A stretch of DNA of 39,813 nt from contig JAKATW010000153.1 in assembly GCA_021827945.1 (NCBI GenBank), positions 1 to 39,813 of the forward strand. The letters are read 5' to 3'. Positions 1 to 39,813 of the stretch are shown here, in pieces; position 1 is the stretch's first letter, and each line of letters begins with the position of its first letter. The stretch comes from Thermoplasmata archaeon (lineage in GTDB: Archaea; Thermoplasmatota; Thermoplasmata; Thermoplasmatales; GCA-001856825). Made by a program: the position numbers and the translations under genes. The notes beneath the pieces are model-generated. The model was not told where the DNA came from. It worked only from the letters and a program-made list of their open reading frames with translations, and searched no databases.

Positions 1-80
1 GTAACTCATGTGAACAAGTACATAATAGACTACATTATATAATTAATTTAAATATTTTACGCTGAAAACCTCTAGAAGCG

Positions 81-104
81 GCACTTTTATCATGATGAAA
101 GTGC
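81..104. other. 24-nt near-perfect palindrome
   Basis: Arms GCACTTT and AAAGTGC flank an inner self-complementary ATCATGAT, with a single mismatched pair, so the whole 24 nt is almost a perfect palindrome. It lies 60 nt past the stop codon of the minus-strand gene ending at 164. It could be a transcription-terminating hairpin for that gene or a dimeric-protein operator for something left of the window. The sequence alone does not decide between them. Confidence 0.4.
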
Positions 105-163
105 TTAAATGATCTCATTTCAACCGTATTTACTGGAGTTTTAGCCTATCCAGATTATTTAGT

Positions 164-1096
164 TCAGATCATTTCCCATATCGTCTCGTTGTATGCAGTT
201 GAGAGGGTTACATCTATTGGTACATTCGCCTTGCCATAGATAGTAAAAGTTTCTGAGATATGTCGCATCGCGTCGTATCTCTCGACCAATACAACTATTC
301 TGAGAGTGCTATCAACTTTCCTAAAGAAAACGTTAAACCTCTTCAGACCTTTTGAATTGAAAAGGTTGACAAGAATATTAAACGGCTCAATTTCAAGATC
401 CTTCATCAAAGTCTCATATATGTCTGAGTGCGGTGATATTGGTTTTAACTTTGTTTTGGAAGATTTTGGCGCATAAAAGATGAGCTTGTGGTCCACCGGG
501 TTTGAAAAAACTGCTGCCAGCTCCGCTATCGCTCCCTCTTCAAAGAGCATTTTTGCATCTTTCCCTTTAACTCTTGAGAACGGTAGAGAATACTCCAATA
601 CGCGTAGAGGGAATTTCTTATTCTTGAAATCCAGTTGAGATATAAACCCATTTGATGGCTGTATATTCATTTCCTTGACTAGATGCTCAAGAATATCATA
701 TTTAGCAAGTATTCTAGAAAGATGAGAAAGGGCAGTGTGATGCAAACGAAATCGTACAGTAAGGTGACCAGCTTCGACTGTAAAGTCAAAAGTAGAAGTT
801 GACTCTAACATATCAAGAGCCGCAAGAAGCTCATAGATAGACTCTTCTATAGGTATCCTCGTAATAAGAAACCCTTCGACATCTGTCGTCGAAATCAGGT
901 ATCTAACTGGTGCGCTTGGAGTTTCAAGGTTTTCCTTAGGAACATAGACAGAAAGGACTTTTTCGTCGTCCTTGATCTCCATGAATGCTTGGAACGTATG
1001 ACCTAGAGCTTTAGATAAACTAAAGACACGGTCGTCCTTGTTAAATACAATTTTGCAATCCATGTCCAGCCTCTTGTCTATCTCCTTCAGAAGCAT
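164..1096 (-). CDS. Hypothetical protein, paralogue of the divergent neighbour
   Basis: A 310-residue soluble protein with no signal peptide or membrane segment. I do not recognise a named family. Its N-terminus (KEIDKRLDM) matches that of the divergent gene at 1192 (QEVDKRLDM). A central stretch at about residues 110-170 (FRLHHTALSHLSRIL, NGFISQLD, then an LRVLEYSLPF strand) aligns with FRFHSSQLKEAANLL, KGIISNLD and LSVVTFSF there. The two therefore arose by duplication. The alternating strand and helix look is reminiscent of the sensor halves of Bat-type archaeal regulators, but no C-terminal HTH is present, so this link is only a guess. The ATG lies about 26 nt from an AT-rich box (1117-1126), which fits a leaderless message. 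Confidence 0.75.
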   Translation of the reverse strand: MLLKEIDKRLDMDCKIVFNKDDRVFSLSKALGHTFQAFMEIKDDEKVLSVYVPKENLETPSAPVRYLISTTDVEGFLITRIPIEESIYELLAALDMLESTSTFDFTVEAGHLTVRFRLHHTALSHLSRILAKYDILEHLVKEMNIQPSNGFISQLDFKNKKFPLRVLEYSLPFSRVKGKDAKMLFEEGAIAELAAVFSNPVDHKLIFYAPKSSKTKLKPISPHSDIYETLMKDLEIEPFNILVNLFNSKGLKRFNVFFRKVDSTLRIVVLVERYDAMRHISETFTIYGKANVPIDVTLSTAYNETIWEMI

Positions 1097-1191
1097 TGCG
1101 AGTCGATCCCTCTCTCAAATTAATACTTATCTGATTCTAATCAGTTCGGAGAAAGGAACAATTAATTAAGCGGAAGGTTATCCTTTTCAAT
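1097..1191. promoter_or_regulatory. Divergent promoter region with two separate TATA boxes
   Basis: For the plus gene, ATTAATTAA at 1161-1169 sits 23-31 nt before its ATG (1192). For the minus gene, GTATTAATTT (minus reading, 1117-1126) sits 21-30 nt before its ATG (1096). Both distances match archaeal box A on leaderless transcripts. The two boxes are about 40 nt apart, so the promoters are independent but close enough to be co-regulated. Confidence 0.5.
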
Positions 1192-2046
1192 ATGATTCAA
1201 GAAGTTGATAAGAGGCTGGATATGAGCTTGCATTTCACGACCCCTGTCAATAGCTATGTTCTATCCACCCTGGTCAAAGAAAATTCAGTTCCGATCAACA
1301 TATACAGTCAAGATAATCAGCTGTATGTGACTTATTTTCTCAGCAATGTATCTCATAATGATAGAAAACTCTTAGAGACTCTTAATCCGGTCCTCATGGG
1401 GGAAGTAACAGTAATTACCGAAAAGATAGACAGTCCGGTGATGAGGAAATTTAGTGAAAATGTCGATCTCGTTTCGACACTGACGGATGGGGAACTGTTC
1501 ACAAAGGGAAGAAGCATTTACGCCTGCTTCAGATTCCATTCGTCTCAACTGAAGGAGGCTGCCAATTTACTTAGGATGGTAATTTCCCTCGATGAGAATA
1601 TTGATGAGATCGGATTCCACAGTTCAAAGGGCATCATCAGTAATCTAGATGCAATAGATGACCGGATATCCCTTTCTGTGGTCACATTTTCTTTCAAGAA
1701 AAGCGAAGAGAAGCACTTTGTTTTGGAATGGAGGAACCTACACAGAAATCCGATGGATTCTATAAGATATGGGTTAGATGGGGACAATAGTGTGAGTAAT
1801 TACGATATGACGAAAGAACCAACTGTAAATTTCCTCAGGGCCATTGACAAGGACCATATACCAATCGGGTCTTACCTGGAGTTCCACGGTTCTGAAAGGG
1901 TCGAAGTAACCATATATGTACCCAGTATCCTGACGAAACCTCTTTTGGTTAGGCTCTACGAGACTTCCGAGGCCATGAAAGATTTTAGAATCGAAAACAT
2001 AGAAAAGTATGCATATAAAAAAGGAAAATTGAGCGAGCTCAAATAG
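1192..2046 (+). CDS. Hypothetical protein, paralogue of the divergent neighbour
   Basis: A 284-residue predicted cytoplasmic protein of unrecognised family, paralogous to the divergent gene ending at 164 (shared DKRLDM start, FRxH segment and xGxIS(Q/N)LD segment). It is 26 residues shorter, and the C-terminal third has diverged strongly. No catalytic signature, metal site or DNA-binding motif is visible. The start is set by a TATA-like box at 1161-1169 ending 23 nt before the ATG, without an obvious Shine-Dalgarno sequence, so the message is probably leaderless. The next gene downstream has its own promoter, so this appears to be a single-gene transcript. Confidence 0.75.
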   Translation: MIQEVDKRLDMSLHFTTPVNSYVLSTLVKENSVPINIYSQDNQLYVTYFLSNVSHNDRKLLETLNPVLMGEVTVITEKIDSPVMRKFSENVDLVSTLTDGELFTKGRSIYACFRFHSSQLKEAANLLRMVISLDENIDEIGFHSSKGIISNLDAIDDRISLSVVTFSFKKSEEKHFVLEWRNLHRNPMDSIRYGLDGDNSVSNYDMTKEPTVNFLRAIDKDHIPIGSYLEFHGSERVEVTIYVPSILTKPLLVRLYETSEAMKDFRIENIEKYAYKKGKLSELK

Positions 2047-2189
2047 ACTGACCATTATATAAACTACTTTAGTATTATTAACTAATTTTTACTACTTTTA
2101 AAGCTCGAAAATCCTGCAATCATTAATGTTTCTTTTAGTTCGTCAACAGGCGAAATATGTACCCACGAACGTTTCATACGAGAGAAAGG

Positions 2190-2195
2190 TATAAA
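2190..2195 (+). promoter_or_regulatory. Box A (TATAAA) deciding the start of the KaiC-like gene
   Basis: TATAAA ends 27 nt before the ATG at 2222, the spacing of a leaderless archaeal gene. It overlaps the earlier in-frame ATG at 2195, which argues against that upstream start. A weak AGGT-type ribosome site before 2195 keeps the alternative open. Confidence 0.5.
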
Positions 2196-2221
2196 TGCGT
2201 ATAAACGCTCCGCTCAATGTA

Positions 2222-3295
2222 ATGTCAGTGGATTCTATTAATGTAGCTAGAGTTGCTGAAGAATTCGAGCTAGACAGTGAATTCACGTGGGGTAGCAATG
2301 TCAAAATTACGGGCAAATCGGGTGCAATACATAAGTTCGATCTGGTTGTGACGTCAAAAAAGGATGAGAACGTAAAAGTTGCCGTCCTCCATGGAATTTC
2401 TGAAGATCTTGTCAGCGACATAATGAAATTTAATGCAATAGCAGGTGATTGTGGGATTTCCCTAAAGGCATTGGTCATAAACAAGGATTTAGACGATACT
2501 GAGTTGAATCTTACACACATGTATAATATAATAACGATCGACCAGAGACAGGAGTCAAAACCAAAGACAGCAGTTTTCGGGGTAAAAGAATTGGATGAGT
2601 CGTTAGGAGGAGCCATGAAGCGCGGAAACGTGTACATGGTCTCTGGGAAAACGGGAGTGGGAAAGACAACGACATGCACTCAATTCCTAGTCCAGGGAGC
2701 AAGGATGGGAGAGAAAGGGGCAATCATACTTACAGATACAAGAGGATCAGAATACATCGCAAATGCAAAGACATTTTCGTTTGGATTCGAGGAGTACTAT
2801 AAAGAAGGGACGATAGAAGTTATAGAACTCTCCGACAGGATAAGAGAATTGAAGGAAGGAGTGCTAGATAGTCTAAAGAACAGGGAAAAGTACATCAGTA
2901 AACTCACTGGGGAGATAAGTAGAATTATCATTGAAAGCAACATAACCAGGCTTGCGATTGACCCAATAACGCCTATGATAGTTGAGAATGATGATTTCGT
3001 TAACCAGTTTATCATGAATCTTGCGATACCGAAGACTTTCATGATTGTTACAAGCCCAGTGATGAAGAGCGATCTGAGCATGTACGGAATAGAGGAATAC
3101 TTCGTCTCTGGAGTTATCAAGTTAGAAGTGGATGATCCGACCACGGGATTGAGGAAAGCATCGATAGTAAAGATGAGAGGGGGATCTTACAATCCCTACC
3201 CATTTTACTATAAAATAACCACTAAAGGGATTGTCTCTCCCCAATCAGAGAAAGAACCCAAAGGCAGTTCAATTTTCAAGAGAGTTAACGCCTAG
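2222..3295 (+). CDS. KaiC/RadA-like RecA-superfamily ATPase with extra N-terminal domain
   Basis: About 357 residues from the ATG at 2222 (366 from the ATG at 2195). The C-terminal two thirds is a KaiC-type RecA fold: ELDESLGGAMKRG leads into Walker A SGKTGVGKTTT, a Walker B-like LAIDPIT, and a C-terminal strand region ending KMRGGSYNPYPFYYKIT, typical of archaeal KaiC-like proteins. The paired glutamates that normally follow strand 2 in KaiC are replaced by DTRGSE. The first ~110 residues hold GKSGAIHKFDLVV followed by a VKVAVL strand, which resembles the archaeal restriction-endonuclease-like fold, but the E-x-K catalytic pair is absent; it is probably a degenerate, non-catalytic module. 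The family is known for ATP-driven signalling or DNA transactions; the target here is unknown. Confidence 0.85.
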   Translation: MSVDSINVARVAEEFELDSEFTWGSNVKITGKSGAIHKFDLVVTSKKDENVKVAVLHGISEDLVSDIMKFNAIAGDCGISLKALVINKDLDDTELNLTHMYNIITIDQRQESKPKTAVFGVKELDESLGGAMKRGNVYMVSGKTGVGKTTTCTQFLVQGARMGEKGAIILTDTRGSEYIANAKTFSFGFEEYYKEGTIEVIELSDRIRELKEGVLDSLKNREKYISKLTGEISRIIIESNITRLAIDPITPMIVENDDFVNQFIMNLAIPKTFMIVTSPVMKSDLSMYGIEEYFVSGVIKLEVDDPTTGLRKASIVKMRGGSYNPYPFYYKITTKGIVSPQSEKEPKGSSIFKRVNA

Positions 3296-3347
3296 GATCA
3301 AGTTACCCTAATAATCCAAAATTGAATCCAACACATTTCAAGATTCT

Positions 3348-5636
3348 CTACTCTTTCTTTTTGGTGAAGAAGAAACTATCTTTCGTATTGTGTGCTGAGT
3401 CCCGCCTGAACATGCTTCTGTTGTCCCTCCTTATCATTATGTAAAGGGCTGTTACTAATCCAGCAATAACCAGAGCAAGAACCATTGCTATCAATATATA
3501 ATTTGGAGCTCGAAGAAATGCGGAGGCAGTAGCTGAGTTTCCCTGAATTGAGATTATACCACTGAGATGGGTCCCGCTGTACCCAAGGGGCGGTGTTATG
3601 GTATAATTATAGGTACCATTAGGAACTGAAAACACGACACTACTTCCAGTGGAATTCAGTACTAGTTTAATTTCAACTCCATCGAAAGTCTTCCCTTGTA
3701 TAGTAACTGACCAATGCGTTCCTGAGGAAATACCTGTCTGAATTATCTCCATTTGATATGTCACTTCTTTCCATGCTACAACGTTGTTGACATTAGTTCC
3801 ATTTACGGTCAAATTCCCGGAGTATAAAGTGGTGACAAATCCCGATAGTCCTTGTATAATGTATGCGTAGCTACCGTTGGACTCACTGAAGACAACAGTG
3901 TTGTTAAGTGATTGCCTCGTGGTATTGTTGAGTGTGACCGACCAGGGGGTTCCGTTGGTAAGGCCAGTTTCAGTGAACGACACGCTGTAGGTGACTAAAT
4001 AGAAAGTAACCGGAATGTTCAGCGTTGAAGCGTTTAAGGGCCAACCCTTAACTGTGAACTTACCATTGAAAGGGGATGCCCTGTATAAGTCATCGCTTGT
4101 TGATATTTGATACCTGTATGTGCCATTTCTTTCTAAGAATGAGATTGAATTTTGGTAAGAACTAAGGCTGTTGACAGGTGTGAGGTTCAAATAAGTCACA
4201 TTCAGGTACCACATTACTGAAGATGGCAATCTGCTTTCAGTAAATGTGATCTTATGCAACGCATAGAATATAACCGGTGAGGTTGGAGGCGCTGGAGTCA
4301 CAGAACTTCCACTTACAGTGAAATTTCCGATACTTGTACTTTCATTTGGCTCAAAACTCTTATTTCCTACACTAATTATGTAGAAGTAAGACCCGTTAGG
4401 TTCCAAAAAGGAAAGGTTTGAAGAAGATGAGTTGAACGTCGATGGATCTGTTATATTCACATACCACTCGACACCTCCAGGCAGCCCCTGCTCATAAAAA
4501 GTCACCGTATACAGTCGCAGGAAAGCAACACCGACAGAAACCGGGTTACCTGTGACCGTAAAATTACCAGTTGGGTGCAGCAGACCAAAATTCTTGTTCA
4601 CTCCACTGACAGAATAAATGTAAGTTCCATTTGGAGCATTGAATGAAATTAAACTCGAAGTAGTAGAAAGATTTCTGCCGATTGGCCCGGATAAATTAAC
4701 GAACCACTTGGAATTGATCGGTAGACCCGATTCTGAGAAGCTTACAACGGAAGTAAACAGAGTAAACGTAATCAGTTCTGAGGAGCTTTGACCATTTATT
4801 CTTAGTGTGAATGATGATGGAGAAGGATAGTATTCCTTATCGACAGTTGAAACAGAGAAGGTATAAGTTCCATTAGTTAGAGAGAACGAAATCGTGGAAT
4901 TACTGGAGGAGGCGGAAGATCCGCCCGATTCATTGACAAACCACACATCGTTTTGAGGTAAGCCGCTTTCCGTAAAGATCATCTTGTATAAAATCTTAGA
5001 GAAGACCACACTCTCAGTTAACGCGCCACCATTTACTGTGAACTGTCCAGTTGACGGAGATGGAGAATAGATCTTGTTTTCAGCTGCAATAATATACCCA
5101 TAGGTACCGTTTGGTTCTGAAAAACTTATTGCAGAAGTGGTACTGTTAAAGGACTGACCATTTGAAAGATTGACGAACCATTTTGCACCAGAAGGCAGGC
5201 TCGATTCCGTGAATATGACAGAATAAGTAACCAATGTAAATGATATGTAAAAATGTTGAGAAGATCCTGAAACACTAAATGAGCTGGATACTGGAGAGGG
5301 TTTGTAATTTTTATTTACAGTTGAAATTGAATAAGAATAAGTACCATTATACTCAGTGAAATTTAGAGTGCCAGTAACAGATGCCATTTGCGGACCATTT
5401 GTGAGATTGACGAACCATTTAGTACCACTTGGAAGCCCTGTCTCAGAAAATGAAATATTATATATGCCACTTGAAGTAAATGGGGTCTGAACAGCATCAG
5501 TGCTTCCTTCTAAGGGAATACCGCTCTTGCTGTATTCATTGACACCTAAGTAAAGGATTCCCGCAAAGCTAGAAGAGAGCAATATAACTGCAATAAGCAC
5601 CGCCTTGAATCGCTCTTCAGATGCCGCAGGAGACAT
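3348..5636 (-). CDS. Membrane-anchored surface protein with eight FTESGLP modules
   Basis: 762 residues. A hydrophobic N-terminal segment (about 12-32) acts as signal or anchor. It is followed by eight tandem modules of about 75-90 residues, each with the plan FTESGLPxGxxWFVNLxNG, then an FSEPNGTYxYxI strand pair, then GxFTVxG. A C-terminal membrane helix (about 710-734) precedes a basic cytoplasmic tail (RRDNRSMFRRD). NxS/T sequons are very dense and I saw no cysteine, as expected for an N-glycosylated, acid-exposed extracellular protein. The same module closes the giant protein upstream (5917-18930), so the two probably belong to one surface layer. It ends 52 bp from the convergent KaiC-like gene. 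The function is likely structural or adhesive (inference). Confidence 0.9.
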   Translation of the reverse strand: MSPAASEERFKAVLIAVILLSSSFAGILYLGVNEYSKSGIPLEGSTDAVQTPFTSSGIYNISFSETGLPSGTKWFVNLTNGPQMASVTGTLNFTEYNGTYSYSISTVNKNYKPSPVSSSFSVSGSSQHFYISFTLVTYSVIFTESSLPSGAKWFVNLSNGQSFNSTTSAISFSEPNGTYGYIIAAENKIYSPSPSTGQFTVNGGALTESVVFSKILYKMIFTESGLPQNDVWFVNESGGSSASSSNSTISFSLTNGTYTFSVSTVDKEYYPSPSSFTLRINGQSSSELITFTLFTSVVSFSESGLPINSKWFVNLSGPIGRNLSTTSSLISFNAPNGTYIYSVSGVNKNFGLLHPTGNFTVTGNPVSVGVAFLRLYTVTFYEQGLPGGVEWYVNITDPSTFNSSSSNLSFLEPNGSYFYIISVGNKSFEPNESTSIGNFTVSGSSVTPAPPTSPVIFYALHKITFTESRLPSSVMWYLNVTYLNLTPVNSLSSYQNSISFLERNGTYRYQISTSDDLYRASPFNGKFTVKGWPLNASTLNIPVTFYLVTYSVSFTETGLTNGTPWSVTLNNTTRQSLNNTVVFSESNGSYAYIIQGLSGFVTTLYSGNLTVNGTNVNNVVAWKEVTYQMEIIQTGISSGTHWSVTIQGKTFDGVEIKLVLNSTGSSVVFSVPNGTYNYTITPPLGYSGTHLSGIISIQGNSATASAFLRAPNYILIAMVLALVIAGLVTALYIMIRRDNRSMFRRDSAHNTKDSFFFTKKKE

Positions 5637-5916
5637 ACGACCTTATTAATTTCAATTATTTATTAATATTTAAGAATTTTGGATTGACGCAAACTGGCCT
5701 CAACAAAATCAGTCAACCCAGTTGGTGATCACAGGACATAACAGATTGTTTAAAAACAAGGTGTCATTGAAACCTATTTGATGTGGAATATATCCTACAT
5801 ATACCCTCGAATCCACGTAAGATCACTTCTTCAAATTAATGCGGATGTTCATGATTTAATATAATAGTGCTTCCTTTGGAGGGCCTAGCTAAATTATCTC
5901 ATCTATTACAGTAATT
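5637..5916. other. Intergenic region with promoter of the 762-residue surface gene
   Basis: About 280 bp separate the giant gene's stop from the next surface gene on the same strand. An AT-rich TATA-like stretch at 5656-5667 lies 20-31 nt before the ATG at 5636, so the downstream gene can be transcribed alone. The rest (about 5690-5916) shows no ORF, RNA gene or strong inverted repeat that I can support. Confidence 0.4.
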
Positions 5917-8900
5917 CTACCTTTCCATGTTCCTTATCCTGAATAAATCCCTGTCCCTCTTTCGTTTCACGAGAAGTGCGGCGACTACTAAGGAAACGAC
6001 CGCTAACGATGCCACGAGAATCGAGACAATCAGAAGCTCATTTACAGAAATTGATGATTGCTCAATAACGGTGGCTGATTTTCCATTTACACTGACTGTA
6101 CCGCTTCCTATGGATGCGTGATAACCGGATGGCAGATCAACAGAATAGGAGTAGGAACCATTTGGTTCATAGAATGTAATGACGTTAGAAGTAGAAGTAA
6201 GTGTCTGGGTACTTGGTTGACCTGCGATGGATGGACCTTCGATTGTGGCAGACCAAGAAGAACCAGATGGTAGCCCAGAAATAGTTATCGTTACAGGATA
6301 GGTAATTTGTGTCCAAGAATTAGTGACAGTCACATTGCTACCAGCTACTATCACATTGCCTGAATAATCTTTAGTTCTGTACCCCGAAACTGAAGAGATG
6401 TTATAGGAATAAGAACCATTCATCATTGAAAATATGAACGGGCCTTTACCGGATCTAGTGGTCCCATTAAGGGTAACGTTCCACAGAGTACCAGACGGCA
6501 GTCCCGTTTCCTGGAAAGTAATATCATAAAGCACCGGCGTAAAAGAAACTTTCGAGGAAAACGAAGCACCGTCCACCACAAAAGTCCCTTTTGGAGATGA
6601 ATATGACTTGTCAGCAGTGGCAATCGAATAGCTGTATGTTCCGTTCACTTCGTAAATCGTGATTGTCGAATTATTTGAAGAGTAAGACTTTCCACCCGTT
6701 ATGTTAATGTACCATTTAGTGCCATGAGGAAGACCAGTCTCCGTGAAAGATACTTGATATCCAATAGCCACAAAAATAACGCTAATAGAAGTCGAAGATC
6801 CATTTACTAAGAAAGAACCGCCGAAAGCTACATATTTATGATTAGAAGCTTCCACGGAGTAAGTATAAGTCCCGTTCGGTTCAAAGAAAGATATTGTAGA
6901 TCCACTTGAGGAATACGACTGACCATCGGTAAGGTTTACGTACCATTCCGTTCCAGCCCCAATTCCATATTCTGAAAACACTACAGAATACACCTCAGGA
7001 GAGAATACAACTTTGACTGTGATACTGTACCCATTCACTACAAAGGAATCAGATGTTGAGACGAGCTTATAGCGGCTGTCGGAAGAATTGACCGAATAAC
7101 CGTAAGTCCCATTCCCTATTAGGAAAGAGATTGTGGGTAGAGTGGAGGAGAAAGACTGACCATCCGTGAGGTCGATATACCATTTAGTGCCGAGCGGAAG
7201 GCCAGATTCCGTGAAAAGGACCTGGTATATTATGGGGTATAGAACTGCTACCTCTACCACATTTGAATATACGACAACGGGGTCGGTGACTACGTCGGTG
7301 ATAGAGGCTCTGAAATAGTAGATGCCCGGTTGAGTCGTGGAATTTGTAACAAGGTGATAACTTGAGTTGGTTTCACCCACGATCAGTTGCCATGTAGATG
7401 AGCCAGGCAGTTCTTCGTACCACTGAAATGCATAAAGACCTGATCCTCCCTGGACAGTCAGAACGACCGTGGTTGAATTTCCTCGGTCTATGGAGATAGA
7501 GGTGATTGAACCGACACTCCCGATCGACGAACTGGTAATCAGAGCAGTATTAACGAGAAGGATCGCGCTTGTACTGTTCGTCTCTCCTTCAAAATCTGTG
7601 ACCTTGAAAACTACCTTGTACTTTCCCGGCTTATAAAAATATGTGCTGTTTCCAGAGGACGTATAGTTTCCATAAGCAGTGAGACCTGAAGGATACTGGG
7701 TAACCGTCCACGAATACGAGAAGGGTGAAGTCCCCCCAAAGACTGTCCCATTAAACGTGTAGTTAGCATCGATCTCCGGTGTCCCGGACCCTGGGAGTAT
7801 CGCACTAGGAGGAGGATTTACTACAATTAATATATGGGCTGAAGATGAAGTTACCGTCCCTTCGCTGACGTTAAGCCATACTGTATAATTTCCAACAGCG
7901 CTGCTTGGAAAAGTGTATGCCGACGAGCTTCCAGCGCTGAACTCCGATCCACCTAGCTGCCACGAGTACGTATATGAAATGCCCCCCGGTGTCACAGTAC
8001 CCGTAAGATAGACCGGATGGTTAACGTCTGTTGAAGTCACACCATTCGTTACCGTCGTGCTGCTTGAAATGCTTACGGAGATGCTCAGGGCAGCAACATT
8101 GACTGTCACCGGTAGCATAGTCGCAGACTGAAGATCAGCGTCTGTCACCGTTGCGCCGACTGAATACGACCCTGGCGTAGAAAATGTGATCTGGTTGTTT
8201 GTTGATGTCCATCCGGAGCTAGGATTGACATTCCACTGGTAGACAAAGGGTCCCGTTCCAAATCCCGACTGGACATTCAAGGTCAGCGGAACACCTGTTT
8301 CGGTTGAAGTGGAAGAAAGTGAAAGTGCGGAAGGTGTGGGATCGTTGTTCACCGTTATGAGTACAGGCTGTGACGTGGCGGTTCCAGATAACGAATCCTT
8401 TACAGTAAGTGTGACATCGTAACTGCCGGCATTACTGAATGTGACATCGTTCCCTGAAACAGTATAGTCACCACTCGCAGAACCGCCATTCTGTAGCGTG
8501 ACCGAGTAGCTATAGGTGTAGGGTGTCGTCCCTCCAGATGTGGAGTTGGTGAAGAGTACCGGCTTACCGACATCGACCTCGGAAGTGGACGGAGAGATTA
8601 CAGTGGTAAGACCAGATACGACGGTTACGATCGCGTGAGCTGTAGTGCTAGTCTGGTTTACATCCGTGACAGTGTCGTTCACGCTATAAGTTCCAGGCGT
8701 ATTGAACGTGACCTGGTTTCCTGAACTGGAAATAGAATAATCTCCAGAAGCCGATCCCCAGGAGGGATATTTCTTTATTGTCCATTGAGAGCTGTATGGA
8801 GGAGTTCCGTATCCGGACTTTACAGAAAACCCGACCAAACCTCCGACTCCAACTGAGGTTGGTATTATTGAAACCGCGTTCGACGATGTCAGGGGTTTTC

Positions 8901-11900
8901 CTACATTGACGTAGGTGCTGTATTTCAGTACTGTGGGTATACTCGAACTGTCCTGGATGTACAGCTGGACTGTGTAATTTCCTCCACCAGTAGGGGTAAA
9001 TGGATATATGATACCTTGACCACTGGTAACAGTTCCAGAACTCCCAGAGGTAGTCAGGTTGGTTCCGTTTACTGCCCACTGGTATGTGTACGGTCCGTTC
9101 CCTCCACTCACGGTCGGGGTGTCCGTCAGTGTAACTCCCCCACCAACATCAAAAGTATAGGTTTTGCCACTTGAGCTACCAGATGCCAGGGTCGAGATCA
9201 GCTGAGTATAGACCTGAACATCTGCTGTCGTGGGACTACTGGATGGAGTTCCAGTGCTGTCGTAAGTAGTGAGTTGGACAATGTACTGGCCCGGAACGTT
9301 GAACACGATCGTCGCGCTCGGGTAAGCAGAAAGCGTATAAGTTGCCTCAGTGACGACAGTAGTGTTGTTGAAATACTCCACTACCCACGAAAAATGATAG
9401 GGGGGGCCAGCACCACCCGACCCTGTAGCAGTTAAAGGAGTTCCAACGTCAATGGTGTAATCCGGAGAAAACGTGGAGAAACCGATAGCTTGAAAATTGA
9501 GGGCAGAAGCTGAGTTGTGCGATTCCGATGGAGTCCTCGCTGGAGAAGAGAGCCCACCGGTCGGGCTCGAGTTTACAGTTACCACTGAATAGGCAGAGGC
9601 AGGAATTCCACCAGCATTTGTGACATTAAGATAGACAACGTATTTTCCCTGCTTTAGGAATGTGAACGTGTTACCGGATTGTGAGTATACCTGGGAAGAG
9701 GTGGTATAAGTCCCGTTAAGAGTGACAGACCATGAATAGGACACAGGAGTCGCCGTAGTCGCGTTCGAAAATGTTACTGATCCCCCCGTGTCTATGGTGG
9801 TCGAGAGGGGGGAGATAGAAACCTGGAAGTTGATAACGTTTATCGTAACAGAAGATGAGTAACCAGTGACCGAGGGGTTGTTGCTCTCGGAAACTTCCAC
9901 CTCAAAATACCAGGTACCGACAGTAGTAAGAGGACTGGTAGAGAAAGAGGCGGGCGCAGAGTTGAAAGGTACAGCGCTTCCCATATCCACATATGATGAG
10001 AGACCTGGAGCTATGTCCAGAAGCTGTGCTTTGTAAGGGCCACTACCGCCGCTTACTGAGTTTACGTAAATGTTCGTGGCTAGCCCGTTTACCGATGTAG
10101 ATGGCCCACTGATAGTGACAGTGAGACTCGTAAGGCTACCAGTAGGTTGGGAATTCACTGTCACTTCTGAGGAGGCAGATGAGACCTTCCCTACTGAATC
10201 AGCCACCGTGAGCACAATTGTAAAAGTGCCAAGGTCGGCAAAAGTGAACTTGTTCCCAGATTGTGTGATTCCGCTGCCACTGGGGTACGACCAGGTGTAC
10301 GTGTACGGAGAAGTTCCGTAGTTTGTAGTGTTTGTGTATGTAATGCTCTGTCCTATGTCTATGGAGGTAGACGCAGGTGAGATTGTTATGACAGGAAGCA
10401 TGTGAACCCTGACTTGTACTGGGGAAGAGGTGATTGTGTTTGAGAGCGAATCCGTTTCCGTAAGGGTTACGGAATATGATCCCGCAACATTGAAAGTAAT
10501 TGTATTGCCTGATATGGTGTAGCTATTGCTCCCTGATGTTCCAAAGGAGGAGGTGACAGAGTAGGAATACCTGAATGGACCTACTCCACCGGTGGAAGTG
10601 TTGGTGAATGCGATTGACTGCCCAACATCGATAGTGGACGAAGCTGGAAGTAGAGTCACTTGTGGACCCGAAGCTACAGTAATGGTTGCAGACGCCTGCG
10701 CACTTCCATGCGCATCTGAGACTGTGACAGTAGCCACGTAAGTTCCCTGGGCGCTGAACGTTATCTGGTTGCCTGAGTAAGTCCATCCAGTAGTGGGGGA
10801 TGCTGTCCAAGAATAGGTGAATGGACCCGTTCCATATCCAGAAGCCACGGTCGCAGTTACGGGTGTACCGACATCCGTTGCGGTTGGCGAAATGGTAATT
10901 GCTGATGCAGTAAGGACATTACTGACTGTTACGGCAATCGGTGACGAGAATCCGTAAACTGTTGGATTGCTGACCTCATAAACTTCCACTTCTAGATTCC
11001 ATACTCCTGAAGTTGAAAGGACGGAAGTGGTGATAGCCTGCGGGAAAGAGGAGAAAGAGGTCACGGGTTGGCCAGTAGTGGAGTAAGTAGAGGAACCCGG
11101 GGACATGGCTAGTATCTGGGCGGCGTACGGTCCGGTTCCCCCGGTCACTGAGTTGATGTTCAGAGTAACCGACTGACCAGATTCCGAAACGGACGGACCC
11201 GAAATCGTTACGGTCAAAATAGATAGAGTACCAGATGGAGATGAACTTACCGTAACCGTGGAGTAGGACGAGGCGTGACCCTTTGCAGAATCAGTGATGT
11301 TCAGATATACTTTATACGTCCCAATGCTTGTGAAGGTGAAGGTGTTGGTCGACTGTGTATATTTACCTGAAGCCGACGCTCCGTTCAGCGTAACGGTCCA
11401 GGAATACTTGTACGGCGGCGTGCCAGTACTGGCTGTATTATTACTGAACGTCGTAGATTGACCAATGTCAATTGAAGCAGACAGAGGAGAGAGTACGACA
11501 GAAAGCGCAGAGTCCACCTTTACAGCAACTGGCTGGGAAGTAACTTTGTCAGATACCGAATCCAAAACTGAGAGCGTTACGTAATAGCTCCCAGAAGCAG
11601 TGAATGTTATTGTATTAGAGCTTACAGAGTAGACTCCAGCGGCTGACCCTCCGTTTTGGAGAGTGACTCCATATGAGTACTTGTAGGAGCCGCTTCCACC
11701 ATTGGTGGCATTGGTGAAGGTTACGTATTGACCTGCATCAATTGTTGACGCAGCGGGAGAAAGCGATACGCTCAGTTGAGCGTTTACCGTTACTGTCTCG
11801 TAGGAATAACCTATTCCACCCTTGCTGTCCTTGATATATAGGTACACATAGAAAGTTCCGTGGGTCGCAGAACTGGGGGTGTAGGAGTAAAACTGGGGGG

Positions 11901-14900
11901 ATGTACCCTGTGTATATCCTGAGTTAGGAACAGAAGAGGCAGATGTGGACTGGACCACCCATTTGTACAAATATGGCGCAGTCCCTCCAGTAAATGTTCC
12001 TGAGATCGTCAGAGTCTGAGCTGCATCTATGCTGACGGAAGAAGCAGAAGGACTGGTTATTGAAACAGCTATGTTGCTAACGGTCACTTCTACTACGTTA
12101 GAGTAAACCACCTCTGCCGGGTTTCCGCTGTCCGTTATCTGTAGTTCGAAATACCAGGACGCAGAAGTCGCATATGACAGGTCTCCGGTAGATTGAGCGA
12201 GCGCAAGCACACCGGCAGAATTTAGGTCCTTTGTGGAAGAGCCCAGATTGGTGAATCCAGTTGCCCCGGCTGTCGAAGCAGTCGTGGAAAACAACCACTG
12301 TACTGTATATGTGGGTGTTCCAGTCAGAGTGGTAGTAGGCAGGACTGAGAGGGATGCCGCCTGAGAATTTTCTATAATACCTGGGGTAACTGTTATGACC
12401 ACAGAAGACGAGGAGAGGGCGGGGTTGACCGTTATAGTAGAATACCCATATGCCTTCTGATTGCCAGAGTCTTTTACGTAGAGGAACACGTAGTACGGTC
12501 CCGACCCTGAAGCAGTCAGAGTAGGGGAATCAGAAACGGAAGTTCCGGTAGTCGAAGAGTATCCAGAAGATGGGTACGAGGGAGTGGATGTTGTCTGGAC
12601 TACCCACTCGTAACTGTACGGGGAGGCGCCACCTGACCAGCTACCTGAGAACTCTCCAGCAGAGATGGACTGTCCTGCGTCGAGAGAAAATGATGAAGGG
12701 GATACTCCAACAATAGAAGATAAAGTAGAACTGATTGTTACGGTTACTTGAGCGCTATTGCCCTGAATGTTCCCATTCCCGTCCTCCACCCACATGTAGT
12801 CGGTATAGGTTGTAATACCAGACGTTATCGTGAGATCATTGTAGTAGGCCGTCCCTGTGGTTCCCGTAGCTCCGCTGTTTGAGAAATCTGATGGGGACGG
12901 TGCTGTGCCTGAAGTACTCCATATGTACTTGTAAGAGGAAGCTCCCCCGGAGAAGGAACCGCTGAATTGTATCGACTGCCCTACATCGACCGAAGTAATA
13001 GACGGTGCCACTACAGTCACACTCAACGCGGGATATACACTTACTGTAAGTGGGATGCTAGACACTGCAACTACGTTGTTACTGTCTTCTACGTACAGGT
13101 AAACGTAGTATGTGGTGTAAGTGCCAGAGGTGTAGGTAAATGTCAAGGACCCCGTAATCGTTCCGGATGTTGATGTGTTGTACGAGCTGGGTGAATAGGT
13201 ACCCTGTGAAGAAACCATTACCCAAGCATAAGAATATACTCCGCTCGTGGCTGTATATCCGCCTGTCGCAGTACCCACTAAAGACAACAATTGACCTGAG
13301 TCCGTGCTGCTTGGTGAGGGAGATGTAATCAAAGCTGATGGTAACGAATAGATTGTGATCTTTACGAAACCTGTGGAGGCGCTGGTATAATAATTCTGGG
13401 AATAAGCAGATGCGCCGGAGACATCTTTATCAAACACGACAGCGAAATAGTATGTTACCGTTCCGCCGGTGGACCCAGATGTGGTTGGAGGAGTAAAGGA
13501 TGTACCATACTGTCCCGTTGGCGTCGGAGAACTTAGATCCGAAGATGATGAGCTATACCACTCGACGTACACGGCATCGGATGGATTCGAATAGTCTGAC
13601 GAGTGTGAAGAACTGCCAGAATAGGTTACTGTTGCAGTAATAGGAGATGCGGATTGTCCTATGTCATATATTGCTGAAGAGGGGGTAACCGAAACTGTCG
13701 GGTCTCCGATGATTGTAATAGTAACAGTCACGTAGACCCATGCCGGCACGTAGTTGTATGTGCCCTGTGACGGCCCCGTATTTTCGACAAGCAGATAGTA
13801 CGTGCCGGATTCCACGGTCACCGGACTGTCGTAAATACCGGTTGTGAAAAGACTATTGGAAATCGCATACGTGAATGCGCCCTGTGCACTGGTGACCGAA
13901 TAGGACGGTGTGACCAGAGCCGTATCGAGATTACCCGATGCGAACCCTCCCGTTCCGGCAAAGTCAAAAGTGACCGATTGACCAGTACTCTCTGCTGCGG
14001 ACAGGGATGTTGCGTTGCCAGACCCACTCACAGGCAGAGTCGCGGTTATTCCTAGAGGGGGACTAATTGAGACCTGTACGAAAGAGTATACCCATGCAAC
14101 CGGAGATGTGCCCACATCCTCTACAACAAGATAGTAGTACCCACCAGTCAGTTGATTGGAAACGTCAACTATGGATGAATCGGAGGAGAGAGCTACCACG
14201 GGTGTTAGGGCAGTGATACTGGAAAGAGTGGAGGTCGAAGAGACAGCAGAAGAAGAATAGTACAGTCCAGAATAATAGACACTGGTCCCCCCATATCCCG
14301 TGAAATCAAATGTCACGTATTGCCCAGAATCTACGATCAGTTCCTGGAGTGAAGTCCCGTTGGAAACAGTCGACTGAGTCGGAGTAGGCGAGTTCGCAGC
14401 TACCGATATTGCCAATCCGGAAGATACAGTGACCTCCACCACGTTCGAGTACGATGCGTAACCGGAAATACCGCTATCCGATACCACTGCAAAATAATAG
14501 GTAGTTCCAGATGCAGAGGTCGGGATCGGGAAGGAAGTTCCTGTCACTCCTGTAGGAGTTCCTCCTGACGTAGAATCGGAGGAACTGCTGTACCATGTCA
14601 CGCTTGCCTTGTTGTTTCCGTCGTATTTCACATTGGCAGTTAGGAAAGAGGACTGGCCGATATCTAGAGTCAGTGGTCCCGTTGGTTCAACCGAAACCTC
14701 AGGAGCCAGACCTACCTTTATTCTCAGAGTGGAACTAGCACTAGATCCAAGTGAATCCGTTACAGTCAAAGTCAAAGTATAGATTCCTGGCAAAGAGAAA
14801 GTGAACGTATTATAAGTAGAAGTACTAGTTCCCTGCGACCAGCCACTTGCTGGAGAGATATCCCACGAATAAGTCATCGGACCTGTTGCCCCCCCATTAG

Positions 14901-17900
14901 TGGTGTTCGATATTACAGTTGATTGACCTGTATCAACGGAGGTAGGGGTAGCACTAATCGAAACAGACAGTGCTTCGTAGACCTTTACCTCTACTATGTT
15001 CGAGGATGATGAATAACTCAGAACCCCGCTGTCGGATACCACTGCGTAGTAGTAGGTTGTTACTGAAGTTGACGTGGACGGAGTGAAGTGGAACCCTGAA
15101 ATTCCGGTGTCCGTTCCCCCAGTAGTCGAGTCCTGACTGTTGCTGAACCATTCCACAGATATCGTGTTCTCCCCCCCATAATTGACTGACGCAGTCAGGG
15201 CCGATGCAGACTGGCCACTATCATAATATACTGGCCCGGTGGGAGAGATTGAAACAGTCGGGTCTGGATAGACCAGAACGATTATGGTGTTGGACTGGGT
15301 GGTAGCACCCGTGGAATCAGTAATGATTAGATAGAAGCTCGCTTCGTTCCAGGAGACGGTGTTAGGCGTGAAAGAGTACGTAGCGGAAGTTGCACCTGGA
15401 ATCGAAGTGCCATTGAGATACCACTGGTACGTAATTGCTCCGGTTCCAGTGATCAAGGACGTGAAAGATGTCTCCTGTCCCACGTCTACGACTGCTGTTG
15501 AAGGTTCTGAATATATCGTAGCTTGTGGCAGCGGTCCGACCGTCACTGTTGCTGAAGATGATGATGTTATCCCAGCGCTGTCAGTAATCGTTAGGGTTAC
15601 TGTGTACGTCCCTTTAGCAGTAAACACAAATGTATTTTCTTTAATAACCGATCTGACCCATCCTGTAGAGGGAGATACTGAATAAGAGTAGGAATAAGAA
15701 GGCGTCCCCAACTTCGTGATATTAGTAAAGGTTACCGACTGACTTTGGTCGATTGTCACGGAAGATGGTAATATCGTCACCGTGGGGAGAGAGTTAACTG
15801 TGATAATAGCGGATGCTTTCGCATTCTGAGAGTTGCTGTCTGTCACGTTGAAATACAACTTGTATGTACCAGCAGCAAGAGAAGATCCGAAAGTGAACCC
15901 GTTAGGCCCCAGAACGGCATCGGTCCGATTGGTATCGGATCCGCTAACTTCAAGAGTCCAGGTGTAAGGTGTAACTCCTCCACTAATAGAAAGCACAACT
16001 GATGTGCTTTGTCCACTATCGAATGCGGATGGTGAAACCGAGATTGTCGCAATCGGTAGTGAAGTGACTGTGACGGTAACGACATTTGAATCGAGATCGC
16101 CTCCGGGATTGCCATTACTGTCGCTGATCCATAAATAGTATGTTCCTTGTGAGGATAGATACCAGGTTGAAGAAGATGAAAATGAAATGGATACTGAACC
16201 TCCTTGCATAATCGAGCTGCCATCTGCGGTCGTCACAATCGCTGTCGACGAAAGTGCAGAATAGCTATTCAGTTCATATCCCGGACTGGTAGTAGAGACA
16301 TACCAGTATCCCAGGTAGTTTGGGAAATTGGAATTAAGACTAGCTGTGAGAGTCAGAGTCTGACCCTGACCAACAGTAGCCGTTCCTGGAGAGATATTGA
16401 ATACCGATGCTTTGCTTACATAATTTACGGTCACGGTTATATAATTTGATGTCCCAACTATGTAGGCATTACCATCTGGGGAGTTGCCGTCCTCAGCATA
16501 TAGATAGACGTAGTATGTACCTGCTCTTGCAAATGAAAGAGAGTTTGAAACTGACCCAGACGTTGTGTTAGCATTGTAAAAAGAATCGGAAGAAACACGA
16601 GGCCCGTTCTGCAAGTTAAGATGATCAGTCTCAATCCAAGCGTAGAGGTAATCTCCACTTCCACCGCTGATACTCCCTTGAGCAGTGAATGACTGCCCTG
16701 TGTTAACGTCGACCGTGCTAGAAGACGTAATGGTAGGAGAAATCGCCAGGTTTACAGTGACAACTATGTAGTTGGATGCCTCAGTTATCCCTCCCTGGCC
16801 ACTCGTTGCAAACAGATACACATAATAAGTCCCGGAATTCGAGAATGATAACTGAGTGTGTACTCGCCCGTTTGTGGAGTTGAATGAGGTGGGGTTCGAA
16901 GGGGATTGCGATTTGGTTGCTACCCAAGCATACCCATAATTATCGTGGTGGTCACGACTGTAGTAGCCGTAAGTGTGATATGAACCGTATTGCTCCTGCC
17001 CAGATATCTTAGCTGTCGCTGTGAAGGACTGCCCTGCATCTACTGTCACAGAGAGCGATGAAGTTATTTGAACTGAAATAGTGGGAACTGCATTACTCAC
17101 AGTTACGGTTATATAACCTGATGTCCCAACTATGTAGGCATTACCATCTGGGGAATTGCTGTCCTCAGCAAATAGATAGACGTAGTAAGTACCAGCCCCT
17201 GCGAATAATAAGGAGGCGGATACAGATCCGAAAGAGTTATTATTATCATCAAAGGAGTCAGAAGAGACGAGGGGTGACCCAGGCGATTGAACTATCATCC
17301 AGGCATAGAGGTACGTCCCGCTTCCTCCAGATATATCACCAGTAACAGTAAAAGGCTGCCCCGAGCTAACGCTCACATCTAAGGAAGAAGTTATCGATGG
17401 TGAGATTGCGGGATTGACCGTCACCACTATGTATCCAGACGCCTGAACCAGTTTGCCTCCACTGTCTTCTCCAAAGAGAAACACATAATAGGTGTTAGAA
17501 CTCGAGAATGATAACTGGGTAGTTATTTGACCGTTTGTGGAGTTGAATGAGGCGGGATTTGAGGGGGACTGAGAAGTAAGAGCGACCCAAGCGAATTCAT
17601 ATCCTGAACCAGTACCTCCAGATATGATGCCGCTCACGGCAAAAGACTGCCCTGCATCCACTGTTATGGGAAGGGATGACGTAATCTGAACTGAGAGTGC
17701 CGGGCTGATAGGACTTACCTTGACTTTTATGTAGTGGGACGATCCAACTATGTAGACGTTCCCGTCAGGGGAATTAGTGTCCTCTGCATAGAGATATATT
17801 TCATACTTTCCTTGTATCCCTAGCGCTGGGACATTGGAGGATGATAGAGTTGATGATACTTGACCCTGTGAAGTGTTTCCGGCCTCAAAAGAAGATGCAG

Positions 17901-18930
17901 AGATTGATGGTGTATCGCCTGCGACTATCCACGCATAGAGATATTCCTCACTTCCGCCAGAAATACTACCCTGTGCAGTGAATGATTGCTGTCCTTTAAT
18001 GTCGACATTATTAGGTGCTACGATTGAAGGAATGATAGGTGATAGAACAGAAACTTGTATGTAACTAGATGACTGGAAAACAGCACCGTTACCTTCTACA
18101 CCAAAAAGATAAACGTTGTAATTACCGTCGTTTGAAAATGAGATGCTAGTTGAAATGGATCCTGAAGTGGAGTTAAATGATGCCGGAAACGACGGACCTT
18201 GAGATTCTGTTTCTACCCAAGCAAATCCGTATCCTGAACCAGTACCTCCAGATATGGTACCCGTAGCAGTGAATGACTGACCTGCGTCAATCGTTATCGA
18301 TAAAGGTGATGTTATCTCGACAGATAGGGTTGGAATCGCGGGGCTGACATTGACCTCAGCATAGGCAGATGCACTCTGTTGAGCATTCTGCATGCCTACG
18401 GTTACCCAGAGATAGTAGGTGCCTGGCGTATTTACCGTTGCGCCAGTATTGGAGGTCGTAAAGGTGAACGATTGGTCCTGACCCAGGATGTTACCAGTGG
18501 GGCCCGAAGAATCACCAAGTTGCCACTGATAGTAATCCCAATTCTGAGATTTGGAGCTTGCGGTGAACACCTGATATTGCCCAATTTCAAGGGAAGAAAA
18601 AGAGGGGGAGACCGTAACCTTTGAATTATCATTGGCCCCGTTTAGAGATGGGCTAATTAAACTCACGTTCGACGTCAATACTGTCCCTGAGGAAGAGGGA
18701 GCAGACGGTGCTGGCCAAGTCTTTACTACGCTACCATTCCTTACCTGTTCATAATAACTGTATTTTTGCCCGCCCATGGTTTCTGTGACGATGTATATGT
18801 GAGAAGAGGAGCTATTTGATGTGCCGCCTGCCCCATAAAAAGCACTGGAAATCGATGATGTTACCATTATGATGACTATGAGCGTAATTATAACTCCGAC
18901 TATTCTTGTTCTTTTATAGCCAAGGCTCAT
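5917..18930 (-). CDS. Giant PKD/Ig-like repeat surface protein, 4337 residues
   Basis: An uninterrupted 13-kb frame. Residues ~9-32 form a hydrophobic signal or anchor. Then come about 38 beta-sandwich modules of 80-110 residues, each opening with a strand like SPxxxTIDxGQSVTFT, followed by GGTxPYxYSWxV and closing GTYxVxLTVTDSxG..VTV. This is the PKD/Ig-like pattern. From about residue 3900 there are five FTESGLP-type modules, then a membrane helix (~4298-4320) and a basic tail (KRKRDRDLFRIRN). The first modules alternate as A-B pairs with a period of 206-224 residues. The protein is Ser/Thr/Gly-rich with many sequons, and I found no cysteine on reading. PKD arrays are known in archaeal surface proteins; a role as stalk, adhesin or surface coat is inference. 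A TATA box at 18951-18960 suggests leaderless transcription. Confidence 0.92.
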   Translation of the reverse strand: MSLGYKRTRIVGVIITLIVIIMVTSSISSAFYGAGGTSNSSSSHIYIVTETMGGQKYSYYEQVRNGSVVKTWPAPSAPSSSGTVLTSNVSLISPSLNGANDNSKVTVSPSFSSLEIGQYQVFTASSKSQNWDYYQWQLGDSSGPTGNILGQDQSFTFTTSNTGATVNTPGTYYLWVTVGMQNAQQSASAYAEVNVSPAIPTLSVEITSPLSITIDAGQSFTATGTISGGTGSGYGFAWVETESQGPSFPASFNSTSGSISTSISFSNDGNYNVYLFGVEGNGAVFQSSSYIQVSVLSPIIPSIVAPNNVDIKGQQSFTAQGSISGGSEEYLYAWIVAGDTPSISASSFEAGNTSQGQVSSTLSSSNVPALGIQGKYEIYLYAEDTNSPDGNVYIVGSSHYIKVKVSPISPALSVQITSSLPITVDAGQSFAVSGIISGGTGSGYEFAWVALTSQSPSNPASFNSTNGQITTQLSFSSSNTYYVFLFGEDSGGKLVQASGYIVVTVNPAISPSITSSLDVSVSSGQPFTVTGDISGGSGTYLYAWMIVQSPGSPLVSSDSFDDNNNSFGSVSASLLFAGAGTYYVYLFAEDSNSPDGNAYIVGTSGYITVTVSNAVPTISVQITSSLSVTVDAGQSFTATAKISGQEQYGSYHTYGYYSRDHHDNYGYAWVATKSQSPSNPTSFNSTNGRVHTQLSFSNSGTYYVYLFATSGQGGITEASNYIVVTVNLAISPTITSSSTVDVNTGQSFTAQGSISGGSGDYLYAWIETDHLNLQNGPRVSSDSFYNANTTSGSVSNSLSFARAGTYYVYLYAEDGNSPDGNAYIVGTSNYITVTVNYVSKASVFNISPGTATVGQGQTLTLTASLNSNFPNYLGYWYVSTTSPGYELNSYSALSSTAIVTTADGSSIMQGGSVSISFSSSSTWYLSSQGTYYLWISDSNGNPGGDLDSNVVTVTVTSLPIATISVSPSAFDSGQSTSVVLSISGGVTPYTWTLEVSGSDTNRTDAVLGPNGFTFGSSLAAGTYKLYFNVTDSNSQNAKASAIITVNSLPTVTILPSSVTIDQSQSVTFTNITKLGTPSYSYSYSVSPSTGWVRSVIKENTFVFTAKGTYTVTLTITDSAGITSSSSATVTVGPLPQATIYSEPSTAVVDVGQETSFTSLITGTGAITYQWYLNGTSIPGATSATYSFTPNTVSWNEASFYLIITDSTGATTQSNTIIVLVYPDPTVSISPTGPVYYDSGQSASALTASVNYGGENTISVEWFSNSQDSTTGGTDTGISGFHFTPSTSTSVTTYYYAVVSDSGVLSYSSSSNIVEVKVYEALSVSISATPTSVDTGQSTVISNTTNGGATGPMTYSWDISPASGWSQGTSTSTYNTFTFSLPGIYTLTLTVTDSLGSSASSTLRIKVGLAPEVSVEPTGPLTLDIGQSSFLTANVKYDGNNKASVTWYSSSSDSTSGGTPTGVTGTSFPIPTSASGTTYYFAVVSDSGISGYASYSNVVEVTVSSGLAISVAANSPTPTQSTVSNGTSLQELIVDSGQYVTFDFTGYGGTSVYYSGLYYSSSAVSSTSTLSSITALTPVVALSSDSSIVDVSNQLTGGYYYLVVEDVGTSPVAWVYSFVQVSISPPLGITATLPVSGSGNATSLSAAESTGQSVTFDFAGTGGFASGNLDTALVTPSYSVTSAQGAFTYAISNSLFTTGIYDSPVTVESGTYYLLVENTGPSQGTYNYVPAWVYVTVTITIIGDPTVSVTPSSAIYDIGQSASPITATVTYSGSSSHSSDYSNPSDAVYVEWYSSSSSDLSSPTPTGQYGTSFTPPTTSGSTGGTVTYYFAVVFDKDVSGASAYSQNYYTSASTGFVKITIYSLPSALITSPSPSSTDSGQLLSLVGTATGGYTATSGVYSYAWVMVSSQGTYSPSSYNTSTSGTITGSLTFTYTSGTYTTYYVYLYVEDSNNVVAVSSIPLTVSVYPALSVTVVAPSITSVDVGQSIQFSGSFSGGASSYKYIWSTSGTAPSPSDFSNSGATGTTGTAYYNDLTITSGITTYTDYMWVEDGNGNIQGNSAQVTVTISSTLSSIVGVSPSSFSLDAGQSISAGEFSGSWSGGASPYSYEWVVQTTSTPSYPSSGYSSTTGTSVSDSPTLTASGSGPYYVFLYVKDSGNQKAYGYSTITVNPALSSSSVVITVTPGIIENSQAASLSVLPTTTLTGTPTYTVQWLFSTTASTAGATGFTNLGSSTKDLNSAGVLALAQSTGDLSYATSASWYFELQITDSGNPAEVVYSNVVEVTVSNIAVSITSPSASSVSIDAAQTLTISGTFTGGTAPYLYKWVVQSTSASSVPNSGYTQGTSPQFYSYTPSSATHGTFYVYLYIKDSKGGIGYSYETVTVNAQLSVSLSPAASTIDAGQYVTFTNATNGGSGSYKYSYGVTLQNGGSAAGVYSVSSNTITFTASGSYYVTLSVLDSVSDKVTSQPVAVKVDSALSVVLSPLSASIDIGQSTTFSNNTASTGTPPYKYSWTVTLNGASASGKYTQSTNTFTFTSIGTYKVYLNITDSAKGHASSYSTVTVSSSPSGTLSILTVTISGPSVSESGQSVTLNINSVTGGTGPYAAQILAMSPGSSTYSTTGQPVTSFSSFPQAITTSVLSTSGVWNLEVEVYEVSNPTVYGFSSPIAVTVSNVLTASAITISPTATDVGTPVTATVASGYGTGPFTYSWTASPTTGWTYSGNQITFSAQGTYVATVTVSDAHGSAQASATITVASGPQVTLLPASSTIDVGQSIAFTNTSTGGVGPFRYSYSVTSSFGTSGSNSYTISGNTITFNVAGSYSVTLTETDSLSNTITSSPVQVRVHMLPVITISPASTSIDIGQSITYTNTTNYGTSPYTYTWSYPSGSGITQSGNKFTFADLGTFTIVLTVADSVGKVSSASSEVTVNSQPTGSLTSLTVTISGPSTSVNGLATNIYVNSVSGGSGPYKAQLLDIAPGLSSYVDMGSAVPFNSAPASFSTSPLTTVGTWYFEVEVSESNNPSVTGYSSSVTINVINFQVSISPLSTTIDTGGSVTFSNATTATPVSYSWSVTLNGTYTTSSQVYSQSGNTFTFLKQGKYVVYLNVTNAGGIPASAYSVVTVNSSPTGGLSSPARTPSESHNSASALNFQAIGFSTFSPDYTIDVGTPLTATGSGGAGPPYHFSWVVEYFNNTTVVTEATYTLSAYPSATIVFNVPGQYIVQLTTYDSTGTPSSSPTTADVQVYTQLISTLASGSSSGKTYTFDVGGGVTLTDTPTVSGGNGPYTYQWAVNGTNLTTSGSSGTVTSGQGIIYPFTPTGGGNYTVQLYIQDSSSIPTVLKYSTYVNVGKPLTSSNAVSIIPTSVGVGGLVGFSVKSGYGTPPYSSQWTIKKYPSWGSASGDYSISSSGNQVTFNTPGTYSVNDTVTDVNQTSTTAHAIVTVVSGLTTVISPSTSEVDVGKPVLFTNSTSGGTTPYTYSYSVTLQNGGSASGDYTVSGNDVTFSNAGSYDVTLTVKDSLSGTATSQPVLITVNNDPTPSALSLSSTSTETGVPLTLNVQSGFGTGPFVYQWNVNPSSGWTSTNNQITFSTPGSYSVGATVTDADLQSATMLPVTVNVAALSISVSISSSTTVTNGVTSTDVNHPVYLTGTVTPGGISYTYSWQLGGSEFSAGSSSAYTFPSSAVGNYTVWLNVSEGTVTSSSAHILIVVNPPPSAILPGSGTPEIDANYTFNGTVFGGTSPFSYSWTVTQYPSGLTAYGNYTSSGNSTYFYKPGKYKVVFKVTDFEGETNSTSAILLVNTALITSSSIGSVGSITSISIDRGNSTTVVLTVQGGSGLYAFQWYEELPGSSTWQLIVGETNSSYHLVTNSTTQPGIYYFRASITDVVTDPVVVYSNVVEVAVLYPIIYQVLFTESGLPLGTKWYIDLTDGQSFSSTLPTISFLIGNGTYGYSVNSSDSRYKLVSTSDSFVVNGYSITVKVVFSPEVYSVVFSEYGIGAGTEWYVNLTDGQSYSSSGSTISFFEPNGTYTYSVEASNHKYVAFGGSFLVNGSSTSISVIFVAIGYQVSFTETGLPHGTKWYINITGGKSYSSNNSTITIYEVNGTYSYSIATADKSYSSPKGTFVVDGASFSSKVSFTPVLYDITFQETGLPSGTLWNVTLNGTTRSGKGPFIFSMMNGSYSYNISSVSGYRTKDYSGNVIVAGSNVTVTNSWTQITYPVTITISGLPSGSSWSATIEGPSIAGQPSTQTLTSTSNVITFYEPNGSYSYSVDLPSGYHASIGSGTVSVNGKSATVIEQSSISVNELLIVSILVASLAVVSLVVAALLVKRKRDRDLFRIRNMER
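16433..16500. repeat. Nucleotide-level direct repeat inside the giant gene, copy 1
   Basis: This stretch is nearly identical to 17105-17172, 672 nt (224 codons) away; a central run of 34 nt (from 16448) is exact. It encodes the PDGNAYIVGT segment of a B-type module. Identity at DNA level, including third codon positions, shows a recent duplication or gene conversion among modules rather than old protein-level similarity. Confidence 0.8.
17105..17172. repeat. Nucleotide-level direct repeat inside the giant gene, copy 2
   Basis: Second copy of the B-module segment found at 16433-16500. A third, more diverged copy lies near 17730-17790, spaced by 618 nt (206 codons). The 18-codon difference between the two spacings equals the His/Tyr-rich insertion in the intervening A module. 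Confidence 0.8.
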
Positions 18931-19371
18931 TATATCTTGGAACGGAAATATTTATTTATAGTTTATGTATAAAAATTATGGAAAATAGCTTGGGAACTTG
19001 TCTCATCTGTTCAGGATGGGCAAGAAAACAATCCTCTTCCAATGGTCTTACTTTGATGCAATGAATTGATGAACACTAGGGATAATTATTTTTGACCCAC
19101 GAACCTCTTTATTGGACACTGAGCACCGCAGAAAACGAGGCCTGTAATAGGTCTAGTAAAAATAATGTCCTGCTATCTAGGAGAAGACTGCCCGTGTATA
19201 TCAATTGTACCATCCAAGTAAGCTGGTGGAGGCAAAATAGTAAGGCTTTATTCCGATGATGTATAGGCCCAGCCTTATGGCTAGATTCTTGTAAGAGAGA
19301 TAAATTGTATCGAGCTTCGGTCACTATCTAAAGTAACGAACTATCATCTTAACGTTAATGTCGACATACCT
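18931..19371. other. 441-bp intergenic region upstream of the giant gene
   Basis: TATAAATAAA (minus reading, 18951-18960) lies 21-30 nt before the giant gene's ATG and is its likely box A. The remaining ~400 bp shows no ORF I would accept. A 71-codon minus-strand frame (19109-19324) has an unconvincing composition, and other frames carry stops. The stretch could be a long regulatory region or the remnant of a decayed gene. Confidence 0.4.
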
Positions 19372-20091
19372 TCAGTACCAGTAGATTATTGTTACAGTTT
19401 CTGTAGCGCTCGTTAAAGTGTTCGAGTTACCTACCCCTATCTCAGCACTTGACGTAGGAAGCACGGGGAAGTACGCGCTTCCATTGTGCCCTATAGTAGT
19501 GGAACTGTCATAACTGACTCCGTTAGCAGACCATATCACGATACCGTAGGTGTTAGCTGTAGTTGAAGAGAGGACTTGGATTTGAATGAATCCTGCATAG
19601 CTGACGTTGAAGATGGAAAAACTGTAAGAGTCTGGACCCTGACTGACTGTATAATTCTCCTCTAGTATGATTGACTTGCCCAACTCAACGATCTGTTCTA
19701 GAGTTGTAAGTTGGGCCGTCAGATTGGCCTTTTCATTTGTTAGAGATGTAATAGTTGAGTTTAGAGAGTTCAATTGATACTGTAATTTTAAGTTAGTGGC
19801 ATTCAGTGACGAAATTGTTGAATTCAAGGAATTCATTTGTGACTTAAGGCTGACCAAGTCGTTGTTTAAGGACGAGATGGTGGAATTGAGGGAGGTTATC
19901 GTACTCTTTTCAGAGCTTATCTCGGCATTCAGAGCGATTATTTTTTGGTTATTGGAGTTTGAGTTATCAGATTGACGGAGAGCTACATATCCCAGAGATC
20001 CAGCTAGCACAATGATGACAACTATCAGCGCAATCACAACGGTGATTCCCACCGTTTTTTTGGGTTGCGTCGATCCTGTTGCGTTGCTCAT
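19372..20091 (-). CDS. Membrane-anchored coiled-coil surface protein
   Basis: 239 residues. A short basic N-terminus and a single hydrophobic helix (about 14-38) anchor the protein with its C-terminus outside. Residues ~45-140 form a coiled coil with near-exact repeats of SLNSTISSLN, rich in Asn-Ser-Thr sequons. The last ~95 residues form a beta-rich domain (SYSFSIFNVSYAGFIQIQV to ETVTIIYWY) ending at the C-terminus. This stalk-plus-head plan is typical of small archaeal surface proteins; the binding partner is unknown. It lies 441 bp upstream of the giant gene on the same strand. The start is supported by TTTAAATAAT (minus reading) at 20111-20120, about 25 nt before the ATG. Confidence 0.85.
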   Translation of the reverse strand: MSNATGSTQPKKTVGITVVIALIVVIIVLAGSLGYVALRQSDNSNSNNQKIIALNAEISSEKSTITSLNSTISSLNNDLVSLKSQMNSLNSTISSLNATNLKLQYQLNSLNSTITSLTNEKANLTAQLTTLEQIVELGKSIILEENYTVSQGPDSYSFSIFNVSYAGFIQIQVLSSTTANTYGIVIWSANGVSYDSSTTIGHNGSAYFPVLPTSSAEIGVGNSNTLTSATETVTIIYWY

Positions 20092-20186
20092 GAGTCATGA
20101 ACTTTTTAGAATTATTTAAATTTTGCATTTCTTTTTCTCACTTTCTGGACTCTCACTCTTTATATTTCCGAGTATCTTACCACTTC
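20092..20186. promoter_or_regulatory. Divergent promoter region with two TATA boxes
   Basis: On the minus side, the box at 20111-20120 serves the coiled-coil gene. On the plus side, CTTTATATT at 20158-20166 lies about 25 nt before an in-frame GTG at 20187. This selects the GTG over an ATG 90 nt upstream (20097), which would place the promoter inside the reading frame. Confidence 0.55.
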
Positions 20187-21827
20187 GTGGAAATTAGGAT
20201 AATCAGAGGTGTAGAAATTTCACTACGAGACAAGGTACGTCTTGTGGGTGATGTGCATCTTCCAAGATCTGCAGGTCCATTTCCTTCCATAGTGTTCAGA
20301 ACCCCATACGGTAGGGACGACGAAAACTACAGAAGGTACGCACGGTTCTTTTCTTCAAATGGGTTTGCATTTCTTAATTCTGATGTGAGGGGTAGAGGCG
20401 ATTCAGAAGGAACTTTCGTCCCTTATTTCAATGAAGGAAAGGATGGTAAGGACGTAATTGATTGGGTCGCGAATCAGTCTTGGTCAAATGGCAAAATAGG
20501 AACTTTTGGCGCGTCTTACTCGGCGAGGATACAGTGGCTGACTGCTCTTGAAGGACCGAGGAACCTCCTTGCGATGATTTCAAAAGTATCCCCTTCAGAT
20601 CCGTTTGTGGAGAGTCCGACTGGAGTCAACGATCCGATGCACATATCGTGGAGGTACCTTGTAAGTGGTAGGACGCTCAAGAACACTGAGGACATCGACT
20701 GGGATTCTGTTTACAGAACTCTCCCACTCAAGTACATGCCAAGAGAGTTGGGACTGGATCTTCCAGACTGGGAAGAAGACCTTTCCCATCAGACGTTCGA
20801 CAAATACTGGGACGCCATTGGTTATCAGAAGAGGTTTGAAAAGATAGACGTTCCTACCATGCACATTTCTGGATGGTATGACGACGAACAAATTGGGACA
20901 TTCATCAACTATGTCGGTATGCGCAAAAAATCTGCGAGTCCCAGATCGCGTGATAATCAGTCCATAGTCATTGGTCCGTGGGGTCATAACGTCAACTCGA
21001 CCCCAAAGTTAGGAGATGTGGATTTTGGTCCTGGTGCTATTATTGATTTAGATTCGCTTCAACTTAACTGGTTCCGAAGGTGGCTGGTTGACGAAAACGT
21101 ATCAGTAGGAAAGAGGGCAAAGATATTCATAATGGGAGAGAACAGGTGGGTGGATTTTGAGGATTGGCCTCCGGTGAATGTGTCTCCTTCTAAACTCTAT
21201 CTGACAAGTAACGGAAGAGCAAATAGCCGATTCGGGGACGGGAGTCTGGTATGGAATGCAGACGAAATTGTTGACGGAAAGGACGAATATAAATATGATC
21301 CATCCGATCCTACTCCGTTTGTTACAGAGATCACTTCTTCGCAGATCGGGGGACCAGATAACTACTCGTCAGTTGAACGGAGAGATGATATCCTCGTTTA
21401 TACGTCACCCAGACTGGAACGAGACATCACGTTCCTTGGGGCGGTAAATGCGGATATCTTCATGGAAACAGATGTTCCAGATACTGACATCATGGCTATG
21501 CTGCTTGACGTCTGGCCGAATGGATATGCTCAAAGAATGTGTGATGGGATGACAAGAGGGAGGTACAGGAGAGGAATGGATAGTACGGAACTTCTAGAAA
21601 GCGATAAAGTCCATGAATTCGAAGTTGACCTATGGAATACTGGTCATACGTTCGCTAAGGGGCACAGCATAAGAGTCAGCATTGCATCTGCTGCCTTCCC
21701 CAAATACTCTAGAAATCTCAACACGGGACTGGACCTTGCGTCCGATGCCACGATGAGAGTTGCCAACACAAGGATAATTCATTCGAAAAGATATCCCACC
21801 AGTTTGTCATTCTTTTTGTATGACTGA
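20187..21827 (+). CDS. CocE/NonD-family hydrolase (S15 X-Pro dipeptidyl-peptidase-like)
   Basis: 546 residues from the GTG at 20187. An alpha/beta-hydrolase domain carries the family hallmarks: FRTPYGR, DVRGRGDSEG, then the nucleophile elbow GASYSAR with Ser at about 110, GWYDDEQIG with Asp at about 232, and GPWGHN with His at about 267. These form the expected triad. The C-terminal ~200 residues are the jelly-roll domain of this family. The usual SYGG after the nucleophile is SYSA here, a change beside the oxyanion hole. Known members hydrolyse X-Pro dipeptides, esters or acylated beta-lactams; substrate choice cannot be read from sequence. No signal peptide is seen, so it is probably cytoplasmic. 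Its last 8 nt overlap the next gene, suggesting translational coupling. The ATG at 20097 is the alternative start. Confidence 0.88.
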   Translation: MEIRIIRGVEISLRDKVRLVGDVHLPRSAGPFPSIVFRTPYGRDDENYRRYARFFSSNGFAFLNSDVRGRGDSEGTFVPYFNEGKDGKDVIDWVANQSWSNGKIGTFGASYSARIQWLTALEGPRNLLAMISKVSPSDPFVESPTGVNDPMHISWRYLVSGRTLKNTEDIDWDSVYRTLPLKYMPRELGLDLPDWEEDLSHQTFDKYWDAIGYQKRFEKIDVPTMHISGWYDDEQIGTFINYVGMRKKSASPRSRDNQSIVIGPWGHNVNSTPKLGDVDFGPGAIIDLDSLQLNWFRRWLVDENVSVGKRAKIFIMGENRWVDFEDWPPVNVSPSKLYLTSNGRANSRFGDGSLVWNADEIVDGKDEYKYDPSDPTPFVTEITSSQIGGPDNYSSVERRDDILVYTSPRLERDITFLGAVNADIFMETDVPDTDIMAMLLDVWPNGYAQRMCDGMTRGRYRRGMDSTELLESDKVHEFEVDLWNTGHTFAKGHSIRVSIASAAFPKYSRNLNTGLDLASDATMRVANTRIIHSKRYPTSLSFFLYD

Positions 21828-22713
21828 CCAACTCAGTATTGATAAAAGGATCAGAGTAAGGGCTGTTCAATCCCGCGAAAGAGCCGTACTTATTTTCAAA
21901 GAAAACCCTCTATTCGATTATTTTTCTGACGATGACAGAGCAGATTCTATACTCTTGCAAGACGGCAAGATTAGTCTCATCGGCGAGAGGTTAATCGACA
22001 ATAATTTTGCCACACTGGCTAAAACCGAATTCTGCATATCCACCCCAAGCTTTGAATTCAGAAATGGAAGGCGTTGCAGCATCCCGACAGATGAATGGTT
22101 CCAGTATCCCCTGAAGGGGGAATATCTATTTATCCAGGAACACAGGAAAAAGATTGAGGAACTGATCGCTTCTATATTGTCTGACATGAAGGTGGAAGAC
22201 TCCGAGGAGAATGTCTCGAAATCAATAAGGAATCTACTCCTTGGTTCTGGATATTTTCTATACTATAACCCTGTAGTTGCTTTTGATGTGAATACGCTGA
22301 ACATATGGAACAAACCTGGTCAAAACACCCTGAAGAAAATAATGTACATTGAGGTTGCGGCCAGACGCAGTGGGTTGACAATAATGTACTCAAACTCATT
22401 TCTTGCAACTAGAGAGGAGGAATATTCCGGAAAATATAAGCAGGGCATGGACGCATTAGAGATTCTCAAGAAGAAATTCGTCGAGGGAAACATTACTTCC
22501 GATGTTGGATCTGAACTCGAAAGGTTCCGGAACAGAAACCTGTACCTTACAACCCCGCTATATCCTTTCGGTTATCACCCTATCCCCGGGCCACATGAAG
22601 TCATAAGGACAGGAGATATTGCAGTTTTTGATCTCTGGAATTATTCATCGGACTATAGTTTCAGGAGAAAGGTCGTTGCCATTGCAGGAAGCTACAGGGC
22701 CCACATGATCTAG
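21820..22713 (+). CDS. Degenerate M24 (Xaa-Pro peptidase)-like protein
   Basis: 297 residues, starting within the stop region of the CocE-like gene. The C-terminal ~170 residues resemble a pita-bread M24 domain in order: a helix, a YNPVVAFDVN strand where active enzymes have their first His region, IYIEVAARRSGLTIMYS-like strands where two Asp ligands would be, then YPFGYHPIPGPHEVIRTGDIAVFDLW, close to the family's HE-x-P loop. Most of the five metal ligands appear to be missing, so metal catalysis is doubtful. The N-terminal ~120 residues could match the creatinase-type N-domain. The family call is tentative. The pairing with an X-Pro-type hydrolase supports a role in peptide handling (inference). 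It ends tail to tail with MEMO1, with a 4-nt overlap. Confidence 0.55.
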   Translation: MTDQLSIDKRIRVRAVQSRERAVLIFKENPLFDYFSDDDRADSILLQDGKISLIGERLIDNNFATLAKTEFCISTPSFEFRNGRRCSIPTDEWFQYPLKGEYLFIQEHRKKIEELIASILSDMKVEDSEENVSKSIRNLLLGSGYFLYYNPVVAFDVNTLNIWNKPGQNTLKKIMYIEVAARRSGLTIMYSNSFLATREEEYSGKYKQGMDALEILKKKFVEGNITSDVGSELERFRNRNLYLTTPLYPFGYHPIPGPHEVIRTGDIAVFDLWNYSSDYSFRRKVVAIAGSYRAHMI

Positions 22714-23516
22714 ACCCTTCCGACGGTGAAAGATGCATAGCCAACTCCCGTCTCTCCACCTGTGATCTCTATTGAATTCGACAGCTTCAGCAGATCCACC
22801 TTACCTGAATATGTAGACAGAAGGGTCACGATTGGTCCAAAACCACATGCGCTGATTTCACCAGAGTACTCATACCGGTAAATTGCCTTGATATCCCTGT
22901 TTAGGACCGCACTGGAGAAGTACCCATCAAGTTTCCTTAGCCTGGGCAGTGGGAGGTAGTGGTTCAGGTCAGAGCTCGCGACTATCGTAAAATTTCCACT
23001 AAGTCTCCTCAACCTTGTTGCCAGGTGTTCTGCTGCCTCCAGACTCTGGTCCATCATGACTATCGGAACTATCTCAACATCTCCGTAGATGTACTGCAAA
23101 AATGGAATTTCCACTTCAACTGAATGCTCCTCTGCATGGGCGAGGTTGTCAACCACGATCAGATCGTCCTGTATTTCGTCGATGGCTTTTTTCCTCACCC
23201 TGGCTACTCCGAGAGGCGTAAGATAATCCTCGTTTCCTATAGATATTGCGGAGCCCAGGCCAGTATGATTGGGCCCTATAACAACGAAGAAATCATATCT
23301 TCCGGAGTTGGCCAGTGAGCCGAACGAGAAGGCTGCTACCGGCCCACTGTAGTCATATCCAGCGTGAGGGGCGATGATTCCCTGTTGAGGAGCAATCTTC
23401 TTGATCTCTGGAATGTATCCCGGCCCGTTCCAGTGAGTAAATGCCCATGCGATCTTATCTCTCAACGCATCCGGATTGGATGGGTAGAAATGGCCACTGA
23501 CGTACGGTTTCCTCAT
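22710..23516 (-). CDS. MEMO1 family protein (AmmeMemoRadiSam system protein B)
   Basis: 268 residues, the family's usual length. The family pattern is clear: RKPYVSGHFYPSNPDAL at the start, GIIAPHAGYDYSGPVAA, FVVIGPNHTG, a HSVEVEIPFLQ segment, and SSDLNHYLP. His residues of the APHAGY, EEHS and SDLNHY motifs match those lining the metal or active-site-like pocket related to LigB dioxygenases. The cellular reaction in archaea is not settled; it is often encoded near AMMECR1 and radical SAM partners, which are not in this window. Here it follows rpsB after a 191-bp gap and has a TATA-like stretch at 23543-23551, so it may be transcribed separately. MEMO1 near rpsB and eno is a common euryarchaeal arrangement. 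Confidence 0.92.
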   Translation of the reverse strand: MRKPYVSGHFYPSNPDALRDKIAWAFTHWNGPGYIPEIKKIAPQQGIIAPHAGYDYSGPVAAFSFGSLANSGRYDFFVVIGPNHTGLGSAISIGNEDYLTPLGVARVRKKAIDEIQDDLIVVDNLAHAEEHSVEVEIPFLQYIYGDVEIVPIVMMDQSLEAAEHLATRLRRLSGNFTIVASSDLNHYLPLPRLRKLDGYFSSAVLNRDIKAIYRYEYSGEISACGFGPIVTLLSTYSGKVDLLKLSNSIEITGGETGVGYASFTVGRV

Positions 23517-23707
23517 AGTTTAGCCAGACATACATGAATGATGCGTTTATGAGTTTTTCACTCTCTGGTTAAAACTGACCCGATATCAAAAATTTAACAA
23601 TCTGGAATTTTCCAATTGAAGCTTTAAGTACGCTGAATCATACTGCTGAAACGAATTCCAAGGTATTCCATAAAACTCCGGGGAAAATGTTTGGGACTGG
23701 CAGAAGA

Positions 23708-24292
23708 TTACAGTTCTGCCAGGAAATCTTCCTGTTTGAGTTGAGATGGATCCTTCCCTGTCTGGGTCATTACTCCCTTAGTCAGCAGGTAGTAGATAAG
23801 TGCAAGACTTTCCCTGCCCTTATTGTTACCTGGAACGACCAGGTCTACAAAGGATGTGCTGTTGTTCGTGTGACAAATAGCAACAACTGGAATACCATTT
23901 ATGATAGCTTCCTTCTGAGCTTGATTATCTGTCGCAGGATCGTTTATCACCACAACATCCGGCTCTATATATCCCGAGATAGACGGATTTGTGAAGGAAC
24001 CTGGGATGAACCTGTCTGTCATGAACCTTGCACCTAACGCGGCTGCAGAGGCCTTGACAGGCTTCTTTGCATATTCTCTAGATGCCACAAAGACTATCCC
24101 GTTCGGTTCAAACTTGGACAGGAACTTGGCTGCGATCTTCAATCTCTCATCTATTTTCTTTATGTCCAGTATGTTCAGTCCCTCTTTGTTCACGTAAGCA
24201 GTAAACTTCTTCATGTCCGCGCTTCTTATCTTCGTGCCGATATGTATCGCGGAATTCCTGTACGTATCTTCTGATGTCAGCAGATCACTCAT
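23708..24292 (-). CDS. rpsB: Small ribosomal subunit protein S2 (uS2)
   Basis: 194 residues, the compact archaeal form of uS2, lacking bacterial and eukaryotic extensions. It includes IHIGTK near the N-terminus, IVFVASREYAKKPV, the segment RFIPGSFTNP (family signature of archaeal S2/eukaryotic SA), EPDVVVINDPATDNQA and IPVVAICHTNNS. It binds the head-body junction of the 30S subunit. Its ATG overlaps the enolase stop codon as ATGA, so translation is coupled, and a GGTGGA-type ribosome site sits just upstream inside eno. It is the last gene of the ppdK-eno-rpsB unit. Confidence 0.97.
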   Translation of the reverse strand: MSDLLTSEDTYRNSAIHIGTKIRSADMKKFTAYVNKEGLNILDIKKIDERLKIAAKFLSKFEPNGIVFVASREYAKKPVKASAAALGARFMTDRFIPGSFTNPSISGYIEPDVVVINDPATDNQAQKEAIINGIPVVAICHTNNSTSFVDLVVPGNNKGRESLALIYYLLTKGVMTQTGKDPSQLKQEDFLAEL

Positions 24293-25494
24293 TCATGTCC
24301 ACCCATTCCTTCCTGAATCCTTACGAGTTCATTTAATTTTGCTAATCTTTCTCCACCTACTGTTCCAGTCTTGAGGTAGTCAGCGCCTATGGCAACTGCA
24401 AGATGCGAGATGAAATAATCAGTTGTCTCTCCTGATCTATGGGAAACGACAACACTCATACCGTGGTCTTTAGCAAGTCTCCAGGTCCTCAGGAGCCTTG
24501 AAAGCGTCCCGACCTGATTCGGTTTCAGAAGTATCGCATTGCTTGCCCTCTTTTCAATGCCCTCCTGAAGTCTTTGATAATTAGTCGTATAGATGTCGTC
24601 ACCGATTATAATAGCCCTGTCCCCAACTCTCTTCGTGAGTTCAGCAAAACTATCGAAATCGTTCTCATCAAAGGGGTCCTCGATGACCGTATACCCTCTG
24701 TCTTTAACGATGCCCTCCACGAAATCGACCTGCTCTTCCGGGGTCAACTTCTTGTTCCTGTATACGTAGTGCCCCTTCTCGTAAAAGTTTGATGCAGCAA
24801 GGTCCATCCCGTTCTCGATCATCAAACCCGTCTTTTCTGATACCTCTTCCGCAACATCCTTCACGAGAGAGATGACCTTTTCGTCATCGAATGGAAGGAC
24901 CCACGCCTTTTCGTCACCCATTCCTATTGGAATGTCAAGCTCCTTCGAGGCCCGTTCCTTTATCCTCTTGTGTACGAGGGAGTTTGTCCTGATTGCATCG
25001 TATACATTATCAGCGTGAGAAGCGACCAGGAACTCTTGTATGGTGGTCCCATTCACGGCATGCTTGCCACCTCCCACGACGTTTCCGAGTGGAGTGGTCA
25101 TCCTGACATTGAGTCCTCCGAGGTACCTGAATAGAGGTATACCGAGCTCATCTGCAGTGGCAAATGCGTTAGCGAGCGAAAGCGAAACGGCTAGGTTCCC
25201 TCCAATGGCGGAGAAATTCTCTGTTCCATCTATGTCTTCAAGGAACCTGTCGAAGCCTTCCTGATCGCTCGACTCAATCCCAATGATCTTCTTGGAGATT
25301 TCATTTCTGAACAGCTTTATCGACTGTTCTATCCCGCCGTCTGGATAGTCCGCTACTTCGGTAGTTCCCTTTGAAGCTCCGCTGGGAGCAGCAGATACCC
25401 CGAACCCGTACTTTGTGTATACCTCGACCTCGACTGTTTCGTTCCCCCTGGAGTCGAGGATCTTCCTGATTTTCGAATCAACAATCTCAGACAT
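24289..25494 (-). CDS. eno: Enolase (phosphopyruvate hydratase)
   Basis: 401 residues, near the usual archaeal length. It converts 2-phosphoglycerate to phosphoenolpyruvate in the cytoplasm. Visible landmarks are SRGNETVEVEV, SGASKGTTEV, GGGKHAVNGTTIQEF, the Mg ligands in GMDLAAS (Asp about 231), IEDPFDENDF and GDDIYTTN, catalytic Lys in LLKPNQVGTL, SHRSGETTDYF, and KTGTVGGERLAKLNEL near the end. The start is fixed by a GGGGTGA ribosome site about 8 nt upstream, within the last codons of ppdK; the ATG immediately abuts the ppdK stop with no gap. The neighbour ppdK uses the same metabolite, and the eno-rpsB linkage is a conserved archaeal arrangement. Confidence 0.97.
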   Translation of the reverse strand: MSEIVDSKIRKILDSRGNETVEVEVYTKYGFGVSAAPSGASKGTTEVADYPDGGIEQSIKLFRNEISKKIIGIESSDQEGFDRFLEDIDGTENFSAIGGNLAVSLSLANAFATADELGIPLFRYLGGLNVRMTTPLGNVVGGGKHAVNGTTIQEFLVASHADNVYDAIRTNSLVHKRIKERASKELDIPIGMGDEKAWVLPFDDEKVISLVKDVAEEVSEKTGLMIENGMDLAASNFYEKGHYVYRNKKLTPEEQVDFVEGIVKDRGYTVIEDPFDENDFDSFAELTKRVGDRAIIIGDDIYTTNYQRLQEGIEKRASNAILLKPNQVGTLSRLLRTWRLAKDHGMSVVVSHRSGETTDYFISHLAVAIGADYLKTGTVGGERLAKLNELVRIQEGMGGHE

Positions 25495-28149
25495 TTAGTT
25501 TTCACCCCTTCCCTTTGAATTTGCCTGGGCTGCGGCCAGAATCGCTATCGGTACCCTGTACGGAGATGCTGATACGTACTTGAGTCCAATCCTGTGACAG
25601 AATTTAACTGAATCAGGATCTCCTCCGTGCTCTCCACAGATTCCCACTTCAATATCCGGTCGTGTCTTCACTCCCCTTTCAAAACAGATCTTCATCAATT
25701 CCCCTACCCCGCTATCGTCAAGGGACTCGAATGGGTTGACCTTGAAAATACCGTACTCTAGATACTTTGGCAGGAAAGTCGCCTCCACGTCATCTCTTGA
25801 GAATCCGAAAGTCATCTGTGTCAGGTCATTCGTACCAAAACTGAAGAATTCGGCAACCTCTGCTATCTCACCCGCGGTCAGAGCACCTCTCGGCGTCTCT
25901 ATCATTGTTCCGAACTTGTATTTGAGGTCTTTTCCACTGAGCTCCTCTTCTATCACCTTCTCGAGTCTATCACGGACGAGTTTCAGCTCCTTGACGTCTA
26001 TTGTAAGTGGAATCATGATCTCCGGGATTACAGTTTTACCCTCTTCCTTGACCTTGAGCGCTGCTCTCAGGATAGCTCTTACCTGCATTTCGTATATTTC
26101 AGGATATACTACCCCGACCCTTATCCCCCTGAAACCTATCATCGGATTAAATTCACTGAGCGAATTCACCTTCCTCAGTATCTCTTCTTCTTCCTTGAGT
26201 CGCCTTTCTGTTTCCTTAGTCTTCCTCTTGTGCCTGATTTCAACGAGGTCCACCATCAATTCCTCCTTCTTCGGGAGGAATTCGTGCAGCGGCGGGTCAA
26301 GTAGTCTTATGATAACCGGGAAGCCGTCCATTGTTCTGAAGAATTCTACGAAGTCTGTGAATTGGAGAGGAAGTAGCTTTTCCAGCAGTGCTTTCCTCTC
26401 TTCGAGAGCGTCGCTCATTATCATCTCTCGCATGATAGGGATTCTCTCTGCACCGAGAAACATCCTTTCCGTTCTTGCCAGCCCTATCCCTTCTGCACCA
26501 TTCTTCCTCGCCAGTATTGCTTCCTCTGGAGTGTTGGCATTAGCAAGAACTCCCAGTCTCTTGACTCTCCTGCACATATTAATAAATTCCTGGAATTCAC
26601 TTCCCATCTCGGGGATGGTGAGTGGAACTGTTCCCTTGAACACCAATCCCGCCGTACCATCTACTGTCACTTCCTGGTGCTCCCACATCAGCTCCTGCTT
26701 GAAATTGACTGATCTCTTGTTCAGGTCTATCTTCAGGTCTTCAGAACCCACTATCGCTGGTTTGCCCATGGCTCTTGCAACGACTGCAGCATGAGAGGTC
26801 ATTCCTCCCCTGGCTGTCAGTACTGCTTCCGATACAGCAATACCATGAACGTCATCGGCAAGCGTCTCATTTCTGACCAGGACAACTTTTTCTCCCTTCT
26901 CATTCATCCTGACCGCTTCTTCAGGATCGAGCGCTATTTTCCCTGTCCCAGCGCCAGGACTAGCGGCGAGTCCCTTTGCGATAGGAGATCCAGCACGCTT
27001 TGAATCCACCTGTGGATGGAGCAATTGGTTCAGCTGTTCTGGTTGTACCATATTTACGGCTTCCCCATCTGTCAACTTTCCCTCCTTTCTCATATCCAGT
27101 GCTATCTTCACTGCTGCAGCAGCGCTCCTCTTCGCTGATCTCGTCTGCAGAAGGTAGAAATCACCGTCCTGGATCGTGAACTCTATGTCCTGGACGTCCT
27201 TGTAGTGACCCTCCAGAATCTCCGCAGATCTCTTAAGTTCAGCGTAGGCATGCGGAATCTCGTCCTTGAGTTTGTCCACTCCTGAAGGAGTTCTAATTCC
27301 AGCAACTACGTCCTCTCCCTGTGCGTTAATGAGATACTCTCCGTAGAGCTTTCTTTCACCCGTATTGGGGTCTCTTGTGAATGCCACTCCAGTGGCTGAG
27401 TTCAGGCCGATATTGCCGTAGACCATCGCCACTACCGATACGGCGGTTCCAAGGGAGTCCGGAATGTTGTTGATCTTCCTGTAGACCACTGCCCTCTCGT
27501 TCTTCCAGGAGTCGAACACCGCATTTATGGCAAGTTCAAGCTGCCTGTAGGGGTCGCTCGGAAGTTCCTTTCCGGAGGTCCTGATTATATTCTTAAATTC
27601 GCCTACTATCTCCTTCCAGTCACTTTCGCCAAGCTCAAAATCATTCCTGATGTTGAGTACGTCCTTCTTTTTCTCTACCACATCATCGAACATCCTTCCG
27701 TTTAAACCGAGGACTATCCTCCCGAACATCTGGATAAATCTCCTGTACAGATCCCAGGCGAACCTCGGATTGTTTGATTCTCTTGAAAATTGTTCTACGT
27801 TCTGGTCGTTCATTCCCAGATTGAGAACGGTATCCAGCATCCCTGGCATGCTTACTGGAGCGCCAGACCTCACTGATACTAAGAGGATCTTTGGAGCACC
27901 GCCAAAAACCCTCCCAGTTTTCTTTTCAAGCGCCTTCATGGACTGAACTACGCTTTCCCAGAGTCCCTGCGGAAGTTTGCTATTCTTGAAATAATAATTG
28001 CACACCTCTGTTGTGATCGTGAAGCCGGGTGGAGTCTTTAACCCAATTCTCGTCATCTCGGCGAGACCTGCACCCTTCCCACCCAGAAGATTTTTCATGT
28101 CCTTTGATCCTTCTTCAAAGCTGTAAATATACTTAGGTTCAGTAGGCAT
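25495..28149 (-). CDS. ppdK: Pyruvate, phosphate dikinase
   Basis: 884 residues, full length for the family. It interconverts pyruvate, ATP and phosphate with phosphoenolpyruvate, AMP and pyrophosphate. Order of domains: N-terminal ATP-grasp with GGKGAGLAEMTRIGLKTPPG and SVRSGAPVSMPGMLDTVLNLG; the swivelling phosphohistidine domain with GGMTSHAAVVARAMGKPA, where His ~453 is the carrier; and the C-terminal TIM-barrel with FSFGTNDLTQMTFGFSRDD and the active-site Cys in GICGEHGGDP. It is first in a minus-strand unit with eno and rpsB. Together ppdK and eno connect pyruvate to 2-phosphoglycerate, useful in either glycolytic or gluconeogenic direction. An AT-rich GTTAAAATTC box at 28168-28177 is a possible promoter. 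Confidence 0.97.
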   Translation of the reverse strand: MPTEPKYIYSFEEGSKDMKNLLGGKGAGLAEMTRIGLKTPPGFTITTEVCNYYFKNSKLPQGLWESVVQSMKALEKKTGRVFGGAPKILLVSVRSGAPVSMPGMLDTVLNLGMNDQNVEQFSRESNNPRFAWDLYRRFIQMFGRIVLGLNGRMFDDVVEKKKDVLNIRNDFELGESDWKEIVGEFKNIIRTSGKELPSDPYRQLELAINAVFDSWKNERAVVYRKINNIPDSLGTAVSVVAMVYGNIGLNSATGVAFTRDPNTGERKLYGEYLINAQGEDVVAGIRTPSGVDKLKDEIPHAYAELKRSAEILEGHYKDVQDIEFTIQDGDFYLLQTRSAKRSAAAAVKIALDMRKEGKLTDGEAVNMVQPEQLNQLLHPQVDSKRAGSPIAKGLAASPGAGTGKIALDPEEAVRMNEKGEKVVLVRNETLADDVHGIAVSEAVLTARGGMTSHAAVVARAMGKPAIVGSEDLKIDLNKRSVNFKQELMWEHQEVTVDGTAGLVFKGTVPLTIPEMGSEFQEFINMCRRVKRLGVLANANTPEEAILARKNGAEGIGLARTERMFLGAERIPIMREMIMSDALEERKALLEKLLPLQFTDFVEFFRTMDGFPVIIRLLDPPLHEFLPKKEELMVDLVEIRHKRKTKETERRLKEEEEILRKVNSLSEFNPMIGFRGIRVGVVYPEIYEMQVRAILRAALKVKEEGKTVIPEIMIPLTIDVKELKLVRDRLEKVIEEELSGKDLKYKFGTMIETPRGALTAGEIAEVAEFFSFGTNDLTQMTFGFSRDDVEATFLPKYLEYGIFKVNPFESLDDSGVGELMKICFERGVKTRPDIEVGICGEHGGDPDSVKFCHRIGLKYVSASPYRVPIAILAAAQANSKGRGEN

Positions 28150-28303
28150 ATTCCATTATGTTGAATCGAATTTTAACATTTGCTGTCGAAAACACTGCAT
28201 GGGATGAACCTGTCAGTTTTATGCATTTTATTGATACTTTTATGTCTCTTGTTCACACCCTTGGAGATAGGGTTTCTTAAGTCTTTACCGTGATAATTGA
28301 ACA

Positions 28304-29176
28304 TCAATCTTTCGTAAATTCCTTCTCCAGTTCATCCGCGGAGCTTATATACATTATACTAGATCCTGACGAGAGCAACTCCCGATTGAACTCAGGAATT
28401 TTGTTACGATCGAAAACATCAAAGATGTAATACCCCTCTCCTATTTCGATGATTCTACCGTACTTGAAGTCGTGAGAAGGGTCGATGGTGCCAGTGACTC
28501 TTACCAGTGACTTCCTATCCGTTCCTTGAGAGTCATACTTGATTTCGCCTTTCTTCAATATTATGGTTCTATCCGAGAGTGCTCTGGCCTCTTCAAGTAG
28601 ATGAGTGCTCATGATTATAAGTCTGTCCTTATCCTTCTTCATGTCACGCAGGACTTTCCTCATCTCGAGCATTCCTTTGGGGTCCATACCAAAAGTGGGT
28701 TCATCGAGGACAAGAAGCTCTGGATTACCCACTAGAGCAACAGCTACTCCAAGTCTCTGCTTCATGCCCCTAGAATACTCTCCACTCTTCCTCTCCAGGT
28801 ATCCGGAGATATCGGTGAGTCTTGATACCCTTTCCACTTCCTCTTTCAGGTCCCTGCTGCTCTCACCCCTGATCTTGGCAGTAAACTCAAGGAGTTCCCT
28901 TCCCGTGAGATAGGGATAGAATTCCGGCTCTTCTACTAGTGACCCGATGTTTGAGAGCACTTTTCGTGGATTCGAATCAACGTTCACTCCGTTAACGTTA
29001 ATAGATCCCGAAGAGGGCCGCACTATGCTCGTAAGAATCTTGAAAAGGGTCGTCTTTCCGGCCCCGTTGGCTCCGAGGAAAGTTACCAGGCCATTACCCT
29101 CTATCAGGAGACTGACATTCTTAAGTGCCTGGATTTTCCCATAGTTTTTTGACAGTGATGAGATCTCCACTTCCAT
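28304..29176 (-). CDS. ABC transporter ATP-binding protein
   Basis: 290 residues with a complete nucleotide-binding domain of the NatA/CcmA type: Walker A GANGAGKTTL, signature YSRGMKQRLGVA, Walker B LLVLDEPTFGMDP and switch His in STHLLEEA. A C-terminal ~80-residue extension follows, common in two-component exporters. It lies directly after the permease gene with no gap, so the two form one transporter; the substrate is unknown. It should sit at the inner face of the membrane, powering export. Confidence 0.93.
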   Translation of the reverse strand: MEVEISSLSKNYGKIQALKNVSLLIEGNGLVTFLGANGAGKTTLFKILTSIVRPSSGSINVNGVNVDSNPRKVLSNIGSLVEEPEFYPYLTGRELLEFTAKIRGESSRDLKEEVERVSRLTDISGYLERKSGEYSRGMKQRLGVAVALVGNPELLVLDEPTFGMDPKGMLEMRKVLRDMKKDKDRLIIMSTHLLEEARALSDRTIILKKGEIKYDSQGTDRKSLVRVTGTIDPSHDFKYGRIIEIGEGYYIFDVFDRNKIPEFNRELLSSGSSIMYISSADELEKEFTKD

Positions 29177-30010
29177 TCACCTGACCTCCTTTCTTTCAAA
29201 TATCACCAACGCAGTGACTAGCGAGCATATTATGTAAATGACCATGATGGATAGAGACAACAGCAGGGTGCTCAGCGGAGCACCGTTCAGACTGAACCCA
29301 CTTCCGAAGACTGAGGGGCTTACATTGAGGAAGATCCTCGGGATTACGGATGCGGCATTGTCCAGCAAGAAGAATGCATTATAGTTGTACAGTAGTGAGA
29401 GTATGAGGTTTGCGGCGTTAAAAACTATGAAATAGATAATGAAAGTAGTAATGTAAGAATACAGGTTCTTGCTGAAAAGTGAACTTACCATGAACGTGAA
29501 AGCGCTTATCGCAAGTATGAAAACTAACAGTACTCCAACCGAGAGCAGGATGGAATTGAAAGAAATTCCAGGGAACAGATATTCGGCCGTTGCCATTTCA
29601 GAAACAACGAAAATGGCCATGGAGATCGTTGCGGCGGAAGCCGCTGCAAGGTACTTTCCGATGAGAAGAACGCTCCTGTCCACGGGGAGTGCGAATATGT
29701 GGAAAGCAGTCCTGTTTTCGATTTCGCTCGATATAGCAGGGGAGGAGAAGAACACTGCTGCAAATACCGGTAGATCAGACATGACATACGACCATAGGTA
29801 GAGCACTACTTTCTCCTTCAGGTCAGATGGTACAGACGTCTGGGTAGAGAAAAGGGAATCTATCTTAGGAAGGTAGTGAATGGAAAGATATATCATCAGC
29901 ACGGATGCAACTGAGACCAGAGAGAAGATCAGGTAGAAGCTCCTTGACCTGTAGTAATTCTTGAGATAATATGAGTAGACTGTTGAAAGTGATGAAAGGG
30001 TTGATTCCAC
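29177..30010 (-). CDS. ABC transporter permease (ABC-2 type)
   Basis: 277 residues with about six hydrophobic helices. The segment SSPAISSEIENRTAFHIFALPVDRSVLLIGKY is the typical ABC-2 permease motif between the second and third helices (an E-N-R-T followed by P-x-x-R-x-x-x-x-x-G-K-Y pattern). It lies 4 bp after the exported protein gene and abuts the ATPase gene, which supports a three-gene transporter operon. The substrate is not evident. Confidence 0.88.
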   Translation of the reverse strand: MESTLSSLSTVYSYYLKNYYRSRSFYLIFSLVSVASVLMIYLSIHYLPKIDSLFSTQTSVPSDLKEKVVLYLWSYVMSDLPVFAAVFFSSPAISSEIENRTAFHIFALPVDRSVLLIGKYLAAASAATISMAIFVVSEMATAEYLFPGISFNSILLSVGVLLVFILAISAFTFMVSSLFSKNLYSYITTFIIYFIVFNAANLILSLLYNYNAFFLLDNAASVIPRIFLNVSPSVFGSGFSLNGAPLSTLLLSLSIMVIYIICSLVTALVIFERKEVR

Positions 30011-30014
30011 AAAT

Positions 30015-30791
30015 TTACCTCATCGAATCTAGCTTGGCATAGAGCTGTGAGAGACTACCGAATTCATAGCTCACTTCTATTTCGTGCGGGGAGATGGATT
30101 TCAATTCAAAACCTTGGTATGTCATTGAGCCAGTAAAATTGAAAGGCGTAGTATTCGTCAGTTCGACAAATGCGTTAAAAGAAGTCTCGTTCGCTCCACC
30201 CCAGGCATATGCAAACGGAAGGGTCTTGTTCGTTGGAGAGTAGTAGAACGATAAATTATCGTTCTGGTTAATGAACGAACTCCTAGAGACAAAATTGGAT
30301 CCGGAATTGAATGAATTTATGGAATTCTCTATCCCGCCGATGGAGCCAATGACCACGTTTCCGCCATCAGTCATATAGGCAAAGAGATTCCTGTCAGTGA
30401 TGTTCAGCAGGGGAACCAGCGAAAAGTTAAGGTCTAACATACTGGAGAGTGCGGATGAAACATTTATTGAGTATATCTGAAATCCATCGTAGGTGGAATT
30501 GTAGCTGACCGGAAAGTTAAATGAAGAGTTCCCTGCTGTGAAGGAGATGTTTCCAGATTTGATTCCAATGGAGTTGAGCAGTACTGCAGTTGTATTGTTT
30601 GACTGGAATAGGTAGAGACTTGTACCGTTGTAATTAACCCACAACACTAGTGACGAATCGTATGGGATATAGCTCATGGGCGAGCCTGCCGTTTGGGAAT
30701 CCATCATCGCATTGTAAGCAAAGGCTGTAGCAGTGCCTATCAGGACCACGCCGATAGCTATTGTGATTGCAATCTTAGCTGTTCGATTCAC
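30015..30791 (-). CDS. Exported membrane-anchored protein of the ABC operon
   Basis: 258 residues starting at GTG. An N-terminal hydrophobic helix (about 7-28) is followed by an extracellular beta-rich domain with many N-x-S/T sequons. I do not recognise a family. There is no lipobox cysteine, so it is probably held by an uncleaved signal anchor. As first gene of the ABC operon it could be an accessory subunit, a substrate receptor or an immunity-like protein for the exporter. A TATA-like TTTATC (minus reading, 30813-30819) about 25 nt upstream supports the GTG start and a leaderless message. Confidence 0.75.
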   Translation of the reverse strand: MNRTAKIAITIAIGVVLIGTATAFAYNAMMDSQTAGSPMSYIPYDSSLVLWVNYNGTSLYLFQSNNTTAVLLNSIGIKSGNISFTAGNSSFNFPVSYNSTYDGFQIYSINVSSALSSMLDLNFSLVPLLNITDRNLFAYMTDGGNVVIGSIGGIENSINSFNSGSNFVSRSSFINQNDNLSFYYSPTNKTLPFAYAWGGANETSFNAFVELTNTTPFNFTGSMTYQGFELKSISPHEIEVSYEFGSLSQLYAKLDSMR

Positions 30792-30856
30792 TGCATCTGG
30801 ATCAAAATTGGAGATAAATGTTTTCTTCTATTGAAATTCTGATTAACGTCAAGATG

Positions 30857-30896
30857 AGTGTGATGTGTCGGCGCCTACCTTCCCTCACACTGTAGG
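30857..30896. other. Two overlapping, mutually exclusive inverted repeats
   Basis: AGTGTGA (30857-30863) can pair with TCACACT (30885-30891), and CCTAC (30874-30878) with GTAGG (30892-30896). The second right arm adjoins the first while its left arm is in the first loop, so both stems cannot form in a simple nested way. The element lies between the prf1 stop and the promoter of the ABC operon on the minus strand. It may be a terminator for prf1 or an operator for the ABC operon. Confidence 0.35.
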
Positions 30897-30923
30897 TTGG
30901 TTATCTTGCGTATTCCATATGAT

Positions 30924-32162
30924 CTAACTGTATCTCAGTATGGCTCCGATACCGCCGAATGAGTTCAGGAACAGAGCTCCTTCGTCTGATTCGTCACCGA
31001 CCAGTTCAATCTTGGAATCGCTGTTCTGCCCCTTCTCTATGTACTCTTCTATCAGGTCCGCTTGTGCAACCATAACCATAGGTTTTCCGCACTTGGGGCA
31101 GATGTGTTCTCGCTCTTCCTGGGTGATCTCTGATAACTCAGTCCCGTCGTTTTCGCACCTGTATGTGAACTTCATTTTCCTGAGTCCCTTGGAAATGATG
31201 AGTGTGTCGACCCTTCCCTGATTCAGAACGCTGGTGACTTCCTTGTCCCCATATGCTGCCAGTCCGGTACCCTTCTTGATTTCGACAAGCAACCTTTCAA
31301 TAATCTTCTTCTCTTTCGCCACTTCAAGGTTGCTGAGAGTCTGTGATGCCTTGTCGACAAGTTCCTTCAGGCCGTATTCGTTGGTGTAACCTACGTCATA
31401 CAGATCTATTACCTTCTCCTGAATTTGATACTGCAGATAACCGTGTTTGTAGAAGAAATCCTTCGTTGATCCAGGTCCTCCTATCAGGACTCCTTTGAGT
31501 TCCTGTTCTCTCAGAAAAGCTGTTGATGCCAACTCACCTATTTTGGTGAAAAATTCATGAGCTGCAAGTTCGATCAGTCTCTCGTACCTTCTCGAACTCT
31601 GACCTCCCTGGTGATGTTTGCTAGGGACCTGGGAGTCCTTGTTCTCGATTTCTTCGATCCTTGAGCCTCTGAGTAAACCAACTGTGGCCTCTGCCCTATC
31701 GATGACGATCAGGCCATAGACCTCCTTCTTCTCTAGCATGGGAAGTATAGGATCAAGATAGAACTTAGAGTCACACCTGTAGAGGAAACTTGTCACTGAT
31801 TGAGGGGGTTCGATGAAATAAGAGACCATGTCACTCTTGTCACCCCTCGTCGGGACGTATCCAACGAAGATGGCAAGCCCGTGTTCAGGGGGGGCTTTGT
31901 AGTACCTGAGTTTGCTCATAATACTCTCAATAGCTGTAGTGACGTTCTTCCTGGTGGTCTTGCTCTTAATGTTGCTTGAGGTAGAATACTCGTCCCTAAG
32001 ATACGCAACCACATCGCTGATCTGCCTTTCCGGGGGAACATATACAGATATTAGCTCTGTCCCTCTGCCCTCTAACTTCTTGATCTGGTCGACGTATTTC
32101 TTGAACTGGTATTCCTTTAAAGATTTTTCAATATCCTTCTTGTTCTGTTCTAGTCCGGACAT
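30924..32162 (-). CDS. prf1: Peptide chain release factor aRF1
   Basis: 412 residues, the archaeal length. It reads all three stop codons and triggers peptide release. Domain 1 carries the decoding motif NIKS at about 64-67. Domain 2 has the catalytic GGQ at about 186-188 in the context HHQGGQSSRR. Domain 3 ends with a zinc-ribbon-like insert (CEND...CPKCGKP) as in many archaeal forms. The ATG is preceded by GGGGAGA as ribosome site. It lies 9 bp after the FKBP gene, so the two are probably co-transcribed. Confidence 0.97.
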   Translation of the reverse strand: MSGLEQNKKDIEKSLKEYQFKKYVDQIKKLEGRGTELISVYVPPERQISDVVAYLRDEYSTSSNIKSKTTRKNVTTAIESIMSKLRYYKAPPEHGLAIFVGYVPTRGDKSDMVSYFIEPPQSVTSFLYRCDSKFYLDPILPMLEKKEVYGLIVIDRAEATVGLLRGSRIEEIENKDSQVPSKHHQGGQSSRRYERLIELAAHEFFTKIGELASTAFLREQELKGVLIGGPGSTKDFFYKHGYLQYQIQEKVIDLYDVGYTNEYGLKELVDKASQTLSNLEVAKEKKIIERLLVEIKKGTGLAAYGDKEVTSVLNQGRVDTLIISKGLRKMKFTYRCENDGTELSEITQEEREHICPKCGKPMVMVAQADLIEEYIEKGQNSDSKIELVGDESDEGALFLNSFGGIGAILRYS

Positions 32163-32171
32163 CTCTCCCCG

Positions 32172-32942
32172 TCAACTGGTGGCTTTTGCCTCTGGCTCTG
32201 GTTCCACCTTTTTCTCTTCTTCTTTCTTTTCTTCAACTCTCTTTTCGAAAATTTCTTTGAAAATGACGGTCTTGTTGGCTACATATTCTCTTATCGCACC
32301 GACTATTGCAAACTTTGCCAGTGGCCAGGAATCGTCTATCTTTGCGGAGTCAGGAATCGTTATGGTTATCTGATCCCCTGTTTCGATCTTGAACTTATCG
32401 CTGTCCTTAGTGAAATTTATCTCGATTATAGCTGCGACTTTGTTCTCTTCGCCATCAATCTTCTCTAGAACCTTGTAGATGTATTTTATTGATTTGCCGG
32501 CCAGGGGGTGATTGAAGTCAACGACCACTCTTCCCGCTGTGACCGTCATAATCTTCCCGTACTTGTCGCCTATTCTTACCATCTTTCCTGGCTCAGGGTA
32601 TACGTCCTTGCCATTCCTTCCTGCTCTCTTGTCCTCTTCGATAAGGGATCTCTCCACCTCTCTGTATGAACTCACTCTAACGCTGTTTGCGTCCCTGACG
32701 CCGAACGCCTTTTCAGGTGGGAGCAGTATCTCTTTGTCTTCTCCTACACCTGCCTTCTGTATGTCATCCTCAAGATCCTTGAGGAGTCTTCCGGATCCGA
32801 GTATTGTAACTATTGGTTTATAGGAAGAATGCTCGTCATAAATTCCATTATCTTTTGCCTTCTTTTCGTCCGTTGTTTCCACTAACTTACCATCATCCGT
32901 GTACGTGTCAAATTGCAGTTTGATGAAGTCCCCTTTTTCCAT
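32172..32942 (-). CDS. FKBP-type peptidyl-prolyl cis-trans isomerase (SlyD-like)
   Basis: 256 residues from the ATG at 32942. The start MEKGDFIKLQFD matches the usual FKBP opening, followed by DTYTDDGKLVETTDE, LGSGRLLKDLED, ILLPPEKAFGVRD, an insert-in-flap domain, and DFNHPLAGKSIKYIYKV, the signature of archaeal long FKBPs. A C-terminal ~100-residue extension ends in a Lys/Glu-rich tail (VEEKKEEEKKVEPEPEA). It folds nascent or stressed proteins in the cytoplasm. A TATA box (32976-32985) lies too close to the upstream in-frame ATGs at 32972 and 32963, so I prefer 32942, which would leave a short leader with a GGGAT ribosome site. It is first in a unit with prf1. Confidence 0.9.
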   Translation of the reverse strand: MEKGDFIKLQFDTYTDDGKLVETTDEKKAKDNGIYDEHSSYKPIVTILGSGRLLKDLEDDIQKAGVGEDKEILLPPEKAFGVRDANSVRVSSYREVERSLIEEDKRAGRNGKDVYPEPGKMVRIGDKYGKIMTVTAGRVVVDFNHPLAGKSIKYIYKVLEKIDGEENKVAAIIEINFTKDSDKFKIETGDQITITIPDSAKIDDSWPLAKFAIVGAIREYVANKTVIFKEIFEKRVEEKKEEEKKVEPEPEAKATS

Positions 32943-32975
32943 GTATCCCACTCTTTCATCCATAACAATCAAAAC

Positions 32976-32985
32976 TATAAAAAGG
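32976..32985 (-). promoter_or_regulatory. Box A for the FKBP-prf1 operon
   Basis: CCTTTTTATA (minus reading) is a good archaeal TATA element. Transcription would start near 32953-32956, downstream of the two earliest in-frame ATGs, so it helps choose the later start at 32942. Confidence 0.5.
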
Positions 32986-33097
32986 CTAGGAATAGTTTGA
33001 ATACAATAATTTGTGGTATATTTGATCTCCCAAAGAGTTTTTCCGGCGTCTCAAGACCAGTCTGTACAAACAGATGAATCTAGGCAGGACCATAGCC

Positions 33098-33106
33098 TAT
33101 TTTTAT
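33098..33106 (+). promoter_or_regulatory. Box A for tRNA-Gln
   Basis: TATTTTTAT is centred about 30 nt before the first base of the tRNA, as expected for a short 5' leader trimmed by RNase P. Confidence 0.5.
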
Positions 33107-33131
33107 CTACTACCTCGCAATCTCCCATGTT

Positions 33132-33203
33132 AGCCCCGTGGTGTAGTGGCCAAGCATAGCGGGCTCTGGACCCGTTGACAGCAGTTCGAATCTGCTCGGG
33201 GCT
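33132..33203 (+). tRNA. tRNA-Gln (anticodon CTG)
   Basis: 72 nt with a perfect 7-bp acceptor stem (AGCCCCG with CGGGGCT), anticodon stem GCGGG/CCCGT with the 7-nt loop CTCTGGA, giving anticodon CTG (Gln, codon CAG), and a T arm AGCAG-TTCGAAT-CTGCT. CCA is not encoded and must be added. No intron is present. Confidence 0.95.
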
Positions 33204-33221
33204 ATGTTGAATGAGTTCTCC

Positions 33222-33240
33222 AATTCTTTTTACAAGAATT
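33222..33240. terminator. Possible terminator hairpin after tRNA-Gln
   Basis: AATTCTT, loop TTTAC, AAGAATT form a perfect 7-bp stem starting 18 nt after the tRNA. The arm and loop hold a run of five T residues, the usual archaeal stop signal, so either the stem or the T-run may end transcription. Confidence 0.35.
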
Positions 33241-33338
33241 ACAGTTATGCAAATATTCTATGCAATCGCCCCAATTTGCATATAGGAAAAAGATTCAGGT
33301 GACAACAAAAATTAAAGAAAAAGAAAAAAGAGTTAAAA

Positions 33339-33599
33339 TCAAAGGACTCTACTTACTTCGGTCACGGTATGTCGTGTCGGAGGATTTACCTTTCCAATCA
33401 ACCCTGCAAGGGATTCTGCGCTGGTTGCTTCCCAGTTGCAAATTGCTTTATTCCTGTTCTTAAGCAACTGTACTGACTTTAGGGAAAATCCCTGAGGGAG
33501 GCTTCCATTCTTTTGCATCTCAATTATGCTTCCTACAACCTTCATCACTTTCTCACTGTCAGACGCATTCCATTCGTGCTCTACTATCACTTCTGTCAT
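33339..33599 (-). CDS. Small conserved protein, DUF3303/ferredoxin-fold-like
   Basis: 86 residues from the ATG at 33599. The pattern VEHEWNASDSEKVMKVVGSII, LPQGFSLKSVQLL, AICNWEATSAESLAGLI and NPPTRHTVTEV resembles small alpha-beta proteins of the DUF3303 or related dimeric ferredoxin-like group; the family call is tentative and the function unknown. The ATG at 33599 is preferred to one at 33614 because the shared TATA element is centred exactly 27 nt away. It is divergent from the HTH_10 regulator, which may control it. Confidence 0.75.
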   Translation of the reverse strand: MTEVIVEHEWNASDSEKVMKVVGSIIEMQKNGSLPQGFSLKSVQLLKNRNKAICNWEATSAESLAGLIGKVNPPTRHTVTEVSRVL

Positions 33600-33652
33600 A
33601 GCCAAGATATTCATGGAATAGTATTATAAATGATGCCGTTCTAGACCGGTAT
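33600..33652. promoter_or_regulatory. Bidirectional promoter around one shared TATA element
   Basis: The AT stretch GTATTATAAAT at 33621-33631 is centred at 33626. The minus-strand ATG (33599) and plus-strand ATG (33653) each lie 27 nt from that centre. It reads as a TATA box both ways (ATTATAAAT plus, ATTTATAAT minus). No other AT-rich box is present between the genes. Confidence 0.6.
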
Positions 33653-34351
33653 ATGGATGAAATCGAAATCTCGATAAAGAACAGAACACCGTTCTCAGTA
33701 CTCTCCCAGGAATTCCCAGACCTTACGATCTTCAGATGGTGTAGTTCCATCATAGACTATGTTGAGATGTACGGACACAAAGAGAGGATTGAAGAAGCAA
33801 CGGAGAGATTGAAGGGCGTTACGGAGAGGATTCACAGCTTTGTCATCACAGCAGAGTTGGCCGAGGATAGCTCGTCCACTGCGATCTCTTGCAGATGCAG
33901 CGTAAACAACTCCACCATAAGACTAGCAGAGTCTATGAATCTCTTGTGGGAAGCTCCTGCAATCTACAAGAACGGAGAGGAGAGACTTAGACTGATATCG
34001 TTCTCGAACGATGAATTCAGTTCATTTTTTGATAAAGCTTCTTCCTGGGGAACAGTCAGGATTATAAAAAAGAAAAAAATGAGACCTGACTCGTTACGGG
34101 ACGTATATAGCATCTCACTGAAAGAACTGTTTGGATCTCTCTCTTCGAAACAGGCGTTATATTTTAGAGATGCAATAGTTAGAGGGATGTTCTCTTCTCC
34201 AAAGAGAGTCAAGGTGGAGAAAATGGCCAATATCCATGGCATTTCTAAATCAACAATGCAGGAGCATTTGAGGAAGGCAGAGAACAAGCTAATCAGATCA
34301 ATGGAACCTTACCTTACTCTTTATATTCATCCGGATACGGATCAGTCCTAA
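33653..34351 (+). CDS. Bat-like transcription regulator with C-terminal HTH_10 domain
   Basis: 232 residues. The C-terminal ~70 residues carry the archaeal HTH_10 pattern: ISLKELFGSLSSKQALYFRDAIVRG, FSSPKRVKVEKMA, then the recognition part HGISKSTMQEHLRKAENKL. The N-terminal ~140 residues form an alpha-beta sensor-like region without a named domain that I can assign. Such proteins are relatives of the bacterio-opsin activator and bind DNA near archaeal promoters. It shares a promoter centre with the small gene on the other strand, so autoregulation with co-control of that gene is likely (inference). The message appears leaderless. Confidence 0.9.
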   Translation: MDEIEISIKNRTPFSVLSQEFPDLTIFRWCSSIIDYVEMYGHKERIEEATERLKGVTERIHSFVITAELAEDSSSTAISCRCSVNNSTIRLAESMNLLWEAPAIYKNGEERLRLISFSNDEFSSFFDKASSWGTVRIIKKKKMRPDSLRDVYSISLKELFGSLSSKQALYFRDAIVRGMFSSPKRVKVEKMANIHGISKSTMQEHLRKAENKLIRSMEPYLTLYIHPDTDQS

Positions 34352-34476
34352 TTTTAGAATGAATAGTGAAGATGGATTTCCCCATGCCTGGATCTACCTA
34401 GACTACCTGAAAGAACTGAAAGTTTCTGTCATATTGAACAACCTAAGGATAGAAATTTTGTATGATTTTCGGCTCA

Positions 34477-34812
34477 TTAATCCATATCCCTTATGTCCCG
34501 GATGAGGTCCCCCAGAACTCCCTCGACAGTTTCGAGAGGAGCGACATGTCGTTTAAGAAATCTCTTGCCTTCTGCTGTTATTCTATATTGAGTAATCATC
34601 CTCCCGTTGACCTCGACTTTGCTCTCCCTCCTGATTAACTGTTTTCGCTCCAGATTCTTTAGGAGAATGTATATTGCGCCACTGGGCAGGTCCTGTTTCA
34701 ATTCAGTGGATATCTCTTTTTGAAGAACGTATCCGTGAGAAGGAGACTTTTCAAGGTTTCTCAGGATAAGCAGTGTCGTGATACCTCTGAGAACCTTCTC
34801 TTGGACTAACAT
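34477..34812 (-). CDS. PadR-family transcriptional repressor
   Basis: 111 residues, a short PadR protein: winged helix with HGYVLQKEIS, LPSGAIYILLKNLERKQLIRRES and the wing MITQYRITAEGKRFLKR, then a dimerisation helix. PadR proteins usually repress a neighbouring efflux or detoxification gene and release DNA when a drug-like ligand binds. Its promoter overlaps that of the divergent methyltransferase-MFS operon, which is the likely target. Confidence 0.9.
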   Translation of the reverse strand: MLVQEKVLRGITTLLILRNLEKSPSHGYVLQKEISTELKQDLPSGAIYILLKNLERKQLIRRESKVEVNGRMITQYRITAEGKRFLKRHVAPLETVEGVLGDLIRDIRDMD

Positions 34813-34870
34813 TGTATATGTAATAACTTCACAGATTAAATATTTATAGATTAATTACTTATCTATTACC
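34813..34870. promoter_or_regulatory. Overlapping divergent promoters with a candidate PadR operator
   Basis: TATTTATA (34841-34848) is centred 26 nt before the methyltransferase ATG (34871). The overlapping minus-strand ATATTTAAT lies about 27 nt before the PadR ATG (34812). Just after the TATA box, ATAGAT (34846-34851) and ATCTAT (34861-34866) form an inverted repeat with a 9-nt spacer, well placed to block plus-strand initiation. A direct repeat AGATTAA also flanks the box. Confidence 0.5.
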
Positions 34871-35533
34871 ATGAAACTCGACGATCTAAAAACTGGAAGA
34901 AGTGCAGAAATGACGGGTAACAAGAGCAGAGAACGTGCACATCTTCATGGCAGCAGACATAGAGAAGATCCTCTTCCCCTGTTGAAGAGGATAGGAATAC
35001 TTCAAGGATCGGCTGTCGCTGATATCGGTTGCGGAGATGGTCACTTCACCATACCGATAGCATCTATGGTCTCCGAATCTGGTACGGTCTATGCAGTAGA
35101 TTCCAATGAGTATGCTCTTTCATATCTGAGAGAGAAGATTACGAATCTTGGAAATGGAGAAACCGTAATCAAGGTAGTTAATGCCGACATCATGGATAGT
35201 GGAATTCCTGAAAGGTCTATGGATCTGGTCTTCCTTGCTAATGTGTTTCACGACATTGACGATAAGGGAGAATTTTTAAAAGAAGCAAAGAGGATGTTAA
35301 GACCCTCAGGAAGAATAGTTGACCTTGACTGGACAAAGACCGAAACCATCTTTGGACCTCCATACTCCATGCGAGTGGAGGAGACGGAAGTGGAGAGTCT
35401 CTTCGAAGAATTTGGATTTGAACTGGCCGATCATTTCGCTCCTGACCCTTACCATTATTGTTTTGTGTTTAAATCTCAAGATTCAGATAGCGATATCATA
35501 GGAAATAAGCGCGTGAAGGAAGATGTCAACTGA
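34871..35533 (+). CDS. Class I SAM-dependent methyltransferase
   Basis: 220 residues. SAM-binding motif I is VADIGCGDGHFTIP; the acidic end of strand 2 is YAVDSNEYAL; motif III-like NADIMDSGIPERSMDLVFLANVFHDI, and a UbiE-like LRPSGRIVDLDW follow. The acceptor substrate is unknown; small molecules are typical of this group. It overlaps the following MFS gene by 11 nt, so the pair is co-translated. Its promoter faces that of the PadR gene, implying inducible expression. Modification plus efflux of a toxic compound is the simplest joint role (inference). Confidence 0.9.
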   Translation: MKLDDLKTGRSAEMTGNKSRERAHLHGSRHREDPLPLLKRIGILQGSAVADIGCGDGHFTIPIASMVSESGTVYAVDSNEYALSYLREKITNLGNGETVIKVVNADIMDSGIPERSMDLVFLANVFHDIDDKGEFLKEAKRMLRPSGRIVDLDWTKTETIFGPPYSMRVEETEVESLFEEFGFELADHFAPDPYHYCFVFKSQDSDSDIIGNKRVKEDVN

Positions 35534-36812
35534 TTTCCACGATGGAATGATTGTTCCCGCGAAGAAAGTCCATGGCAGATATCCCCTTATTGCAACTTCT
35601 CTGGGGCACTTCCTGAACGACGGAATGGTATTCCTGGTCCCGGTAATTATAGACTTGATAGCTGCAACACACGATATCAATCCTACCCTGATCACGACGG
35701 CTCTTGTATTATTTTATGTGACCACTGCCATTAGTGCAAACCTGTTCGGGCGTCTCATAGACCGTAGGCACCTGCAGTCTTGGGGAATGATCATCGGAAT
35801 AGTGATCTTATCAATCGGGATGCTGTTCTTCGCACTGGCCCTGGACCACGTGTTTGTATCAACATTTGTCATAATATCTTCAATGGTCACCGGATTCGGT
35901 GCTTCCTTCTATCATCCGACAGGTACCGCAATACTTCAATCCTACTACAAGGGGAATAAGCTTGGTAGATATCTGGGTGTAAATGGTTCGGCAGGAAGTC
36001 TTGGACGGGCAATGTATCCCTCTCTTCTGATCCTTGTCAGTATATTGCTAGTATCCAACTCTTCGAGTGCTGCCTTCTTTGGAACACTCGGAGTAGTCAT
36101 CTCAATAGTAATGTTACTTTTCATGCGAAATTACATTGCTGAGGAGAGAAATGCAAGAAGCGACCCCCGAAAGGAGACCAACCGGTCTATAAAATCAAAT
36201 GAGAGTACCTCAACGCGGAAATCGACTATCACGGCAGGAATAATCCTCCTCGCGATCGTTTCATTAGTACGAAACCTTGCGTTCTTTGGTATAGTCTCCT
36301 GGATACCTGAGTACTTTACTTTCGTAAGGGGACTGGGAGCATCCATAGGACTTGGCACGATGATGACGTTAATGTTCTCTGGAGGAATCGTGGGACAACT
36401 CCTGTTTGGGCTCCTGGTGGAAAGATATAACAAGAAGATGATACTAATTTTGACAACTGTATTCTCAGTTCTCTTCATGTTTGTCTATCTTTTCACGACG
36501 GGAATTATTTCCATATTTGCTCTTGCACTCTTTGGATTCTTCAACTTCAGCGGATTCCCAATATTTATGTCGATGATATCTGACTACGTCCCGAGAGGAT
36601 CAACGACAGTCAGCAATGCAATTGTATGGAATCTGGGGGGAACAGCTGGACAGGCAATCGCCCCCCTTATCATAGGAATTTACATAGCAGGCAAATATTC
36701 TCGCCTACCGATTGCCTTCGAGACAATGTTGATCCTTGGTCTCCTATCGGTACTTATAATATTCGCTCTACCGAGACCGCCAAAGGTATCAAAGGCTCCT
36801 CTCTTCTCCTAA
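35523..36812 (+). CDS. MFS transporter, fosmidomycin-resistance-like
   Basis: 429 residues with about 12 hydrophobic helices in two halves, split by a charged loop (about 200-235). GHFLNDGMVFLVPVI near the start and GFGASFYHPTGTAIL in the fourth/fifth helix region are characteristic of the Fsr-like branch of the major facilitator family, as is the loop FGRLIDRRHLQSW after helix 2. Such proteins export drugs or small metabolites using the proton gradient. It overlaps the methyltransferase gene by 11 nt, so they form an operon under probable PadR control. Confidence 0.9.
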   Translation: MSTDFHDGMIVPAKKVHGRYPLIATSLGHFLNDGMVFLVPVIIDLIAATHDINPTLITTALVLFYVTTAISANLFGRLIDRRHLQSWGMIIGIVILSIGMLFFALALDHVFVSTFVIISSMVTGFGASFYHPTGTAILQSYYKGNKLGRYLGVNGSAGSLGRAMYPSLLILVSILLVSNSSSAAFFGTLGVVISIVMLLFMRNYIAEERNARSDPRKETNRSIKSNESTSTRKSTITAGIILLAIVSLVRNLAFFGIVSWIPEYFTFVRGLGASIGLGTMMTLMFSGGIVGQLLFGLLVERYNKKMILILTTVFSVLFMFVYLFTTGIISIFALALFGFFNFSGFPIFMSMISDYVPRGSTTVSNAIVWNLGGTAGQAIAPLIIGIYIAGKYSRLPIAFETMLILGLLSVLIIFALPRPPKVSKAPLFS

Positions 36813-36830
36813 GGGCTTGTCTTACGGGCC

Positions 36831-36850
36831 TAATATTTTATTTATTTTTC
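36831..36850 (+). terminator. T-rich terminator after the MFS gene
   Basis: A T-rich tract with runs of four and five T starts 18 nt after the MFS stop codon. Archaeal transcription commonly ends at such T-rich stretches. No strong stem precedes it. Confidence 0.4.
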
Positions 36851-37143
36851 TCCATTTCTGATTGCAGCGTGAAAATCAATCCACCCTAGAGAAATTCAGT
36901 ATAGATCGATCCAAAGATATATTTCTGCGTCATTTGAATGATATTGTGACATTTGTTCTGGATTAAATTTCTAACGACGTGGATCCCGACAATGATGTTT
37001 TACGGTGGACTGGATTCACCAGTCTGGATAAGGATGCTCATTCAATATTTTAGTACGTAGAGCGAGGTTGTGAAATTCTTGAAATGAGTGTTCCTGGAAG
37101 AAAGGATGGGTGTACGTAACTTTATCTGGTCAGGTGAGTGCGA
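36851..37143. other. Intergenic region without a supported gene
   Basis: About 290 bp between the MFS terminator and a small possible ORF at 37144. I see no acceptable reading frame, RNA gene or long repeat. A short T-rich ATTTTAG at about 37047 is the only AT signal of note. Confidence 0.35.
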
Positions 37144-37272
37144 ATGAATGAGCACCCGAAAGTTCAACTCAGGATATACACGGAAAAGAGTTTGGAAGCA
37201 CATTACAGAAAACTTCTGTATGAACGGGCTGGTAGGGAGGTCATGTCTTCGATGATCTATGTCCCTGAGTAA
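37144..37272 (+). CDS. Possible 42-residue small protein
   Basis: A short frame from ATG at 37144 encoding a charged product (starts MNEHPKVQLRIYTEKSL, ends SSMIYVPE). A TTTATC box at 37121-37126 lies about 20 nt upstream, slightly closer than usual for box A. No family is recognised. It ends just before the promoter of the next gene. It could be a genuine small protein, a gene fragment or chance. Confidence 0.25.
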   Translation: MNEHPKVQLRIYTEKSLEAHYRKLLYERAGREVMSSMIYVPE

Positions 37273-37274
37273 TT

Positions 37275-37284
37275 CTTATATATT
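37275..37284 (+). promoter_or_regulatory. Box A of the small membrane protein gene
   Basis: CTTATATATT is centred 26 nt before the ATG at 37306, the spacing expected for a leaderless archaeal message. Confidence 0.55.
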
Positions 37285-37305
37285 CTCCCAATCTATTCAT
37301 ACAGT

Positions 37306-37743
37306 ATGATAGATAGCGATGCGTCTACGGCGAAGACACTGACACTTGTTGCAATAATACTTCAAGTCATATTTTTTGCAATCGGAGTCATTTCAGTTGT
37401 CGGACTTGTAGCCTTCCTATCAATTAGAAGAGTTGTAACCTCCACAGGCGGGACGACTAGTACCACAATCATAAGTTCCGGAGCTATGGGAGCTTTTGCG
37501 GTGCTATTCTCCATATTTTTCCTCTTAGGTCTTATATGGATTCTGCTTGATTACTTCCTGGTTTACAAAAAGCTCGCAGAGGAGAGAGTAAGAGAGGCTG
37601 AGGTTCCCTCCTTGGTACTTGGAATAATCCAACTAATATTCGCAGGGGTAATCCCAGGAATACTTCTTATCATAGCATATGTAAAGATTAGAGATTCCAT
37701 CGATAGGAGCTCAAACAAGACCGCGCAGATCCCCCCAATCTAA
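37306..37743 (+). CDS. Small multi-pass membrane protein
   Basis: 145 residues with about four hydrophobic stretches (roughly 10-37, 55-85, 100-125 and a split third or fourth helix). It resembles DUF4064-like small archaeal membrane proteins in plan: helix, Thr/Ser-rich outside loop, helix, charged KKLAEERVREAE loop, then a helix ending LLIIAYVKIRD. The family call is not firm and the function is unknown. It stands alone with its own promoter and T-rich sequence after the stop, facing the convergent oxidase gene. Confidence 0.7.
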   Translation: MIDSDASTAKTLTLVAIILQVIFFAIGVISVVGLVAFLSIRRVVTSTGGTTSTTIISSGAMGAFAVLFSIFFLLGLIWILLDYFLVYKKLAEERVREAEVPSLVLGIIQLIFAGVIPGILLIIAYVKIRDSIDRSSNKTAQIPPI

Positions 37744-37829
37744 AATTTCTGATCTCTCAATTTTCTTTGCTCCTGGACTGTCCTCCCAGATCGAGCTCAG
37801 AACAGATTTACATTGGCGAAATAAGAATA

Positions 37830-38942
37830 CTAATGCCTCGAATCCGAATACATCTCTGCAACGTATTCAGCGATAGCAGGAGCGGCAGTCAATCCGGGTG
37901 ATTCTATTCCAATAAGATTTATGAAGCTTGGGTATCCCAGTTCTCCCTCTTCCTTTATGACAAAGTCCCTGAAGCCATCATTGGGTCCCTGTAATTTAGG
38001 CCTCACACCTGAAGAATCTTCAAGGATCTCCCTGTTTGCAATTGAAGGCAGATACCGTCTCACGTCATTTCGAAATTCTTCAATGCTGGATTCCACATTG
38101 TAACTTATATCTTTTACGTAGTACGAGTTTGGTCCAAGTTTAATGGACCCTGAAAGGTCTGGAGTGAGGTGGATACCAAGTCCCGCACCCTTAGGAACTG
38201 GATATACAAGACGTTTGACCGGGGGATTCCCGCTAACTCTGAAGTAGTCCCCCTTGCATGGATGAAGTCGATAACCCATACGGTCGACATCAATTCCAAC
38301 CATGGCTGCGATCCTGTCAGAGAAAAGACCTGCAGCATTGATTATGGTGTTAGCGAGGAGCTCAAATTTGTTCAATCCAGCTACTGCGGTGATTTCGTAA
38401 CCGGTATCAGCCGCTCTTATTGATTTCACTTCGGTTTCAGTCGCGATAACCCCTCCATTGATCCTGGTTCTGGATTGATAATATGACATCAGTTCATCTG
38501 GCTCAACAATGCCAGACGACGGGGAGTAAAGCGCTTGGTCAACAGTTACGCCCGGTTCAATTTTTCTGACCTGTGCTCCCTCTAAAATCTCCAACCCCTC
38601 TACACCATTCTCCTCTCCCTGTTTCCTGAGTTTCTCGATCTCCTTTATCTCGCTGTCTCCATTCGCTACCGTGAGCTTTCCAAGTCGCTTGTATTGAATC
38701 CCATTTTCCCTGCAGATTTCATAAAGCTTTGAGTTCCCGGATATGCACAGTCTAGCTTTGAGAGAGTTCCTTGGATAGTGGATCCCTGAATGAATGACTC
38801 CACTGTTGTGGCTGCTGGCTTCCTGTCCTGTTCGCTTGTTCTTTTCAAAGATGAACACGCCCTCATTATTCTTTGATAATTCAGCTGCTATCGAAAGTCC
38901 TATTACTCCTCCACCGATGATAACAATATTAGCTCTCTCCAT
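37830..38942 (-). CDS. lhgO: FAD-dependent oxidoreductase, L-2-hydroxyglutarate oxidase-like
   Basis: 370 residues. The N-terminal dinucleotide-binding motif IIGGGVIGLSIAAELS leads into FEKNKRTGQEASSHNSGVIHSGIHYPRNSLKARLC, in which SGVIHSGIHY is the hallmark of LhgO/L2HGDH within the DAO family. GIVEPDELM, NAAGLFSD, LHPCKGDYFR and a C-terminal SSGVRPKL-to-GIESPGLTAAP region complete the fold. Members oxidise L-2-hydroxyglutarate to 2-oxoglutarate and pass electrons to the respiratory chain; archaeal homologues may use other 2-hydroxy acids or glycerol-3-phosphate, so the symbol is by similarity only. AGGA before the ATG may serve as ribosome site. No partner gene is adjacent. Confidence 0.82.
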   Translation of the reverse strand: MERANIVIIGGGVIGLSIAAELSKNNEGVFIFEKNKRTGQEASSHNSGVIHSGIHYPRNSLKARLCISGNSKLYEICRENGIQYKRLGKLTVANGDSEIKEIEKLRKQGEENGVEGLEILEGAQVRKIEPGVTVDQALYSPSSGIVEPDELMSYYQSRTRINGGVIATETEVKSIRAADTGYEITAVAGLNKFELLANTIINAAGLFSDRIAAMVGIDVDRMGYRLHPCKGDYFRVSGNPPVKRLVYPVPKGAGLGIHLTPDLSGSIKLGPNSYYVKDISYNVESSIEEFRNDVRRYLPSIANREILEDSSGVRPKLQGPNDGFRDFVIKEEGELGYPSFINLIGIESPGLTAAPAIAEYVAEMYSDSRH

Positions 38943-39050
38943 TCCTGACAGAGCTAGATGAAGTAGTGATGAATGTCTTTTTTGGTTTGGATTGGAACGT
39001 TTTTCGTTTCATAGATGAATCAATCTGCGCTATCGACAGGATATGTTCGT

Positions 39051-39813
39051 TTATTCAGCATGCGAGGGCCTGCGAAGGTAAGCTGAAACGCTCCTCTTGT
39101 AGAGCTCCCTGAACACGCCGTCCTGATTTACAAGCTGATCTAGCTTACCTTCCTGCACAACATTACCTTTTTCCAGCACAATTATCCTGTCGGAGAGGGT
39201 GATCAAAGAGAATCTGTGCGATATCAGTATCAGCGTTCCGTTCTTTGCAAAGTTTCTCATAGCAGTTATGATGTTTTTCTCAGATTTCGAGTCGATCTGT
39301 GCCGTTGCTTCGTCCATTATTATTATATCTGGATTTCTAACAAAAGCCCTCAGGATTGAGACGGCCTGCCTCTGACCCTCCGAAAGGTTTCTTCCCATTT
39401 CACCTACTGGAGAGTCTATCCCCTTTGGAAGACTGTGAAATATATCATTCATCCCGTAAATCTCTATCAACGATCGGAGTTCCTCCCTGGTTATCCCGCT
39501 CTTGGAGTATTCAATGTTCTCAAATATTGACCCATTGAAGAGAAAAGGTTCTTGCAGAACAGGAACGATGAGCTTCCTGTAAGACCTGGTTTCAAGTGTC
39601 GCCAGGTCTTTTAGGTCGATAGATATTTCGCCCTCATCGGGATACCTGAACTTCAGGATAACGTTAGTGAGAGTGGTCTTTCCAGCACCCGTCCTACCTA
39701 CTATCGCAACGCACTCTCCCTTGTCGATTTCCACCGAGACTCTTCCCAGCGCGATACTACCATCGTATGTCACCCTCATGTTGCTTCCCTTGATAGCCTT
39801 CGCTACTGCTGCG
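39051..39813 (-). CDS. ABC exporter, C-terminal nucleotide-binding domain (partial)
   Basis: The frame stays open to the window edge (39813), so the N-terminal part, presumably the membrane domain, lies outside; the internal Met at 39779 is not the start. Visible: Walker A GRTGAGKTTL, Q-loop VLQEPFLFNGSIFENI, signature NLSEGQRQ, Walker B IIIMDEATAQID, H-loop ISHRFSLI and a typical MsbA-like end GKLDQLVNQDGVFRELYKRS. The signature NLSEGQRQ and FNGSIFENI identify a type I exporter half-transporter. The substrate cannot be inferred. Confidence 0.92.
   Translation of the reverse strand, partial: AAVAKAIKGSNMRVTYDGSIALGRVSVEIDKGECVAIVGRTGAGKTTLTNVILKFRYPDEGEISIDLKDLATLETRSYRKLIVPVLQEPFLFNGSIFENIEYSKSGITREELRSLIEIYGMNDIFHSLPKGIDSPVGEMGRNLSEGQRQAVSILRAFVRNPDIIIMDEATAQIDSKSEKNIITAMRNFAKNGTLILISHRFSLITLSDRIIVLEKGNVVQEGKLDQLVNQDGVFRELYKRSVSAYLRRPSHAE

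Follow-up and report, generated by a model that had tools for sequence, protein, structure and literature searches.

A predicted membrane-anchored giant of Thermoplasmata with a conserved cap, a PKD-like shaft of variable length and a five-module FTESGLP base

We analysed a stretch of 39,813 nucleotides (the window) from an acidophilic, wall-poor Thermoplasmata archaeon of the I-plasma group, which is contig C17 of a draft MAG of 1.83 Mb in 161 contigs. A single frame on the minus strand (5917..18930) starts with ATG, contains no internal stop and encodes 4,337 aa; this protein is called the giant in the following. The uninterrupted 13-kb frame and the lack of any cysteine, both noticed in the earlier note, were thereby confirmed. 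Serine and threonine make up 18.3% and 13.6% of the chain, and for its mature form we computed a mass of ~446 kDa and a pI of 4.2.

The giant is part of a locus that in its genus comprises two Ta1207-family genes, a KaiC-like ATPase, an anchored protein consisting of FTESGLP modules only, the giant, a surface-protein gene and a CocE-type hydrolase. In the window the Ta1207-family and ATPase genes occupy 164-1096, 1192-2046 and 2195-3295, a block that is conserved in the genus members examined. The following gene (3348..5636, minus strand) encodes the FTESGLP-only protein of 762 aa with ~8 modules, a transmembrane helix and a basic tail. It adjoins the giant in every genome with the locus and measures 748-870 aa in relatives. 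Which gene lies upstream of the giant depends on the sub-clade. In the window and in the close relative G003 it encodes an anchored coiled-coil protein (239 aa; 19372..20091, minus strand), the orthologue in G003 being 81% identical and in the same place; the coiled-coil loci are window 19372-20091 and L040 2905-3624. In other species it is replaced by an FTESGLP protein of 1,515-1,526 aa on the opposite strand (L023 1092-5672; L025 286-4845; L041 3958-8505). Two candidate assignments among the neighbours were rejected: SlaB for the coiled-coil gene, whose match was limited to the coiled coil and reached 32.7 bits (cut-off 700), and an NCBIfam Shiga-B hit on a neighbouring gene, a chance match over 31 residues (E 0.006; 16.7 bits, cut-off 204.5).

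The same protein is found in named relatives, namely I-plasma and other Thermoplasmata MAGs. Intact orthologues from the same genus (I-plasma) measure 4,600 aa in G004 and 3,531 aa in G007; they lie on contigs of ~500 kb from independent assemblies, at the same locus and with the gene order preserved. The locus of G001 covers ~4,620 codons split over two frames, the G009 orthologue is frame-broken as well, and contig ends or gaps interrupt the giants of G009, G006, G010 and G003. Two overlapping frames (L023 6026-11134 and 10716-19895) make up the giant in the named I-plasma genome, probably owing to an assembly frameshift or a real break. Comparing the giant with G003 gave dN values of 0.19-0.24 and dS values of 1.2-1.8, and with G009 a dN of 0.28 at saturated dS. 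Across the cap, the distal modules, the base and the coiled-coil neighbour dN was 0.10-0.28 with dS above 1, which indicates purifying selection on all of them; for the distal modules dN/dS was ~0.1-0.2. An assembly error, which the earlier note had named as one finding that would overturn it, is ruled out by the intact orthologues, the open frame and the purifying selection: the giant is a real gene and not an assembly join.

At the N-terminus, residues 1-30 (18841..18930, minus strand as for all features of the giant) form a putative signal peptide with a basic n-region and a hydrophobic core. It would be cleaved at a conserved [SY][SG]A↓F site, the orthologues carrying SSA↓F, SGA↓F and YGA↓F. 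A distal cap follows (residues 31-80; 18691..18840), which contains the motif HIYxVTxTxGGxxYSYYExVxNGxVxKTWPAPxA and shows 46-60% identity among species. Each genome yielded one convincing copy, always at the start of a giant. AlphaFold2 (AF2) models residues 42-73 of the cap as a three-stranded meander, which a disordered, presumably flexible linker (residues 77-104; 18619..18702; pLDDT 32-46) connects to the first bead. No recognisable enzymatic or lectin head was found at the distal end. Of the head-stalk fibre considered in the earlier note, the stalk thus remains, while the place of the head is taken by this small cap.

The shaft (residues 105-3891; 7258..18618) consists of 37 PKD-like modules and one atypical unit; it was assigned with an HMM of our own and the Pfam models PKD and PKD_4, as well as by AF2 and Foldseek for the first modules. 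The HMM, built from the modules of the giant itself, detected 37 units in the shaft and 5 in the FTESGLP zone (~3890-4267). It covered 3,525 of 4,267 mature residues and left one big gap in the shaft (1612-1745). This gap holds an atypical 38th unit resembling residues 1500-1622, giving 38 + 5 units, in agreement with the ~38 PKD/Ig-like units and five FTESGLP modules counted before from module starts. Of the two atypical units of ~120 aa (residues 1500-1745; 13696..14433), which are alike by eye, the first matched the HMM weakly (E 0.012) and the second did not match. In Pfam, PKD (family PF00801/PF18911) matched 8 stretches with 56 bits against a gathering cut-off of 23.5, and PKD_4 matched 4 stretches with 73.1 bits against 27; most of the remaining modules match the self-built profile only. 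The PKD label is therefore backed by Pfam but not by the canonical WxFGDG motif, which is essentially absent (one WQLGDS in the giant, none in the orthologues), and we thus term the modules PKD-like.

Modules 2-7 (16465..18324) form a distal A-B super-repeat with a period of ~210 aa or 630-670 nt, in which copies of the same type are 50-66% identical in protein and 63-77% in DNA sequence. G004, G007 and that part of G009 which is sequenced have no close counterpart. In G003 the super-repeat is present but rearranged, with a different A-B count. The distal shaft units of G003 are 72-81% identical to those of the window, with two additional modules inserted among them; one of the two is a copy of module 1. 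The number of PKD-like units is 37 in the window, 42 in G004 and 30 in G007. Given the inserted modules and the different A-B count in G003, the shaft evolves by module gain and loss (range 30-42). Its last PKD-like module (residues 3808-3891; 7258..7509) is collinear in the orthologues by alignment.

The base (residues 3902-4290; 6061..7227) comprises five FTESGLP modules with up to two recurrent sequons each and a pLDDT of mostly 80-93. It is followed by a predicted C-terminal transmembrane helix with a basic cytoplasmic tail, KRKRDRDLFR (residues 4298-4337; 5920..6039); the AF2 model contains the helix at 4298-4336, as anticipated for the end of the chain. All 7/7 orthologues possess five FTESGLP modules. 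Over the seven genomes compared, the region from the last PKD unit through the five FTESGLP units to the anchor is collinear, with 42-63% identity. The profile of the full base reached E <1e-250 only within the genus.

AF2 models cover two segments of the giant, the rest of the shaft being assigned by sequence profile. For residues 3800-4337 (538 aa) a mean pLDDT of 84.1 was obtained, with six beta modules and one terminal helix of 39 residues. Residues 26-620 (595 aa) yielded a mean pLDDT of 72.1 and beads that were nearly all beta. For both modelled ends these beta-sandwich beads rule out a disordered low-complexity protein, and the modules proposed earlier to be beta-sandwiches are borne out there. 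In Foldseek searches the best match of the base was the TIE protein 6fwv (E 4e-15, TM ~0.37), the low TM being expected if the angles between beads are uncertain; the distal part matched contactin-2, cadherins and other multi-Ig proteins. Tandem beta-sandwich modules, an export signal and a membrane anchor, all of them predicted, together make the giant a putative Ig-like bead-string surface fibre.

The FTESGLP module is ~78 aa long and is characterized by a core W, often within W-x-x-N-[LI]-[ST], and by NG[TS]Y; the modules of the giant show these features. Neither Pfam nor NCBIfam has a model for it, and no paper containing the term was found. We detected the module in 91/250 sampled genomes and 29/85 genera of the class Thermoplasmata. 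Throughout the class its arrays typically precede a C-terminal membrane helix and are often sequon-rich. Units also occur below thermopsin domains, including in the window's own genome, and in other anchored proteins. By this distribution the base is a generic cassette of the lineage that is not special to the giant. The long stalk with a specialised base suggested earlier therefore holds for the anchored beta-sandwich stalk and its distinct membrane-proximal base, but not for a specialisation of that base in the giant.

Among solved structures the best sequence match of the module was a SpaA-like prealbumin domain, which is a weak match (E 0.004). We also considered whether FTESGLP could be a diverged form of the PKD module. 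An iterated PKD profile absorbed FTESGLP units, and a clean profile-profile comparison of the two module types also yielded a match (E 0.011, probability 1.75%) that stood above shuffled and reversed controls but is too weak to convince. Isopeptide cross-links based on a Lys-Asn/Asp-Glu triad were rejected, since twelve FTESGLP modules have no lysine among their invariant columns.

Over the whole chain N-glycosylation sequons are not enriched (61 against 64 after shuffling). Within the giant the enrichment is confined to the base, where we counted 15 sequons in the window compared to 5.9 ± 2.1 after shuffling, and 17 compared to 8.7 in both G004 and G007. The window's shaft has slightly few (46 versus 58 ± 6), and the FTESGLP-only neighbour protein has 35 compared to 15.4 ± 3.3. 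Sequons of the base recur at two positions of the module, one following the core Trp and the other at NG[TS]Y. Across the class, 52/55 NG-turns are followed by T or S, and about half of the sampled proteins show a clear enrichment. Since NG is a favoured hairpin turn, a structural reason for the recurrence of NG[TS] is possible. Homologues of N-glycosylation genes are present in I-plasma (PMC3750248), and the sequon pattern suggests that the base is N-glycosylated.

How could such a protein work? The signal peptide would be removed during Sec export and the C-terminal helix would hold the chain in the membrane. An Ig-like bead is ~4 nm long. Five FTESGLP modules could accordingly provide a rigid N-glycosylated foot of ~20 nm that crosses an exterior protein layer, and 30-42 PKD-like beads a shaft of ~120-170 nm, or ~150 nm for the shaft of the giant itself. 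The small conserved cap would then be presented by its flexible linker far from the membrane, at the tip of a fibre of ~170 nm overall, where it may contact surfaces or cells (self, biofilm or partner) beyond the layer. The FTESGLP-only protein next door would work alongside the giant. Because cap and foot are kept while modules gained or lost may tune the reach, our best guess, which we hold to be only just probable, is that the giant is a membrane-anchored fibre for long-range contact or adhesion with a glycosylated foot. The fixed gene order, the giant-specific conserved cap, the collinear base, the variable PKD count (37/42/30), the module insertion and duplication between the window and G003, the modelled beads and terminal helix, and the sequon enrichment of the base together with the N-glycosylation gene homologues of I-plasma support this reading, as does the fact that the best Foldseek matches are multi-bead adhesive or receptor stalks. 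Velcro-like and string-like contacts have been seen between cells of acid-mine archaea (PMC4110969), and if a contact fibre is the correct reading, the giant would be a molecular candidate for the string-like ones. No ligand-binding domain was recognised in the giant, and purifying selection acts on its shaft modules, which show no sign of the diversification that a recognition surface would lead one to expect.

Archaea are already known to have giant surface proteins of the Ig-like or PKD kind (PMC5498576, PMC8416519, PMC10266531, PMC11573180). New are the three-zone design with its fixed five-module foot and conserved cap, and the recognition of FTESGLP as a widespread, uncatalogued module. 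Archaeal PKD/beta-propeller surface proteins (Mia14; Jing et al. 2002, as cited in PMC5498576), for which that citation reports a proposed role in cell-cell interaction, share secreted PKD-type Ig-like modules on the archaeal surface with the giant. The latter lacks propeller, CARDB and LamG domains and instead has a foot of five FTESGLP beads that carries a pure shaft of 38 beads. The nanohaloarchaeal SPEARE giants (PMC10266531) are similar in their giant size, signal peptide, tandem Ig-like domains and membrane anchor, but measure 8,880-9,409 aa and include a VirB4/TraG-like ATPase domain, whereas no ATPase family of Pfam or NCBIfam matched the giant. VARTIG of Thermococcales (PMC8416519) is likewise a large multi-Ig protein that changes rapidly in part of its chain; recombination makes its C-terminal Ig domain hypervariable, whereas in the giant the C-terminus is most conserved and the shaft varies. 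Stalks of Gram-positive fibrous adhesins (TIE 6fwv, SpaA/CnaB type) provided the best structural match of the base and its weak SpaA-like profile match. In contrast to them, the giant shows no established sequence homology, sortase route or conserved isopeptide lysine.

A different role would follow if the giant and other FTESGLP proteins made up the bulk of an unordered exterior protein layer (EPL), i.e. a coat replacing the S-layer, with the shaft packed or folded back. Thermoplasmatales mostly lack a lattice S-layer, and in the related Cuniculiplasma and Oxyplasma a dense, unordered EPL of ~20 nm has been described, likely of glycoprotein, with no protein assigned and a composition stated to be unknown (PMC12448462). 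The many proteins of the class that carry FTESGLP arrays, often sequon-rich, before an anchor would suit such a coat, and the estimated height of five modules would match its thickness. The layer was, however, seen in genera other than I-plasma, for which putative S-layer genes have been reported (PMC3750248), and a 38-module shaft would, if extended, exceed it several-fold. No S-layer family of Pfam or NCBIfam matched the giant. We consider a coat role possible, though somewhat unlikely. Under either role the locus provides a concrete coat or fibre candidate with a clear layout of conserved cap, variable-length shaft and fixed foot rich in sugar sites, and the class-wide module missing from Pfam and NCBIfam can be searched for in existing proteomes and tomograms. 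A broader and more speculative idea, which we rate as unlikely, is that the exterior protein layer of Thermoplasmata has FTESGLP arrays as its building principle: an N-glycosylated stalk module would hold enzymes (thermopsins), propellers and giant fibres for contact at defined heights over the membrane, with the giant as the longest fibre.

Protection against viruses, as a shield or decoy, is another role that the giant could have: its long and variable coat would keep virions off the membrane or vary the receptor surface. Module turnover in the shaft would fit this, as would viruses seen on surface filaments of Thermoplasmatales in tomograms (PMC4110969); the low dN/dS of the distal modules speaks against it, and no defence or toxin family matched the giant, a match on its neighbour being coiled-coil noise. 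We regard such a shield as improbable. That separate genes were joined in the assembly or that a repeat gene is decaying, as the fragmented draft MAG and the broken frames of G001 and G009 might suggest, is practically negligible in view of the two intact orthologues in conserved order, the open frame and the purifying selection.

Further proteins with these modules were encountered during the analysis. In the window's own genome, contig C19 encodes a 2,236-aa protein with BNR/propeller-like repeats (L042 665-7375) adjacent to a 925-aa thermopsin (L042 8080-10857); each of the two has FTESGLP units and, as judged by eye, a PEGA-like unit ahead of the anchor. Two FTESGLP genes (G010:C7:7455-8606 and G007:C17:79375-80622) have one in-frame TGA each in the matched stretch and could be pseudogenes, adjacent frames or the result of sequencing error. 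PKD units were also found in a 6,020-aa open frame of another Thermoplasmata family (G040:C1:490522-490767). A Micrarchaeota MAG contig (L039 8204-13450) encodes a multi-Ig-like surface protein of 1,749+ aa, a stretch of which is 39% identical to the last PKD unit of the giant.
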